DNA from: Desulfobulbaceae bacterium
GTDB lineage: Bacteria; Desulfobacterota; Desulfobulbia; Desulfobulbales; Desulfocapsaceae
Assembly: GCA_019163335.1 (NCBI GenBank)
Contig: JAFLKM010000065.1
Location: 1 to 55,616, forward strand
Reading direction: 5' to 3'
DNA: 55,616 bases
The translations under genes were made by a program, and so were the position numbers. The notes below the pieces were generated by a model. It worked only from the letters and a program-made list of their open reading frames with translations, searched no databases and was not told where the DNA came from. Positions 1-55,616 of the stretch are shown one piece after another. Each line of letters opens with the position of its first letter. Position 1 is the stretch's first letter.

Positions 1-42
1 GAATCTTCGTTTCAGTTCAGATCTGCTTATTGTCTCATCCAT
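1..42 (-). CDS. Start of a truncated gene, possibly DUF615/YjgA-like
   Basis: Fourteen codons are visible before the window edge, reading MDETISRSELKRRF from an ATG at position 42, with a weak purine-rich stretch upstream. The short serine- and basic-rich opening resembles the start of DUF615 (YjgA/DarP) ribosome-associated proteins of delta-group bacteria, but this is too little sequence for an assignment. It lies downstream of the DUF296 gene on the same strand, so the two may be co-transcribed. Confidence 0.35.
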   Translation of the reverse strand, partial: MDETISRSELKRRF

Positions 43-125
43 AAAATATCATCCTGTTACATGCCTTTATTGACTACCCCCCGATGAACGGGAGAAGTGC
101 CTTATGTGAACCACCCCGCATACTC

Positions 126-566
126 CTACTGTCCGAAGGTGAGTCGATGGAATCCACCCTCGGGAAAAAAGGGACGGGTGGCATCAATCCCCTGCAGTTC
201 AAAAAGAATAACCTCAAGAATCAGATAAACCTTGGTGTTTCGGCGGACACATGCCGTCATGGTCTCCCCATGATGGCCCATGGCAGCATGGAGATGGATG
301 CGCGGTTCATCCCCATCCCGGAAGATGGATCCACTGCCCACCACCTCGCGGGCGCCGTCAACCTCAGCCCATACCGGATCAGGCGGCATGGTCGGTTCCT
401 TGGGCCCGGTCACAACCCCGGCCTGGCGCAAACCTCCCAGGATTTGAAACCAGCACGATCGCAAATTCTCCTTGACCACCAACTCCTGCAAGCCAGACAA
501 CAAATCATCGCCCTGATCGAAACGGGCCATGATCACCCGTCCCATTGTTCCTGTTTGATATTCCAT
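126..566 (-). CDS. PPC/DUF296 domain protein (AT-hook-associated PCC fold)
   Basis: This 146-residue protein is a single PPC (DUF296) domain, the trimeric fold also found in plant AT-hook proteins. Supporting features are the opening RFDQGDDLLSGLQELV, the central ILGGLRQAGVV, and the HLHAAMGHHG histidine cluster near residues 91-100, which in family structures lies near a possible metal or ligand site. No AT-hook is present, as usual in bacteria. The ATG at 566 has a GGGAG ribosome-binding site on the minus strand. It follows recD2 on the same strand after 79 bases. The molecular function of bacterial members is unknown; the domain call is firm, the role is not. Confidence 0.8.
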   Translation of the reverse strand: MEYQTGTMGRVIMARFDQGDDLLSGLQELVVKENLRSCWFQILGGLRQAGVVTGPKEPTMPPDPVWAEVDGAREVVGSGSIFRDGDEPRIHLHAAMGHHGETMTACVRRNTKVYLILEVILFELQGIDATRPFFPEGGFHRLTFGQ

Positions 567-645
567 TTTTTCTCCCTGTATATACGCTCAAAATGCAATG
601 CAACTCACTATGTGCAATGCCTGGAAATTTCATTTTCTCCCTCTT

Positions 646-3117
646 TTATACCCCCCGCAATAACTCGGCCAATGCCGTCTGCCGTTTCGCTGTATCCATA
701 TTCTGGACTGCCATGGAAAATGCCTGCCTGGTACCGACGAAAACCGCCAGCTTCTTGGCCCGGGTCAGACCGGTATAGATAAGATTGCGAAACAGCATCT
801 TGAAATGCTGACTGACTATGGGAATAATAACACAGTCAAACTCACTGCCCTGGGATTTGTGAATGGTGATCGCGTAGGCGAGCTCCAGTTCACTGATTTC
901 ATCCTTTTGGTATTCAACCTCCCGGTCGCCCGCAAAGAACCGTACCATACAGGTCAAATCAAGAGCATTAACTCTCTCGATGATCCCGATATCCCCATTA
1001 AAAACCCCAAGCACATAATTATTGCGGCGATGGATAACCCTGTCCCCCACCCGGAAGATCCGCTCCCCAAGAATCAGCTGCCCCTTACCTTCTGTATCGG
1101 GATTAACCGCCTGCTGGAGGTTCCGATTCAAGGTGGCCGTCCCCAGGCTGGCACGGGTCATGGGAGAGAGCACTTGAATTTCACACCCTTTGCCGAAATA
1201 TTTCGGAATCCACTCGGTGTACAATCTGAGGATCACCTCCTGGGCAGTAAGCCCATAATAGAGGGACGACCAGGGATGCACCTTTTTCAACACCGCCCGT
1301 AATTCATCGGCACTATTTTCTGCCGTCTGAAGCAGGCCAAAATTGATATGACGGTATTGATCCGGCAGATCCAGTGGAGTCCTCCTTCCTGGAGCCGGCA
1401 ACTCTTCATCAGCTCCGGTGTAAAGCTGTTCCTCACTCAATTGAGCCTCGAGCTCCCGACCCGACAACTTGAAATGATCCCGGACTCTGGCAATCACCCG
1501 CAGTTGTTCCTGAGTCGCCTCGTTGGAATCAAGAAAGAGGCAATCCACCTTTTCCTTCCACAGTCCCGGCTCTTTAAAAGGAGATGGAATGCGGGGGATT
1601 TCACCGGTATTGATGGCATGGGCATAGCGAATTATGGAGGACTCACCAGCCTGCCGGAATACCTTATTCAGGGTAAAAAGGGGGACAACGCCGGAGGCAA
1701 TCAAATCTGACAGCACATTGCCCGCACCCACCGAAGGCAGCTGGTCAGCGTCTCCAATCAAAATCAGGCGGGCTCCTTCGGGGATGGCTGCCAAAAGAGA
1801 GGCGGTCAGACTGATATCAAGCATGGAGCATTCATCAACAATGAGGCAGTCTAGTTCCAACGGCTGCTCTTTGTTTCGCTTGAAACCACCCCCCTGATAC
1901 TCAAGCAGACGATGAATGGTCAGGGCTTCAACGCCGATCACCTCGCCCATGCGCTGGGCGGCGCGCCCCGTGGGTGCCGCAAGAACCACACGCAACTTCA
2001 TGGCCTGCAACAGCATGACCAGGGTTTTAGTGGTCGTGGTCTTACCGCAGCCAGGCCCACCAGTCAGGATCGCGCAACGGCAGGTGGCAATTCCAGCAAC
2101 TGCCGCATGTTGTTCGGCACTGAGCTGCATATTCTGAGTGGCGCTGTAGCCAGCCAGCCACTGTTCCACTCTTTTGGCATCAACAACAAGGGGGGCGCAA
2201 ATTTTCTTGAGCGAATCAGCGCAATTCTTTTCGTCGTAATACAGGGTTTTGGAATAATAACAGAAAACGGGAACAGCGCCATCGATGGCAAGAAAACGGG
2301 TTTTAAGAAGATTCTCCTGCTCCATGGTTTGCAGATAAACGGCAAGCCCCTCACCCAGATCCATCTCCAGAAGTTCCTTGATCTGGGTCTGGATCTGGCC
2401 GGCGGTCAAAAAACAATGGCCCTGTTCACGGGAGGCCGCCAGAATATGACGAATAGCAGCCATAATCCTGATTTCAGAATCCAGAGGAATACCCAATGAA
2501 AGCGCTACTTTGTCAGCAGAAAAGAAGCCGATCCCATAGAAATCATCCGCCAGTCGGTATGGGTTCTCCCGCACCATGGCTACGGCTTGATCTCCATACT
2601 TCTTATAGATGCGAACGGCAAAGAGGGTGGAAATCCCATGGCCCTGAAGAAAGAGCATCACCTCACGCACGGCCCGGTGTTCTTCCCAGGCCGTCTTGAT
2701 GCCGGTCAATTTTTTATGGGCAATGCCCGGCACCAGAAGCAAATCTTCAATCCGCTCTTCAAAGATTTCGAGGGTGTTTTTGCCGAAATGAGTGACGATC
2801 CTGCGGGCCGTCTTCGGCCCCACCCCTTTGATCAGTCCTGAGCCCAGATACTTTTCCAGCCCGGCGGCGGTGGCCGGTTTCTGCTCCTCGGCCCGCAGGG
2901 CTTTGAACTGACGGCCATACCCTGGATGAACAGCCCAGGAACCGAAAAACTTCATGGTGGCTCCTGCAAAAACGCGGGTCTGATGCACGGTCACCGTGAC
3001 CGGATCGTGTTCCTGAAAACACTTGACCCGGAGCACCGACCAGCCGGTTTCGGAATTATGATAGGTGACCCGCTCGACAATCCCCTGAAGCCTCTCTTCG
3101 ATTACACCCTGCCGCAT
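646..3117 (-). CDS. recD2: RecD2-type ATP-dependent 5'-3' DNA helicase
   Basis: An 823-residue superfamily 1B helicase of the RecD2 (RecD-like, RecBC-independent) group, which unwinds DNA 5' to 3' in repair. The N-terminus has the OB-like opening GIVERVTYHNSETGWSVLRV, followed by helix-hairpin-helix-type sequence around LGSGLIKGVGPKTARRIV. The motor core has Walker A GGPGCGKTTTTKTL, Walker B LIVDECSMLD, the GDADQLPSVG motif and the C-terminal YAITIHKSQGSEFD motif. An extra segment rich in charged residues lies between the two motor halves. Length suits the family (about 720-850). No recB or recC is nearby, which supports RecD2 rather than the exonuclease V subunit. Confidence 0.93.
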   Translation of the reverse strand: MRQGVIEERLQGIVERVTYHNSETGWSVLRVKCFQEHDPVTVTVHQTRVFAGATMKFFGSWAVHPGYGRQFKALRAEEQKPATAAGLEKYLGSGLIKGVGPKTARRIVTHFGKNTLEIFEERIEDLLLVPGIAHKKLTGIKTAWEEHRAVREVMLFLQGHGISTLFAVRIYKKYGDQAVAMVRENPYRLADDFYGIGFFSADKVALSLGIPLDSEIRIMAAIRHILAASREQGHCFLTAGQIQTQIKELLEMDLGEGLAVYLQTMEQENLLKTRFLAIDGAVPVFCYYSKTLYYDEKNCADSLKKICAPLVVDAKRVEQWLAGYSATQNMQLSAEQHAAVAGIATCRCAILTGGPGCGKTTTTKTLVMLLQAMKLRVVLAAPTGRAAQRMGEVIGVEALTIHRLLEYQGGGFKRNKEQPLELDCLIVDECSMLDISLTASLLAAIPEGARLILIGDADQLPSVGAGNVLSDLIASGVVPLFTLNKVFRQAGESSIIRYAHAINTGEIPRIPSPFKEPGLWKEKVDCLFLDSNEATQEQLRVIARVRDHFKLSGRELEAQLSEEQLYTGADEELPAPGRRTPLDLPDQYRHINFGLLQTAENSADELRAVLKKVHPWSSLYYGLTAQEVILRLYTEWIPKYFGKGCEIQVLSPMTRASLGTATLNRNLQQAVNPDTEGKGQLILGERIFRVGDRVIHRRNNYVLGVFNGDIGIIERVNALDLTCMVRFFAGDREVEYQKDEISELELAYAITIHKSQGSEFDCVIIPIVSQHFKMLFRNLIYTGLTRAKKLAVFVGTRQAFSMAVQNMDTAKRQTALAELLRGV

Positions 3118-3423
3118 CGTATCCGTATTACCCCTGCCCGTTTCAAGAAAACCATCCAGTTATTGCTCTCTATATAGCATAATTCCAAAGGAGAAGCGAT
3201 CAGAACCAGCTGTTTCCGGCATTGAGCATGTCTTCTTCACTGTCCGTCCTGCTCCGGCTTTTTCCCTTGACACGCGTTGCCGGATTCCGATATGAAGAGA
3301 ATTAAGAGAATAAAAACTCACCAATAGACAAGCAGATCCACAGCAATCACAGATGGAATCAATGGATGAAACAGCATGCTGAGGCAAAGGGCTGCAATTC
3401 ACATCCATCCGAACCTTTATCCC
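3118..3423. other. Intergenic region between divergent recD2 and yqeY
   Basis: About 300 bases between two divergently transcribed genes, so promoters for both should lie here. I see no clear -35/-10 pair and no RNA gene. A minus-strand reading frame in it has no family resemblance and was not accepted. Confidence 0.4.
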
Positions 3424-3930
3424 ATGGACACAAAAATGAGTACCACTTCTGAATATGGCTGGAGCGAGACATCCGGCATCCCCCTGCTTACCAAACTGCG
3501 CAGTGACCTGAAGGCTGCCATGTTGAGCAGAAATGAAGCAGTCAAGGGCGCCATCCGGATCATCATAAGCGAATTCCCCACCCGAATCACTCTCCCCATC
3601 ACCCTTGAAAGCGGGAAAAAAAGCAGCCGTCCCAAGCGCGACGATGAAATCACCAACGATGAGATCATCTCCGTCATCATGGGACTGTGCAAGTCTGAAA
3701 AACAGACCCTGGAATTCGCCAAGCAGACAACTTCCGATTATCTACAGGTACTAGAATCGTATCTGCCCAGCATGGCCGGCGAAGATGAAATCCTGGCCTG
3801 GACCAAAGCAAATATCGACCTCTCCCAATTCAAAACCCCCATGCAGGCGATGGGGACCATCATGAAACATTTTGGCAAAGGCGCGGACGGCAATATGGTC
3901 AAAAAAGTTCTCGGCTCGCTGGCCGGATAA
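3424..3930 (+). CDS. yqeY: GatB/YqeY domain protein
   Basis: A protein of about 168 residues with the YqeY domain, related to the tail of the GatB amidotransferase subunit and thought to bind tRNA. Family features are the opening LLTKLRSDLKAAMLSRNEAV, the central DDEITNDEIISVI and LEFAKQTTSDYLQVLESYLP, and the end MKHFGKGADGNMVKKVLGSL. The start is uncertain: ATG codons at 3376, 3424 and 3436 are in frame and none has a strong ribosome-binding site; 3424 gives the usual length plus a short tail. It lies 10 bases upstream of the histidine kinase gene and may be co-transcribed with it. Confidence 0.85.
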   Translation: MDTKMSTTSEYGWSETSGIPLLTKLRSDLKAAMLSRNEAVKGAIRIIISEFPTRITLPITLESGKKSSRPKRDDEITNDEIISVIMGLCKSEKQTLEFAKQTTSDYLQVLESYLPSMAGEDEILAWTKANIDLSQFKTPMQAMGTIMKHFGKGADGNMVKKVLGSLAG

Positions 3931-3940
3931 GCTCAATTCC

Positions 3941-5080
3941 ATGCCCTCCACCAGACAAAAAAACTCGGGCCTCAACACTGACAAGTGCCGGAGCAACTAC
4001 TGTTCTTTCGGAGATGGCAAACAGCTTTTTGATACCATCCAGGACCCGGTGCTGGTTGTCAGCCCTGAAGGCATTATCCTTGATGCAAATCCAGCCGCCA
4101 TCAAGGCTGCCCGCAAGAAAAAAAACCAGATGATCGGCAAGGGAATCTGCAAGATTATTCATGGAGGCAGCTCTCCTCATCTGAAATGTCCACTTGAATC
4201 ATTTTTACGGACCTGTACCCCACGGGTGGAGGAAACCAGGCTGCCAGGTCTTTTTGGAGAATATCTGCTCAATATCTCACCGATTAAGGAGAGTGATGGG
4301 ATTGTCAGAAATATACTGTTAATTGCCCGTGCATTGACCTCTGAGGAAGTCCGTAAAGTTGACTCCATGCGGACAGCACAACTTGCCGCAATCGGCGAAC
4401 TGGCCGCAGGTGTAGCCCATGAGGTGAATAATCCCATCACCGGCATTATTAATTTTGCCCAGATCCTTCTGGATGACAGTAAAAAAGACTCCCTCGAGGA
4501 AGAACTCCTCACCCGCATCATCACCGAGGGCGAACGAATTGCCTCCATTATCAAAAATCTGCTCTCCTTTGCCAGGGAAAGCGATCAGGAGATTGAACCC
4601 ATTGATATGGTCGATATTATTAAAACCAGTTTATCACTGGTCGAACATCAATGCAAAAATGACGGCATCCAGATCAGCACAGACTTTTTCGACGGCCCTT
4701 GCCCCATCAATGGCAATTTCCGCCAGTTGCAGCAGGTCATCCTCAATCTTTTGAGCAACAGCCGGTTTGCCTTGAATGAACGCTACCCTCTCACTTCACT
4801 AGACAAGAAGATCCTGATCTCCTGCCATCCGATCACCATTGAACATGAACCGCCCTGGATTCAGGTCTGTCTCCGTGATCACGGTACCGGGATTCCCCAG
4901 AGCATCCTTGATCGACTCTTTGATCCATTTTTTACCACAAAACCAGCTGGGCAAGGCACCGGCCTTGGCCTCAGTATCAGTTTCGGAATCATCCAGGATC
5001 ATGGCGGCTCAATCAAGGTCAACTCGATCATGCACCAATTTACTGAAATGCTTCTCAAAATTCCTGCCTCCAGCTCATAG
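3941..5080 (+). CDS. Soluble PAS-domain sensor histidine kinase
   Basis: A 379-residue cytoplasmic histidine kinase with no membrane segment. Residues about 25-130 form a PAS domain (QLFDTIQDPVLVVSPEGIIL). The dimerisation domain has the H-box AAGVAHEVNNPITG with the phosphorylated His160, and the catalytic ATPase half has N-box NLLSNSRFAL, G1 DHGTGIP and G2 GTGLGLSISFGI. The ATG at 3941 was preferred because the longer frame from 3872 would overlap yqeY by 59 bases. The stop is 5 bases before the sigma54 activator, its obvious partner. Four of the first 83 residues are cysteines, so redox sensing is possible but unproven. Part of its dimerisation domain is copied in the gene at 10333. Confidence 0.93.
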   Translation: MPSTRQKNSGLNTDKCRSNYCSFGDGKQLFDTIQDPVLVVSPEGIILDANPAAIKAARKKKNQMIGKGICKIIHGGSSPHLKCPLESFLRTCTPRVEETRLPGLFGEYLLNISPIKESDGIVRNILLIARALTSEEVRKVDSMRTAQLAAIGELAAGVAHEVNNPITGIINFAQILLDDSKKDSLEEELLTRIITEGERIASIIKNLLSFARESDQEIEPIDMVDIIKTSLSLVEHQCKNDGIQISTDFFDGPCPINGNFRQLQQVILNLLSNSRFALNERYPLTSLDKKILISCHPITIEHEPPWIQVCLRDHGTGIPQSILDRLFDPFFTTKPAGQGTGLGLSISFGIIQDHGGSIKVNSIMHQFTEMLLKIPASSS

Positions 5081-5085
5081 ATGCC

Positions 5086-6918
5086 ATGGAATACGTTGAA
5101 ACAGTCGATAAAAATGCCCGCATCCTCATTGTAGATGACGAGGCAAGCATACGCATGACCTTTGAGATGTTTCTGGTTCGAGAAGGCTATGGCCCCGTCA
5201 CTACGGTTACAAATCTTGACGAAGCCCTGCTGGCCATTGAGGCCCAGGCGTTTGACCTGATTATCAGTGATATCGTCCTGGAGGGGGGACGCGGCACAGA
5301 TCTTCTCCGCAAGATTCGAAAAAGCGGTATTGAGTGTCCAGTGGTCATGATTACCGGCTTTCCCAACTTAAACTCCGCAGCAGAAGCAGTCCGTTATGGG
5401 GCCTTTGACTATATCTCCAAACCTGTCAACAAGGAGACCCTGCTTAAATTTGTCCGTCAGGCACTCCAGCACTGGCAACTGGAAAAGGAAAAAAAACAAC
5501 TCCGCAAGGAAAATGAAAAGTATAAACGTTACTTAGAAGCCATCCTCAGTTCTGTTCGTGACGCCATTATCACCATTGATAATGACATGAATATCATCCA
5601 GATCAACAATACCGCTAAAAAATGGTTGTCCTGCGATGACAATACTGTTCCAGCAACGATAAAATCCCTCCCGGATGAAATAAGTCAAGCCTGCCTTCAG
5701 GATGCTGTCCAGGTATTGAGTAACAGGAAGGAGGTTCGGGAGCATCAGATTGAATGCCAAAAGCCCGACGGCAACATCCGGATCATAAGCTTGAATGCCT
5801 CTCCGCTCCAAGACGGCCATGATGAATTTGGCGGCGTTGTCATCGTCGCAAGAGACATCACCCTGCCGGAACCTAATGAAAACAGTTCTCTTCGGAATCA
5901 TTTTCACAGCTATGTCGGGGCAAGCCAGTTGATGCAGGATGTCTACAAATTAATTGAGAATGTAGGGAAAGTTGATACTGCCGTCCTTATTTCAGGAGAA
6001 TCTGGAACCGGCAAAGAACTTGCGGCGGAGTCCCTGCACCTTGAAAGCAGGCGAAAAGACATGCCCCTTATTAAGGTTGATTGTGCTGCTATCCCTGAAG
6101 ATCTTCTGGAAAGTGAACTTTTTGGACATAAAAAAGGCGCCTTCACCGGCGCCGATCGTGATCGGCCAGGATGGCTTTTACAGTCTGACCATGGCACTCT
6201 CTTCCTTGATGAGATTGGTGATATTTCGCCACGAACGCAACTGCGCCTCCTCCGCTTTCTTCAGGAGAAGACCTTTACCCCGGTGGGCCAGGATAGCCCG
6301 ATCAAGGTTGATGTCCGTATCATTGCCGCAACCAACGTCAATCTTATTGAAAAAGTCAGGGCTGGAAATTTTCGCGAAGATCTTTACTACCGCCTGAAGG
6401 TAGTGGAGATTAAGCTCCCCCCCCTTCGTGAGCGGCAAGGCGACATCCCCATACTGGTCTATCACTTTCTCTCTTTATTTCGGGAACAGTTGAAGAGGAA
6501 TATTCACGGGATTTCCGATCAGGCTATGAATTTGCTCTCCCTTTATTCCTGGCCCGGAAATGTCAGGGAACTCCGCCATGTAATTGAACGCGCCTGCGTC
6601 CTGTGTGAAAGCCAGACTATTTCACTGGAACACTTCCCTGAAGAAATCCGCTCACCGCAATTGCTCAAGAATACTATATCAGCACTGAGATCAGCTCCAG
6701 GCTCAGCAAATCCACCCTCCCAGCCGGCATTCGTGACAAATCCCTCTTATCCGACTTATATCAGTGAAAAAGATGAGCTTATTGACATTCTGAAACGTGC
6801 ACGAGGGAACAAGTCCAAGGCTGCCCGCATGCTCGGTGTGGATCGCAGCACCCTTTACCGGAAGATGCAGCGTCACAATATTCATGCTGATGATTTTATC
6901 GAACAAGCCACATCATAA
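5086..6918 (+). CDS. Sigma54-dependent response regulator (REC-PAS-AAA-Fis)
   Basis: A 610-residue NtrC-family enhancer-binding protein. Residues 10-125 are a receiver with phospho-acceptor Asp62 and Lys112. Residues about 150-262 form a PAS domain, an unusual insert for a plain NtrC. The AAA+ domain has Walker A GESGTGKE (304-311), the sigma54-contacting GAFTGA loop (351-356) and Walker B LFLDEIGD (372-379). The C-terminus ends in a Fis-type helix-turn-helix (NKSKAARMLGVDRSTLYRKM). It would be phosphorylated by the kinase 5 bases upstream and activate sigma54 polymerase; a near-consensus -24/-12 promoter lies about 390 bases downstream. The PAS domain allows a second input besides phosphorylation. 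Confidence 0.95.
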   Translation: MEYVETVDKNARILIVDDEASIRMTFEMFLVREGYGPVTTVTNLDEALLAIEAQAFDLIISDIVLEGGRGTDLLRKIRKSGIECPVVMITGFPNLNSAAEAVRYGAFDYISKPVNKETLLKFVRQALQHWQLEKEKKQLRKENEKYKRYLEAILSSVRDAIITIDNDMNIIQINNTAKKWLSCDDNTVPATIKSLPDEISQACLQDAVQVLSNRKEVREHQIECQKPDGNIRIISLNASPLQDGHDEFGGVVIVARDITLPEPNENSSLRNHFHSYVGASQLMQDVYKLIENVGKVDTAVLISGESGTGKELAAESLHLESRRKDMPLIKVDCAAIPEDLLESELFGHKKGAFTGADRDRPGWLLQSDHGTLFLDEIGDISPRTQLRLLRFLQEKTFTPVGQDSPIKVDVRIIAATNVNLIEKVRAGNFREDLYYRLKVVEIKLPPLRERQGDIPILVYHFLSLFREQLKRNIHGISDQAMNLLSLYSWPGNVRELRHVIERACVLCESQTISLEHFPEEIRSPQLLKNTISALRSAPGSANPPSQPAFVTNPSYPTYISEKDELIDILKRARGNKSKAARMLGVDRSTLYRKMQRHNIHADDFIEQATS

Positions 6919-7098
6919 AATTCCTGATCCTCTGATGCTCATCAAGACCGGATGAAGGAAATTCTCTTCACATCTATCGCAAAGCGCCCTTCAACATTTC
7001 ACCGCCGCAATCAAAAAAATCCCGAGAAAACTTTCTTCCCAAAAAATATCTTTCGTTTTTCACCCTATTCATATCAATTTTTCCAGGGTGGCTTGTTT

Positions 7099-7140
7099 TT
7101 CAAACTGTAGCACCATCATGCATACGCTACAGCTTTGAAA
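7099..7140. promoter_or_regulatory. Palindrome, candidate enhancer site for the sigma54 activator
   Basis: Near-perfect inverted repeat with arms TTCAAACTGTAGC and GCTACAGCTTTGAA around a 14-base centre; the inner core is TGTAGC-N14-GCTACA (7106-7131). Its centre lies about 210 bases upstream of the start predicted from the sigma54 promoter, within the range of enhancer sites. It lies about 180 bases past the activator stop and has no U-run, so a terminator is less likely. A related sequence lies at 44213. Binding is inferred. Confidence 0.5.
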
Positions 7141-7306
7141 CAATTCTGCAACATCCACACAGGATTACCACATTTTCACCACAACAATTCAATCTCCTTC
7201 GAACTTCTCTGTTCCCCTTCTGTATTAATTGTTTATTTCAAAAAAGCTGAAACATAACAGCATATTAACCTGGAGCAAAAGTATATGTATTAGTCTTCTA
7301 TACTTA

Positions 7307-7322
7307 TGGCACGCCTCATGCA
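7307..7322 (+). promoter_or_regulatory. Sigma54 (-24/-12) promoter
   Basis: The sequence TGGCACGCCTCATGCA matches the -24 element TGGCACG exactly, and carries the -12 GC doublet 12 bases after the -24 GG, the required spacing. Only the base before TGC (A for T) departs from consensus. It lies just downstream of a sigma54 activator gene and 86 bases upstream of the first small membrane protein ATG. Transcription should begin near 7332. Confidence 0.85.
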
Positions 7323-7407
7323 AAGAACAGGTCAAACACAAGATTGCAAGAATGCAAGAAAAACCAGCAGCACATTGTATCTCCAACATAACCTAAAGAG
7401 GGGCACC

Positions 7408-7629
7408 ATGAAAACAGCAACAGCAGCAACCAAGACAGATATAAAAACCGGATATCTTGCCAGCGATAAAAGCCATGCCGTTACTGAAATGCAAAAAACA
7501 AGCACTGTGATCATTGGATTTGCATCCCTTCTCTGCGGTGGCTGGGCAGTTGCCTGTATGACCGCCGGCTTGATTGCCTGTGGTGGACCAACAGGACTCA
7601 TCGTGCAATATTTTAACGCACTGAGTTGA
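7408..7629 (+). CDS. Tiny membrane protein 1 of a three-gene paralogous set
   Basis: A 73-residue protein of unrecognised family. A polar, Thr/Lys-rich N-terminus (about 28 residues) is followed by one predicted membrane helix (STVIIGFASLLCGGWAVACM) and a short tail with GGPTGLIVQYFNAL. The ATG at 7408 follows an AAGAGGGG ribosome-binding site; an upstream in-frame ATG at 7306 falls inside the sigma54 promoter and was rejected. It shares with the next two proteins a Trp inside the helix and the GGPxxL(V/I)xxxFxA tail. This copy alone has three cysteines in and just after the helix. It is first in the unit driven by the promoter at 7307. Function unknown. Confidence 0.85.
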   Translation: MKTATAATKTDIKTGYLASDKSHAVTEMQKTSTVIIGFASLLCGGWAVACMTAGLIACGGPTGLIVQYFNALS

Positions 7630-7687
7630 TCTAATATTTCGCACCGATTCCCGAGAGTAATAGATTCGTTCATGTAGGAGGTTCCCC

Positions 7688-7906
7688 ATGAAAACAGTAA
7701 ACAAGATAGATCAAAGTAAAACCAAAGCCACCTCATCAACCACCAGCAGCAGCGCCGCAATCTCCAAAATTGGAATCACAGTGGTTGGGTTTAGTGCAAC
7801 CATTATTGGTTTCTGGGCTGTAGCCAATATGATTAGCGGCACGATAAACAGTGGAGGTCCTTTAAGCCTTGTGAGCAGTCTTTTTAAAGCAATCAACGGA
7901 TATTAA
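7688..7906 (+). CDS. Tiny membrane protein 2 of a three-gene paralogous set
   Basis: A 72-residue protein with a Ser/Thr/Lys-rich N-terminus, one membrane helix (IGITVVGFSATIIGFWAVAN) and the tail GGPLSLVSSLFKAINGY. The ribosome-binding site TAGGAGG sits 6 bases before the ATG. The helix and tail align without gaps to its two neighbours, while the N-terminal 28 residues have diverged. Tandem duplication with conservation of only the helix and GGP tail suggests that the membrane part is what matters. It is not one of the named small-membrane-protein families I know. Confidence 0.85.
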   Translation: MKTVNKIDQSKTKATSSTTSSSAAISKIGITVVGFSATIIGFWAVANMISGTINSGGPLSLVSSLFKAINGY

Positions 7907-7981
7907 AGACTTTTTTAGTCGTAATCAGTTCTAGCAACGAAACAAACCCAAAAGACATCTATCACCAAGAGGATTTCAATT

Positions 7982-8200
7982 ATGGAAAACACAGCGATCA
8001 CCAAAAGCCAAACCACAGCAACCGCTCACGAATCTGCCAGAACTGACAGTGAATTACATAAAGTCGGGGCTGTTATTACCGCTTCCTTTGCAGCAATCAT
8101 TGGTGCGTGGAGTCTTATTTGTTTATTCAGCGCTTTAATCACCGATGGCGGCCCCCTCACCTTAGTCAAAAGTATGTTCTCTGCCATCACTGGAATTTAA
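7982..8200 (+). CDS. Tiny membrane protein 3 of a three-gene paralogous set
   Basis: A 72-residue paralogue of the two preceding proteins: polar N-terminus, one membrane helix (VGAVITASFAAIIGAWSLIC) and the tail GGPLTLVKSMFSAITGI. An AGAGGA ribosome-binding site precedes the ATG. A stem-loop at 8283-8321 closes the transcript after it, so these three genes probably form a complete sigma54-driven operon. Function unknown. Confidence 0.85.
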   Translation: MENTAITKSQTTATAHESARTDSELHKVGAVITASFAAIIGAWSLICLFSALITDGGPLTLVKSMFSAITGI

Positions 8201-8282
8201 TTGTTTTTCAGGAGCAATTTTTTCATAAAAAGGACCAAACAATTGCCACTTAGATTTCTGAATAATTACAAGGCCAAACACA

Positions 8283-8321
8283 TATAAAAAGTCGGTTCTC
8301 CTGTTTTGCCGGCTTTTTATA
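8283..8321 (+). terminator. Stem-loop terminator after the small-protein operon
   Basis: A 13-base stem (TATAAAAAGTCGG with CCGGCTTTTTATA, one G-U pair) with a 13-base loop; the descending arm carries five T residues. It lies 82 bases after the third small gene and separates it from the FtsH-like gene. Confidence 0.65.
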
Positions 8322-8440
8322 TGGTATATTCTTTCATTACTGATTCAAATCAGCCAAAGCCCACACACTCTTTGAATCTATTTTTAACTTAAAAGAATGT
8401 ACCTGTTATCAACCCTTGTATTCCCATAGAAATCTCTATC

Positions 8441-10336
8441 ATGGCAATTCTTGCACGGAATCTTTTCATTTTTTTTCTTTTTACAATTTTTTCAGGTGGT
8501 TGCTATATTTTATGGACCCTTGAACATCGCTTACCAGAAAGGAATTACAGTGAATTTCGCTACTGCCTCACTCACCATGATATCTCTGAAATGACCTTCA
8601 CTGGAAACAGGGTTGTCGTCAGTCATAGAGCTGCAGAAAACAGCTCTAATCCCGGCTTTACCTATGTCACCACCGTTCCCAACCCTGAAGAGCTGATCAC
8701 GGAACTCAAAGACAAAAATATCCGCATCATCTTCAATCAGGATCGTTCAGCATTTATCCTCCAGAGTCTCACCCTTCTCTATGGCGCGATCCTTGTTCTT
8801 GTCATTGTTCTTTCGCTCAGTAAAATGCGAAAAGATGAAGAAAAGAGCAGATTTGCCACAGACAAATTGATTCTTCCCAATGACGGCCACAAGATCGTGA
8901 CCTTCAAAGATGTCGCCGGCATCCCGGAAGCCATGGAAGAACTTCGAGAAATAGTCCTTTTTCTTGTAAATCCAGATCAATTCAATCAGGTTGGCGCCAC
9001 CATCCCCAAGGGAGTTTTACTGCAAGGGCCCCCAGGAACCGGGAAGACACTGCTTGCTCGTGCCATTGCCGGGGAGGCGGGCGTCCCTTTCTACAGCTTC
9101 AGCGGTTCTGATTTTGTGGAGATGTTTGTAGGAGTCGGCGCATCACGGGTGCGCGACCTGTTCAAAGAGGCAAAAAAGAACGCTCCCTGCATTGTTTTTA
9201 TTGATGAAATCGATGCGGTTGGCGGCAGTCGCAGTGGAGGCGGCTCTGCCAGTGGCAGTGATGAGCGGAGTCAGACCCTGAATGCCCTGCTGGTTGAAAT
9301 GGATGGATTCAGTTCAACTGACAATATTATTGTTTTGGCTGCCACCAACAGGCCGGATATTCTCGATCCCGCTCTGCGCAGGCCCGGACGTTTTGATCGT
9401 CAGATAAACATCCTTCCCCCTGACATGAATGGTCGCAAAAAGATCCTCCAGATCTACACGTCAAAAATTGAGCTGGCCAGTGAACTCGATATGCATGAGA
9501 TAGCCCAGATGTGCCCTGGATTTACCGGAGCCGATATAGCAAATCTGGTGAATGAAGCCGCCCTGATGGCCGCAAGGGGAGGTAAAAAGACCGTCGACCA
9601 GACAGACTTCGAACTGGCCCGTGATCGTATCCTGATGGGCGTTGAACGCAAAGGGCTGGTCATGACCGAAAAAGAAAGAAACATTCTGGCCTATCATGAA
9701 GCTGGTCATGCCATAATCGCAAAATCTCTGCCTGAAACCGACCCACTCCATAAAATCACCATCATTCCCAGAGGACGGGCTCTAGGACAAACACAGCAAC
9801 TCGCCCTGTTTGACCGACACGCCTACTCCTATACCTACCTGAAAAATAAAATCACCATCTTAATGGGTGGACGCGCGGCGGAAGAAATCGCCTTTAATCA
9901 ACGTTCCACCGGCGCCCAAGGCGATATTCTGCAGGCCACCGAGATTGCGACCAATATGATCTGCAAGTGGGGAATGAGCGAACACCTGGGACCCCAGGCC
10001 TTCATGTTTGACAACAGCGGATTTTTAGATTCGGCATCTCAACGTCTCTCCATGGCCGATGAAACCGCAAAGGCCATTGACCAGGAAATCAAAGCTATCC
10101 TGGCCAGCTCCTATGAGGAGGCAAAAACCATTCTTAATCAAAAAATTGATCTTTTAAAAAATTTGACGGAGATACTTATTCAGGTTGAAACCCTCGACAA
10201 TGAAGAATTTGAAATCATTCTCAACTGTTCAAACAAGATGAAAGCCGAAGCCAGCAGTTCAGAAGAACTTGACTGCGACATATGTCCAGCCTGTCAAGGC
10301 TGCAGCAACAGCAAAATCCGAGAATCAATATCATGA
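8441..10336 (+). CDS. FtsH-family membrane AAA+ protease with cysteine-rich tail
   Basis: A 631-residue membrane-anchored ATP-dependent zinc protease. Two membrane helices (about 5-25 and 108-127) flank a periplasmic segment. The AAA+ domain has Walker A GPPGTGKT (196-203), pore loop FVGVGASR, Walker B FIDEID (253-258) and an SRH region ([18 protein letters not shown]). The protease part has HEAGH (419-423) and Asp495 as third zinc ligand, so it should be active. Odd feature: the C-terminus carries [10 protein letters not shown], a perfect CX2CX2CX2C array (Cys612, 615, 618, 621) like a ferredoxin or zinc site, not usual in FtsH. Its place beside a sigma54 stress-type module suggests an accessory FtsH rather than the housekeeping copy. 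Its stop overlaps the next start (ATGA). Confidence 0.92.
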
Positions 10337-11247
10337 ATTCTTTAAAGAAAACCGGATACATAGCCTTCGTCGCCGTCGCCATCCTTCTCATCGTTGTTAT
10401 TTTGTTGGGATTTCGACAATATCTGCTTACCGGACAATATAACACCATTATCCGCCAGAGCGAGGAGTCCATCTTTCAATTTTCCACCATTCGAGAGCGG
10501 ATCACAGAATCTTTAATTACCCAGGATTGGGACAAGGCAGCGGCGGCCTCCCAAGAATTCAAAGACCTGAATGCGACATTGGTCCGCCTGCAGGAAAGCG
10601 ATCTTATCCCTCCGGAATATAAACTGGACATGGCAAAACAGATTGATCTCTCAGGGCTTGCCATTACCTCGAGAAATATCAGTACCACCGAAGACAAAGT
10701 TGCCCACAGCCTCAAACTGCAAAATCAGATGCGAACCCTGGCTGATTATCTTCTCCAGTTTGACCGGATCATTGTCAGCCAGATGCGCGCCAAGGTGGTT
10801 CACTTTCAGACCACCATGATTGGTTCACTGGGCATCATCATCTGTATCATTAGCTTCACCTTGATCCTGCTCTATCAGAAAGCCCTCATTCCCCTTTTTC
10901 ACCTTGCCGATCAAATCAGCGCTGAGGATCTCCATGAACAGGATTTTAAAACCAGTGGAAGCACATGCGCTGAAATCAGAAAACTGTCCGAGACCCTGGC
11001 TGAATTGTCTCAGCAGCAGCATCCAAACACAAGCAAGGGCGAATCTCCCGTAAAACAAGACCAGCAAATTGCAGCCATCATTAACGAGGGAACCAATCTG
11101 TCCAATGGCATTATCAATTATGCCCAACTTCTTTCCGACTCTTTTGAGGAAAAAAGCGAAGGCACCACAGAAGAAAAAATAATCCTTGGTAAAATTATTG
11201 CTGCAGGAGAGCGTATCGCGGCAATATTAAGAAAAATTCAATCTTGA
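10333..11247 (+). CDS. HAMP membrane protein ending in a histidine-less kinase DHp domain
   Basis: A 304-residue protein: membrane helix 9-27, a mainly helical periplasmic segment, membrane helix about 163-182, a HAMP-like linker (about 183-228), then residues 245-304 that match the dimerisation domain of the kinase at 3941. Shared stretches are GIIN(F/Y)AQ(I/L)L, a paired EE, and II-x-x-GERIA-x-I. At the phosphorylated histidine it has Asn251 (NEGTN where the kinase has HEVNN), and the protein stops before any ATPase domain. It therefore cannot be a working kinase. I infer a dimerisation partner or decoy for the upstream kinase. It starts at 10333, overlapping the FtsH stop by ATGA, so production is coupled to the protease. 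Confidence 0.8.
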   Translation: MNSLKKTGYIAFVAVAILLIVVILLGFRQYLLTGQYNTIIRQSEESIFQFSTIRERITESLITQDWDKAAAASQEFKDLNATLVRLQESDLIPPEYKLDMAKQIDLSGLAITSRNISTTEDKVAHSLKLQNQMRTLADYLLQFDRIIVSQMRAKVVHFQTTMIGSLGIIICIISFTLILLYQKALIPLFHLADQISAEDLHEQDFKTSGSTCAEIRKLSETLAELSQQQHPNTSKGESPVKQDQQIAAIINEGTNLSNGIINYAQLLSDSFEEKSEGTTEEKIILGKIIAAGERIAAILRKIQS

Positions 11248-11320
11248 TAATTACTTAATATTCCACCTGAACAATCCAGGGGGATACAATTAACAGATAT
11301 AAGGAGGCAAAAGGACACCA

Positions 11321-12043
11321 ATGAACACAAACAAAGCGTCTACTGTAAGCTTATCAGCCCTGACCACACTTCTCTCGGCATCTTTTGTGGCAACTTTTTT
11401 TTCGGCAAACATCAGTATGGCGACAGAACCATATGATGCTGATAAGTATGGCCCGCAGGAACCCATAATCTGGGCCACTCCAAGCAAGTCAATATTCACC
11501 CATAAAACCCATACCATGGATGCCGGCCTTGCCTGTGATGACTGCCATGACGGAATCTTTCCCATGGAGCAAGGCGCCACTGAAAAAAATGGCGATTTTA
11601 CCATGAAGTCTTTTAAGGAAGGAAAATATTGCGGGACCTGCCATGATGGAAGCACTGCCTTTGAGAGCAGTACTCAGTGCGGCTCCTGCCATTTCGCTCC
11701 AGAAGCCCCCATCGTCTTTACCTCTCCGGTCAAAGCTGTAGCCTTTGATCACTCCATCCATCTACAGAAAGGCAAACTGGCATGTGAGACCTGCCATAAA
11801 GAGGTTTTTGCCATGAAAAAGGGTTCCATAGAAGAAGCGGAGCAGGCCAATCTTAGTGACGGAGACAAAAGGAAATACTTGGAACAACTCCACAATAAAT
11901 ATTGCGGCACTTGCCATGATTCTTCGCAGGCCTTTGGCTATCTGACCCGCTGTACCGTTTGCCATATCGGCGTCAAAGGATATGACGCTCAACAAAGTGG
12001 CACCCAGAAAAAAGACAAGGACACCGTCAAAACGAATCATTAA
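11321..12043 (+). CDS. Periplasmic hexaheme c7-type cytochrome (two triheme repeats)
   Basis: A 240-residue exported cytochrome with a signal peptide (about 1-34) and six CXXCH haem sites: CDDCH, CGTCH, CGSCH, CETCH, CGTCH, CTVCH. They fall into two triheme repeats of the c(7) type, each with distal histidines ahead (HKTHTMD, DHSIHLQ) and the pattern YCGTCHD-x6-7-C. Function: electron transfer in the periplasm. It starts a cytochrome-NrfD-ferredoxin set, so it is the likely electron partner of a quinone-linked membrane complex. A strong AAGGAGG site precedes the ATG. The paralogue at 45371 has the same six-haem layout. The 73-base gap from the previous gene allows read-through from the FtsH unit. 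Confidence 0.92.
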   Translation: MNTNKASTVSLSALTTLLSASFVATFFSANISMATEPYDADKYGPQEPIIWATPSKSIFTHKTHTMDAGLACDDCHDGIFPMEQGATEKNGDFTMKSFKEGKYCGTCHDGSTAFESSTQCGSCHFAPEAPIVFTSPVKAVAFDHSIHLQKGKLACETCHKEVFAMKKGSIEEAEQANLSDGDKRKYLEQLHNKYCGTCHDSSQAFGYLTRCTVCHIGVKGYDAQQSGTQKKDKDTVKTNH

Positions 12044-12116
12044 AAACTGCAATAACACCCAAGGCAATCATTAAATTTTTACAAAAAAAAATAAAATCAA
12101 TCACTTAGGTGAAAAA

Positions 12117-13424
12117 ATGAATAGAAGTACTGTTGATATAGCTAAAAGATGGGGCTATCACGGCATTGACGCCCTGAAAAAAGCGAGCCCCGGCTATTTT
12201 ATGATTATGGGATTCTTCGCCCTTCTTACCCTGATTGGCGCAGCCGTAGGAGTGCATGGGATGATCACCGGGTATCACCATGTGTACAATGTAAGCCGGG
12301 AAATTTCGTGGGGAATTTTGATTTCAGCCTATGTCTTTTGCGTGGTTACGTCCACCGGGCTGTGCATTATTTCCTCCATCGGCCATGTCTTTGGCGGTGA
12401 GGCCTTCATGCCCATTGCCAAACGTGCCGTCTTCATGTCCATAATCTTTATGCTTGGCGGATTCTGCATTATCTTCTTTGACATTGAGAATCCTTTCAGA
12501 ATGGCCATTTACAATGTCATCTCCCCCAATCTGAGCTCGAATATGTGGTGGATGGGAACCCTTTACGGAGCCTATCTGGTGTTTATGATCATTGAATACT
12601 ACTTTCTGCTCGAGCAAAACCACAGCCTGTCCCGACTGATGGGTTTCTTTGGGCTGGTGGTTGGTATAGCGGCCCATAGTAATCTGGGTGCTGTTTTTGG
12701 CATGCTGCATGGTCGTCCCTTTTGGTATGGCCCTTACCTGCCGATATATTTTATCTTTTCGGCAGGCATGTCCGGTGGTTGCGCCATCATGTTTGTGACA
12801 ACCCTGGCATGGAAGATCAACCCCGCCATTATGAACCTACGCATGGAAAGGGCAATGAAGGCCGTCTGTCAGGTCACTATTTTTCTCATCTCCACGATCA
12901 TCTTCTTCACCATCTGGAAGATCGTTACCGGCATGGTCTCGCACGACAAATCTTTGGTCATCATGTCCCTGGTCAATGGTGATTATTCTGTCAATTTCTG
13001 GGTTTTTGATATCTTTTTCGGCATGGTGCTGCCTCTTTTTCTTCTATTCCTATCGCGGGGGACGAACTACAACATGATCTTGTGGGCCACCGGCCTGATG
13101 ATGATCGGCATCTTTTTCATGCGCTACGATATTGTAATCCCAGGCCAGATGGTTTCTGTCTATCATGCACTCGGCGTTGAAGAGGGGCTTGACATCATCA
13201 AGTACAAGCCCTCATTCCATGAAATCATGGCCACTCTTTTTGGCCTTTCCCTTATCTGCGTTGCCTATTTAGCCGGTGAGAAAATGTTGAACGGACATCA
13301 GCTTGAAAAGCATGAGATTGTCCCCGAGGGCGGATATATCTGTCCCGGCTGCGGTGCCATCCATTTCATGCAGGAAGGTGAGTCTGAGCAGGATGCGATG
13401 AAGCGTCAGCATAACATATGGTAA
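12117..13424 (+). CDS. NrfD/PsrC-family quinone-interacting membrane subunit
   Basis: A 435-residue integral membrane protein with about ten hydrophobic helices, of the NrfD/PsrC/QrcD family that exchanges electrons with menaquinone. Typical stretches are SWGILISAYVFCVVTSTGLC early, NMWWMGTLYGAYLVFM mid-protein, and MRYDIVIPGQ near the end. The C-terminal tail (EGGYICPGCGAIHFMQ) has a CPGC pair that is absent from the paralogue at 46222 and could bind metal. It is flanked by the hexaheme cytochrome and the Tat-exported ferredoxin with which it should form one complex. The ribosome-binding site is AGGTG. Confidence 0.92.
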   Translation: MNRSTVDIAKRWGYHGIDALKKASPGYFMIMGFFALLTLIGAAVGVHGMITGYHHVYNVSREISWGILISAYVFCVVTSTGLCIISSIGHVFGGEAFMPIAKRAVFMSIIFMLGGFCIIFFDIENPFRMAIYNVISPNLSSNMWWMGTLYGAYLVFMIIEYYFLLEQNHSLSRLMGFFGLVVGIAAHSNLGAVFGMLHGRPFWYGPYLPIYFIFSAGMSGGCAIMFVTTLAWKINPAIMNLRMERAMKAVCQVTIFLISTIIFFTIWKIVTGMVSHDKSLVIMSLVNGDYSVNFWVFDIFFGMVLPLFLLFLSRGTNYNMILWATGLMMIGIFFMRYDIVIPGQMVSVYHALGVEEGLDIIKYKPSFHEIMATLFGLSLICVAYLAGEKMLNGHQLEKHEIVPEGGYICPGCGAIHFMQEGESEQDAMKRQHNIW

Positions 13425-13465
13425 TAACAGGTGCTTACCTGAATCCCTTGAAAGGAACAACGACT

Positions 13466-14287
13466 ATGAATTTTCCAAAAATTGATTTAGACCGGTTAAA
13501 GAATGAGGGCACCTCATCCATCACGAACAAGGAACGGCGCAACTTTCTTAAACTCGGATTTGCCATTACCGGAGTCTATGCCGGCGGCAAGATCCTCTCG
13601 TTATCTTCTACCTTCGGCATTGCCCATGCCTCTGGCACTGACTTTGTCGAAAAATTTCCATACAACCCGCATTACAGTATGGTGATCCGGCAATCCCTGT
13701 GCATTGACTGTGAGAAATGCGTCGATGCCTGCAACAAGACGAATCATGTCCCCGAATACGGGTATCGGACCCGTATTCTTACCAGAAAATATCAGGGGCA
13801 ACTGGACAAGAAGGTTGAGTTCATTCCTGTCCTGTGCAATCATTGCAACGACGCTCCCTGCGTGCGTGCCTGCCCGACCAAGGCTACCTACAAGGATGCG
13901 ATTACCGGTATTGTCCGTATGGACAGCAAAAAATGTATCGGCTGCAAAACCTGTATGCTGGCCTGCCCCTATGACGCCCGCTATTTCAGCGCCGAGCGGC
14001 ATGCCGTGGATAAGTGTGATTTCTGCTGGGAGGAACGCCTGTCCAAAGGTGAAACCCAGACCGCATGTTCATCCGCCTGTCCAACCGGAGCCCGGACATT
14101 CGGCAATCTCACCGATCCTAATAATATCGTCTTTAAGCTGGTCCACCAGCTGGAAGAAAGTGTCTGGGTGTTACGCCCTGAAGATGGGACCAAGCCCAAT
14201 ATCTTCTATATGAAGGGGAATATGTTGTCCGTGGACAACATATTGAAAGGACAGAAATTTATCTATTCAGGGCCAAGCGGAAGCTGA
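13466..14287 (+). CDS. Tat-exported ferredoxin subunit with four [4Fe-4S] sites (DsrO/NrfC-like)
   Basis: A 273-residue iron-sulfur protein. A twin-arginine signal (KERRNFLKLGF, residues about 22-32) followed by a hydrophobic stretch directs folded export to the periplasm. Four cysteine groups follow, built on CIDCEKCVDAC, CNHCNDAPCVRACP, CIGCKTCMLACP, then CDFC and a downstream CSSACP. This is the NrfC/PsrB/DsrO/QrcC arrangement for four cubane clusters. ATG 13466 follows an AAAGGA site; an earlier in-frame ATG at 13418 overlaps the NrfD gene and would hide the signal. It is last of the set and is followed by a strong terminator. Likely role: wire between the NrfD subunit and the cytochrome. 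Confidence 0.92.
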   Translation: MNFPKIDLDRLKNEGTSSITNKERRNFLKLGFAITGVYAGGKILSLSSTFGIAHASGTDFVEKFPYNPHYSMVIRQSLCIDCEKCVDACNKTNHVPEYGYRTRILTRKYQGQLDKKVEFIPVLCNHCNDAPCVRACPTKATYKDAITGIVRMDSKKCIGCKTCMLACPYDARYFSAERHAVDKCDFCWEERLSKGETQTACSSACPTGARTFGNLTDPNNIVFKLVHQLEESVWVLRPEDGTKPNIFYMKGNMLSVDNILKGQKFIYSGPSGS

Positions 14288-14366
14288 TTTCACCTTCCAG
14301 CCGGATTTAGGACTTCAGATCGCGCTTGACCTGAAGGGCTGACTCTCTTCTTTTCGTTTTCCATCC

Positions 14367-14400
14367 GGGGGCAGAATTCACTTCTGCCCCCTTTTTTTTT
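14367..14400 (+). terminator. Rho-independent terminator after the first redox set
   Basis: A 10-base GC-rich stem (GGGGGCAGAA / TTCTGCCCCC) with a 5-base loop is followed by nine T residues. It lies 80 bases past the ferredoxin stop. From here to 14792 I see no gene: the sequence is AT-rich, with one unsupported minus-strand frame. Confidence 0.93.
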
Positions 14401-14792
14401 CAGATCTTTTTCTTGTTTCATCCACACAACCGCCTTTAATCATCACATTTTTTATGATTTAAGCCAGATAGCATTTATTAACAGATGCCCATGTCTTCAA
14501 CATCGCCACCAACCAGTTCTATCGAAAGGCACCTATCTCTTTTAATGTAGGAATAAGCGCCTTATGATTTTTACTCATTTTTCCTTATACATCCCCTGGG
14601 ATTGCGCAGGATTTCGGATATTCCGAAAACAGTATATGTAAAAGCTGCGCTGGGGAGATGGTTTGTATGCATTCCTAAGAAATACCTGCCCCCATAAATC
14701 CTCAGCTCGCGTTTGAGCATGGTTCAAATCAACATGCAAGAAGGCTGTCGGAAAAACATTCAAAGTTACTTTCAATTTATCTCCCCTTTACA

Positions 14793-14810
14793 ATCAATAT
14801 CACTATTGAT
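14793..14810. promoter_or_regulatory. Palindrome upstream of hicA, candidate HicB operator
   Basis: Perfect inverted repeat ATCAATA / TATTGAT with a 4-base centre, ending 12 bases before the hicA start. HicB antitoxins with DNA-binding tails autoregulate through such promoter palindromes; the role here is inferred from position. Confidence 0.5.
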
Positions 14811-14821
14811 ACTATATGTTC

Positions 14822-15064
14822 ATGGATAAGATTAGTGAACTCATAAAGACCATGCATGGCAACCCCAGCAACGTCAAATTTTCCGATTTATGCAAAGTCT
14901 GCGAGTATTATTTCGGCAAGGCACGACAGGAAGGCACGAGTCACCGTATTTATAAAACGCCATGGTTGGGCGATCCACGGGTAAACATTCAGGACAGCAA
15001 AGGTAAAGCAAAGGCTTATCAAGTCCGTCAAGTGTTGAAGGCCATCGATAAGTTAAAGAAGTAA
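14822..15064 (+). CDS. hicA: HicA-family mRNA interferase toxin
   Basis: An 80-residue basic protein of the HicA toxin family, which folds like a dsRNA-binding domain and cleaves mRNA. The family hallmark is the GxSH catalytic histidine, here EGTSHRIYKTPW, ahead of a lysine-rich tail (QVRQVLKAIDKLKK). An ATG at 14816 adds only two residues; neither start has a good ribosome-binding site, consistent with weak toxin translation. The hicB antitoxin follows after 12 bases, in the toxin-first order typical of this system. It lies next to an integron cassette, and such pairs are common cassette cargo. Confidence 0.85.
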   Translation: MDKISELIKTMHGNPSNVKFSDLCKVCEYYFGKARQEGTSHRIYKTPWLGDPRVNIQDSKGKAKAYQVRQVLKAIDKLKK

Positions 15065-15076
15065 GGAGGTACGGCA

Positions 15077-15409
15077 ATGTTACAACATGATCATTATACC
15101 TATCGAGTTACCTGGTCTGAAGAGGATCAAGAGCATGTCGGTCTGTGCGCTGAGTTTTCCAGTTTGAGCTGGCTTGACCAGACTCCGGAAGAAGCATTGA
15201 AAGGAATCCGGCAAGTTGTGGCCGATACAGTGAGCGACCTTATAAGGAATGGCGAGAACGTGCCAGAACCACTGGCTACCAAGAAATATAGCGGGAAGTT
15301 TCAGGTCAGGGTAACTACCGATACTCATCGGGCTTTAGCAATCAAAGCAGCCGAAAAGAAAGTAAGCCTGAACCGATTGGTAAGCGAGAGTTTGGCGGCA
15401 GCCTGCTGA
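15077..15409 (+). CDS. hicB: HicB-family antitoxin with ribbon-helix-helix tail
   Basis: A 110-residue HicB antitoxin. The N-terminal half has the partial RNase-H-like fold of HicB (YRVTWSEEDQEHVGLCAEF, then TPEEALKGIRQVV), which plugs the toxin. The C-terminal 40 residues (VRVTTDTHRALAIKAAEKK) form a ribbon-helix-helix DNA-binding tail for autoregulation. A strong AAGGAGGT ribosome-binding site, much better than that of hicA, favours excess antitoxin. A hairpin begins two bases past the stop. Confidence 0.88.
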   Translation: MLQHDHYTYRVTWSEEDQEHVGLCAEFSSLSWLDQTPEEALKGIRQVVADTVSDLIRNGENVPEPLATKKYSGKFQVRVTTDTHRALAIKAAEKKVSLNRLVSESLAAAC

Positions 15410-15411
15410 AC

Positions 15412-15451
15412 CAAAATAGTGAGGTGGACATTGAGGCTCGTCACTATTTTG
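15412..15451. terminator. Hairpin after hicB
   Basis: Perfect 11-base inverted repeat (CAAAATAGTGA / TCACTATTTTG) with an 18-base loop, starting right after the hicB stop. The T-run is only four bases inside the stem, so termination is plausible but weak. Confidence 0.5.
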
Positions 15452-15587
15452 AGTGAGTAAAACAGAGGTGCTATTAGCATGAAAAGGTCAGGATGTAAAA
15501 GCCAGGGTCTGTAAATAAAAGGGGGCAGGATTTAATTAATTTATATTTATTCTGACCATTTTTCTCTACGATTTCAAAAAATAAAGA

Positions 15588-15649
15588 CCAACAACCAGGT
15601 TCACTCGGACCCGGCAAACAGCGCCGGTCCGGTGAGCCAGACGTTAGCA
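15588..15649 (+). repeat. Integron attC-like recombination site 1
   Basis: A GC-rich imperfect inverted repeat (GGTTCACTCGGACC near 15598, matched by GGTCCGGTGAGCC near 15626) ends in the core GTTAGCA (15643-15649), which fits the R' consensus GTTRRRY. An AAC-containing partner lies at the left end. It lies 13 bases before the small membrane gene, the usual place for the site that precedes a cassette. Confidence 0.7.
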
Positions 15650-15662
15650 CTCAGGACAGAGA

Positions 15663-15965
15663 ATGACACAACCGCAGAAAGCGATAAAAGCGAAGACACG
15701 CTGGCTAGGGTTGCTCATCGCCCTACCAGTTATTGCGTACGGTGCCTATCTGACTGTACAGGCGAATGCGCCGGCACTGCACACCCGGTTTGGCTATGCA
15801 CGCCCGCTGTTCGGCGACGATGCACGTGCCTACGGACTAATTGTGGTGCTATTGGGTTGCTTACCGTTGCTGTTGCTTTGCCGCACCACGCGTCAAGCCG
15901 CACTATTCGGCGCCTCACTTGGGGTTGTCTTGCTTACCGCCATCTTTACACTCGCTTATTCCTAG
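15663..15965 (+). CDS. Integron-cassette-borne small membrane protein
   Basis: A 100-residue protein with three hydrophobic segments (WLGLLIALPVIAYGAYLTV, YGLIVVLLGCLPLLLLC, ASLGVVLLTAIFTLAY) and no recognised family. Base composition is visibly more GC-rich than its AT-rich surroundings and codon use differs from flanking genes. It starts 13 bases after one attC-like site and its stop lies inside the start of another, the compact layout of a mobile integron cassette. GGACAGAG upstream may serve as ribosome-binding site. An overlapping frame from 15632 was rejected because it begins inside attC 1 and has an Arg/Cys-rich product. Function unknown. Confidence 0.78.
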   Translation: MTQPQKAIKAKTRWLGLLIALPVIAYGAYLTVQANAPALHTRFGYARPLFGDDARAYGLIVVLLGCLPLLLLCRTTRQAALFGASLGVVLLTAIFTLAYS

Positions 15966-16020
15966 TCAATTTATTCAAGTCGACGCCGCTTTGCGGCGAG
16001 GCTTAATTCAGACGTTATCT
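15961..16020 (+). repeat. Integron attC site 2 (60-base-element type)
   Basis: A 60-base element with core GTTATCT at its right end (16014-16020) and a long stem: AAGTCGACGCCGC and GCGGCGAGGCTT around a TTT loop. Layout and sequence closely resemble the short attC of aadA-type cassettes. The left R'' core (RYYYAAC) is degenerate here (the AAC is replaced by GTC), and the right core has T where a purine is expected. I see no integrase or further cassette to either side. Confidence 0.8.
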
Positions 16021-16113
16021 GAACCACAATATAAAATCTGCCAAAATCATAATTGCAGAATTTTCAACATTGTTGTCGGCGTAAAAAACTCTGCTCAGAT
16101 CTTGAAGAATAAC

Positions 16114-16144
16114 AAAAAAAACTCCCAACTACAGTCGCGGGAGT
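16114..16144 (-). terminator. Rho-independent terminator of pepN
   Basis: On the minus strand, ACTCCC and GGGAGT form a short stem with a 12-base loop and are followed by a run of eight T residues. It starts two bases after the pepN stop. Confidence 0.8.
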
Positions 16145-16146
16145 AA

Positions 16147-18822
16147 TCAGGACAGACTTTTCCGCACCACTTCAGTCACACCCGCCGACAGATTCTTCAG
16201 CCCGGCAATCCTTTCCATCTGCTCCCGCATCAACCCTTGCCGCTGTGAATCATATCGTTTCCAGGAAGTAAACGGGGACATAAGTCTTGCCGCTATCTGG
16301 GGATTAACCGGGTCCAGGCGGATTATCTGATCGGCCAGAAACTGATACCCGGCGCCGGTGGCCACATGAAAACGGACATGGTTGCCGCTGCCGAAAGCAC
16401 CGATCAAAGCCCGCACCTTGTTGGGATTGGTCAGGGAAAAGGCGGGATGGGCCAGCAGTTCCCGTACTTTATCAAGGGTGTTGTCCAGACTGGAGGTGGC
16501 CTGCAGGGTCAGCCACTTATCCACCACCAGAGGTTCATCCTGCCATTGCTGATAAAAATCTGCCAATGCCTCCTGCCGTGCCTGTTCTTCGGGGCAATGA
16601 ACAAGGGCGCCCAGGGCGGCCATGACATCGGTCATATTGGCCTTCCGCCCATACTGCCGCACCGCCAGTTCCAGGTGCTCCGGCGGCAGGGGCTCCATGG
16701 CCATAAGACAGGAAAGGCAGACATTTTTCAGGCTCCTGCGCCCCATGGCCTCGGGGGTGAGGACGTAGGGAATGGGAGACTGGGAAATGGGGGCGTCATC
16801 TTCCCGGGTAATCGCGTAACAGTGCCGTAACTCCGAGGCCAGTTGGCGGGCCAGTTCCGCACGCACAAACCGGCGGGCCAGAAAAAGGCTGTCGGGATCA
16901 ATGACTTCCATGTTCAGGGCCAGAGTATTTTCAGAAGGCAGGGTCAATACCTGGGCCAGAAAGGCATGGCGAGACGAAGCGTCGTTCTGTGTGCCGGCCT
17001 CATTTACCTCCAACAGATTTAACCGCAGGGCCTCGACGAAGAGGGTATCAATGACTGGCGTTCCTCCCGTCTGCATGCATTTCACGCACTCAAAGATAAT
17101 GGATTCACTGAGCCGATTGGCGGCATCCCAGCGGTTGAACAGATCGCTGTCATGGGCCATGAGAAAGGCTAATTCTTCCCTCCCCTGAAACGATTCCACC
17201 TTTACCGGGGCGGAAAAACCACGCAGGAAGGAGAGCACTGGCTTCCCGGCGAGTCCGGGAAAGCTGAATGACTGCTGGACATCGCGCAACTGAAGCAGGG
17301 TGTCCGGGGCGATCATGTCCCTGCCCTGACTGTCCAGCAAACCTATCCGCATGGGGATATGAAAGGGCTCTTTCACCTCCTGCCCCGGAGTTGGAGCACA
17401 ACTCTGGGTAACGGTGAGGGTGTAGAGCTTCATCGTTTCATCCCAGTCACCCGCAACCCGCAGAACCGGAGTCCCGGCCTGAGAATACCAGCGTTTGAAC
17501 TGTTCCAGATCAACCCCTGCGGCATCACTCATGGCCGCCACAAAATCATCACAGGTTACGGCCTGTCCGTCGTGCCTTTCAAAATAAAGATCCATGCCCC
17601 GGCGGAACCCTTGCGGCCCAAGAAGGGCGTGCATCATGCGGATCACCTCCGCCCCCTTGTTATAAACCGTCACGGTGTAGAAATTATTGATTTCCTCATA
17701 GGAATCAGGGCGCACCGGATGGGCCATGGGGCCGCTGTCCTCCTTGAACTGAAAGGTACGCAATATCCGCACATCGTCAATGCGCTGCACAGCCCGCGCG
17801 TTCATGTCCGCCGAGAATTCCTGATCCCGGAAAACGGTGAGCCCCTCTTTCAGACTGAGCTGGAACCAGTCCCGACAAGTGACCCGGTTACCGGTCCAGT
17901 TATGGAAATATTCATGGGCGATCACCCCTTCCACCCCCAGATAATCCTGATCAGTGGCCGTTTCCGGGCTTGCCAGGACATATTTGGAGTTAAAGACATT
18001 GAGGCCCTTGTTCTCCATGGCCCCCATATTAAAATCATCGACGGCCACAACCATATACCGGTCAAGATCATACTCCAGACCAAAGACCTCTTCGTCCCAG
18101 CGCATTGCCTTTATAAGAGAGTGCATGGCGTGATCACATTTCTTCAGATTCTGCGCCTGAACATAAATCTGCAGCAGTATCGAGCGGCCGGAACTGGTCG
18201 TAAAGGGTTCCTCCTGACAGAGCAGATCCCCGGCCACCAAGGCAAAGAGATAGCAGGGTTTGGGGAAAGGGTCCTGCCAGACAGCATAATGCCTCCCTGC
18301 TTCCAATCCCCCCTGTTCCACCAGATTTCCATTGGAGAGCAGAACCGGGCAAGCTTTTCGGTCCGCCTCAATGCGGGTGGTGAAGACGGCCATCACATCG
18401 GGCCGATCTTGATAAAAGGTAATCTTACGGAATCCTTCCGCTTCGCACTGAGTACAAAAATTGCCACTGGAGCGATACAGTCCGTCAAGCGCAGTATTCC
18501 GGTCAGGAAAGATTCGGGTGACAATCTCAAGGTCAAAGGCATCCGGAACGTCATGGAGAATAAGCCCGGCATCCGTCACCGTGTACTCAGATGAGGTAAG
18601 AGGCTCGGAATCCAGGGTAATGGCAATGAGCTCGAGATCCTGGCCATTCAGAAACAAAACATTGCCTCCGGATAAGCAGTCCGGGTTGCGCTGAAAAGAT
18701 GACCTGGCCGAGACCACGGTATCATCCTGGTTCAGTTCAAATGTCAATCCAATGGCAACGGTCAAATATCTGGGGGGGGTGTATTCCTGTCGATAAAAGG
18801 TCGACGGTGTCTTTCTGGTCAT
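16147..18822 (-). CDS. pepN: Aminopeptidase N (M1 zinc metallopeptidase)
   Basis: An 891-residue cytoplasmic aminopeptidase of the M1 family, PepN type, that trims N-terminal residues during protein turnover. The exopeptidase signature GAMEN is at 267-271, and the zinc site HEYFH is at 303-307, with the third ligand Glu326 in KEGLTVFRDQEF. The opening TFYRQEYTPPRY is typical of gammaproteobacterial-type PepN, and length fits (about 870-890). It has no signal peptide. It is transcribed away from dapL and ends at a terminator just before the cassette region. Confidence 0.95.
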   Translation of the reverse strand: MTRKTPSTFYRQEYTPPRYLTVAIGLTFELNQDDTVVSARSSFQRNPDCLSGGNVLFLNGQDLELIAITLDSEPLTSSEYTVTDAGLILHDVPDAFDLEIVTRIFPDRNTALDGLYRSSGNFCTQCEAEGFRKITFYQDRPDVMAVFTTRIEADRKACPVLLSNGNLVEQGGLEAGRHYAVWQDPFPKPCYLFALVAGDLLCQEEPFTTSSGRSILLQIYVQAQNLKKCDHAMHSLIKAMRWDEEVFGLEYDLDRYMVVAVDDFNMGAMENKGLNVFNSKYVLASPETATDQDYLGVEGVIAHEYFHNWTGNRVTCRDWFQLSLKEGLTVFRDQEFSADMNARAVQRIDDVRILRTFQFKEDSGPMAHPVRPDSYEEINNFYTVTVYNKGAEVIRMMHALLGPQGFRRGMDLYFERHDGQAVTCDDFVAAMSDAAGVDLEQFKRWYSQAGTPVLRVAGDWDETMKLYTLTVTQSCAPTPGQEVKEPFHIPMRIGLLDSQGRDMIAPDTLLQLRDVQQSFSFPGLAGKPVLSFLRGFSAPVKVESFQGREELAFLMAHDSDLFNRWDAANRLSESIIFECVKCMQTGGTPVIDTLFVEALRLNLLEVNEAGTQNDASSRHAFLAQVLTLPSENTLALNMEVIDPDSLFLARRFVRAELARQLASELRHCYAITREDDAPISQSPIPYVLTPEAMGRRSLKNVCLSCLMAMEPLPPEHLELAVRQYGRKANMTDVMAALGALVHCPEEQARQEALADFYQQWQDEPLVVDKWLTLQATSSLDNTLDKVRELLAHPAFSLTNPNKVRALIGAFGSGNHVRFHVATGAGYQFLADQIIRLDPVNPQIAARLMSPFTSWKRYDSQRQGLMREQMERIAGLKNLSAGVTEVVRKSLS

Positions 18823-18893
18823 CTTATCCTCATTCTTAAAAAACCCGCGCTCGTCTCAGGCCCATGGAACCTGATAAGGGGCAGTGTTGGCGG

Positions 18894-18922
18894 TTGACAG
18901 CTATTTTTCATTCCATTATAGT
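18894..18922 (+). promoter_or_regulatory. Sigma70-type promoter of dapL
   Basis: A perfect -35 TTGACA (18894-18899), an optimal 17-base spacer and a TATAGT -10 (18917-18922), 64 bases before the dapL ATG. It is the clearest housekeeping promoter in the window. Confidence 0.85.
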
Positions 18923-18985
18923 CAGCGCTTCAATAATGAAGCTTTATTTTTCACCCACCATAACAAACTTAAGGGAAATTGTCCC

Positions 18986-20209
18986 ATGATCACCATCAAC
19001 GAAAACTATCTCAAACTCCAGGCATCCTATCTTTTTTCCAACATCGCCAAACGCGTCACTGCCTTTCAAGAGGCTAACCCAGAAAAAGAAATCATTCGAC
19101 TGGGAATTGGTGATGTCACCCGAGCCTTGCCGGCAGCCTGCATCACCGCCTTTCATAAGGCCATTGACGAGATGGGCGCCGACACAAGCTTCCGCGGGTA
19201 TGGCCCGGAACAGGGCTACGATTTTTTACGTGAAGCTATCGCCAGAAATGACTTTCAGGCACGAGGCGCGGAGATTAACGCCGACGAGATCTTTATCAGT
19301 GACGGGGCCAAATGCGATACCGGGAATATCCAGGAACTCTTCACCCAGGATATCAAGGTAGCCATCCCTGATCCAGTCTATCCCGTCTATCTGGACACCA
19401 ATGTCATGGCCGGTCGGACCGGCAACTTCAGCGACGGCCGCTACCAGGGGCTGGTATATCTTGATTCCACCAAGGCCAATAATTATGTCCCCGCCCTGCC
19501 CACTGAGGACGTGGATCTGATCTATCTCTGTTTCCCCAATAACCCCACCGGATCAACCATCACCAAAGAGGAGTTGAGCCAATGGGTGCAATACGCCAAA
19601 GAGAAAAAGGCCCTGATCCTCTTCGATGCCGCCTACGAAGCCTTTATCCGGGATGAGTCCCTCCCCCATTCCATTTTCGAGATCGACGGAGCCAGAGAAG
19701 TGGCCATCGAATTTCGTTCCTATTCCAAGAGCGCGGGATTCACCGGCACCCGCTGCGCCTACACTGTCGTGCCCAAAGAGTGCATGGCATTTGACTCCAA
19801 AGGCAACGCTCAGCCTCTCCATCCCTTGTGGAACCGCCGCCACTGTACGAAATTCAACGGCGTCTCCTATCCGGTGCAGCGCGCCGCTGAAGCCATTTAC
19901 AGTGCAGATGGCCAAGCTCAGACCAAAGAACTGATTGCCTCGTACATGCGCAATGCCGATCTGATCCGTCAGGAAATGGCTGGTCTTGGCTATGATTTTG
20001 TTGGGGGGAAAAATGCGCCCTACATCTGGATTGACGCCAAGGGCGACTCCTGGGAGTTCTTTGACATGCTGCTGAATAAAGCAGGCGTAGTCTGTACCCC
20101 CGGCGCCGGATTCGGAAAATGCGGCGAAGGCTACATCCGCCTTTCTGCCTTTAACTCTTACGCCAATGTTGAGAAGGCCATGGCCCGACTCCGGGAAATG
20201 CTGAAGTAA
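18986..20209 (+). CDS. dapL: LL-diaminopimelate aminotransferase
   Basis: A 407-residue PLP enzyme that converts tetrahydrodipicolinate directly to LL-diaminopimelate for lysine and peptidoglycan. Hallmarks are the N-terminal [41 protein letters not shown], and the PLP lysine in [16 protein letters not shown]. Length matches DapL (about 408-411). ATG 18986 follows an AAGGGA site; a longer frame from 18884 would begin upstream of the -35 box and was rejected. This route is characteristic of plants, Chlamydiae and many anaerobes including sulfate reducers. Confidence 0.95.
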
Positions 20210-20267
20210 CTCTCGCCGAGGGATACAAACAGCCTGCTGGTGCGGGCATATCTGATGCAGCTTACTT

Positions 20268-21206
20268 TTATCCCGGCAAGTCAGGTGGTTCGAGCATAGC
20301 TGGCTTGAAAGAAACCTGCTCCTCTTTACCGGGGAGCTCAACAAGACTTGTTGCACCATATCCCTGCAACCATGTAACAACCCCGCGCACCAGACGCTCA
20401 GGCGCAGAGGCCCCGGCCGTCACGCCGACATTTGCATGCCCCTCCAGCCACTCGGGCAGGATATCAGTCTCGTCATCAATCAGATATCCCGTCATTCCCG
20501 CTCTGACACCTACCTCACGCAAACGGTTTGAGTTAGAACTTGTTTTTGAGCCAACGACCAGAAGGATATCTGCTTTCAGTGCCAGCTCCTTCACCGCATT
20601 CTGGCGGTTCTGGGTTGCATAACAGACATTGGAGCGCGAACCACGGATAGCGGGAAATCGCTGTTCCAACCTCTGTCTAATTCGGGCGATATCGGACTGG
20701 CTAAGGGTTGTTTGGGTAACATAGCAAACCTGTTTGGGATCGACAACCTGCACACTCTCTGCTTCCTCTTCGGTGGCTATAACATGAACCCGCCCGGAAA
20801 CCCGCCCGGCCACCCCCTCCACCTCAGGATGCCGGTGATGCCCGATGATCAGGACGTCACACCCTTCGCCATGATATTTTTCCACCATGCGGTGGACACT
20901 GCTCACCAGGGGACAGGTAGCATCAATGATTCGCAGCCCCAGCTTCTTTGCCTGTTGCTGGATAGAAGTTGAAACCCCGTGGGCACTGAAAATACAGACG
21001 GCCCCTCGAGGAATATCTGCAAGCTCTTCCACAAAAACCACTCCAAGTTGCTCCAGCTCCTTTACAACATGCTTATTGTGTACGATCTCATGGAGGACAT
21101 AAATGGGGGCACCACACTGCTCAAGGGCCAACCGCACGGTAGCAATGGCCCGTACCACACCGGCACAAAACCCTCTGGGATTGGCCAGGATAATTTCAGT
21201 AATCAT
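20268..21206 (-). CDS. ispH: 4-hydroxy-3-methylbut-2-enyl diphosphate reductase
   Basis: A 312-residue iron-sulfur enzyme that performs the last step of the MEP isoprenoid pathway, making IPP and DMAPP. The three cluster cysteines are visible: Cys14 in RGFCAGVVRA, Cys98 in DATCPLV and Cys195 in NVCYATQNRQ. Substrate residues HEIVHNKHVV and SAHGVS are also present. It is convergent with dapL, with only 58 bases between the stops. No clear ribosome-binding site precedes the ATG. Confidence 0.96.
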   Translation of the reverse strand: MITEIILANPRGFCAGVVRAIATVRLALEQCGAPIYVLHEIVHNKHVVKELEQLGVVFVEELADIPRGAVCIFSAHGVSTSIQQQAKKLGLRIIDATCPLVSSVHRMVEKYHGEGCDVLIIGHHRHPEVEGVAGRVSGRVHVIATEEEAESVQVVDPKQVCYVTQTTLSQSDIARIRQRLEQRFPAIRGSRSNVCYATQNRQNAVKELALKADILLVVGSKTSSNSNRLREVGVRAGMTGYLIDDETDILPEWLEGHANVGVTAGASAPERLVRGVVTWLQGYGATSLVELPGKEEQVSFKPAMLEPPDLPG

Positions 21207-21567
21207 ACGTCACGCGATGGATGAAAATTTTAACGAAAAACAACCTTCGACCAAATTGAAGGCAACGACAACCATTGAGTCCTATGCCTCATACAAACAG
21301 TTTCCCAATATTGATAAACGTTTTTGCGCTGACAACATCTTTTCCGAACTTACTGCCGAACATTTTTAAAGGCCAGACCATATGATCCTTGCAATCCCAT
21401 TTCGTATGCTTTAAACATTTCATGTTGTCTTAAATTGTTCTTTCCTTCTATTCTCTGCTAAGTTAAGGCCTCTTTTCCTCACTTTGGAACCTTTTTTCCT
21501 GGCTCCACGGTGCAAACTAAACATTGAATCCTCCTTCTTTCAACCTTAACCTGATAACCAGACTTCC
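21207..21567. other. Intergenic region between divergent ispH and alcohol dehydrogenase
   Basis: Holds promoters for two divergent genes, but none is clear. A 50-codon frame from 21217 to 21369 has no ribosome-binding site and no family likeness. A TGGCTCCACGGTGCA run near 21500 recalls a sigma54 promoter, but its spacing is one base short. Confidence 0.4.
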
Positions 21568-22755
21568 ATGATCCAGACACAATCATTTACCGTTACCCAG
21601 CCAACTCGTATTCAATTCGGCGTTGGCAGCATAAATAATCTTGCCAAAACCATTCAGGAGTTCAATGGCAGCAAGGTATTCCTGGTCATAGACCCAGCCC
21701 TGATCAAGACCGGAATAGCCAGCCAGATCACCGCCCCCCTGGATAATGCCGGTCTCCCCTATGTCATTTATGATACCATTGATCCAGAACCTGGCCTGAA
21801 GCTTGCTGACAAAGGATATAAACTGGCAAAAAGCAGCGGCTGTGACTGTGTGATTGGTGCTGGAGGCGGTTCGGCCATGGATGTGGCCAAAGCAGTGGCA
21901 ATTCTTCTGACTAATGGCGGAAAAGCCGCCGACTATCTTGGTCTGGACAAGATCGCCAAACCCGGAGTACCTAAAATCATGGTACCCACCTCAGCAGGAA
22001 CCGGTGCAGAGGTTACCTTCACGGCTGTTTTCATCAACGAAAAAACAGGCTCAAAGGGGGGGATGAACGGCGCGCCGCTCTATCCGGAAGCAGCCATCCT
22101 GGACCCGATGCTAACTCTCAGCCTGCCGCCCAAGGTCACCGCCTCTACCGGCATTGATGCCCTCACCCATGCCCTTGAGGCCTACACATCGACACAGGCC
22201 CATACGATCTCTGAAATGTATTCCCTTGAGGCGATCAAGCTTATCAGCCAGAATCTCCCGAAGGCCTATGCCAATGGCAGCAATCTTGAGGCTCGTTCCG
22301 CTCTGCTCATGGGCAGCCTGCTCGGCGGCAAGGCGCTGGCCACTGCCGGTGTGGGACTGGTTCATGCCATGGCCTATCCCATGGGCGGCATGTTTGGCAT
22401 TGCCCATGGACTGGCCAATGCAATATTACTTCCCTACGTGATCGAATACAATCTCATCGGCAACATGGAAAAATATGCCACTCTGGCGGCAATCCTGGGT
22501 AAAAAAACCACCGACATGACAACAAGAGAGGCTGCGGAACGATGCGTGGAGGCCTTGTTTGAATTAAACGCTGATGTGGGTATTCCTGGAACCCTGCAGG
22601 ATATTGACATTCCAGTGGAACAGCTTCCCGAAATGGCCAGGATAGCCCTGACCGTCACTCGTCCGGTGGAAAACAATCCTAGACAGCCGACCCTGGACGA
22701 AGTCATCCATATCTACCAGATGGCCTATGAGGGGAATAGTGCTATTTTTTATTAA
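21568..22755 (+). CDS. Iron-containing alcohol dehydrogenase
   Basis: A 395-residue group III (iron-dependent) NAD(P)-linked alcohol dehydrogenase. Visible features are the nucleotide-binding GAGGGSAMDVAKAVA, the PTSAGTGAEVT motif, and metal-ligand regions TGIDALTHALEAYTS, GLVHAMAYPMGG and GIAHGLANAILLPYV. It probably interconverts a short-chain alcohol and aldehyde; the exact substrate cannot be read from sequence. It stands alone, convergent with greA. Confidence 0.92.
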   Translation: MIQTQSFTVTQPTRIQFGVGSINNLAKTIQEFNGSKVFLVIDPALIKTGIASQITAPLDNAGLPYVIYDTIDPEPGLKLADKGYKLAKSSGCDCVIGAGGGSAMDVAKAVAILLTNGGKAADYLGLDKIAKPGVPKIMVPTSAGTGAEVTFTAVFINEKTGSKGGMNGAPLYPEAAILDPMLTLSLPPKVTASTGIDALTHALEAYTSTQAHTISEMYSLEAIKLISQNLPKAYANGSNLEARSALLMGSLLGGKALATAGVGLVHAMAYPMGGMFGIAHGLANAILLPYVIEYNLIGNMEKYATLAAILGKKTTDMTTREAAERCVEALFELNADVGIPGTLQDIDIPVEQLPEMARIALTVTRPVENNPRQPTLDEVIHIYQMAYEGNSAIFY

Positions 22756-22809
22756 GAAAAGGCAAGGAGTAGTCCCCACCTTAATATACTTTTTCAGAGC
22801 GGATTAACA

Positions 22810-22861
22810 TCAAGCCTCCTTGTAGTGATAAGCCTTAGCTGATCAATTCAAGGAGGCTTGA
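22810..22861. repeat. 13-bp perfect inverted repeat between convergent genes
   Basis: TCAAGCCTCCTTG and CAAGGAGGCTTGA are separated by 26 bases. It lies between the ends of the alcohol dehydrogenase and greA, so a bidirectional RNA hairpin that ends both messages is likely, although neither side has a T-run. Confidence 0.5.
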
Positions 22862-22956
22862 CTGGCAATTCCAAAGTTTTTAAAGAATTTTCAACGAATG
22901 CTTTCGATCAAAAAGTTGACAGCCTGACTATTAAAAAGATCCCCTGTCATTAAAGA

Positions 22957-23442
22957 TCAAGGAAATGTCGAGGCAACAATCTCAATCACCTCAAACTCAC
23001 GGACTCCCCCAGGGGTCTTGGCGACCACCTCATCTCCCACCTCTTTACCCAGAATACTTCTTCCCAGCGGAGAGAATACCGAGATAGACCCCTTCTTCAC
23101 ATCTGCTTCCTCTGTCCCCAGGAGTTGATAACGAATCGTATCATCTGTTTCAAGATCCAAAAGCGACACCACCGTCCCAAAGACCGCCCGGCCTGTGGGA
23201 ACATCGAGACAATTAATCACCTCGGCACGCCCAAGCTTATCCTTGAGTTCCTTGATGCGTCCTTCAATATGTCCCTGCCGCTCCTTGGCCGCATGATACT
23301 CCGCATTTTCTTTCAGATCGCCATGGGCACGGGCAACCTCAATGGATTTGACAACCTCAAACCTATCTACTTTTTCAAGGCGCTTAAGTTCATTACGAAG
23401 CTTTTCATACCCCTGCGTCGACATTGGTACCCGTTCAACCAT
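22957..23442 (-). CDS. greA: Transcription elongation factor GreA
   Basis: A 161-residue GreA that rescues backtracked RNA polymerase by stimulating transcript cleavage. The N-terminal coiled coil carries the acidic tip (HGDLKENAEYHAAKERQG), and the C-terminal FKBP-like domain has ISVFSPLGRSILGKEVGDEV. The ATG at 23442 has an AGGAG site; an internal Met7 is possible, but the PMSTQGYEKL opening is normally preceded by a few residues. Confidence 0.95.
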   Translation of the reverse strand: MVERVPMSTQGYEKLRNELKRLEKVDRFEVVKSIEVARAHGDLKENAEYHAAKERQGHIEGRIKELKDKLGRAEVINCLDVPTGRAVFGTVVSLLDLETDDTIRYQLLGTEEADVKKGSISVFSPLGRSILGKEVGDEVVAKTPGGVREFEVIEIVASTFP

Positions 23443-23649
23443 TTTTTTCTCCTGTTAAGAGCCGTAACGACTTGTTCACCGTTAGCCTGCTGCTCTCTTG
23501 ATTTTAAATTACCGCCACGGCCATGAATGGTAGAGTGTCGATGATGGAATGAAATCCTGCAAAAAATCTTCTACAAAAAATATAAACTACACCTGCTCTT
23601 GCGCTTTACTTCTATCCAGTCTTACAAAAACAACGTATCTCAATATGGT

Positions 23650-26600
23650 TTACCAGCGATAGACCAATGACAAGGCAACATCCTTACGGATTTCCTGACC
23701 TCCCTGGATCATATCGAAGCTGCTATTTAATAAAAAATGACGACTCATTTCAAGGAAAATATCTCCTCCAAAGGAATGACTATCGTACCCGCCCTCTTCA
23801 TAACCAATAGAATAATCAAGGGTATAATAACTGGGTGCACTTCTTCCTAAGACATCCGCCGCCAGATGATGTTCAAAATGAACAGAAACCTGATTCTGCC
23901 AATATTCGCTGGGACTCCAATAGGGGTGATCGTCAGGTGAGAACAGACTGCCATTCGTGAAATTCTGTCCTAAATTACTTTCGTCGTTATGGAGCAACTG
24001 CTGACCATAGGTGACTCGTAACAGGGTCGGTTCAGTGAAAAGGAGATACGATGCCCAGACATGATAGCGGTTCTGATGATTAGTATCACTGTATTCACTG
24101 AATGAATATTCCCCCCCACAGAAAAGACGCGGCAGGAGATCCACGCTGACGCCACCTTCCATGTCCCGTTTACTAATCCCTTGCTTCAAAGCCTGGACTG
24201 TATCATCAACCACATCCTGGGTAATTCGGACAAAACCATGCAGCTCGTCACCAATCCGGCCACGAGTCTCAAAATGATAGAGGGGAATGATATCATAATG
24301 GGCAGACCCTGCCTCCGTATCGGAGGTGTCGCCTATCTTGTCACCTCCAATTTTAGCTATAAAATCGATGGCATAATGAGGGTAAAAAGAATACTCTGCC
24401 AAAAACCGGTTGCGCCATACATCCTGATCGGTGTTCTCCGATACGGCATGGATAGTGCTCCAGCCGGCGCTCATCTCCTGGCGCAGCGTTGGCAACATCC
24501 ATACGCTCCCTCCGCCTCGTGTCTGCTTCATATCTAGATATCCATCCCGCCCACTTTGGGAAGAATATCCAAAATCAAGCATCCCTTTTGGCTCTCGTTT
24601 CAAACTGTTTCGCTCCACAGCCGCGGCGAGCTCTGGATAATCAGGGTTATTTTGGGCAATCTCTTCATAGAGCAGAGCTTCTTTCCCCAGAAGTCCGAGA
24701 CGGCTATAAATACCAGCAAGATCAAAAAGAGATTCAGGCGAAGGATCCCTTTCAGTCACCTCCAGGTACTCTTTCATGGCCTGATAATAATCCCCCTGTG
24801 CCAGCGCTCTCCTGGCAGAGAGCTCTCTTGCTGCCAACTGCTGCCATCGATACTCTGCATAGAGTTCCGTCCCAATTCTCCCAGCCGGTTCTCCTCTCTG
24901 ACGCAGTACAAAGACGGGATCCATCACCTGGCTCAGACGATCCGGTTCCGGTGGTGCGGTAAAGGTAATCATATTCCAGAGAGATTGTCTGGGAGATGGC
25001 AAAACAATTTCAATCTGGTTTTCAGTGATTTTCTCCGTAAAAATCTTTTCAACCGATGGCTGCAGCAAGGTGTCATATACGGCAACAGCCTCAACCCATT
25101 GCCGCTCCGCCCACAAGGCTCGAGCCAGCATCAACCGCTGCCATGTCAGCAAATGACCGGTATCCGGAAGAGCCATTAATGTCTTGCCAAGGCCTTCCGG
25201 TCGGGAAGGAGACAGTTTTGTTATGATCTGTTTAAATAAGCCCTGCTTAAATTCTCCCTCCAGCAAATGCCTGCCAAAACCAAGCTCCTGTGGATATTCT
25301 GCTACAAGTGACTGCCAGGCGGCCACGGCTGCTTCCGATTCCCCCTGCTCTTGCAATATCCTGGCAATGGCAACTCTGGCCGCCAACGATTCAGGCTCCG
25401 CCTGAAGGGCCATTCGTATATGCTTATGAGCAGCATCCCGGTCACCATATTTCTGCTCTAACTGAGACGCCCGCATCAGGCTTACGAATTCGTTCCCGTA
25501 GGTCTTTTCGAGAAGATCATCAACACCCCCTCCCTGACCTTTGCCTGAACGACCAACTTCAAGCTGCTGTTCAATGATCCGTACCTCAAGATCGAGGGGA
25601 TACGCCTTGTGCATCTCGGCAATCAACTTGCGGCCCTTATCAACTTGATTATCCAATAAATAAAAATGACAGAGCAGGAGATCTGCCTGTTTTTTTGTCC
25701 CGGCCTCTTTTGGGCAGTGCTGTGCCAGAACTTCCCGGTATCCCCGCACCACTTCGATAGCCTTCCCAAATTTACCAGATGCGGCAAGTATCCTTGCCTG
25801 CAGCAATGGCAAGGTCAATTCCTCCTCACCACACACTGGTGATACGGCCGTATGTCCTGACCGTTCAGACAATAGCTGAAACCAAACTTGGGCCAGATCA
25901 AGTTCTCTGCTCTCAATTGCAAATTCGACCAATTTGTGAAGCGTAGCTTCAATTTCCACCCCATCCATCAGCATCTGGCGCAATACTTGCTCGGCCTCGA
26001 AACTGTTTTCTTCTCGGTACAAGGCATCGGCAAGTGCAAAATGACATTCGGCAAGAAATACGTCCCCACCTTGTCCGTCATTTATTAATTGACGACAAAG
26101 GATTCCTGCCCTTGTTACGAGTCCGTTTGCCAGTAAAACCTTCGCATATTGCAAGTCAAGGTGCAACCGATCCTGTTCAGAGACAACATCCCGGCGTGCA
26201 AGTTGATAGTGTTCCTCATAGCGCTTGATCAGGCCAAGAGAGGCCGACAACTCCATACAACGAAGACGAACGGAAAGCACTCCTGACTCAAGCTCTAAAT
26301 ATTGCTCATACCAGCCCAATGCCTGGCTGAAGATTTCACGCTGATCGGCATACCGGCCACGTATCAGAAAGTATCTTGCCTTCTGTTCCTTTTTAAGCTC
26401 TTCCTGTGGTAACAAATCCAACAAATTATCAACCCGTCCGGGACGATTCTGTTCCAGCTCTAACTCCGCTAAACGGAGGATAACCTCTCTGTTGAGAGGA
26501 TCATGCTGATGAATAATCGTAAGTACCTCAGTCAATTCTTTCCTGTTACCCTGTTGTTCCAGGAGCTGAATCATGGATGTATAGATTGCCAAACGGTTGG

Positions 26601-27891
26601 GAGTAATCGGGGCCAACTCTTTCCATAACAATCCAGCGCCCTCACGATCCACCCTGCCTACCAGATCATGGGCAAGTTTTGCCTGTATCCCCGCTATCTC
26701 AAGGGCTACATCTTTATTTTCCGGGTGCAGTTGAAAATATTCTTCATAAAATGAGAGTGCCTTGTCAGGCCGCCCAAGATCAAAGAGGTAAATTGAACCA
26801 ACCGGCAAAAGATATTTATCCCGATTTTCATCTTGACTGAGCAGAACCAGAAGATGGGGCAAGGCTGCTTTCTTTTCCCCACGGGCAAGAAAATAATCGG
26901 CAATCTTTTTTTGAAAAGGCAGATAATCAGGATGGCGCTGCAGATACTTCTCCCAACAAACGAAGGCCAGGGATGGTTTAGTATCAACAGTCTCCAATTG
27001 AGAGCGACGATCAGTCCTGACTCTTTCGCCTGAACGCTCAAAAACCTCCGCCGCTTCCAGCAGAACACGATCGTCCACAGCTTCATTGGCGATCAGCTTT
27101 TCATAATAAACCAAGGCCATTTCATGTCGCCCGGATTTGACGGCATGAACGGCTAACTGATGAAGCAGGCTTGTATCATTAGGGCGTAGCAGAAAAAGTT
27201 GCTCCATCAGAGGGAAGGCCTCTTCACTCTTTCCTGCCCCATGCAAGGCTGCGACGAGACCAATCAGCGCTTCTGTTCCCTGCTGAGAAGGGTCTTTCTC
27301 CAGATTGACTGAAAGAGGAGAATACTCCCTCCCTGGAGCCAACGACACGGGGCCATCCTTGCCCTCAACCTTCACAGAGGAACCGGATTTCTGAGTTACA
27401 CGACGATAATAGGCCGCAGCGCGCCCATACTCTTTCATTTTTAAAGCCACCGACCCAGCACTTAAGAGGTACTCAGAACGTAGGGGATCTCGTTCCAAGA
27501 GACCCTCCAGAACAACTGCTGCCTGCTCCCAATGAGACAGAGCTATTAACACCAGACTGTATTCCCAGGAGGCCTCTTCAATGTTTTTTTTCACCGAAAG
27601 GAGTTTTGCATACCCCTTGGCCGCTTCAGAATATCTCCCCTGTCGTGTCATCTCCCGTGCCTCATCCCATAAAGCTTTCCACTCTGGGGCCTTGCTGGTA
27701 TCAATGGTCACGATATCACGTTCAGGTGCTATAGTCGCAGAAGTCAGAGGGGACGCAAACAAAAAGGAAGGGGAAGAAAAAACAGACAGCAGAAAGAAGA
27801 TGGGCAAAGCCAACAAAATATCATTGTGTTGAGCAGATATTTTATACAGTTTGGCCATTGAAGGAAAATAAAGGGGAACAACCTTCACCAT
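23650..27891 (-). CDS. Large exported TPR protein with C-terminal outer-membrane beta-barrel
   Basis: A 1413-residue envelope protein. A hydrophobic signal (residues about 27-47) is followed by roughly 1000 residues of TPR-like helical repeats (for example SEAAKGYAKLLSV, EYGRAAAYYRRV, DKALSFYEEYFQLHP). The last 330 residues switch to alternating, aromatic-rich strands and end in SLVYRW, the terminal aromatic expected of an outer-membrane barrel. This periplasmic-TPR-plus-barrel plan matches BcsC and PgaA, the exporters of cellulose and poly-N-acetylglucosamine. No polysaccharide synthase is adjacent, only a DegT sugar aminotransferase 75 bases upstream, so the substrate is unknown. AGGGAG precedes the ATG. 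Confidence 0.8.
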   Translation of the reverse strand: MVKVVPLYFPSMAKLYKISAQHNDILLALPIFFLLSVFSSPSFLFASPLTSATIAPERDIVTIDTSKAPEWKALWDEAREMTRQGRYSEAAKGYAKLLSVKKNIEEASWEYSLVLIALSHWEQAAVVLEGLLERDPLRSEYLLSAGSVALKMKEYGRAAAYYRRVTQKSGSSVKVEGKDGPVSLAPGREYSPLSVNLEKDPSQQGTEALIGLVAALHGAGKSEEAFPLMEQLFLLRPNDTSLLHQLAVHAVKSGRHEMALVYYEKLIANEAVDDRVLLEAAEVFERSGERVRTDRRSQLETVDTKPSLAFVCWEKYLQRHPDYLPFQKKIADYFLARGEKKAALPHLLVLLSQDENRDKYLLPVGSIYLFDLGRPDKALSFYEEYFQLHPENKDVALEIAGIQAKLAHDLVGRVDREGAGLLWKELAPITPNRLAIYTSMIQLLEQQGNRKELTEVLTIIHQHDPLNREVILRLAELELEQNRPGRVDNLLDLLPQEELKKEQKARYFLIRGRYADQREIFSQALGWYEQYLELESGVLSVRLRCMELSASLGLIKRYEEHYQLARRDVVSEQDRLHLDLQYAKVLLANGLVTRAGILCRQLINDGQGGDVFLAECHFALADALYREENSFEAEQVLRQMLMDGVEIEATLHKLVEFAIESRELDLAQVWFQLLSERSGHTAVSPVCGEEELTLPLLQARILAASGKFGKAIEVVRGYREVLAQHCPKEAGTKKQADLLLCHFYLLDNQVDKGRKLIAEMHKAYPLDLEVRIIEQQLEVGRSGKGQGGGVDDLLEKTYGNEFVSLMRASQLEQKYGDRDAAHKHIRMALQAEPESLAARVAIARILQEQGESEAAVAAWQSLVAEYPQELGFGRHLLEGEFKQGLFKQIITKLSPSRPEGLGKTLMALPDTGHLLTWQRLMLARALWAERQWVEAVAVYDTLLQPSVEKIFTEKITENQIEIVLPSPRQSLWNMITFTAPPEPDRLSQVMDPVFVLRQRGEPAGRIGTELYAEYRWQQLAARELSARRALAQGDYYQAMKEYLEVTERDPSPESLFDLAGIYSRLGLLGKEALLYEEIAQNNPDYPELAAAVERNSLKREPKGMLDFGYSSQSGRDGYLDMKQTRGGGSVWMLPTLRQEMSAGWSTIHAVSENTDQDVWRNRFLAEYSFYPHYAIDFIAKIGGDKIGDTSDTEAGSAHYDIIPLYHFETRGRIGDELHGFVRITQDVVDDTVQALKQGISKRDMEGGVSVDLLPRLFCGGEYSFSEYSDTNHQNRYHVWASYLLFTEPTLLRVTYGQQLLHNDESNLGQNFTNGSLFSPDDHPYWSPSEYWQNQVSVHFEHHLAADVLGRSAPSYYTLDYSIGYEEGGYDSHSFGGDIFLEMSRHFLLNSSFDMIQGGQEIRKDVALSLVYRW

Positions 27892-27966
27892 AACAAAGAC
27901 TCCCTGGCAAAGATCTTTCTTGGTCCAGCCTTAATTACAGGAGAAAGAATCACGACGATGCTAAAC

Positions 27967-29175
27967 TTACTGCCGATAAAATTCAGCTATTTTCTCGACC
28001 ACACACGCCTGCATATCAGCAGACAGTTCCGGGAAGATGGGAAGAGCAATGGTCTCTGCGGCAGCTCTTTCGGCCTCGGGAAAAGATAACACGGGGAAGT
28101 CTGCCCCCAGACATTTCTGTTGATGGAGGGCCAATGGATAATAAATTTCACACCCAATATCCTGGGAACGCAGCCAGGTTACCAGGGCATCACGGCTTTT
28201 GACCCTTAGGACATACTGGTTATAGATATGAAAATTTTCACCAGCACCATTCAGGCCATCCTGAAATTTTTGACTGGCCTCTTTTTTTGCAAGATACATA
28301 GCCTGCGGCAACACCAGAAAATTATTCTGCACAAGACCTGACTCAACAAAAAGTTGATTATACCGGTCCGCGTTCTCTCGTCTGGCCTGATGCCATTGCT
28401 CCAGAAATTTAAGTTTTACCCTCAGCACTGCTGCCTGGATGGGATCAAGGCGGAAATTTCCTCCAACTTGTCCGTGATAATATTTAGGAGATGCCCCATG
28501 ATTGAGTAAAATTCGAGTTCTATCAGCAAAGACGGCGTCATTGCTAACCACCATTCCTCCATCGCCAATCCCCCCGAGATTCTTACTGGGAAAAAAAGAA
28601 AAACATCCGGCAAGCCCCATTGCTCCAGCTTTTTTCCAGGTAACATTTACGCCGTCATCCATTGGATACTCTGCACCAATGGCCTGAGCCGCATCTTCGA
28701 TCACCGGCAGGCTATACTGACCAGCAAGCTTCATGATCTCTGACATATCAGCACATTGCCCGTAGAGATGAACTGGAAGTATGGCTTTAATCTTTCGGTC
28801 TTGATCACAAAAAAGGGCCTCTTCCATGGCCTTTGGATCGATATTGAAAGAAACAGGATCGATATCGGCAAAGACTGGCGTCGCACCCAAACGCAAAACG
28901 ACTCCCATGGTGGCAAAAAAAGAATACGGAGTAGTCAATACCTGATCTCCAGGCCCTATCCCTAATGCCATTAAAGAGACCAGCAGAGCATCGGTTCCAC
29001 TGGAAACCCCCACTCCGTTTTGCACATCACAATATGCTGCAACTTCATGTTCGAGCCCGGCTACTTCCGGCCCCTGAATATATATTGTTGAATCAAGAAC
29101 CCTGGTGACTGCCTCAAGCATATCTTTCCGGAGGTAACTCAACTGTTGTTTCAGATCAAGCAAAGGCACTTTCAT
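27967..29175 (-). CDS. DegT/DnrJ/EryC1-family sugar aminotransferase
   Basis: A 402-residue PLP aminotransferase that adds an amino group to a nucleotide-linked keto-sugar. Visible features are the opening VPLLDLKQQLSYLR, the GVSSGTDALLVSLMALGIG phosphate-binding region, VIEDAAQAIGAEY with the PLP-ring aspartate, the catalytic lysine in FSFFPSKNLGGIGDGG, and the NFRLDPIQAAVLRVKL dimer contact. It is closest in appearance to the WbpE/WlbC-like group of cell-surface sugar enzymes. It is followed by the TPR/barrel gene on the same strand, a link to surface polysaccharide. Confidence 0.9.
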   Translation of the reverse strand: MKVPLLDLKQQLSYLRKDMLEAVTRVLDSTIYIQGPEVAGLEHEVAAYCDVQNGVGVSSGTDALLVSLMALGIGPGDQVLTTPYSFFATMGVVLRLGATPVFADIDPVSFNIDPKAMEEALFCDQDRKIKAILPVHLYGQCADMSEIMKLAGQYSLPVIEDAAQAIGAEYPMDDGVNVTWKKAGAMGLAGCFSFFPSKNLGGIGDGGMVVSNDAVFADRTRILLNHGASPKYYHGQVGGNFRLDPIQAAVLRVKLKFLEQWHQARRENADRYNQLFVESGLVQNNFLVLPQAMYLAKKEASQKFQDGLNGAGENFHIYNQYVLRVKSRDALVTWLRSQDIGCEIYYPLALHQQKCLGADFPVLSFPEAERAAAETIALPIFPELSADMQACVVEKIAEFYRQ

Positions 29176-29312
29176 TATTCAAACCTTATAAATCTAACCA
29201 GACACACTCTTAAAAGGGACGTTACTCCAATACAATGATGGAGCTACGTTTCACCTATGTGAAAAAGAAGAACAGAGTAAAATAACAAAAAATAAATGGC
29301 AGAGCGGAACGA

Positions 29313-30344
29313 TTATTTTTTGGGGCCGCTCTTAATCACCATATCTTCTCCATCGAAGAAATCTTTAATATCAGGCATTTCTGCCTCAAAAAATTTCTTC
29401 ATTTTCTTTAACAGATTCACTTCAATCTGCCTGACCCGCTCACGGGAGATATCGAACTTGTCGGCAATATTCTGCAGAGTCAAGGGCTCATCGGTGAGCA
29501 GTCGCTCCTCCAGAATCATAGTCTCTTTGCTGTTCAACTTTTCCTTCAGAATCAAAAGCATTTCTGCAAGCTTAGCCTTCATCTGACTTCCGGCGACCAT
29601 CTCCTCAATGCCCGGCCCATCACTTGGCAGAAAACTTTTTTGTTCATCCTCTGAATCAGCACGTACCGGGCTTTCTAGCGAAACATCACCGCCCCCCATA
29701 CGCTGGCTCATTTCAATAACTTCACTCTCCTTGACATTCAACCGCTGGGCCAGCAATTTAGTTTCAGCTTGAAATCCCTGCGATTCAAGAAGTTTTTTCT
29801 CTTTGTTCAAACTAAAAAACAACTTTCGCTGCGCTTGGGTTGTACCAATCTTCACAAGACGCCAATTATCCATAATAAATTTAAGGATATAGGCTCGAAT
29901 CCAATAGGCAGCATAATACGAAAATTTAACCCCGCGATAAGGGTCAAACTTTTTAGTTGCCTGAACCAACCCAACATTTCCCTCCTGAATCAGATCCATG
30001 AAATTTTGCATCCAGTATTTCTGGAAATCCATGGCAACTTTTACCACTAGGCGCAAATTAGAAGAAACCAGCCTGTAAGCAGCTTCCTGATCCCCTTCTT
30101 CCCGGAATTTAATAGCGAGGTCATCCGCCTCTTCACGGGTCAGCAGTTCATATTGACTGATCTCCTGAAGATAACGATGCAAGGCAGGATTGCTGAGGGC
30201 TGGGAGATGTTCTTCATTGGACAGAGCAACAAGGGGATGCTCTGAATAATGGGACTCCTCCCTGTCGGATTCAGTCAATTCAAACGGATCGGAAGAATCG
30301 GAATCCGAATCAGAAATTTCGAATGTATTTTTTTGTGAAGTCAT
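29313..30344 (-). CDS. rpoH: Sigma-32 family RNA polymerase sigma factor
   Basis: A 343-residue group 3 sigma factor of the heat-shock RpoH type. Region 2 is clear (NFMDLIQEGNVGLVQATKKF, then GVKFSYYAAYWIRAYILKFI), followed by the RpoH-box-like AQRKLFFSLNKEKK, and region 4 with FDISRERVRQIEVNLLKKMK. It is longer than E. coli RpoH (284) because of an acidic, Ser/Asp-rich N-terminal extension of about 50 residues and a short C-terminal tail. An inverted repeat lies upstream. The call rests on the RpoH box; a stationary-phase-type role cannot be excluded. Confidence 0.88.
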   Translation of the reverse strand: MTSQKNTFEISDSDSDSSDPFELTESDREESHYSEHPLVALSNEEHLPALSNPALHRYLQEISQYELLTREEADDLAIKFREEGDQEAAYRLVSSNLRLVVKVAMDFQKYWMQNFMDLIQEGNVGLVQATKKFDPYRGVKFSYYAAYWIRAYILKFIMDNWRLVKIGTTQAQRKLFFSLNKEKKLLESQGFQAETKLLAQRLNVKESEVIEMSQRMGGGDVSLESPVRADSEDEQKSFLPSDGPGIEEMVAGSQMKAKLAEMLLILKEKLNSKETMILEERLLTDEPLTLQNIADKFDISRERVRQIEVNLLKKMKKFFEAEMPDIKDFFDGEDMVIKSGPKK

Positions 30345-30376
30345 AAAGAGTATCAGTTGGCCTGAACATTATCGAG

Positions 30377-30411
30377 TGAGTAAACTTATTATTATTACCC
30401 CAGTTTACTCA
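30377..30411. promoter_or_regulatory. Inverted repeat upstream of rpoH
   Basis: Perfect 10-base arms TGAGTAAACT and AGTTTACTCA with a 15-base AT-rich centre, 33 bases upstream of the rpoH start. Position suits an operator or a leader hairpin of rpoH; no heat-shock CIRCE consensus is visible. Confidence 0.4.
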
Positions 30412-30487
30412 AAGTGCAATCATTATATCTCAGAGAAAAACTACCACACATAAGCGTTATTGGGTCGCTACAGACAGCGTATCTCTT

Positions 30488-30527
30488 GGAACTCCACAGA
30501 AAATATGGGAAAATTCTATGGAGTTCC
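30488..30527. promoter_or_regulatory. Inverted repeat upstream of lepA
   Basis: Perfect 9-base arms GGAACTCCA and TGGAGTTCC, 22 bases apart, 100 bases before the lepA ATG. It could be a leader hairpin or protein-binding site. Just before it, on the minus strand, sits TGTAGCGACC, also found at 44213. Confidence 0.35.
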
Positions 30528-30626
30528 TCAGCTATTTATGCTACAAGTCTATTTTTTCATACACTACTAAGTGCTACTCAAAAGCCCATTTCTTGAGCAT
30601 TCTATAACAAATCCCCTTCACATACA

Positions 30627-32420
30627 ATGAAACACATACGAAATTTCTCCATCATCGCTCACATTGATCATGGCAAATCAACCCTTGCTGACCGAATGAT
30701 CCAATTATGCAATCAGGTTTCTCTTCGTGACTTCAAGGACCAATTGCTTGACAACATGGACATCGAGCGAGAGCGGGGCATCACCATCAAAAGTCAGACC
30801 ATCTGCCTTCCTTACACTGCAAAAGATGGCAAGATATATGAGTTGAACCTGGTAGACACTCCTGGCCACGTGGATTTCAGCTACGAGGTCTCTCGGGCAT
30901 TGAGTTCCTGCGAAGGCGCTCTTCTCCTCGTCGATGCAGCCCAGGGTGTTGAGGCCCAGACCTTGGCTAATCTTTACCTGGCCATGGAAAACGATCTGGA
31001 GATCATCCCGGTCATCAACAAGATAGATCTTCCTTCAGCCGAACCGGAAAAGGTCGCCCACCAGATTGAAGAAGACCTGGGACTCGATGGCGATCACATT
31101 CAACTCTGTTCCGCTAAAACAGGACAGGGCGTCGATGAGATTCTTGAAGCCATCGTCAAATTCCTACCTTCCCCTAAAGGCGATCCAGATCATGAACTCC
31201 AGGCTCTCATCTTTGATGCCCACTACGATCCGTTCCGCGGCACCATCATCTCCTGCCGTATTATTAATGGGACCATCCAGGCCGGAGATATAATCAAGTT
31301 CATGTCCAATGGCGCCGTCTACAAGGTTGAAGAGGTCGGTTTGTTCAGGTTCGGCAAGGAACCGCAGAAACAACTCTCGGCCGGCCAGATCGGCTATATC
31401 CTGGCCGGGATCAAGACCATCAGTGACACTCGCCCTGGCGACACCATTACCCATAAAGACAAGCCGTGCACTGAAGCTCTGGCTGGCTTCAAGCCGGTTC
31501 AGCAAGTGGTTTTTTCTTCAATCTACCCTATTTCCACTGATGATTATGAAAATCTGGCCACAGCGATTGAGAAATTACAGCTCAATGATGCGGCCCTGAC
31601 CTTTCAAAAAGACTCATCCGTGGCCCTGGGATTTGGATTTCGCTGCGGATTTCTTGGCCTTTTACACCTTGAGGTTATCCAGGAACGGTTGGAGCGAGAA
31701 TTTGACATTTCACTCATTCTAACCGTCCCGTCAGTCAAATATAACTTCTACCTCAACGATGACTCAATGATTGAGGTGGACAATCCCGCTCATTTTCCAG
31801 ATCCATCTAAAGTCAGCCGGGTGGAAGAGCCATATATCAAAGCCACAATTCTCATGCCGGAGAAATATATGGGGGTGGTAATGGCACTGTGCATGGAGCG
31901 ACGCGGCGACAATACCCAATACCACTATCCAACTCCAGGCCGGATTGAACTTACCTGTGAACTGCCCCTAGCTGAAGTTATCTATGATTTCTACGATAAA
32001 CTTAAATCAGCCACGCAAGGGTATGGCTCCTTTGACTATGCCCTCTACGATTATCGTAAAAGTGATCTGGTCAAACTGGATATCCTGGTCAATGGCGAAC
32101 TTGTGGATGCCCTGTCCCAACTGGTGCATCGAGCAAACGCGCGGGCTCGTGGTCTGCATGCTTGTGAACAACTCCAGCATGAAATCCCCAGACAGATGTT
32201 TAAGATCGCTATCCAGGCTGCCATTGGCGGGACCATAGTAGCCAGATCAACAATTTCCGCTCTCAGGAAAGATGTTATCTCGAAATGTTATGGCGGTGAC
32301 ATTTCCAGGAAAAGAAAACTCCTGGAAAAACAAAAGGCGGGCAAGAAAAGAATGAAGACCGTTGGCAATGTGGAGATTCCACAAAAGGCATTTTTAGCAG
32401 TATTGAAATCTGAACAATAA
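30627..32420 (+). CDS. lepA: Elongation factor 4 (LepA) GTPase
   Basis: A 597-residue translational GTPase that acts on stalled or initiating ribosomes. The G motifs are AHIDHGKST, DTPGHVDF and NKIDLP; the C-terminal LepA-specific domain ends in the expected basic stretch (KRKLLEKQKAGKKRMK). Length matches the family (595-600). No good ribosome-binding site precedes the ATG. The stop codon TAA (32418-32420) is the first three bases of the 324-bp tandem element, so the element inserted right at the gene end without harming the coding region. Confidence 0.97.
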   Translation: MKHIRNFSIIAHIDHGKSTLADRMIQLCNQVSLRDFKDQLLDNMDIERERGITIKSQTICLPYTAKDGKIYELNLVDTPGHVDFSYEVSRALSSCEGALLLVDAAQGVEAQTLANLYLAMENDLEIIPVINKIDLPSAEPEKVAHQIEEDLGLDGDHIQLCSAKTGQGVDEILEAIVKFLPSPKGDPDHELQALIFDAHYDPFRGTIISCRIINGTIQAGDIIKFMSNGAVYKVEEVGLFRFGKEPQKQLSAGQIGYILAGIKTISDTRPGDTITHKDKPCTEALAGFKPVQQVVFSSIYPISTDDYENLATAIEKLQLNDAALTFQKDSSVALGFGFRCGFLGLLHLEVIQERLEREFDISLILTVPSVKYNFYLNDDSMIEVDNPAHFPDPSKVSRVEEPYIKATILMPEKYMGVVMALCMERRGDNTQYHYPTPGRIELTCELPLAEVIYDFYDKLKSATQGYGSFDYALYDYRKSDLVKLDILVNGELVDALSQLVHRANARARGLHACEQLQHEIPRQMFKIAIQAAIGGTIVARSTISALRKDVISKCYGGDISRKRKLLEKQKAGKKRMKTVGNVEIPQKAFLAVLKSEQ

Positions 32421-32741
32421 AGGATCCACCCCCTGAGGGGGTGGTATTGAGTTAAGCCCAGAGGGCATTTGTTTACTAGCGATTGAAGAAACTGGCCGTT
32501 CATACTGTATAAAGAAAAGCCAATCTCTCAATTTTTAGACCTTGCTTCAAATTTTCCTATTCCTAAATGGCAGCTTTGACGGTCTTGCAAGAAATCCGAT
32601 TTTCTCCAACTCAATATTCTGGCATCATTAGGGTAGAGATTATTGAACTTGATTTTTGAGAAGCCATTACACTTGGCTGTTCAACTGGCAAAGCCGTTGA
32701 ACTCTGACCACGCCCATAGGGCGTGGTTTTCAACATTTGAA
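32418..32741. mobile_element. 324-bp hairpin-ended non-coding element, copy 1
   Basis: This unit starts with a CCACCCCCTGAGGGGGTGG hairpin (32426-32444) and closes with a CCACGCCCATAGGGCGTGG hairpin (32708-32726) followed by TTTTCAAC. It has no open frame of note. Subterminal hairpins without terminal inverted repeats are the mark of IS200/IS605-type ends, so I read it as a transposase-less (MITE-like) derivative. It is identical by eye to the next copy. Family assignment is inference. Confidence 0.65.
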
Positions 32742-33065
32742 TAAAGGATCCACCCCCTGAGGGGGTGGTATTGAGTTAAGCCCAGAGGGCATTTGTTTAC
32801 TAGCGATTGAAGAAACTGGCCGTTCATACTGTATAAAGAAAAGCCAATCTCTCAATTTTTAGACCTTGCTTCAAATTTTCCTATTCCTAAATGGCAGCTT
32901 TGACGGTCTTGCAAGAAATCCGATTTTCTCCAACTCAATATTCTGGCATCATTAGGGTAGAGATTATTGAACTTGATTTTTGAGAAGCCATTACACTTGG
33001 CTGTTCAACTGGCAAAGCCGTTGAACTCTGACCACGCCCATAGGGCGTGGTTTTCAACATTTGAA
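32742..33065. mobile_element. 324-bp hairpin-ended non-coding element, copy 2
   Basis: A direct tandem copy of the preceding unit, with hairpins at 32750-32768 and 33032-33050. I found no base difference over the whole period, and identity runs on to 33069 through a shared AATAAA. Perfect identity means a recent duplication or insertion event. Confidence 0.65.
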
Positions 33066-33167
33066 TAAATCTAACCACTTAGCCTCATGAATTAACGAAC
33101 GTTACAATCCTGTTTATCTCATTGAGATGTCGTAAAAATTCTTTTTATCTGAAACGATTCTCTGCAA

Positions 33168-33455
33168 TTATATTTCGGCAAGATTTCCGAAAGAAGTACA
33201 CTTACAGGAGTATTGACCATCAAGAATATTGAGCCCCTTCTGAGCCATGATGCTCAATAGTTCTTTTCTTTTTAATGGGCTATTTTTCTGGTGGCTTATA
33301 TAAACCAGACAATCGCTACAAATGTGAAAAGAACGGCAATCTCTTTCCTCAATGATTTCCCAGCACATCTTTTCAGTCTGCTCTTTAACAATGCATTTAT
33401 TACCTGTATCACACTTCATGATTTCCCAGCATGGCCATTTAGATCGGTGCGACAT
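33168..33455 (-). CDS. Cysteine-rich two-CW domain protein
   Basis: A 95-residue cytoplasmic protein with nine cysteines. It carries the doubled motif of two-CW proteins: WEIMKCD..C followed by MCWEIIEERDC..CSDCLVY, seen alone or attached to signalling domains in delta-group bacteria, probably as a metal or redox site. A GGGAGAA site precedes the ATG. It lies downstream of engB on the same strand with a 111-base gap. The name comes from motif pattern; no biochemical role is known to me. Confidence 0.7.
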   Translation of the reverse strand: MSHRSKWPCWEIMKCDTGNKCIVKEQTEKMCWEIIEERDCRSFHICSDCLVYISHQKNSPLKRKELLSIMAQKGLNILDGQYSCKCTSFGNLAEI

Positions 33456-33566
33456 GATGTTGTTCTCCCATTTTTTAATTTCGCTGCCGGTTACAACCTG
33501 AAAGACGAATAAAAAAACACTTTCTGAACAGAATTAAATTAGAATATCATCTAACTTAATAAAAAA

Positions 33567-34154
33567 TCAATATACTTTAGCAAAAGATGCAAGGGATGTC
33601 TCTAGCTCATCTTTTCCCATGCCGGTTAAGGCTGAGAACAAAATCCTCTGGCCCCGCGCAATGGAATGGCCAGCATCCAGAATGCCGGCATTTTTTATTC
33701 GTTCATTCCCTGACAATTTATCCGCCTTGGTATAAACAGGCAGAAATGGAATATGTTTCTCACGCAGCCAGCCAAAAAGCTGGGCATCATGTTCTTTGAC
33801 TCCATGTCGAAGGTCCAGAATAACCACCACACAAGCTAGTGTTTCCCTGGTCTCCAGATAAGAGGTGATAAGCGACTGCCAATGTTCCTGCATCCCCTTG
33901 GCAACCTTGGCGTACCCATACCCAGGCAAATCAACCAGATAAACGGTGTCAGCAACTTCAAAAAAATTAAGTCCCTGGGTTTTTCCTGGCCGTCTACTTA
34001 TCTTGACTAAATTTTTCCTGCCCATCAGGGTATTCATCAAACTTGATTTCCCGACATTGGAGCGCCCGGCAAACGCAATCTCCGGCAAGGTCATCCCCGG
34101 CAGTTGAGATAGCTCATGAACGCTTAATAGAAAGTTCACATCAAGAAATTTCAT
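33567..34154 (-). CDS. engB: Ribosome-biogenesis GTPase EngB (YsxC/YihA)
   Basis: A 195-residue GTPase needed for large-subunit ribosome assembly. G1 is GRSNVGKSSLMN, the G2 threonine is in GKTQGLNFF, G3 is DLPGYGYA and G4 is TKADKL. Length fits. It follows hisG by 18 bases on the same strand, an odd but probably co-transcribed pairing of histidine synthesis and ribosome assembly. Confidence 0.95.
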   Translation of the reverse strand: MKFLDVNFLLSVHELSQLPGMTLPEIAFAGRSNVGKSSLMNTLMGRKNLVKISRRPGKTQGLNFFEVADTVYLVDLPGYGYAKVAKGMQEHWQSLITSYLETRETLACVVVILDLRHGVKEHDAQLFGWLREKHIPFLPVYTKADKLSGNERIKNAGILDAGHSIARGQRILFSALTGMGKDELETSLASFAKVY

Positions 34155-34172
34155 ACTAAAACCTTAAACAAA

Positions 34173-35057
34173 TCAAATCACCTTGTTCAGGGCATATTCA
34201 ATGATCCCCTCAGCGCCATTCTTTTTTAATTGAGGGATAAGATCCCGGACAGCATCCTCTGAGACAACCGTTTCAACTGAATACCAATCCTTCTGGTAGA
34301 GGCCTGCCACTGTCGGTGCATTCAAACAGGGCAGGAGACTGATGATTTGCTCCAATCGAGCATGGGCAACATTCATCTTCAGGCCAACAATCCGGTCTGC
34401 ATTTAACGCGCCCTGCAAAAGCATGGCGACATTTTCAATTTTCTCCCTTTTCCAAGGATCATTCCAGGCCTCTTTATTGGCAATAAACTGAGTATTGGAT
34501 TTCATCAGCTCATGGATAATCCGCAACCCATGGGCCCGGATGGTGCTTTCGGTCTCAGTTACTTCAACCACTGCATCGGCAAGCCCGGAGACCACTTTTG
34601 CCTCAGTGGCTCCCCAGGAAAATTCGATGGTGACATTGATATTTCGTTGCGCAAAAAACTCTCTGGTCACATTGACCAGTTCCGTGGAAATCTTTTTGCC
34701 TTCCAGATCTTCAACAGTATGAATATCAGAATCACCTGCTACTGCGATCACCCAGCGAGTGGGCTTCCTGCTCACCTTGGAATAAATCAGATCGGAGACA
34801 ATCACCACATCTGATTTGTTTTCCATGGTCCAATCCTTGCCAGTGATCCCGGCATCAAGCATACCACTCTCAACATATCGAGACATTTCCTGGGGCCTGC
34901 AAATAGAACAGACCAGTTCAGGATCATCAATCTCGGGAAAATAATTGCGAGACTGTGGTTTGATCAACCAACCAGCCTTTTCAAATAACTCTATGGTTGC
35001 TTTTTCCAGGCTTCCTTTGGGTAGCCCAAGCTTCAACTGCATTGTCGTTTCCATCAT
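34173..35057 (-). CDS. hisG: ATP phosphoribosyltransferase, long form
   Basis: A 294-residue HisG of the long, hexameric type with a C-terminal ACT-like regulatory domain for histidine feedback; it catalyses the first step of histidine synthesis. Features are LKLGLPKGSLEKATIELFE, ESGMLDAGITGKDW, the phosphate-binding region around ADAVVEVTETESTIRAHGL, and the C-terminal GLKMNVAHARLEQIISLLP. I chose the ATG at 35057 because GTGGAG precedes it at a good distance; an upstream GTG at 35072 is possible. No hisZ is needed for this form. Confidence 0.95.
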   Translation of the reverse strand: MMETTMQLKLGLPKGSLEKATIELFEKAGWLIKPQSRNYFPEIDDPELVCSICRPQEMSRYVESGMLDAGITGKDWTMENKSDVVIVSDLIYSKVSRKPTRWVIAVAGDSDIHTVEDLEGKKISTELVNVTREFFAQRNINVTIEFSWGATEAKVVSGLADAVVEVTETESTIRAHGLRIIHELMKSNTQFIANKEAWNDPWKREKIENVAMLLQGALNADRIVGLKMNVAHARLEQIISLLPCLNAPTVAGLYQKDWYSVETVVSEDAVRDLIPQLKKNGAEGIIEYALNKVI

Positions 35058-35119
35058 CAAATCTCCACTCACTCAATACTATGCCTGAGAATATCTCTCT
35101 TGTAAGACCACTTTATTAA

Positions 35120-35503
35120 CTATTTTTTTCCATATACTGTTTCCGGATCAAAAACCTTCGTGCCAACTATTGAGAGTTCCCCACTATCAACCCGACGAAA
35201 AAAACATGACCTATGGCCAGTGTGACAGGCAGCTCCCCCTAGCTGTTCAACCTTGAACACCACCGTATCATCATCACAATCAACAAGTATCTCTCGAACA
35301 AGCTGAACATGGCCGGAAGACTCACCTTTTAGCCATAATTTGCTTCGGGAACGGCTCCAATAATGGACTTTTCCTGTTTCCAAGGTTTTGCCCCATGATT
35401 CAAGATTGATATAGGCAAGCATAAGAATCTCTCCCGTCTCATAATCCTGAGCAATGGCCGGGAGCAAACCATTTTCCGACTTATCAAAACGTAACTGAAT
35501 CAT
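35120..35503 (-). CDS. hisI: Phosphoribosyl-AMP cyclohydrolase
   Basis: A 127-residue HisI that opens the adenine ring in the third step of histidine synthesis. The metal-binding and catalytic pieces are [55 protein letters not shown] and [12 protein letters not shown] with the conserved Cys and His. There is no fused HisE domain. It leads the hisI-hisG-engB unit; AAGGGG precedes the ATG. Confidence 0.96.
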
Positions 35504-36095
35504 ATTCCCCTTTTAATGTGTAACCTGAATGCAAGGACTCCCTACCAACTATACCCTGTCTATTATTTCTCTTATTTTTTATTACAAAAAACATTCCTGT
35601 GGGACATCTGCCATTAATGTTTAACTATCAAATAAAAACATCAAATACTTCTGTGGCGCAATTCCCCATAACATTTTTAACAAATCAGGATTGTTAGAAA
35701 AATTCGCATGTAAATCATTCTTTCAAAAAAACGAAAAATTATTGAAAATCAAAATTTTGGATTTTATGCGGATCATCCTGCTTTGTCAAGCTTCACTTTT
35801 TTTTATAAAATCCTTTTAAATAGTCCTCTCTCATCGACTGACAAAAATATACTGTTAAAAAAAGACCGGTTACACCTCTGTATGCTAAAACAATGGCGCT
35901 AACATTTATTGCAAAACAGAAAATTATAAGATAACATGCCAGATAGTTTTTTTCAAAAGTCGACCGCTGTTGAACATGTAGCGTGTTGCTGACTTAAGCC
36001 CTCTTTTTTTATTGTTATTTGAATTATTTCATCCCAGACTGATGATTCTATTTTAAGTAACTGGTCACACTTATTTTCATTAGGACAATCTTTCT
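35504..36095. other. Long AT-rich intergenic region between hisI and the FKBP/che genes
   Basis: Nearly 600 bases between divergent genes. It should hold promoters for both sides, but I find no convincing -35/-10, sigma54 or sigma28 box. A TGTAGC hexamer lies at 35978. No RNA gene or open frame is supported. Confidence 0.4.
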
Positions 36096-36554
36096 ATGCA
36101 AAAAGCACAATTCAACGATAGAGTTTCAATCAAATACACCGGAAAACTAGAAAATGGCACACCCTTCCAAATAATCACTGAATCAGATCCCTTGATTATT
36201 ACCATTGGGAGCCATGAAGTCCCACCCTCTCTGGAACAGGCCCTGGTTGGCATGTCCATTGGCGAGCAAAAGCTTGTTCGCCTTGAACCCGATGAAGGAT
36301 ACGGAATTCGGAGAAAAGATCTGTTACAGACGCTCAACAAAGAGAGCTTCGGGAAGAAAGCAAACTTGCAGATAGGGACGATTCTCTCACTCAGTTTAGA
36401 GAAAGATGGCCAGACTCATAAAATTCCCGCCACAATAGTTGAGACAAACCAGAACACCATCGTTGTTGACTACAATCATCCACTGGCCGGACACAACCTT
36501 TTCTATGATGTTACCTTGATTGCCATTGAAACCGCAGAACCCAATTCACTTTAA
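36096..36554 (+). CDS. SlyD-like FKBP-type peptidyl-prolyl isomerase
   Basis: A 152-residue prolyl isomerase and chaperone of the FKBP/SlyD group. The opening QFNDRVSIKYTGKLENGTPF, the following IGSHEVPPSLEQALVGMSIG, the inserted flap domain (LNKESFGKKANLQIGTILSL) and the closing VVDYNHPLAGHNLFYDVTL are all typical. The His-rich metal-binding tail of E. coli SlyD is missing. It lies 53 bases upstream of cheA and may share its transcript. Confidence 0.92.
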   Translation: MQKAQFNDRVSIKYTGKLENGTPFQIITESDPLIITIGSHEVPPSLEQALVGMSIGEQKLVRLEPDEGYGIRRKDLLQTLNKESFGKKANLQIGTILSLSLEKDGQTHKIPATIVETNQNTIVVDYNHPLAGHNLFYDVTLIAIETAEPNSL

Positions 36555-36607
36555 GTTGGCAGCGATTAATCTTTATTTTTCAATTTCTCTTTGAAGGAGT
36601 GCTAAAA

Positions 36608-39448
36608 ATGCAAATTGAAGATGACGAAATACTTCAGGGTTTTATCGAAGAATCCCTTGAACATCTTGCCGACATAGAGACAGACCTCCTGGCGATTGAA
36701 AAGGCGGGAGCCAACATTGACGAAAATCTGGTAAACAAGGTCTTCCGTGCTGCTCATTCCATCAAAGGTGGTGCCGGTTTCATGGGGCTTACCGTGATCC
36801 AGGAACTGTCCCATGCGATGGAAAATATTCTGGGCATGATTCGCAGCAGAAAATTGGTACCTAACCCTGAAATTGTCAACGTTCTTCTCCAGGGTTCTGA
36901 TAAACTTGAATTTATGATTAACAATATTCAAACAAGTAATGAGGAAGACATTACAGAGCATCTTATCCCCCTGAACGCCATTGCAGAAGGAAACAGCGTT
37001 CAGGCTGCACCGCCGCCGACACCATCAATGCCGGAACCTATTGCTGCTGAACCTGTGGTTCAAGAAGCCGCTATTATTTTACAAGACATTCCCGTGCAGC
37101 AAGCACTCCCCATCCCTGTCGCCCCGCAACCTGAACCAGCATCCTATTCCGCTTCATTTCCTTCGATGCCGTTATCGGTCAACCCCTCATCCACAGAAAC
37201 CTCGCCAGGTTCTCCGATTAAGGCAGATACCAGCCTCAGGGTTCATGTCAGTCTTCTTGACTCCCTCATGACCCTTGCAGGCGAGCTTGTTCTCAGTCGC
37301 AACCAATTACTGCAGACTATCAGCACCAACGACTTGCGCAATGCTGAAGCTGTTGGCCAGAGGATTGATTTAATCACCTCTGAATTGCAAGAAGCCATCA
37401 TGCTGACCCGGATGCAACCCATTGGTAACGTGTTCAGCAAATTTCCCAGAGTAGTGCGAGATCTCTCAAAGCAACTCAACAAAACCATTGACCTGACCAT
37501 TGTCGGCAACGAAGTCGAGCTGGACAAAACTATTATTGAATCCATCAACGACCCCCTGACCCATCTGATTCGTAACTCAGTGGATCATGGTGTGGAAATG
37601 CCTGCTGACAGAAAACGAGCAGGCAAGCCAGAGAAAGGCCTCATTGTTCTCAAGGCCTACCATGAAGCAGGCCAGGTGGTCATTCAAATCAGCGATGACG
37701 GCAAGGGACTTGACGGTGAAGCACTAGCGGCAAGCGCTATCAGCAAGGGACTGATCTCAGTTGAGCAGGCCCAGATTATGTCTGACAAAGAAAGGATCAA
37801 CCTCATCTTCCTGCCCGGTTTTTCCATGGCCAAAAAAGTGACCGATGTCTCTGGGCGCGGGGTGGGCATGGATGTTGTTAAAACCAACCTCGACAAGCTC
37901 GGCGGTCAGGTAGAGATTGTATCCGAGGTTGGAAAAGGAACCACCATTTCCATCAAGCTTCCCTTAACTCTGGCCATTATTCCCTGTCAAATTATCACCA
38001 CCAGCGGTGAACGATACGCCATTCCCCAAGTAAATCTTGAGGAACTTCTTCGCATCCCGGCGAATCAGGTTAAAAAACGCGTGGAGAAGGTTGGAAACGC
38101 TGAAGTCGTGCGCCTCCGTGGGAATCTCTTACCTTTAATCAGACTCTCTGATGTCATTGAAGCAGAACGGAGTTACTGGGATCCAACAGAGGAAGAGCGA
38201 AAAACCGATAGACGAGACAGCATTGCTGATCGTCGCGGCAAACATTCGCCTTTTTTCCAGAATACCGACAAAAGCCCCGAAGAAAATCAGAACATGGATA
38301 ACGACAATCGTGCAGCCACTGATCGCCGTTACAGCACTGCAAGCGCTCTAAATATTGTAGTGGTCTCAACCAACGCCATGAAATATGGGCTTATTGTTGA
38401 TCGACTGCAGGATTCAGAGGAGATTGTAATCAAACCACTGGGCCGACATCTTCAGCAGTGTAAGGGGTATGCCGGTGCCACGATCATGGGAGATGGCCGC
38501 ATCGCTTTAATCCTTGATGTCACCAATCTGGCTCGAATGGCACACCTGACCTCCATCGACGGCACAGATAGGGCCAATGAAGTTGCCCTTGCTGCAGAAG
38601 AACTCATTCGTACCCAGAAAGACCGGCAAGCCTTGCTCATCTTCCGGAGTTCCGAACACGAGCAGTTTGCCGTCCCTCTTAATCAAGTCGAGCGCATAGA
38701 AAAAATTAACCGTTCAGAAATCGAAAATATGGGTGGAAAACGGGTCATGCAGTATCGGGGCGGAAGCCTAGCCTTATTTACCGTCGACGACATTTCCACA
38801 GTCCATCCCATTGCTGACCAAGATGACCTGCTGGTTATCGTCTTTAATATCTGTTCAAAACCAATCGGACTTTTGGCTATCGGTCCCATTGACGCTGTTG
38901 AAATCTCATCAGAGATTGACGGGTTGACCCTAAAGCAACCAGGAATCATGGGGTCCATTATCATAGATGGCCAAACCACGATGCTCATCGATGTCTTTGA
39001 AATCGTTCAGACCCTCTTTCCAGATTGGTTTGCCGAAAAACCGGTTTTTGAAGTAGACAAAGTTACTGGAATTACACCAACTATTCTAATTGCTGAAGAT
39101 TCAAATTTTTTCCGGAATCAGGTCAAAGGATATATGACAGAATCCGGCTACAATGTTCTGGAAGGAGCGGACGGTGCCATTGCCTGGGATCTGCTGCAAA
39201 AACATGCTGACGAGATTTCCATGGTCGTAACGGATATAGAAATGCCCAATATGAATGGCTTCGAGCTGACCGAAATTATTAGAAGAAATCCATTATACAA
39301 TAAGATCCCCATTATCGCCTTGACCACACTGGCCGCCGACGAGGATATTGCTAAGGGTAAGGCCGTTGGCATCGATGAATACCATATTAAGCTGGACAAA
39401 GAAAAATTAATGGCCTGTGTCCATGACTATATAAAGCGTCTTTATTAA
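36608..39448 (+). CDS. cheA: Hybrid chemotaxis kinase CheA with two CheW domains and a receiver
   Basis: A 946-residue CheA. The Hpt domain carries His50 in FRAAHSIKGGAGFMGL. A Pro-rich linker replaces the CheY-binding P2 domain. Then come the dimerisation domain (SLLDSLMTLAGELVLSRNQL), the ATPase with NDPLTHLIRNSVDHG and GRGVGMDVVKTNL, a first CheW-like domain split by a charged insert with repeated DRR motifs, a second CheW-like domain (about 680-810), and a C-terminal receiver (ILIAEDSNFFRN, VVTDIEMPNMNGFE). Doubled CheW plus a receiver marks a non-E. coli-type chemosensory system. ATG 36608 has an ideal AAGGAG; a GTG three codons upstream is too close to it. Confidence 0.93.
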   Translation: MQIEDDEILQGFIEESLEHLADIETDLLAIEKAGANIDENLVNKVFRAAHSIKGGAGFMGLTVIQELSHAMENILGMIRSRKLVPNPEIVNVLLQGSDKLEFMINNIQTSNEEDITEHLIPLNAIAEGNSVQAAPPPTPSMPEPIAAEPVVQEAAIILQDIPVQQALPIPVAPQPEPASYSASFPSMPLSVNPSSTETSPGSPIKADTSLRVHVSLLDSLMTLAGELVLSRNQLLQTISTNDLRNAEAVGQRIDLITSELQEAIMLTRMQPIGNVFSKFPRVVRDLSKQLNKTIDLTIVGNEVELDKTIIESINDPLTHLIRNSVDHGVEMPADRKRAGKPEKGLIVLKAYHEAGQVVIQISDDGKGLDGEALAASAISKGLISVEQAQIMSDKERINLIFLPGFSMAKKVTDVSGRGVGMDVVKTNLDKLGGQVEIVSEVGKGTTISIKLPLTLAIIPCQIITTSGERYAIPQVNLEELLRIPANQVKKRVEKVGNAEVVRLRGNLLPLIRLSDVIEAERSYWDPTEEERKTDRRDSIADRRGKHSPFFQNTDKSPEENQNMDNDNRAATDRRYSTASALNIVVVSTNAMKYGLIVDRLQDSEEIVIKPLGRHLQQCKGYAGATIMGDGRIALILDVTNLARMAHLTSIDGTDRANEVALAAEELIRTQKDRQALLIFRSSEHEQFAVPLNQVERIEKINRSEIENMGGKRVMQYRGGSLALFTVDDISTVHPIADQDDLLVIVFNICSKPIGLLAIGPIDAVEISSEIDGLTLKQPGIMGSIIIDGQTTMLIDVFEIVQTLFPDWFAEKPVFEVDKVTGITPTILIAEDSNFFRNQVKGYMTESGYNVLEGADGAIAWDLLQKHADEISMVVTDIEMPNMNGFELTEIIRRNPLYNKIPIIALTTLAADEDIAKGKAVGIDEYHIKLDKEKLMACVHDYIKRLY

Positions 39449-39476
39449 GTCTCTATTTTTTAAGTAAGAGGACAAT

Positions 39477-39938
39477 ATGAACGAAACAAAAGCAACAAGC
39501 AAGATGCATGTGGAACTGGCCACTTTCTTTGTCGGGGACGCCCTTTGTGGTATGGATATTTTGAATATCCAGGAGATCAATAAGTTGATGGATATGACAA
39601 AGGTTCCCCAGGCACCTTCCTATGTTATTGGAATTCTAAATCTCCGCGGTCAAATTGTGACGATTATCGATCTTGGGAGAAAGCTAGGGCTCGGATCCAC
39701 AGAGGCCACCTCGAGTTCTCGAAATATTATTGTCAATTCACCTGGAGAACATGTAGGCCTGCTTGTCACCCAACTCAGTGATGTCGTTTCGGCAGAGATG
39801 GATAAAGTTGAACGCGCCCCTGCTAACATGGGTGGAATTCAAGGTGAATTTTTTTCTGGAGTCTACAAAACCGAAGATAAACTTATTGGAATCCTCGATA
39901 TCAATAAAGTTTTACGCCTTGAAGACCAGGGGCATTAA
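39477..39938 (+). CDS. cheW: Chemotaxis adaptor CheW
   Basis: A 153-residue CheW that links receptors to CheA. It has the double beta-barrel signature: FVGDALCGMDILNIQEI, then APSYVIGILNLRGQIVTIID, and VGLLVTQLSDVVSAEMDKVE. AGAGGA precedes the ATG. It lies 28 bases after cheA and 2 bases before cheB, within one operon. Confidence 0.95.
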   Translation: MNETKATSKMHVELATFFVGDALCGMDILNIQEINKLMDMTKVPQAPSYVIGILNLRGQIVTIIDLGRKLGLGSTEATSSSRNIIVNSPGEHVGLLVTQLSDVVSAEMDKVERAPANMGGIQGEFFSGVYKTEDKLIGILDINKVLRLEDQGH

Positions 39939-39940
39939 GA

Positions 39941-41077
39941 ATGCTTCTGAAAAAATTACGTGTATTGGTCGTTGACGATACCATTGTCTACCGAAAGGCG
40001 GTCAGTGATATTCTGGCAGAGATCCCTGGAATTGAGGTAGTTGGAATTGCCCATAATGGCAAAATTGCCATGTCTAAAATTGCCACGCTAAAACCTGATC
40101 TGCTCACTCTTGATATTGAAATGCCGGAGATGAATGGGTTGGAGGTGCTTGCAGAAATTCAGAAAAATCATGCAGGTATTGGCGCCATCATGCTTTCAAC
40201 CCTTACTGCTGATGGCAGTGACATGACCTTGAAAGCCCTTGAACTTGGTGCCTTTGACTTTATCCTTAAACCCCAAAGCGCCACTCTTCAAGAGGGCAAG
40301 AATCAAATTAAGGCTGCCTTGGGGCCAATACTTGAAGCTTTTCGCCATTCACACACAGCCGCCTCATTACTTTCTGCCAAGGGAGTGTTTACCCGCCCCC
40401 CACCCTCTCTGGCCACCAAAGCAATCCCCACATCTCAACTACGTTCGCAGACCAGCTCTGCAGCCAACAGCACGGTCCAAGCTTCAAAGCGTCGGGGCAA
40501 ATCGGAAATTATTGCTATTGGCATCTCAACGGGAGGACCAAACGCGCTCAGTCAGATGCTGCCCCAACTTCCCGGAGACCTCGGTGTTCCTGTGGTTATT
40601 GTCCAGCACATGCCGCCAGTCTTCACTAAATCTCTGGCCGCAAGTCTCAATGCCAAATGTGCCCTTACCGTCAAAGAGGCGCAAGAGGCTGAAGCGATTC
40701 AACCCAACACCGTCTACATAGCGCCAGGTGGCAAACAAATGAAGCTTGCAGCCAGTGCCGATGGGAAAAATCGAATTATTCGAATTACAGATGATCCACC
40801 GGAAAATTCCTGTCGTCCATCTGTTGATTATCTCTTTCGTTCAGTGGGAGACTATTATGTAGGTCGAACCACTGCTGTTATTATGACCGGAATGGGTTCC
40901 GATGGAACCAAGGCACTGCAATCCCTGAAGCAACAAAAAGGAGCCTTTGTCATCGCCCAGAATGAGATGACCTGCGTGGTCTATGGAATGCCCAAAGCCC
41001 CCATAGAACAAGGACTAGTCGATGTCGTCGCCCCGCTAAATAAAATTGCTGATGAAATTACCAAAAGTGTCAGATAA
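39941..41077 (+). CDS. cheB: Chemoreceptor methylesterase CheB
   Basis: A 378-residue receptor demethylase/deamidase. The N-terminal receiver has VLVVDDTIVYRK and Asp58 in LTLDIEMPEMNG. After a Ser/Thr-rich linker, the esterase domain has the catalytic Ser in IGISTGGPNALSQML, His in VQHMPPVFTKSLA and Asp in MTGMGSDGTKAL. It pairs with cheR next door to set receptor methylation, although no receptor gene is in the window. Confidence 0.96.
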   Translation: MLLKKLRVLVVDDTIVYRKAVSDILAEIPGIEVVGIAHNGKIAMSKIATLKPDLLTLDIEMPEMNGLEVLAEIQKNHAGIGAIMLSTLTADGSDMTLKALELGAFDFILKPQSATLQEGKNQIKAALGPILEAFRHSHTAASLLSAKGVFTRPPPSLATKAIPTSQLRSQTSSAANSTVQASKRRGKSEIIAIGISTGGPNALSQMLPQLPGDLGVPVVIVQHMPPVFTKSLAASLNAKCALTVKEAQEAEAIQPNTVYIAPGGKQMKLAASADGKNRIIRITDDPPENSCRPSVDYLFRSVGDYYVGRTTAVIMTGMGSDGTKALQSLKQQKGAFVIAQNEMTCVVYGMPKAPIEQGLVDVVAPLNKIADEITKSVR

Positions 41078-41131
41078 CGCACTTCAAGGAAATGCCTTTC
41101 ACCTTTTCAATGTGATCACACTTTTGCGAGC

Positions 41132-41971
41132 ATGCTAAAAATATCACCAGATGAACTGAAGCTTGTTGCTCAATATATCTATGATGTCTCAGGGATATAT
41201 CTTGATCAAAGTAAATCCTATCTCTTTGAGACGCGCCTTGGCGCCATTGCAGCCGAACATGGATGCAATACCTACAAAGAGCTCTATCAAAAGGCCAAAA
41301 CCGACCCCAGCAAAAGCTTTGAACGAAAAATAATTGATGCGATCTCCACGAATGAGACCCTATTCTTTCGCGACAAAGGTCCTTTTGAGCTTTTGCAGCA
41401 CAAACTACTCCCTGAACTGATCGATGCCCGCACTCCAAGTTCTCCGACCCTGAAAACCAATATCAAGATATGGAGTGCAGCCTCATCAACTGGCCAGGAA
41501 CTTTACTCAATTGCCATAATCATTAAAGAGCTTCTACCAAATAGCAGTAAATATTCCATCCAGCTTCTCGGCACTGATATTTCTGACAATGCAGTCGCCC
41601 AGGCCAGCCGAGGAAAATACAATAAATTTGAAATGGAACGAGGCCTTCCCGGCGATAAACTCCAACGTTATTTTACCATGTTTGGTGATTCCTGGACGAT
41701 TAAAGATGAAATCCGGGCGATGGTACAATTTAAGAAGTTTAATCTCATGATGCCTTTTACCGGACTTGGCAAATTTGATATTATCTTTTGTCGAAATGTA
41801 GCAATCTACTTCACCCTTCCTGATCGCCAGAAACTCTTCAACAAAATAGCAGACAGTCTGGCTGACGACGGTTATCTTGTCATAGGGTCTACGGAATCTC
41901 TCACCGGGATCTGTCCCCGCTTTATTCCTAAAAGACATCTACGATCTATTTTTTATCAGAAAACTAAATGA
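41132..41971 (+). CDS. cheR: Chemoreceptor methyltransferase CheR
   Basis: A 279-residue SAM-dependent methyltransferase that modifies receptor glutamates. Family pieces are TNETLFFRDKGPFELL, the SAM-binding IWSAASSTGQELYSIA, LLGTDISDNAVAQASRGKY, FDIIFCRNVAIYF and GYLVIGSTESLTG. In IWSAASSTGQE the usual Cys of AxCSTGEE is Ala-Ser and the first Glu is Gln, minor variations. Spacing to cheB is 54 bases and to the following regulator 10 bases. Confidence 0.95.
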   Translation: MLKISPDELKLVAQYIYDVSGIYLDQSKSYLFETRLGAIAAEHGCNTYKELYQKAKTDPSKSFERKIIDAISTNETLFFRDKGPFELLQHKLLPELIDARTPSSPTLKTNIKIWSAASSTGQELYSIAIIIKELLPNSSKYSIQLLGTDISDNAVAQASRGKYNKFEMERGLPGDKLQRYFTMFGDSWTIKDEIRAMVQFKKFNLMMPFTGLGKFDIIFCRNVAIYFTLPDRQKLFNKIADSLADDGYLVIGSTESLTGICPRFIPKRHLRSIFYQKTK

Positions 41972-41981
41972 GACATCTTCC

Positions 41982-42554
41982 ATGAAAAATATGACTATAC
42001 TTATTGTTGACGATGATCCTGTTGTTAGAAAGATGTTAGAAAAACGTCTTGAGAAGGCAGGATATGAGGTGCTGATCGCTGAGGATGGCTATCAAGCCGA
42101 GAAGATTCTTCCTCAACAGCATGTTGATGTGGTCTTGACTGATCTGATGATGCCAGGAACAATTGGCGGGATTGAAGTGCTGGAGATTGCAAAAAAACTC
42201 AACTCCAGCATTGAAGTAATTCTGATCACTGCCCATTCTTCCGTTGATACTGCTGTTGCCGCGATGAAAAAAGGGGCTGCAGACTACCTGGAAAAACCGA
42301 TTAATTTCGACGAGCTCTTTCTTCGGCTTGAAAAAATAGCCAACGTTCAATCCCTTCTGCGAAACGCCATGGATATCAGCGAGGCAATGGACACGACAGA
42401 GAGCGTTGCCTCTGAAACCATTCAAAATCTTGAAATCAGAACCGCCGAACTACAGGGTAGGCTCAATCGCCTTGAAGAGGTTCTTCGTGATGAGCAAATC
42501 GGCTCATATGACCGGATTTACAAGGCACTTGACCTACTAACAAAATACAAATAA
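41982..42554 (+). CDS. Response regulator, receiver plus C-terminal coiled coil
   Basis: A 190-residue regulator. Residues 1-120 form a receiver with Asp54 (VVLTDLMMPGT) and the conserved Lys in YLEKPINF. The remaining 70 residues are polar and heptad-like (LEIRTAELQGRLNRLEEVLR), with no DNA-binding or enzyme domain. It closes the chemosensory operon and is the probable output of CheA; the coiled coil may bind a target protein. It is larger than a plain CheY. Confidence 0.9.
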   Translation: MKNMTILIVDDDPVVRKMLEKRLEKAGYEVLIAEDGYQAEKILPQQHVDVVLTDLMMPGTIGGIEVLEIAKKLNSSIEVILITAHSSVDTAVAAMKKGAADYLEKPINFDELFLRLEKIANVQSLLRNAMDISEAMDTTESVASETIQNLEIRTAELQGRLNRLEEVLRDEQIGSYDRIYKALDLLTKYK

Positions 42555-42578
42555 CCCGGCCCACCCTGACATAAATAC

Positions 42579-42610
42579 AAAATGGTCACTCCATACGGAG
42601 TGACCATTTT
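42579..42610. terminator. Bidirectional terminator between the che operon and pentapeptide gene
   Basis: Perfect 14-base stem AAAATGGTCACTCC / GGAGTGACCATTTT with a 4-base loop, A-rich on the left and T-rich on the right, between two convergent genes. Confidence 0.9.
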
Positions 42611-42641
42611 CAAAAAAGTCCCTCTTTTCTGGTTCGTTATT

Positions 42642-43823
42642 TCACTTGTATCCCATTGTATCAGAGACTTGAGCATCTTCAAGAAGAGCGCCTTCTAGTT
42701 TAGCCCCGCTCAAATCAGCCTTGGAAAGATTTGCTTTATATAAATCTGCTTTTTGTAATTTTGCATTTCTCAGATCAGCTCTTACCAGAATAGCCCCTTT
42801 CAAGTTTGCATTTTCAAGATTGGCTTCTGCTAACTTGCTTCCAGTTAAATCAGCCCCCTCAAGATCTGCGCCGGACAAATTTTTACCGGTCAGATCAACC
42901 CCTGCGAGATTACAATCATAACATTTCTTGGTTTCCAGAAGACGAAGTTTATTCTTTTCTATTTCAGCCGTAGAATCAAATACAGCTTTTTCCTTCGGTA
43001 CAGCAACGACTACCGCTGTTTTCTTCTCTGAAACCAATTCTTTTGTAGAGTGAATAGCCTCTTTTGTTTCCTCAACTACATCATCCTCATCAGGCTCTAC
43101 GACAAGTTCCTCATCAACGACAACGGGAGATGTTACAGGTAAAGACACTTTTCCCAAAGCAACAACATTAGCCGGATTGGATCCCTCTGTTCCTAAATTA
43201 TTCCCTGGATTCTCAGGTTGTTGGGACGAATCTGTTTTTTCAATCTCCGTGGTCTGTTCTTCACTTGCATCAGAACCAAATATCAAACCCATCATGCCCC
43301 CCCAGGTTCTTCGCAGAAACCCATTTTTTTCATCAGGAACTGAGTTTCCATCTTTACCGGCAACTGCAGACACAGCAGGAGTAACAGGAGACGCTATTTC
43401 AGCAACAACCTGTTCTGAGGGTGAATTCAACATTTTTTTACGATCGAATTTTATGCCAACAAGATAGGCGTCAGTAAAATTAGTCCCGCGAAGATCAGCT
43501 CCCCTCAAATCAGCATCCGCCAGATTAGCACCATTTAATTCAGTATTTTTTAGAATGGCATTCTGCAGATTAGCCTTGGTAAGTGTTGCAAGATGCAATT
43601 GAGCATAGGCAAGATTAGCGCCTTGAAGATTGGCTCCTGGCAAATTTGCCCGATTAAGATCTGCTCCAGAGAGGTCACATCCAGGACAACTGTTCGTTTC
43701 AATCAATCGTTTCCTGTTCTCCTGTACCTTTCCCTGCGCTGCATGCACCCCGCCTACAAAAAAAACTTCACTCAACATCAATAAAAACAGCAGGGTCATT
43801 GAACAAATTCTAGTGAAATACAT
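42642..43823 (-). CDS. Exported pentapeptide-repeat protein with two repeat blocks
   Basis: A 393-residue protein with a signal peptide (about 1-29). Two blocks of A(D/N)Lxx pentads, some 15 and 17 units, should each form a right-handed quadrilateral beta-helix. Each block opens with a similar cap: RLIETNSCPGCDLSGADL and RLLETKKCYDCNLAGVDL, with a CxxC pair just before the first coil. Between them lies about 180 residues of low-complexity, acidic and Pro/Val-rich linker. Periplasmic location and the repeated CxxC cap suggest a structural or thiol/metal-binding role; no function is established. It is monocistronic, facing the che operon. Confidence 0.88.
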   Translation of the reverse strand: MYFTRICSMTLLFLLMLSEVFFVGGVHAAQGKVQENRKRLIETNSCPGCDLSGADLNRANLPGANLQGANLAYAQLHLATLTKANLQNAILKNTELNGANLADADLRGADLRGTNFTDAYLVGIKFDRKKMLNSPSEQVVAEIASPVTPAVSAVAGKDGNSVPDEKNGFLRRTWGGMMGLIFGSDASEEQTTEIEKTDSSQQPENPGNNLGTEGSNPANVVALGKVSLPVTSPVVVDEELVVEPDEDDVVEETKEAIHSTKELVSEKKTAVVVAVPKEKAVFDSTAEIEKNKLRLLETKKCYDCNLAGVDLTGKNLSGADLEGADLTGSKLAEANLENANLKGAILVRADLRNAKLQKADLYKANLSKADLSGAKLEGALLEDAQVSDTMGYK

Positions 43824-44480
43824 TTTTTTCTCCTGAAAAAGAAGTCCCTATTCTGAAAATAAAATTGCAAGGCCAAGTAGTATTAAACATTATCTAAAGC
43901 ACTAAAAAATTTTGTTGAAGATACTCCAAGAAAAGTCAAACTGTCAAGAAACTAACAGTATCTCAATAAGCAGCCAGTCCCAGAGAAAAAACAAACTTTA
44001 TTTCTTGAACCCATAATTCTATGGGATACAGGCTCACAAAATAAACGGAACAAGAAAGTAGACTAATGTTCGTTTATTCAATGATCTTGACTCAATGGAT
44101 ATTCAAACTTTTCAGAAAATCATTATTATTTATCCGAAATAACTCTTTTTCGATTGATGTAATAAGATATATTTATATAATGTAGCATCTAAACACAAAC
44201 ATGTTGCAAAAGTGTAGCGACCATCAAGCTTCTACGAATTACTTGAATTATTCAGGCGACTTTTGTTTTTTCTGAATTTTTTTTGGAAAGAATCGTCAAT
44301 CAGTATTGATTTCATTCTTATCAAGAAGCCATAAACTATTCTATAATTTAAAATATTTGAAGACTATGTTTAAATATATCTGACAAAAACTCTATAAATT
44401 GAAGAAACTGAATTATTTTTCTCTTTCTCCGGTTTATTTCAAAACATTTTTTTATTGTATCAAGTTTAAGGAGGCTCAGA
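43824..44480. other. Long AT-rich intergenic region upstream of the second redox set
   Basis: More than 650 bases with no supported gene, between divergent transcripts. It contains the TGTAGC-type motif described separately and a strong AAGGAGG site at its right end. No -24/-12 promoter could be found, so a sigma54 start is not supported here. Confidence 0.4.
44213..44236. promoter_or_regulatory. TGTAGC-type candidate regulatory site
   Basis: TGTAGCGACCATCAAGC followed by TTCTACG forms a partial palindrome (TGTAG-N14-CTACG). Its left part matches TGTAGCACCATCATGC at 7106 with one inserted base and one change. A further TGTAGC lies at 44181. It sits about 250 bases before the second ferredoxin gene. 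Shared control is inferred. Confidence 0.35.
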
Positions 44481-45248
44481 ATGAATATCGAGGAATTGGA
44501 AAAAGAAAAAAATGAAGGCATTGACAGCTTGCCTTTACAGGAACGGCGTAAATTCCTTAAAATGGGATTATCCGTTACTGGTGTTTTTCTGGGAGGGTCT
44601 GTCCTTTCATTGACGTCAATATCACATGCCAGTAATCAAAAAAATGCAGACATGGATATTCCAGCGGAAGGTCAATACCCCTACCCCAAACATTACGGCA
44701 TGATCATGCGGCAAAATCGCTGTGTCGGATGTGAATTATGCGTTGAGGCATGCAAACAGACAAATCATGTGCCAAATGATCATGGCGCTTGGAGAACTGC
44801 CATCCAAGAAAAAATTACGACTGAAAACGGCTCTGAAAAAAGAGAATTCAGACCGGTACTTTGCAACCAGTGCAATCGCCCACCCTGTGTCCGGGTCTGC
44901 CCTACAAAAGCAACCTACAAGGATCCCGAGACTGGGATCGTCGTCATGGATTACAAAAAATGTATTGGCTGCAAGACTTGCATGGCTGCCTGCCCCTATA
45001 ATGCCCGTTATTTTAATGAAGAAAAATACGCCATTGATAAATGTAATTTCTGTATAGATACCCGGCTTGCCGAAGGTAAAAAAGAGACCGCCTGCGCAGC
45101 AGCCTGTCCAGCCAGGGTCAGAATTTTTGGTGACCTGAAAGACAAATCCACGGAGATTTATCGTTTACTCCACACACCTGACTCAAAAATCTGGGTTTTA
45201 CGTCCCGATACAGGGGCCCTGCCCAATGTGTTTTATATAAATGCCTGA
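44481..45248 (+). CDS. Tat-exported ferredoxin subunit of the second redox set
   Basis: A 255-residue paralogue of the protein at 13466. The twin-arginine signal is QERRKFLKMGLSV and the cysteine groups are CVGCELCVEAC, CNQCNRPPCVRVCP, CIGCKTCMAACP, then CNFC and a CAAACP, for four [4Fe-4S] clusters. Unlike the first set, it comes first, before the cytochrome and NrfD genes. AAGGAGG lies just upstream of the ATG. A 122-base gap to the cytochrome holds no gene. Confidence 0.92.
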   Translation: MNIEELEKEKNEGIDSLPLQERRKFLKMGLSVTGVFLGGSVLSLTSISHASNQKNADMDIPAEGQYPYPKHYGMIMRQNRCVGCELCVEACKQTNHVPNDHGAWRTAIQEKITTENGSEKREFRPVLCNQCNRPPCVRVCPTKATYKDPETGIVVMDYKKCIGCKTCMAACPYNARYFNEEKYAIDKCNFCIDTRLAEGKKETACAAACPARVRIFGDLKDKSTEIYRLLHTPDSKIWVLRPDTGALPNVFYINA

Positions 45249-45370
45249 TGCAGGAAGTATCAAATATCAAAATTATTGGAGTGGAACAAGTCGGCTAAAG
45301 ATATGTACAAACCTACAGACGCCAGGCTTGGCTGTTCCCCGATTATTCGACGCTTTGCAGGAGAAGAAAA

Positions 45371-46138
45371 ATGATTCAACACAACATAAAATCAATTGGA
45401 GCCATGCTGCTAGCAGTATCTTTTTTGCTTGCCCCTCCCCTTGCCTCCAAGTCATTTGCCGCAGAAACTTCTGGCGCTGATGCCTCCACGATCAAAGGTA
45501 ATACTTATAAATTTCTTTACGATGAACAGACAAAGAAAAACTATGGCCCCAAGGCGGATATTGTCTGGTCCAAACCAACTGAAGTAACGTTCAGTCATAA
45601 AATACACACAATGGATGCAGGCCTCACTTGTACATCTTGCCACAAAGAAATTTTTAGCATGAAGGCAGGAGCAGTCTTAAATAGTGGAAAGATGACCATG
45701 GCAGCCATGGCGGAAGGTAAATATTGCGGTACTTGCCATGATGGAAGCACAGCATTTGCCACGAATACACAATGCGCCTCATGCCACACTAAGGTGAACG
45801 AATTGCTTCCCCCCGATCCGATCGTCTGGACAAAACCAGTCAAGGCAGTGCTTTTTTACCATAAGCCCCATACAGAAGATTACGGCCTGGCATGTGATGA
45901 CTGTCACGACAGTCTTTTTTCCATGGAGAAAGGCACGGCTGAAAAAGCCGACGATTTTACCATGAAGTCACTTTATGAGGGAAAATACTGTGGTAAATGT
46001 CATGACGGGTCCATGGCCTTTGCCTCCGATACCCGTTGCAACACCTGTCACATAGGGGTGAAGGGATATAATCGAATTTCTGGAAATAATAATTCTCACG
46101 ACACAAAAAACCAGAAAGATCCCCATGCTGGCAATTAA
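45371..46138 (+). CDS. Periplasmic hexaheme c7-type cytochrome of the second redox set
   Basis: A 255-residue exported cytochrome with a signal peptide (about 1-30) and six haem sites: CTSCH, CGTCH, CASCH, CDDCH, CGKCH, CNTCH. Two triheme repeats are evident, and the ending TCHIGVKGYN parallels VCHIGVKGYD in the cytochrome at 11321, so the two are true paralogues. GGAG precedes the ATG. Role: electron carrier or complex subunit with the adjacent NrfD and ferredoxin. Confidence 0.92.
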   Translation: MIQHNIKSIGAMLLAVSFLLAPPLASKSFAAETSGADASTIKGNTYKFLYDEQTKKNYGPKADIVWSKPTEVTFSHKIHTMDAGLTCTSCHKEIFSMKAGAVLNSGKMTMAAMAEGKYCGTCHDGSTAFATNTQCASCHTKVNELLPPDPIVWTKPVKAVLFYHKPHTEDYGLACDDCHDSLFSMEKGTAEKADDFTMKSLYEGKYCGKCHDGSMAFASDTRCNTCHIGVKGYNRISGNNNSHDTKNQKDPHAGN

Positions 46139-46221
46139 ACCTGAACACAAACATCTCAAGGGCAGAATAGCTTTTAATCCACTAGCCCTCGTTAAAAAAA
46201 AACTAATATCCGGAGTAAAAA

Positions 46222-47415
46222 ATGACAAACAACTCATTATCAGCCATTTTTGCCGAGACAGCAGACCCACGTCTGGCCACACCCGGCATGAACAGGGCCA
46301 CTATTTTCTTTCTGATCGTAACCATAGTGGGACTCAGTTGCGGTGTCCTTGCCTTTATTTTTGGCCATCATACCATCTATAATAACACCCGTGAAATGCC
46401 ATGGGGTATGCTTATTTCCACCTATGCCTTCTGGGCGATCACCTCCACTGGTCTCTGCATGTATGCCGCCATGAGCCATGTTTTTGGTGGTACAAGAATG
46501 GGAATGGTCAGCAACCGCATGGTTTGGATGTCTATCATTTGTATCATGGGTGCCTTTGCCACCATCGGCGTGGAGATAGCCAGCCCGCACCGAATGCTGC
46601 TCTACAATATCATCTCCCCTAACCCCCTGTCTAATATCTGGTGGATGGGTACACTGTACGGATTGGCTGTGGGTTGTATGATTATTGAATTCGCGGGAAT
46701 TGTAACTGGACTAGGAAAACTGGCGCTGGTCATGGGAGTTTTTGGCGCCCTGGCCGAGGTTTTAGCAAACAGTTGCCTGGGTGGCGTTTTTGCAACCCTT
46801 CCGGCCAGACCTTATTGGTACGGAGCACAATTACCCATCTACTTTCTCACCTCAGCTTTTCTTTGTGGAGCGGCAGCAGCAGTTCTTTTTAATTATCTTG
46901 CCTACAAAATTCGGGATGAAAAGATGTCTACCTCTGTCCATCTTGCGGTGAAAAGCGCCGGCAAGGCCATGACTCTGGTCCTCATTCTTTATACCGTTGC
47001 CACCTTTTGGCGTCTGGTCAGTTTTTATGTAGGTGGACCTGAACTGGGAAGAACGGCAGCAGATGCTCTTATCAGTGGCCCTCTCGCCATCAACTTCTGG
47101 GTTCTAGAAGTTTGCATTGGCCTTATCATCCCTATTATACTGATTATCTTGTCCCGTCTTGAAAATATGAGCATGCTCGCTTTTGCCGGTTTCCTTATTC
47201 TTGTTGGTCAGTTTGTGGCCCGTTATGACCTAGTTGTCGCAGGTCAAAATGTTCCCCAGAATTTAGGATGGGACAACCTTCCAACCCATTTTAGCTACGT
47301 CCCCTCCTTCTTTGAATTCGGGGTTATAGCCGGAAGTATTGGCGTCGTAGCTTTTGGTTTTTTAATGGGAGAACGAGTATTTGGTAAGACATTTACACAG
47401 AAAGAACATCATTGA
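46222..47415 (+). CDS. NrfD-family quinone-interacting subunit of the second redox set
   Basis: A 397-residue, about ten-helix membrane protein paralogous to the one at 12117. Matching stretches include PWGMLISTYAFWAITSTGLC, NIWWMGTLYGLAVGCM and ARYDLVVAGQNVP. It lacks the CPGC tail of the first copy. CGGAG precedes the ATG. A strong hairpin terminator follows. With the two preceding genes it should form a menaquinone/periplasm electron-transfer complex. Confidence 0.92.
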   Translation: MTNNSLSAIFAETADPRLATPGMNRATIFFLIVTIVGLSCGVLAFIFGHHTIYNNTREMPWGMLISTYAFWAITSTGLCMYAAMSHVFGGTRMGMVSNRMVWMSIICIMGAFATIGVEIASPHRMLLYNIISPNPLSNIWWMGTLYGLAVGCMIIEFAGIVTGLGKLALVMGVFGALAEVLANSCLGGVFATLPARPYWYGAQLPIYFLTSAFLCGAAAAVLFNYLAYKIRDEKMSTSVHLAVKSAGKAMTLVLILYTVATFWRLVSFYVGGPELGRTAADALISGPLAINFWVLEVCIGLIIPIILIILSRLENMSMLAFAGFLILVGQFVARYDLVVAGQNVPQNLGWDNLPTHFSYVPSFFEFGVIAGSIGVVAFGFLMGERVFGKTFTQKEHH

Positions 47416-47430
47416 CTTTTTCCTTCCATA

Positions 47431-47460
47431 AAAAAAGCCGCTCATAAGAGCGGCTTTTTT
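47431..47460. terminator. Bidirectional terminator between nrfD-like gene and murA
   Basis: Perfect 13-base stem AAAAAAGCCGCTC / GAGCGGCTTTTTT with a 4-base loop. It is 15 bases past the NrfD stop and serves the convergent murA as well. Confidence 0.93.
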
Positions 47461-47512
47461 ATGGAAAATTCAATTAACAGTTACATTTATGAGACGTTAC
47501 AACGAAGGAATT

Positions 47513-48781
47513 TCACTCCTTTTCTTTCCATACTATTGCACCCAAAGCCGTCAATTTTTCCACCATTCTTTCATACCCACGCTCAAGATGATAGATTCGA
47601 GAAATTTCGGTTCTTCCCTGCGCAGCAAGACCGGCTATAACTAATGATGAACTCGCCCGAAGATCAGTCGCCATAACCGGTGCACCATTAAAACCATTCC
47701 TTCCTATCCCTTTAATCACTGAAGTATGACCATCAATCGTGATATCTGCTCCCATCCGATGCAACTCAGCGACATGCATAAATCTGTTTTCAAAGATCGT
47801 CTCATGAACCATAGAAACGCCCTCACTTAAGGCCATTAAAGCCATAAACTGTGCCTGTAGGTCCGTCGGATAGCCTGGATATGGCATGGTGGTAATATCA
47901 ACACTTTTAATATGACCACCTCCTGTGGCATCAAGGGTGATGGCATTTTCCATTTCCGTAACCATCATCCCTGCTGCCCGCAACTTATCAAGTAGAGATG
48001 GTAGGTGTCGAGGATTGCAATGAGTCACCGTCGCTGCTCCGGCAGTAGCGGCAATCGCAATGAGATAAGTGCCGGTCTCAATTCGATCAGGAATAATCTC
48101 ATTCTCAGCAGCATGCAATCGTTCAACGCCATGAATCATCAGGCAGTCCGTTCCGCGCCCTTCAATATCCGCTCCCATGCTGATTAACATATCAACAAGA
48201 TTGCCAATTTCTGGTTCACGGGCTGCATTCTTGATTATGGTTGTGCCTTGTGCCAAGGTCGCGGCCATCAGCAAATTTTCAGTCCCGGTGACAGAGGGAA
48301 CATCAAAACATATGCTGCACCCTTGCATACGGCCATCAATTTCCGCATCAACATATCCCTGTTCCAGCCGACAGGTTACCCCGAACTGTTCAAATCCCTT
48401 AATGTGAAAATTGATGGGCCTGGCCCCAATGGCACAACCACCGGGCAAGGAGACCTTCGCCTTTCCCAACCGGGCCAGAAGCGGCCCCAACACCAGAACC
48501 GATGCCCGCATTGTTTTAACCAATTCATACGAGGCCTCAGAATAGGTTACATTGGTCGAATCAATTCTCAGGGTTGCTCCCTGTCTCTCCCAGGTAATCC
48601 CTAAAGATTCAAGAAGTCGAAGGATCGTCCTTGTATCTCGCAGATCAGGTACATTGGTAAGGGTGTGTATCCCCCCAGTCAACAAGGTTGCAGCAATAAG
48701 CGGCAATGCCGCATTTTTAGCGCCACTGATCTGCACATTTCCAAACAGAGGTTTTCGGCCTTCAATAATAAGTTTTTCCAT
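47513..48781 (-). CDS. murA: UDP-N-acetylglucosamine 1-carboxyvinyltransferase
   Basis: A 422-residue enzyme for the first committed step of peptidoglycan synthesis, adding enolpyruvate from PEP to UDP-GlcNAc. Features are [20 protein letters not shown] and the active loop [12 protein letters not shown], with catalytic Cys116, the residue that fosfomycin alkylates (an Asp there would give resistance). It is last in the rho to murA run, 21 bases after prmC. Confidence 0.97.
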
Positions 48782-48802
48782 CTACCTGCTCTTATAATAA
48801 TA

Positions 48803-49672
48803 TTATCCCATCATTCTGGCATGCAAAACACGGTCTCGACCTGTGTAATCAGTCAACACTTCGACCCGATCAAAAACTGTCAATCCACTCTTTCCGGCAA
48901 ACAACTCGTAAACCGCCTGGCCTTGGTCTGCCCCGATCTCCATGAAAAATTCTCCACCAGGCCTTAATAATCGAGGCAACATTTCTCGTATTCGACAAAT
49001 AACATCAAGACCATCATTGCCACCATCAAGGGCCAGCCAAGGCTCAAAATCTCTCACTTCAGATTTCACGCCAGTAAGTAACTCGTGATTACTCACATAG
49101 GGCGGATTGGAAACGACCAGTGAGAAAATCGGGCGTGGGACAAAGGCGTTAAATAAATCGGCATGGAGCAGAACAAGGCGATCAGCAACCTGATGCATAA
49201 GGGCATTCTTTCGAGCCACCCGTAAAGCGGCAGCAGAAAGATCAACTGCAATCACAGTCTTGTCCGTCTCCAAAGCCAAGACTATGCCAATAACCCCGCT
49301 ACCACAACAAAGATCAAGGGCCAGTCCGGATTGCGCTGGTTGATCTTTGAGAACACTAAGGACTGTTTCCAGAACAAATTCAGTTTCAGGCCTAGGTATA
49401 AGGACATCGGATGTAACAAGAAAAGGAAGGGACCAAAATTCCTTTTCCCCCATGATGTAGGCGATGGGCTCATGGGCAACTCTTCGGCTCAACAGGGTCA
49501 AAAACTCACGCTCCCGATTGGCATCAACTTCCATGGTAGCTGCGAGAAACAGGCCGGATCTGTTTTTTTCAAGACAGAATCCCAGAAGCAGGTCAACCTC
49601 CAGAGCTGCCTGGTCCACACCAGCTAATTCAAGCTGCTGCCTCCCGAGATGAACAAGATCAATAACACGCAT
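48803..49672 (-). CDS. prmC: Release-factor glutamine methyltransferase
   Basis: A SAM-dependent enzyme of about 289 residues that methylates the GGQ glutamine of RF1 and RF2. The SAM site is LDLCCGSGVIGIVLA and the catalytic NPPY motif is VVSNPPYVSNHELL. I chose the ATG at 49672 (MRVIDLVHLGRQQL), which gives the usual N-terminus; the frame runs upstream to a TTG at 49732, and neither start has a good ribosome-binding site. It follows prfA, its substrate gene, as in many bacteria. Confidence 0.93.
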   Translation of the reverse strand: MRVIDLVHLGRQQLELAGVDQAALEVDLLLGFCLEKNRSGLFLAATMEVDANREREFLTLLSRRVAHEPIAYIMGEKEFWSLPFLVTSDVLIPRPETEFVLETVLSVLKDQPAQSGLALDLCCGSGVIGIVLALETDKTVIAVDLSAAALRVARKNALMHQVADRLVLLHADLFNAFVPRPIFSLVVSNPPYVSNHELLTGVKSEVRDFEPWLALDGGNDGLDVICRIREMLPRLLRPGGEFFMEIGADQGQAVYELFAGKSGLTVFDRVEVLTDYTGRDRVLHARMMG

Positions 49673-49751
49673 GGAAATAGATAAATTCAGGGATAAGGTA
49701 TAACCAACAGGAGAAACAACAACTGCCATCAATGGAGAAAAGTTCGATGAT

Positions 49752-50819
49752 CTATTCTATTTCTTTTAACTTTTCGGCCTGATCATGGCTAATCAAGGGA
49801 TCAATCACCTCGTCCAACTTACCATCCATGATCGAATCAAGGCGATAAATGGTAAGATTGATCCGATGGTCAGTGAGTCGCCCCTGAGGAAAATTATATG
49901 TTCGGATTCGCTCACTGCGATCACCACTGCCGACCTGCGTTTTTCGATCAAGCGAAATCTTGTCGTGGTGTTCCTGCTGAACTTGATCGAATAATCTAGC
50001 CCGCAAAACCGTCAAAGCTTTGGCCTTATTTTTATGTTGAGATTTCTCATCCTGACAGATAACCACAAGTCCTGTTGGTAAATGGGTAACCCGAACGGCT
50101 GAATCAGTAGTATTAACACTCTGTCCACCAGGACCTGAGGAACGGAAGACATCAAACTTCAGCTCATTCATCTTGATATCTACCTCAACCTCATCTGCCT
50201 CAGGCAAGATAGCAACAGTTACCGCTGAGGTGTGAATACGCCCCTGAGTCTCCGTCTCAGGAACACGCTGAACCCGATGCGTACCACTCTCATATTTCAT
50301 TCGAGAGTAAACCTGTTCCCCACTGATCAATGCGATGATTTCTTTAAAACCTCCAGTTCCAAGAGGACTAGAGGCCATCACCTCAATCTTCCAGCCCTGC
50401 GACTCAGCATAACGGGAGTACATTCGATAAAGGTCACCGACAAACAGTGCGGCCTCATCGCCGCCAGTCCCTGCGCGAATTTCCAGGAAGGTGTTTCTAT
50501 CATCATTAGGATCTTTAGGCAGCAACAAGAGACGAATGGCATCCTGTAAATCCCTTTCATTATTCTTCAGCTCTTCGATTTCTGCCCTGGCAAGCTCTTG
50601 AATTTCCAAATCTTCATCTAGCTGAAGAAGTTGCCTATTCTCCTCGATGTCCAGTTCGACCTGCTGATATTGATTATAAAGGGCATGAAGTTTAGACAGA
50701 TGGGCATGTTCTCTGGCCACTTTCTGATAGGCTTTCTGATCACTCATAAGTGAAGGATCAGAAAGCCGACCTTCAAGATGTGCGATCTTTTCTTTAAGAT
50801 CGTCAAACTTATCAAACAT
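49752..50819 (-). CDS. prfA: Peptide chain release factor 1
   Basis: A 355-residue RF1 that reads UAA and UAG. The GGQ motif is in [17 protein letters not shown], the target of PrmC; the domain 3 ending ([20 protein letters not shown]) is typical. Length suits RF1 (about 355-360). A terminator lies just upstream, so prfA probably has its own promoter within a short space. Confidence 0.96.
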
Positions 50820-50851
50820 GGAATTTAAAAGACAGGATATATAAAGCGTTT

Positions 50852-50894
50852 AAAAAATAAAAAGTCCACAGCAATATCAACCGTTGCTGTGGAC
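50852..50894 (-). terminator. Rho-independent terminator between rpmE and prfA
   Basis: On the minus strand, GTCCACAGCAA and TTGCTGTGGAC form a perfect 11-base stem with a 9-base loop, followed by a T-rich run. It ends the rpmE message and divides the rho-murA gene run. Confidence 0.9.
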
Positions 50895-51029
50895 CTGAGA
50901 GAGAACTCAAAAAATAGGGTCACAATGTGTCAAAACCAACCTATCATCAAGACAAGCTAAAGGGGGAAATCCTGGAAATGAGAATCACACAACATACCTA
51001 TTGAATTGCGGATCCAGCGCTCCCAAAAA

Positions 51030-51248
51030 TTATGCTTTTTTGTTTTCGAAGTGTTTAGCATAGCGCTTATTAAATTTATCGATACGTCCAGCTGTATCAA
51101 GCACCTTTTGCTTGCCTGTGAAAAATGGGTGGCAAGCGGAACAAATTTCAACCTTTAACTCTTTGAACACCGAACCAATTTCCATTTCATTTCCACAAGC
51201 ACAAACTGCCGTGATTGTATAATATTCAGGATGAATATCTTTCTTCAT
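51030..51248 (-). CDS. rpmE: 50S ribosomal protein L31, zinc-binding form
   Basis: A 72-residue L31 of the C+ type, with four zinc-ligand cysteines (Cys16, Cys18, Cys36, Cys39 in VCACGN and [11 protein letters not shown]). The opening [16 protein letters not shown] is characteristic. A zinc-free paralogue, if any, is elsewhere. It lies between rho and prfA, the conserved order. Confidence 0.97.
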
Positions 51249-51425
51249 GATTTTTATTTCTCCAAAAGAGACCTGAAAAAATTCAGGTTATATTTAATGA
51301 TACCTTCAACTACTTCACAAAGTAAAAAATAGTTTTCCAAACAACCATTGTTGCACAATAAAATACAGCAAAATTAATATAATAAATAAGAAAAAAACTT
51401 CAACATAAAAACTTAATAGTGAGCA

Positions 51426-52679
51426 TCAACTATTCATAGATTCGAAAAATTCTTTATTTGTCTTATGATGTTTCATTCTATCTAAAAGAAATTCTACGCC
51501 ATCGGCAGGATTCATGGAGCTTAATAATTTTCGCAGAATCCACACCCGATTGAGGGTATCCGCATCCATCAGCAGGTCCTCTTTCCGAGTTCCAGAACGT
51601 TTAACGTCAATGGCCGGGAAGATTCTCTTTTCAGACATCTTCCGGTCAAGAACTAGCTCCATGTTTCCCGTCCCTTTAAATTCCTCAAAAATAACTTCAT
51701 CCATCCGGCTTCCGGTCTCAACCAGTGCCGATGCTATAATAGTGAGACTTCCCCCCTCCTCAATATTTCGTGCAGCTCCAAAAAAACGCTTGGGTTTTTG
51801 CAGCGCATTAGCCTCCACACCGCCGGAGAGAATTTTTCCACTGGAGGGTGTTACAGTATTATAGGCTCTTGCCAATCTGGTGATACTATCCAGAAGAATG
51901 ACCACATCTTTTTTGTGCTCAACTAAACGTATTGCCTTTTCCAGCACCATCTCTGCCACCTGAATATGACGCTGGGGAGGTTCATCAAAGGTGGAACTGA
52001 CCACTTCGGCTGCCTGCACCGATCGAGCCATCTCCGTGACCTCCTCTGGACGTTCATCAATAAGAAGAACAATCAGATAGACATCGGGATGATTTTTAAC
52101 AATGGAGTTAGCCATCTTCTGCATCAATACAGTCTTTCCAGTACGGGGCGGTGCAACGATAAGTCCTCTTTGCCCCTTGCCAATGGGAGCCATCATGTCA
52201 ATAAGACGCATTGAATAATTATCCGGCTGCCATTCAAGATTTAATTTTTCATCAGGGTGCAACGGGGTCAAATTGGCAAACAATGTCTTGGTTTTAGCGG
52301 CCTCAGGGGGATCGAAATTGACTGTTTCGACCTTCAGTAGGGCAAAATAGCGTTCCCCCTCTTTAGGTGCACGAACCAAACCATCAATAGTATCACCGGT
52401 TCGTAAATTCAACCGACGGATCTGAGAGGGAGAGACGTAGATGTCATCTGGGCCGGGAAGATAATTATAGTCAGGCGCTCTAAGGAAGCCGAATCCATCT
52501 GGCAAAATCTCCAACACCCCGCTGCCACGCAGCTTTCCATCTTCATCGGCCTGGGCTTGCAGAATAGCAAAAATCAGTTCTTGTTTTCGTAATGAACTTA
52601 CATCCTCAATCTTTAATGTTCGACCAAGCTTGACTAACTCATCAATTTTTTTCAGCTTTAATTCCGCCAGATTCATCAA
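51426..52679 (-). CDS. rho: Transcription termination factor Rho
   Basis: A 417-residue hexameric RNA helicase. The N-terminal Rho domain and RNA-binding fold have [20 protein letters not shown] and [16 protein letters not shown]. Walker A is [12 protein letters not shown], the Q-loop region [15 protein letters not shown] is present, and the C-terminus is [18 protein letters not shown]. Length fits (about 415-420). The first codon is probably TTG at 52679, seven bases after AGGAG, with an ATG immediately following. Confidence 0.97.
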
Positions 52680-53316
52680 TCATTTTCTCCTATTATGGCC
52701 ATTGGCAGGACGCTATTACAAAAAAAACTCATCAATATTACTCCGATAAAATGCTCAGGGGGTCAAACAGATAACTCACAAGAAAACAAATCATATAAAA
52801 ACACTGTGGATAAAAAAAGCAGCGTGCAATCTTTTGAAAATCTAGAATACTCAATTGGGACTTAATCAAAAGAGAGTAACTACTAGCGAGATAGATCAAT
52901 CGTCGGAAAATCGGAGTTACCACAAGAGATAATATTCAGACGTAACAGGAAGTTTATTTTTTTTAATCTAAAGGAAGTGAAAGATACAAGATGTTTAGCA
53001 AAATAAACATGTTTAGAAAGTTGCAACCCTCTGCTTACAGAAACCAGTCACTTTGATATAACTTGCAAGCATATATAACGGCGCACAGTATTTAAAGAAG
53101 ACAGATTAAAGGAAGGATTATATCTCTAAGGAATTTAAAAATAAACATATACGAACTTCAAAAAATCATGTCAACCTTTTTCGCAGTACAAAAGCTCTTC
53201 TCATCGCTAAAAACAACTATTCCGTCCTAAAAAATTGAATCCATTATGGCAAAACATAGAAGACTTAAAGCCACATAGAATAAAATAAAAATCTAATATT
53301 ATTTTAATACCACAGG
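52680..53316. other. AT-rich intergenic region upstream of rho
   Basis: About 640 bases between coaE and rho on the same strand. It should contain the rho promoter and possibly its autoregulatory leader, but I cannot point to a box or a stable hairpin. A 61-codon minus-strand frame (52738-52923) has no support. Confidence 0.4.
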
Positions 53317-53907
53317 TTACATAGTAAAAGAACGAGCCAAGTGATGCACTTGGAGAATAGTCAAAGCCAAAGGGCCAGAATTTTCAATCACACAATCAGC
53401 CATTAAGGCCTTTTCTTCCATGGACATCTGAGTGTTGATGGCTGCCTTGCCGTCTTCCTGGGTTACCTGATCACGAGTGACAATACGTTTAAGACAAGGC
53501 TCCTGCCCTGCATAGACGGCCACAACCACATCAAAATCATCCTGCCAGCCAACCTCAAAAAGAAGGGGTACCTCTACGACCATACCTACCCGTTGTTTAT
53601 TCTTTTCCATGGAAAGTCGTAATATTTCCTTACGGACAAGGGGATGCAACAGTTGTTCGACATTATATCGTACTTCCGAATCAGCAAATAGGGCCTTCCG
53701 CAGGGCTGCACGATCTATGTGGCCTGTAGAATTAATGAAACGATTCCCCCATTTATCTTTGACACCCTGCCAACCTGGCATGTTCGGCTGCATCAATTGA
53801 AGACACAGGGTGTCGGCATCAAACACTTCAACACCCAATAATTTCCCGAGAAGGCCTGACACAAAACTCTTACCAGCGCCCATACCGCCTGTTACAGCGA
53901 CTATCAC
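53317..53907 (-). CDS. coaE: Dephospho-CoA kinase
   Basis: A 196-residue kinase for the last step of coenzyme A synthesis. Walker A is TGGMGAGKSFVSG, followed by the family's VFDADTLCLQLM and LLHPLVRKEI, with VVEVPLLFEVGW in the core. The start is GTG at 53907, overlapping the end of the pseudouridine synthase gene (GTGA), so the two are translationally coupled. Confidence 0.95.
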   Translation of the reverse strand: MIVAVTGGMGAGKSFVSGLLGKLLGVEVFDADTLCLQLMQPNMPGWQGVKDKWGNRFINSTGHIDRAALRKALFADSEVRYNVEQLLHPLVRKEILRLSMEKNKQRVGMVVEVPLLFEVGWQDDFDVVVAVYAGQEPCLKRIVTRDQVTQEDGKAAINTQMSMEEKALMADCVIENSGPLALTILQVHHLARSFTM

Positions 53908-54893
53908 AATTGACCCAGCCTACGTTGAACAGCCGAAGCACCAAACTGATCGACAATGGATGAAAAGTCGGCCCATAACGGTGCAGAAAACAAAAGGGAT
54001 TCGCCGGTTACAGGGTGCGTAAAGCCAAGCTGTGAAGAGTGCAGCATTTGCCTCGGAAACATTCTATTTTGTGGACCAATGTAATAGAGTTGATCACCCG
54101 CCACGGGATGCCCCAGAGAAGCCATGTGCACACGAATCTGATGCGTTCGCCCGGTCTCAATTTGCAGTTGAACCAGACTGAATCCGGCAGAGAACTCTTG
54201 CAGCACCTGCCAGGTAGTCGCCGCATATCGACCATCTTCCCGGATTGTCATCTTCTGACGATGTACTGAGTGCCTTCCGATAGGCGCAACAATTCTTCCG
54301 GTTTTACGCTCAAAATATCCTTTGAGCAGGGCCAAATAATTTTTCTTTACTATCCTGTTCTTAAAGGCATCAACAAGACTACGGTGCGTTCTCTCTTCTT
54401 TGGCTACAACCATCAGTCCAGAGGTATCCTTATCGAGACGATGAACAATCCCTGGCCTGAGTAAATCGTCGCCAACATTGACGATGGATTGACAATGATA
54501 CAGCAAGCCATTAACTAGGGTTCCAGCATGGTTGCCACTGCCAGGATGAACAACTAGACCAGGTGGCTTTGAGAGGACCAGCAAATGCGAGTCCTCAAAA
54601 AGAATGTTTAAAGGAATATCTTCAGGCAACACTGTCATTACTGGTGGTGCTGGTAAAAAACCAGCGACAGATTCATCAGCCTTTAAACAATAGCTACATT
54701 TTTTATAACCATCATTCACCAGAATTGTACCGCGACGAACTGCATCGGATAACACAGAACGTGAGGCGTCAGGAATCAATCGCACCAGAAATTGATCTAG
54801 ACGACACCCAGCCTGCTCCGCATTTACAAAAAAATGAAAATGATTTTTAGAACAAGAAGTAGCTAATGGGAGTTGAGACTTACCATGAGTCAT
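53904..54893 (-). CDS. rluD: RluD-type pseudouridine synthase
   Basis: A protein of about 329 residues of the RluA/RluD family that makes pseudouridine in 23S rRNA. An N-terminal S4-like domain (CRLDQFLVRLIPDASRSVLS) precedes the catalytic core with HRLDKDTSGLMVVAK, whose Asp is the nucleophile, and RTHQIRVHMASLGHPVAGD. The ATG at 54893 fits the AGGA site; the one at 54902 is too close to it. RluD rather than RluC is inferred from the S4 domain and genomic position. Confidence 0.9.
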   Translation of the reverse strand: MTHGKSQLPLATSCSKNHFHFFVNAEQAGCRLDQFLVRLIPDASRSVLSDAVRRGTILVNDGYKKCSYCLKADESVAGFLPAPPVMTVLPEDIPLNILFEDSHLLVLSKPPGLVVHPGSGNHAGTLVNGLLYHCQSIVNVGDDLLRPGIVHRLDKDTSGLMVVAKEERTHRSLVDAFKNRIVKKNYLALLKGYFERKTGRIVAPIGRHSVHRQKMTIREDGRYAATTWQVLQEFSAGFSLVQLQIETGRTHQIRVHMASLGHPVAGDQLYYIGPQNRMFPRQMLHSSQLGFTHPVTGESLLFSAPLWADFSSIVDQFGASAVQRRLGQL

Positions 54894-54979
54894 GAAAAAC
54901 ATCCTGCAAGATCAGCCTTTATGGCAGGAAAAGTACAAACAGAAGGGGCAGCACACTGCTGATAAAGCATAACAACATA

Positions 54980-55459
54980 TTAGGAAAACATTTTCTCAAT
55001 CTGATCTGCAGTATTGGCTTCATCTATATTCCTGGCCAGGGAAATTTCTTTAACCAGAAGATTTTTTGCAGTATCCATCATCTTTCTTTCACCATAAGAA
55101 AGCTCCTTGTCAACACTCAACAGAAAAAGATCGCGTAGTACAACAGCGACCTCGAAGATAGAACCGGTCTTGATTTTTTCCATATAATCGCGATAACGCC
55201 GATTCCAGGTTTGGGCACTAATCTCGATATCCCTATCCCGCAAAATCACCATTACCTTTTCAACTTCATTTTTGTCGATAATGGCACGAAGCCCTACATT
55301 TGCACTATTACTGGTAGGAATCATAATTTTCATATCATTTTCAATGATTTTCATCACATAGAATGAATGATCTGTTCCCGCTACTGTTTGAGTCTCTATG
55401 GACTCGATCACCCCTACACCATGGGCCGGATAAACGGCCATATCGCCTGCAATAAACAC
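54980..55459 (-). CDS. carD: CarD/CdnL-family RNA polymerase-binding regulator
   Basis: A 159-residue CarD protein that binds the polymerase beta subunit and stabilises open promoters, often at rRNA genes. The N-terminal RID domain has AVYPAHGVGVIESIE and MKIMIPTSNSANVGLR; the helical C-terminal domain has the DNA-contacting WNRRYRDYMEKI. The start is GTG at 55459 after a strong AGGAGG. It leads the carD-rluD-coaE gene run. Confidence 0.94.
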   Translation of the reverse strand: MFIAGDMAVYPAHGVGVIESIETQTVAGTDHSFYVMKIIENDMKIMIPTSNSANVGLRAIIDKNEVEKVMVILRDRDIEISAQTWNRRYRDYMEKIKTGSIFEVAVVLRDLFLLSVDKELSYGERKMMDTAKNLLVKEISLARNIDEANTADQIEKMFS

Positions 55460-55498
55460 AATATCCTCCTGGTCATGATGAATGAACTACAAAAAGTC

Positions 55499-55514
55499 TT
55501 TGCGCCAGCGCAAA
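55499..55514. terminator. Small palindrome upstream of carD
   Basis: Perfect TTTGCGC-CA-GCGCAAA inverted repeat. On the minus strand a short T-run follows within a few bases, so it could end a transcript coming from the right edge. Confidence 0.35.
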
Positions 55515-55530
55515 TACCTTTAAAAAATAA

Positions 55531-55616
55531 AGTGGACCCCTGAGTCAAGACAAAAATCCATTGAGTTTAAGCTGTACATTCAACTTCAAGCGCAGCTGGT
55601 CGGCGCTGCCCCGCTT
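55531..55616 (-). mobile_element. Possible clipped end of an insertion sequence
   Basis: GTGGACCCCTGAGTCAAGACA at 55532-55552 resembles the terminal repeat of IS3-like elements (TGTCTTGAC...GGGGTCCA on the minus strand). Short minus-strand frames from the window edge end just inside it, as the 3' end of a transposase would. The rest lies outside the window. Confidence 0.25.

Follow-up and report, generated by a model that had tools for sequence, protein, structure and literature searches.

A putative sigma54-controlled cassette of tiny one-helix membrane proteins that appears mostly co-inherited with its own FtsH in sulfur-cycling bacteria

What do three tiny tandem membrane proteins do when their genes lie between the gene of a sigma54 activator and that of an FtsH protease? 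The question is raised by a stretch of 55,616 nucleotides from a Desulfobulbaceae bacterium (GenBank assembly GCA_019163335.1, contig JAFLKM010000065.1), which we call the window and to whose numbering all plain coordinates refer. An earlier note on this DNA had described a sigma54-type operon of three small paralogues, and its overall reading is partly supported by the present analysis; the strongest clues to function, which that note did not contain, are a recurring cassette, an enhancer-like repeat, the co-inheritance of an FtsH clade, a pseudo-kinase and a link to redox genes. It appears that in many sulfur-cycling bacteria a dedicated switch induces tiny membrane proteins that are mostly co-inherited with their own FtsH and are often encoded beside redox genes, and this suggests a novel mode of respiratory-membrane management.

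Genes A (7408-7629), B (7688-7906) and C (7982-8200) are three intact tandem open reading frames of 73, 72 and 72 codons on the forward strand, as had been read from the window at the outset, and each is preceded by a purine-rich stretch that looks, by eye, like a ribosome-binding site. A 107-residue frame that opens at 7306 is an upstream extension of gene A across the promoter and nothing more. All three products consist of a polar N-terminal tail, a single hydrophobic helix with a tryptophan and a GGPxxL(V/I)xxxFxA tail. In an alignment of 30 members (gene B numbering), Met1, Trp43, Gly57 and Ala68 are invariant and Gly41, Gly56, Pro58 and Gly71 nearly so; across 118 members, the N-tail is rich in T, S, K and A and has a mean length of 30 residues. 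Because the N-tail is richer in K/R than the C-tail (3.9 versus 0.9 per tail in the same 118 proteins), an N-in/C-out orientation is likely; net charge shows no difference between the N and C ends. The AlphaFold model of a small protein, a long helix that breaks at GGP and continues as a short second helix, is poor (pLDDT 67, pTM 0.31), and the predicted fold is of little help. The ratio dN/dS is 0.16 for gene A (window against two relatives), 0.17 to 0.23 for gene C against the same two and 0.08 to 0.21 for gene C against five further relatives, where dS is partly near saturation; these values mark A and C as constrained coding genes. The comparison for gene B, thrown out of register by an indel, was discarded. 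The assignment of the three genes thus draws on reading frame, alignment and tree throughout, on dN/dS for A and C and on the predicted structure for C. The source genome holds five small-gene copies, the three in the window and two on another contig.

No convincing match to the small proteins was found in Pfam, NCBIfam, PHROGs, PADLOC or PDB, and those of the window match no NCBIfam model at all, which bears out the initial impression that no known family fits. Pfam matches to Sublancin (0.1), E1-E2_ATPase (0.053) and a geminivirus movement-protein model (0.023) were rejected as chance, as were PHROG matches (E down to 0.0045, at most four members) and two PDB matches (E 0.38 and 2.5). A mobile or phage origin was likewise set aside: the one member tried against plasmids gave no match, 14 pattern matches in viral contigs yielded none that was confirmed, and there was neither a convincing phage-family match (PHROGs) nor a defence match (PADLOC). 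The small proteins appear to form a new family of one-helix membrane proteins. The family and the module of which it is part are real, conserved and, as far as the literature was searched, undescribed.

The predicted -24/-12 promoter, TGGCACGCCTCATGCA, occupies 7307-7322 on the forward strand, about 100 bp ahead of the start of gene A (TGGCACG-CCTC-ATGCA, GG-to-GC spacing 12). It scores 16.6 of 17.6 as a TGGCAC-N5-TTGC-like element of fixed spacing, with untrained, hand-set weights that follow the known consensus. The strict pattern TGGCAYGNNNNWTGCW occurs five times in the 3.2-Mb genome, one of them this site, versus once for a reversed-pattern control; another of the five (L158, G000:C28:37792-37807) stands just before the gene of a product that looks secreted by eye. 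Upstream of the first small gene, a score of at least 14 recurs in 42 of 59 clusters (63 before short or identical upstreams were dropped), compared with 24 of 2,950 shuffles and with 11 of 671 control upstreams, taken in the same loci from other ORFs with 200 or more residues, and the sites in relatives mostly fall 60 to 110 bp before the start codon. The sigma54-type operon of the earlier note is upheld by this recurrence. Among the 17 clusters that fall short of this score are the distant solitary copies L090, L092-L095 and L097. A consensus scan found no sigma70 promoter in 6900-8500. Where the ABC array is doubled, as in L076 and L079, both arrays come with a promoter and a hairpin of their own. 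Strong -24/-12 sites are also present at the solitary loci L103, L106 and L107, where a small gene is paired with a P103 protein (see below), and these suggest a regulon rather than a single operon.

An inverted repeat, CTGTAGC-N14-GCTACAG at 7105-7132, lies about 189 bp upstream of the -24 element, where an enhancer-binding protein would bind, and is the probable binding site (UAS) of the activator. Repeats of the form GTnGC-N8-18-GCnAC occur 90 to 260 bp upstream in 16 of 47 clusters, versus 15 of 2,520 random pieces; since only these 16 carry the exact repeat, other loci may use other sites. On the far side of gene C, an intrinsic-terminator-like hairpin at 8281-8323 on the forward strand (16 pairs, -20.7 kcal/mol, z -4.85, equalled by none of 200 shuffles) closes the unit, as had been proposed. 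It is missing from our terminator scan, which allows loops of up to 8 nt, this loop having 11. A hairpin with a T-run follows the small genes in 41 of 63 clusters by a lax test that had no control. Because the hairpin stands ahead of ftsH, the small proteins and FtsH need not be equally abundant.

The neighbouring genes all lie on the forward strand. Upstream are a PAS-HisKA-HATPase histidine kinase (3872-5080; Pfam HisKA 1e-15, HATPase_c 1.9e-17, DHp His-Glu read by eye), whose real start may lie further inside the ORF, and the sigma54 activator (5086-6918), a response regulator with receiver, PAS, AAA+ and Fis-type HTH domains (Pfam Sigma54_activat 6.6e-67, Response_reg 6.5e-26, HTH_8 8.1e-14) and a GAFTGA motif read by eye. 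Downstream of the hairpin come an FtsH paralogue (8441-10336), a membrane sensor-like protein with a degenerate DHp (10333-11247; analyses used 10336 onward), a cytochrome c7-type multiheme cytochrome (11321-12043; Cytochrome_C7 3.5e-27, nanowire_3heme 111.2 bits with a cut-off of 40), an NrfD-type integral membrane (quinone) subunit (12117-13424; Pfam NrfD 2.6e-26) and a 4Fe-4S ferredoxin-type electron-transfer subunit (13466-14287; Fer4_11 3.5e-23, with NrfC and DsrO as best NCBIfam models, both below cut-off). A second set of FeS, cytochrome c7 and NrfD genes is found at 44481-47412 of the window, with no small gene or FtsH recognised alongside.

The family is widespread. The gene C protein as query gave matches in 66 of 97 relatives, and a 30-row profile matched 168 of 257 genomes when run on the order, spread over 51 of 69 genera, and 20 of 395 genomes when run on a sample of the phylum, 9 of them from the order and 11 from elsewhere in the phylum. 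Named loci with small genes come from Desulfocapsa, Desulfopila, Candidatus Desulfobia and other Desulfobulbaceae/Desulfocapsaceae (18 loci). The cassette itself was surveyed in 54 loci and six more, which are best or chosen matches and so a non-random set, with some genomes under two locus names; neighbours were counted in 60 of 63 clusters, those with identical first proteins having been dropped. Two arrangements recur. In type I, to which the window belongs, a kinase and a sigma54 regulator precede one to six small genes, which are followed by FtsH, the pseudo-kinase and redox genes, the last being either cytochrome c7, NrfD and FeS or sets that include NapC/NrfH-like multihemes. Type II consists of a kinase, often joined by a PAS protein, and then sigma54 regulator, FtsH, cytochrome, HmcB-like FeS protein, HmcC-like NrfD protein and sensor, to which several loci add a small gene of 62-70 residues and then a two-helix protein of about 100 residues (P99/P103). 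The regulator is directly upstream of the small genes in 24 of 54 clusters with enough sequence, and FtsH directly downstream in 33 of 58, so that the profile search places homologues beside the very neighbours, sigma54 activators and FtsH paralogues, that had been pointed out. An FtsH-like protein lies within 9 kb in 43 of 60 clusters, in one of which (L101) it is a divergent 816-residue M41 protein on the other strand; the remaining 17 include contig ends, solitary loci with a small gene and P103, and distant solitary copies.

Several loci depart from these plans. At L101:9384-9830, a pair of small genes that has a -24/-12 site is convergent to the divergent M41 (FtsH-like) protein, which takes the place of the usual FtsH, and at L093:9846-10061 and L094:9148-9363 solitary distant relatives, which have no sigma54 site, sit near recA and MerR-like genes (by eye). 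In four Hmc-like clusters an IS1595-transposase-like protein, perhaps a domesticated transposase, is encoded directly upstream of ftsH (L006:12152-13309, L109:16027-16941, L159:7281-8204, L160:8308-9213); the four are 51-67% identical, Pfam having been run on three. The P99/P103 protein (L006:6305-6604, L007:4089-4400 and relatives) has two helices and no family match; at several type II loci it is encoded after the small gene, and P103 was found in 7 of 60 clusters. Its YTHIKGxEY motif is invariant in the eight aligned sequences. A profile comparison of P103 with the small proteins gave a probability of only 62, although the small-protein HMM also matches P103-like proteins in L091 and L100; the N-terminal half of P99/P103 may be related to the small proteins.

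In the sensor-like protein at 10333-11247, Asn (as Asn-Glu) replaces the expected phospho-His in 12 of 12 relatives, the position having been matched by eye to the kinase of the window, and the DHp-like helical pair keeps the neighbouring Glu, Asn, Gly-Ile and Gln-Leu-Leu residues. Pfam gives no HATPase or HisKA match in this protein; its model (mean pLDDT 77) bears a weak likeness to a NarQ sensor fragment (E 0.014, TM 0.52). Longer relatives in some type II loci (L091:3862-5781, L109:9770-11224) keep the phospho-His, and the loss of kinase function may therefore be secondary in type I clusters. We infer that the protein is a membrane sensor that pairs with the kinase or tunes it.

The FtsH paralogue scores 710.9 bits with TIGR01241 (cut-off 600), has AAA and M41 domains (Peptidase_M41 4.2e-61) and shows HEAGH and GPPGTGKT. 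In a tree of 59 FtsH rows, all 36 rows labelled as linked to a small gene fall in one clade of 41 with a support of 100/100, and 18 rows lie outside; of the five other clade rows, L159 and L163 have small genes in the cluster, and L160-L162 are Hmc-like clusters without them. This tree left out FtsH proteins that had fewer than 450 aligned residues or were too distant (four added later all fall outside the clade), and the divergent M41 protein of L101 is outside the scope of the FtsH trees. Sixteen genomes of the order in which no small gene was found carry 20 FtsH in total (12 genomes with one, 4 with two), of which none is in the clade. As the clade of the window's FtsH stands apart from these 20 and from L129 (G000:C5), it is unlikely that this protein is the housekeeping FtsH of the genome.

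The FtsH comparison was then widened by a search of 18 more genome entries (one, G218, a repeat), and 78 FtsH were added. In the resulting tree of 157 rows, the clade comprises 65 rows (FastTree support 1.0), none of them from the 16 negative genomes; for 54 of the 65, the sequence fetched includes a small gene, whereas 11 have none in the stretch seen. Among the new rows, a small gene accompanies 16 of the 24 inside the clade and none of the 54 outside, many of the outside stretches being only about 3 kb long. Among longer stretches, part of which were hand-picked as likely clade members, the proportions are 16 of 23 inside versus 0 of 16 outside. Those not hand-picked, that is, the remaining M41 matches without a locus once those already covered by another locus and one split match (G531) are set aside, give 4 of 7 versus 0 of 13; M41 matches without a fetched stretch entered the 157-row tree only in part. 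Counted by genome, 26 of 31 examined genomes with small genes have a clade FtsH, and none of the 16 that lack small genes does. The other five (G124, G218, G221, G272 and G295) lie outside the order and have only weak, distant small genes and no clade FtsH. This tally and its exceptions argue for close co-inheritance inside the order and among sigma54-linked relatives, with distant solitary members living without clade FtsH. The widened comparison thus strengthens the link to the small genes and also shows exceptions to it, and it leaves the odds of the explanations weighed below unchanged.

The paralogues within an array are also kept in order. When 71 small proteins encoded in arrays of more than one gene are placed in a tree, the labels first, middle and last require 9 changes, versus a mean of 33.3 when shuffled, and none of 200 label shuffles was as low; the alignment is short, and near-copies favour clustering of labels. 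Gene A of the window groups with seven other first genes, the group of gene B consists of middle genes in 7 of 10 rows, and that of gene C consists of last genes in 17 of 21. Such clustering by position argues that the paralogues are kept distinct, as a heteromer predicts, unlike mere gene dosage.

How might these parts work together? The reading that we prefer, at a probability of about 0.42, is that of a two-component, sigma54-dependent membrane-adaptation cassette, whose one-helix proteins would serve as partner or protective proteins and be cleared by FtsH, after the logic of the Hlips and FtsH4 but with unrelated proteins. We prefer it because, according to the available text of one study (PMC11287208), the one-helix Hlips of cyanobacteria are removed after stress by FtsH4, a protease that also influences photosystem biogenesis. 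Starting from what sequence comparison supports, namely a cassette, a new family, positional paralogues and a co-inherited FtsH, we infer a signal, a topology, a partnership with redox complexes and a removal by FtsH as follows. The kinase pair would sense the state of the membrane or its redox state, and the phosphorylated regulator would then drive a burst of small proteins. These would enter the membrane N-in/C-out, their tail beyond the GGP break being amphipathic, and would act as bound partners or protective subunits of inner-membrane redox complexes that are being assembled or repaired. Later, the linked FtsH would clear the small proteins along with damaged partners, starting at the loose cytoplasmic N-tail. 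FtsH requires some 20 residues of loose tail on the cytoplasmic side of its substrates, and the N-tails would offer this. Against the preferred reading count the 17 clusters with no FtsH within 9 kb, the five small-gene genomes that lack clade FtsH, the 11 clade FtsH with no small gene in the stretch seen, the divergent M41 protein of L101, the 25 clusters with no recognised redox gene within 10 kb and the variety of the redox genes, as do the poor model of the small protein, the equal net charge of its two ends and the hairpin ahead of ftsH. A bolder version, itself somewhat doubtful, is that the cassette is an anaerobic and independently evolved counterpart of the Hlip/FtsH4 pair, in which a kinase-dead sensor tunes the switch and a heteromeric A/B/C array floods the membrane, where it protects or chaperones quinone-linked cytochrome complexes before being destroyed by a co-evolved FtsH.

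Alternatively, the small proteins may not be substrates of the linked FtsH but modulate it, as inhibitors or adaptors, so that the burst would redirect or block the protease. This is the main rival; we hold it to be rather unlikely, and it fits nearly as well as the Hlip-like cycle. Lambda CIII and SpoVM modulate housekeeping FtsH. Moreover, small genes plus FtsH form the most reduced core that was seen (L084 and L088 keep both, with no recognised regulator alongside), the FtsH clade tracks the small genes, and the intergenic hairpin would leave the small proteins in excess over FtsH. However, an inhibitor seldom needs two or three diverged paralogues in a kept order, and some small genes lie far from any recognised FtsH. 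Nor does the family search, with no convincing match, speak for this reading, the comparison with CIII and SpoVM running through family models only.

It is distinctly unlikely that the small proteins are permanent accessory subunits of the adjacent NrfD/cytochrome complexes. Tiny respiratory subunits such as HmcD and CydX are known, redox genes lie within 10 kb in 35 of 60 clusters, and the redox genes of type II are HmcB/HmcC-like, a small gene and P103 sharing the cluster in several loci. However, the redox partners differ in type from cluster to cluster (cytochrome c7 with NrfD and FeS, NapC/NrfH-like multihemes, Hmc-like sets), and none was recognised in the other 25 clusters, as at L084, where FtsH is present, and at the solitary loci L103, L106 and L107. 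Conversely, the three Hmc-like FtsH clusters L160-L162 have no small genes.

An improbable last reading is a Psp-like envelope-stress operon, or one for pore-forming or toxic peptides, acting on the membrane itself. The combination of a sigma54 promoter, small membrane proteins and a tie to FtsH is reminiscent of the phage-shock operon, PspF models do give scores for the activator (254.9 of 443.55 and 213.7 of 529 bits, both well short of the cut-offs) and tandem small proteins with amphipathic tails could oligomerise, but the small proteins match none of PspA, PspB and PspC, the activator has a receiver domain, unlike PspF, and the searches of phage families, defence systems and, for one member, plasmids gave no convincing match. 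The earlier note had entertained a pore, lipid stress, a signalling peptide or complex subunits; nothing in the analysis supports a pore or a secreted signal. This reading and that of accessory subunits fit less well than either the Hlip-like cycle or modulation of FtsH.

FtsH is a general housekeeping protease in most bacteria; a clade of it that is confined, in the genomes examined, to carriers of the small proteins would offer a natural protease-partner pair that is open to genetics. Desulfocapsa includes sulfur disproportionators, and the pair would mark how Desulfobulbales-type bacteria and their relatives, Desulfocapsa among them, adjust poorly understood quinone/cytochrome complexes. 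As the family is so common in the order, a functional answer would annotate many genomes.

Among the matches listed in our literature search, which covered little of the subscription literature, no title or abstract gave an account of a small-protein/FtsH cassette. The available text on the D. sulfexigens genome describes polysulfide-reductase operons with cytochrome and ferredoxin and does not mention 'ftsH' or 'sigma' (PMC3739170), and FtsH is likewise unmentioned in the main text of a D. dissulfuricans proteome paper (PMC9751629), in that of a 2026 disproportionation survey (PMC12998232) and in the available text of a further paper (PMC12316311). In Desulfovibrio vulgaris, the enhancer-binding protein DVU3142 has been assigned to the sigma54-regulated Ohc electron-transport complex, a membrane electron-transfer complex under an assigned enhancer-binding protein and in this regard like the cassette; unlike the cassette, no small-protein array is mentioned in the text available, and FtsH is absent from its main text (PMC4641369).

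The likeness to Hmc lies in type II, which encodes HmcB-like (396.8 of 420 bits) and HmcC-like (351 of 550 bits) subunits, both below the NCBIfam cut-offs. Hmc is a transmembrane redox complex found in sulfate reducers, and HmcD is a tiny membrane subunit of it; a search with the HmcE model (NF045716) gave no match in the source genome. The phage-shock (Psp) operon, like the cassette, has a sigma54 promoter, an activator gene upstream and small inner-membrane proteins. However, the activator of the cassette is a response regulator, and a linked FtsH paralogue and redox genes are present; no PspA, PspB or PspC match is among the Pfam and NCBIfam matches listed for seven neighbouring genes. As regards the Hlips, their removal by FtsH4 is known, whereas what the cassette displays is co-inheritance and linkage. 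The cassette also differs from them in having no family match and no chlorophyll context, in its sigma54-type control and in genes that are often linked to ftsH. What the two appear to share, going by the available text on FtsH4, are stress-induced one-helix proteins, two-component control, a tie to the biogenesis of redox complexes and a specialised FtsH paralogue (PMC11287208).
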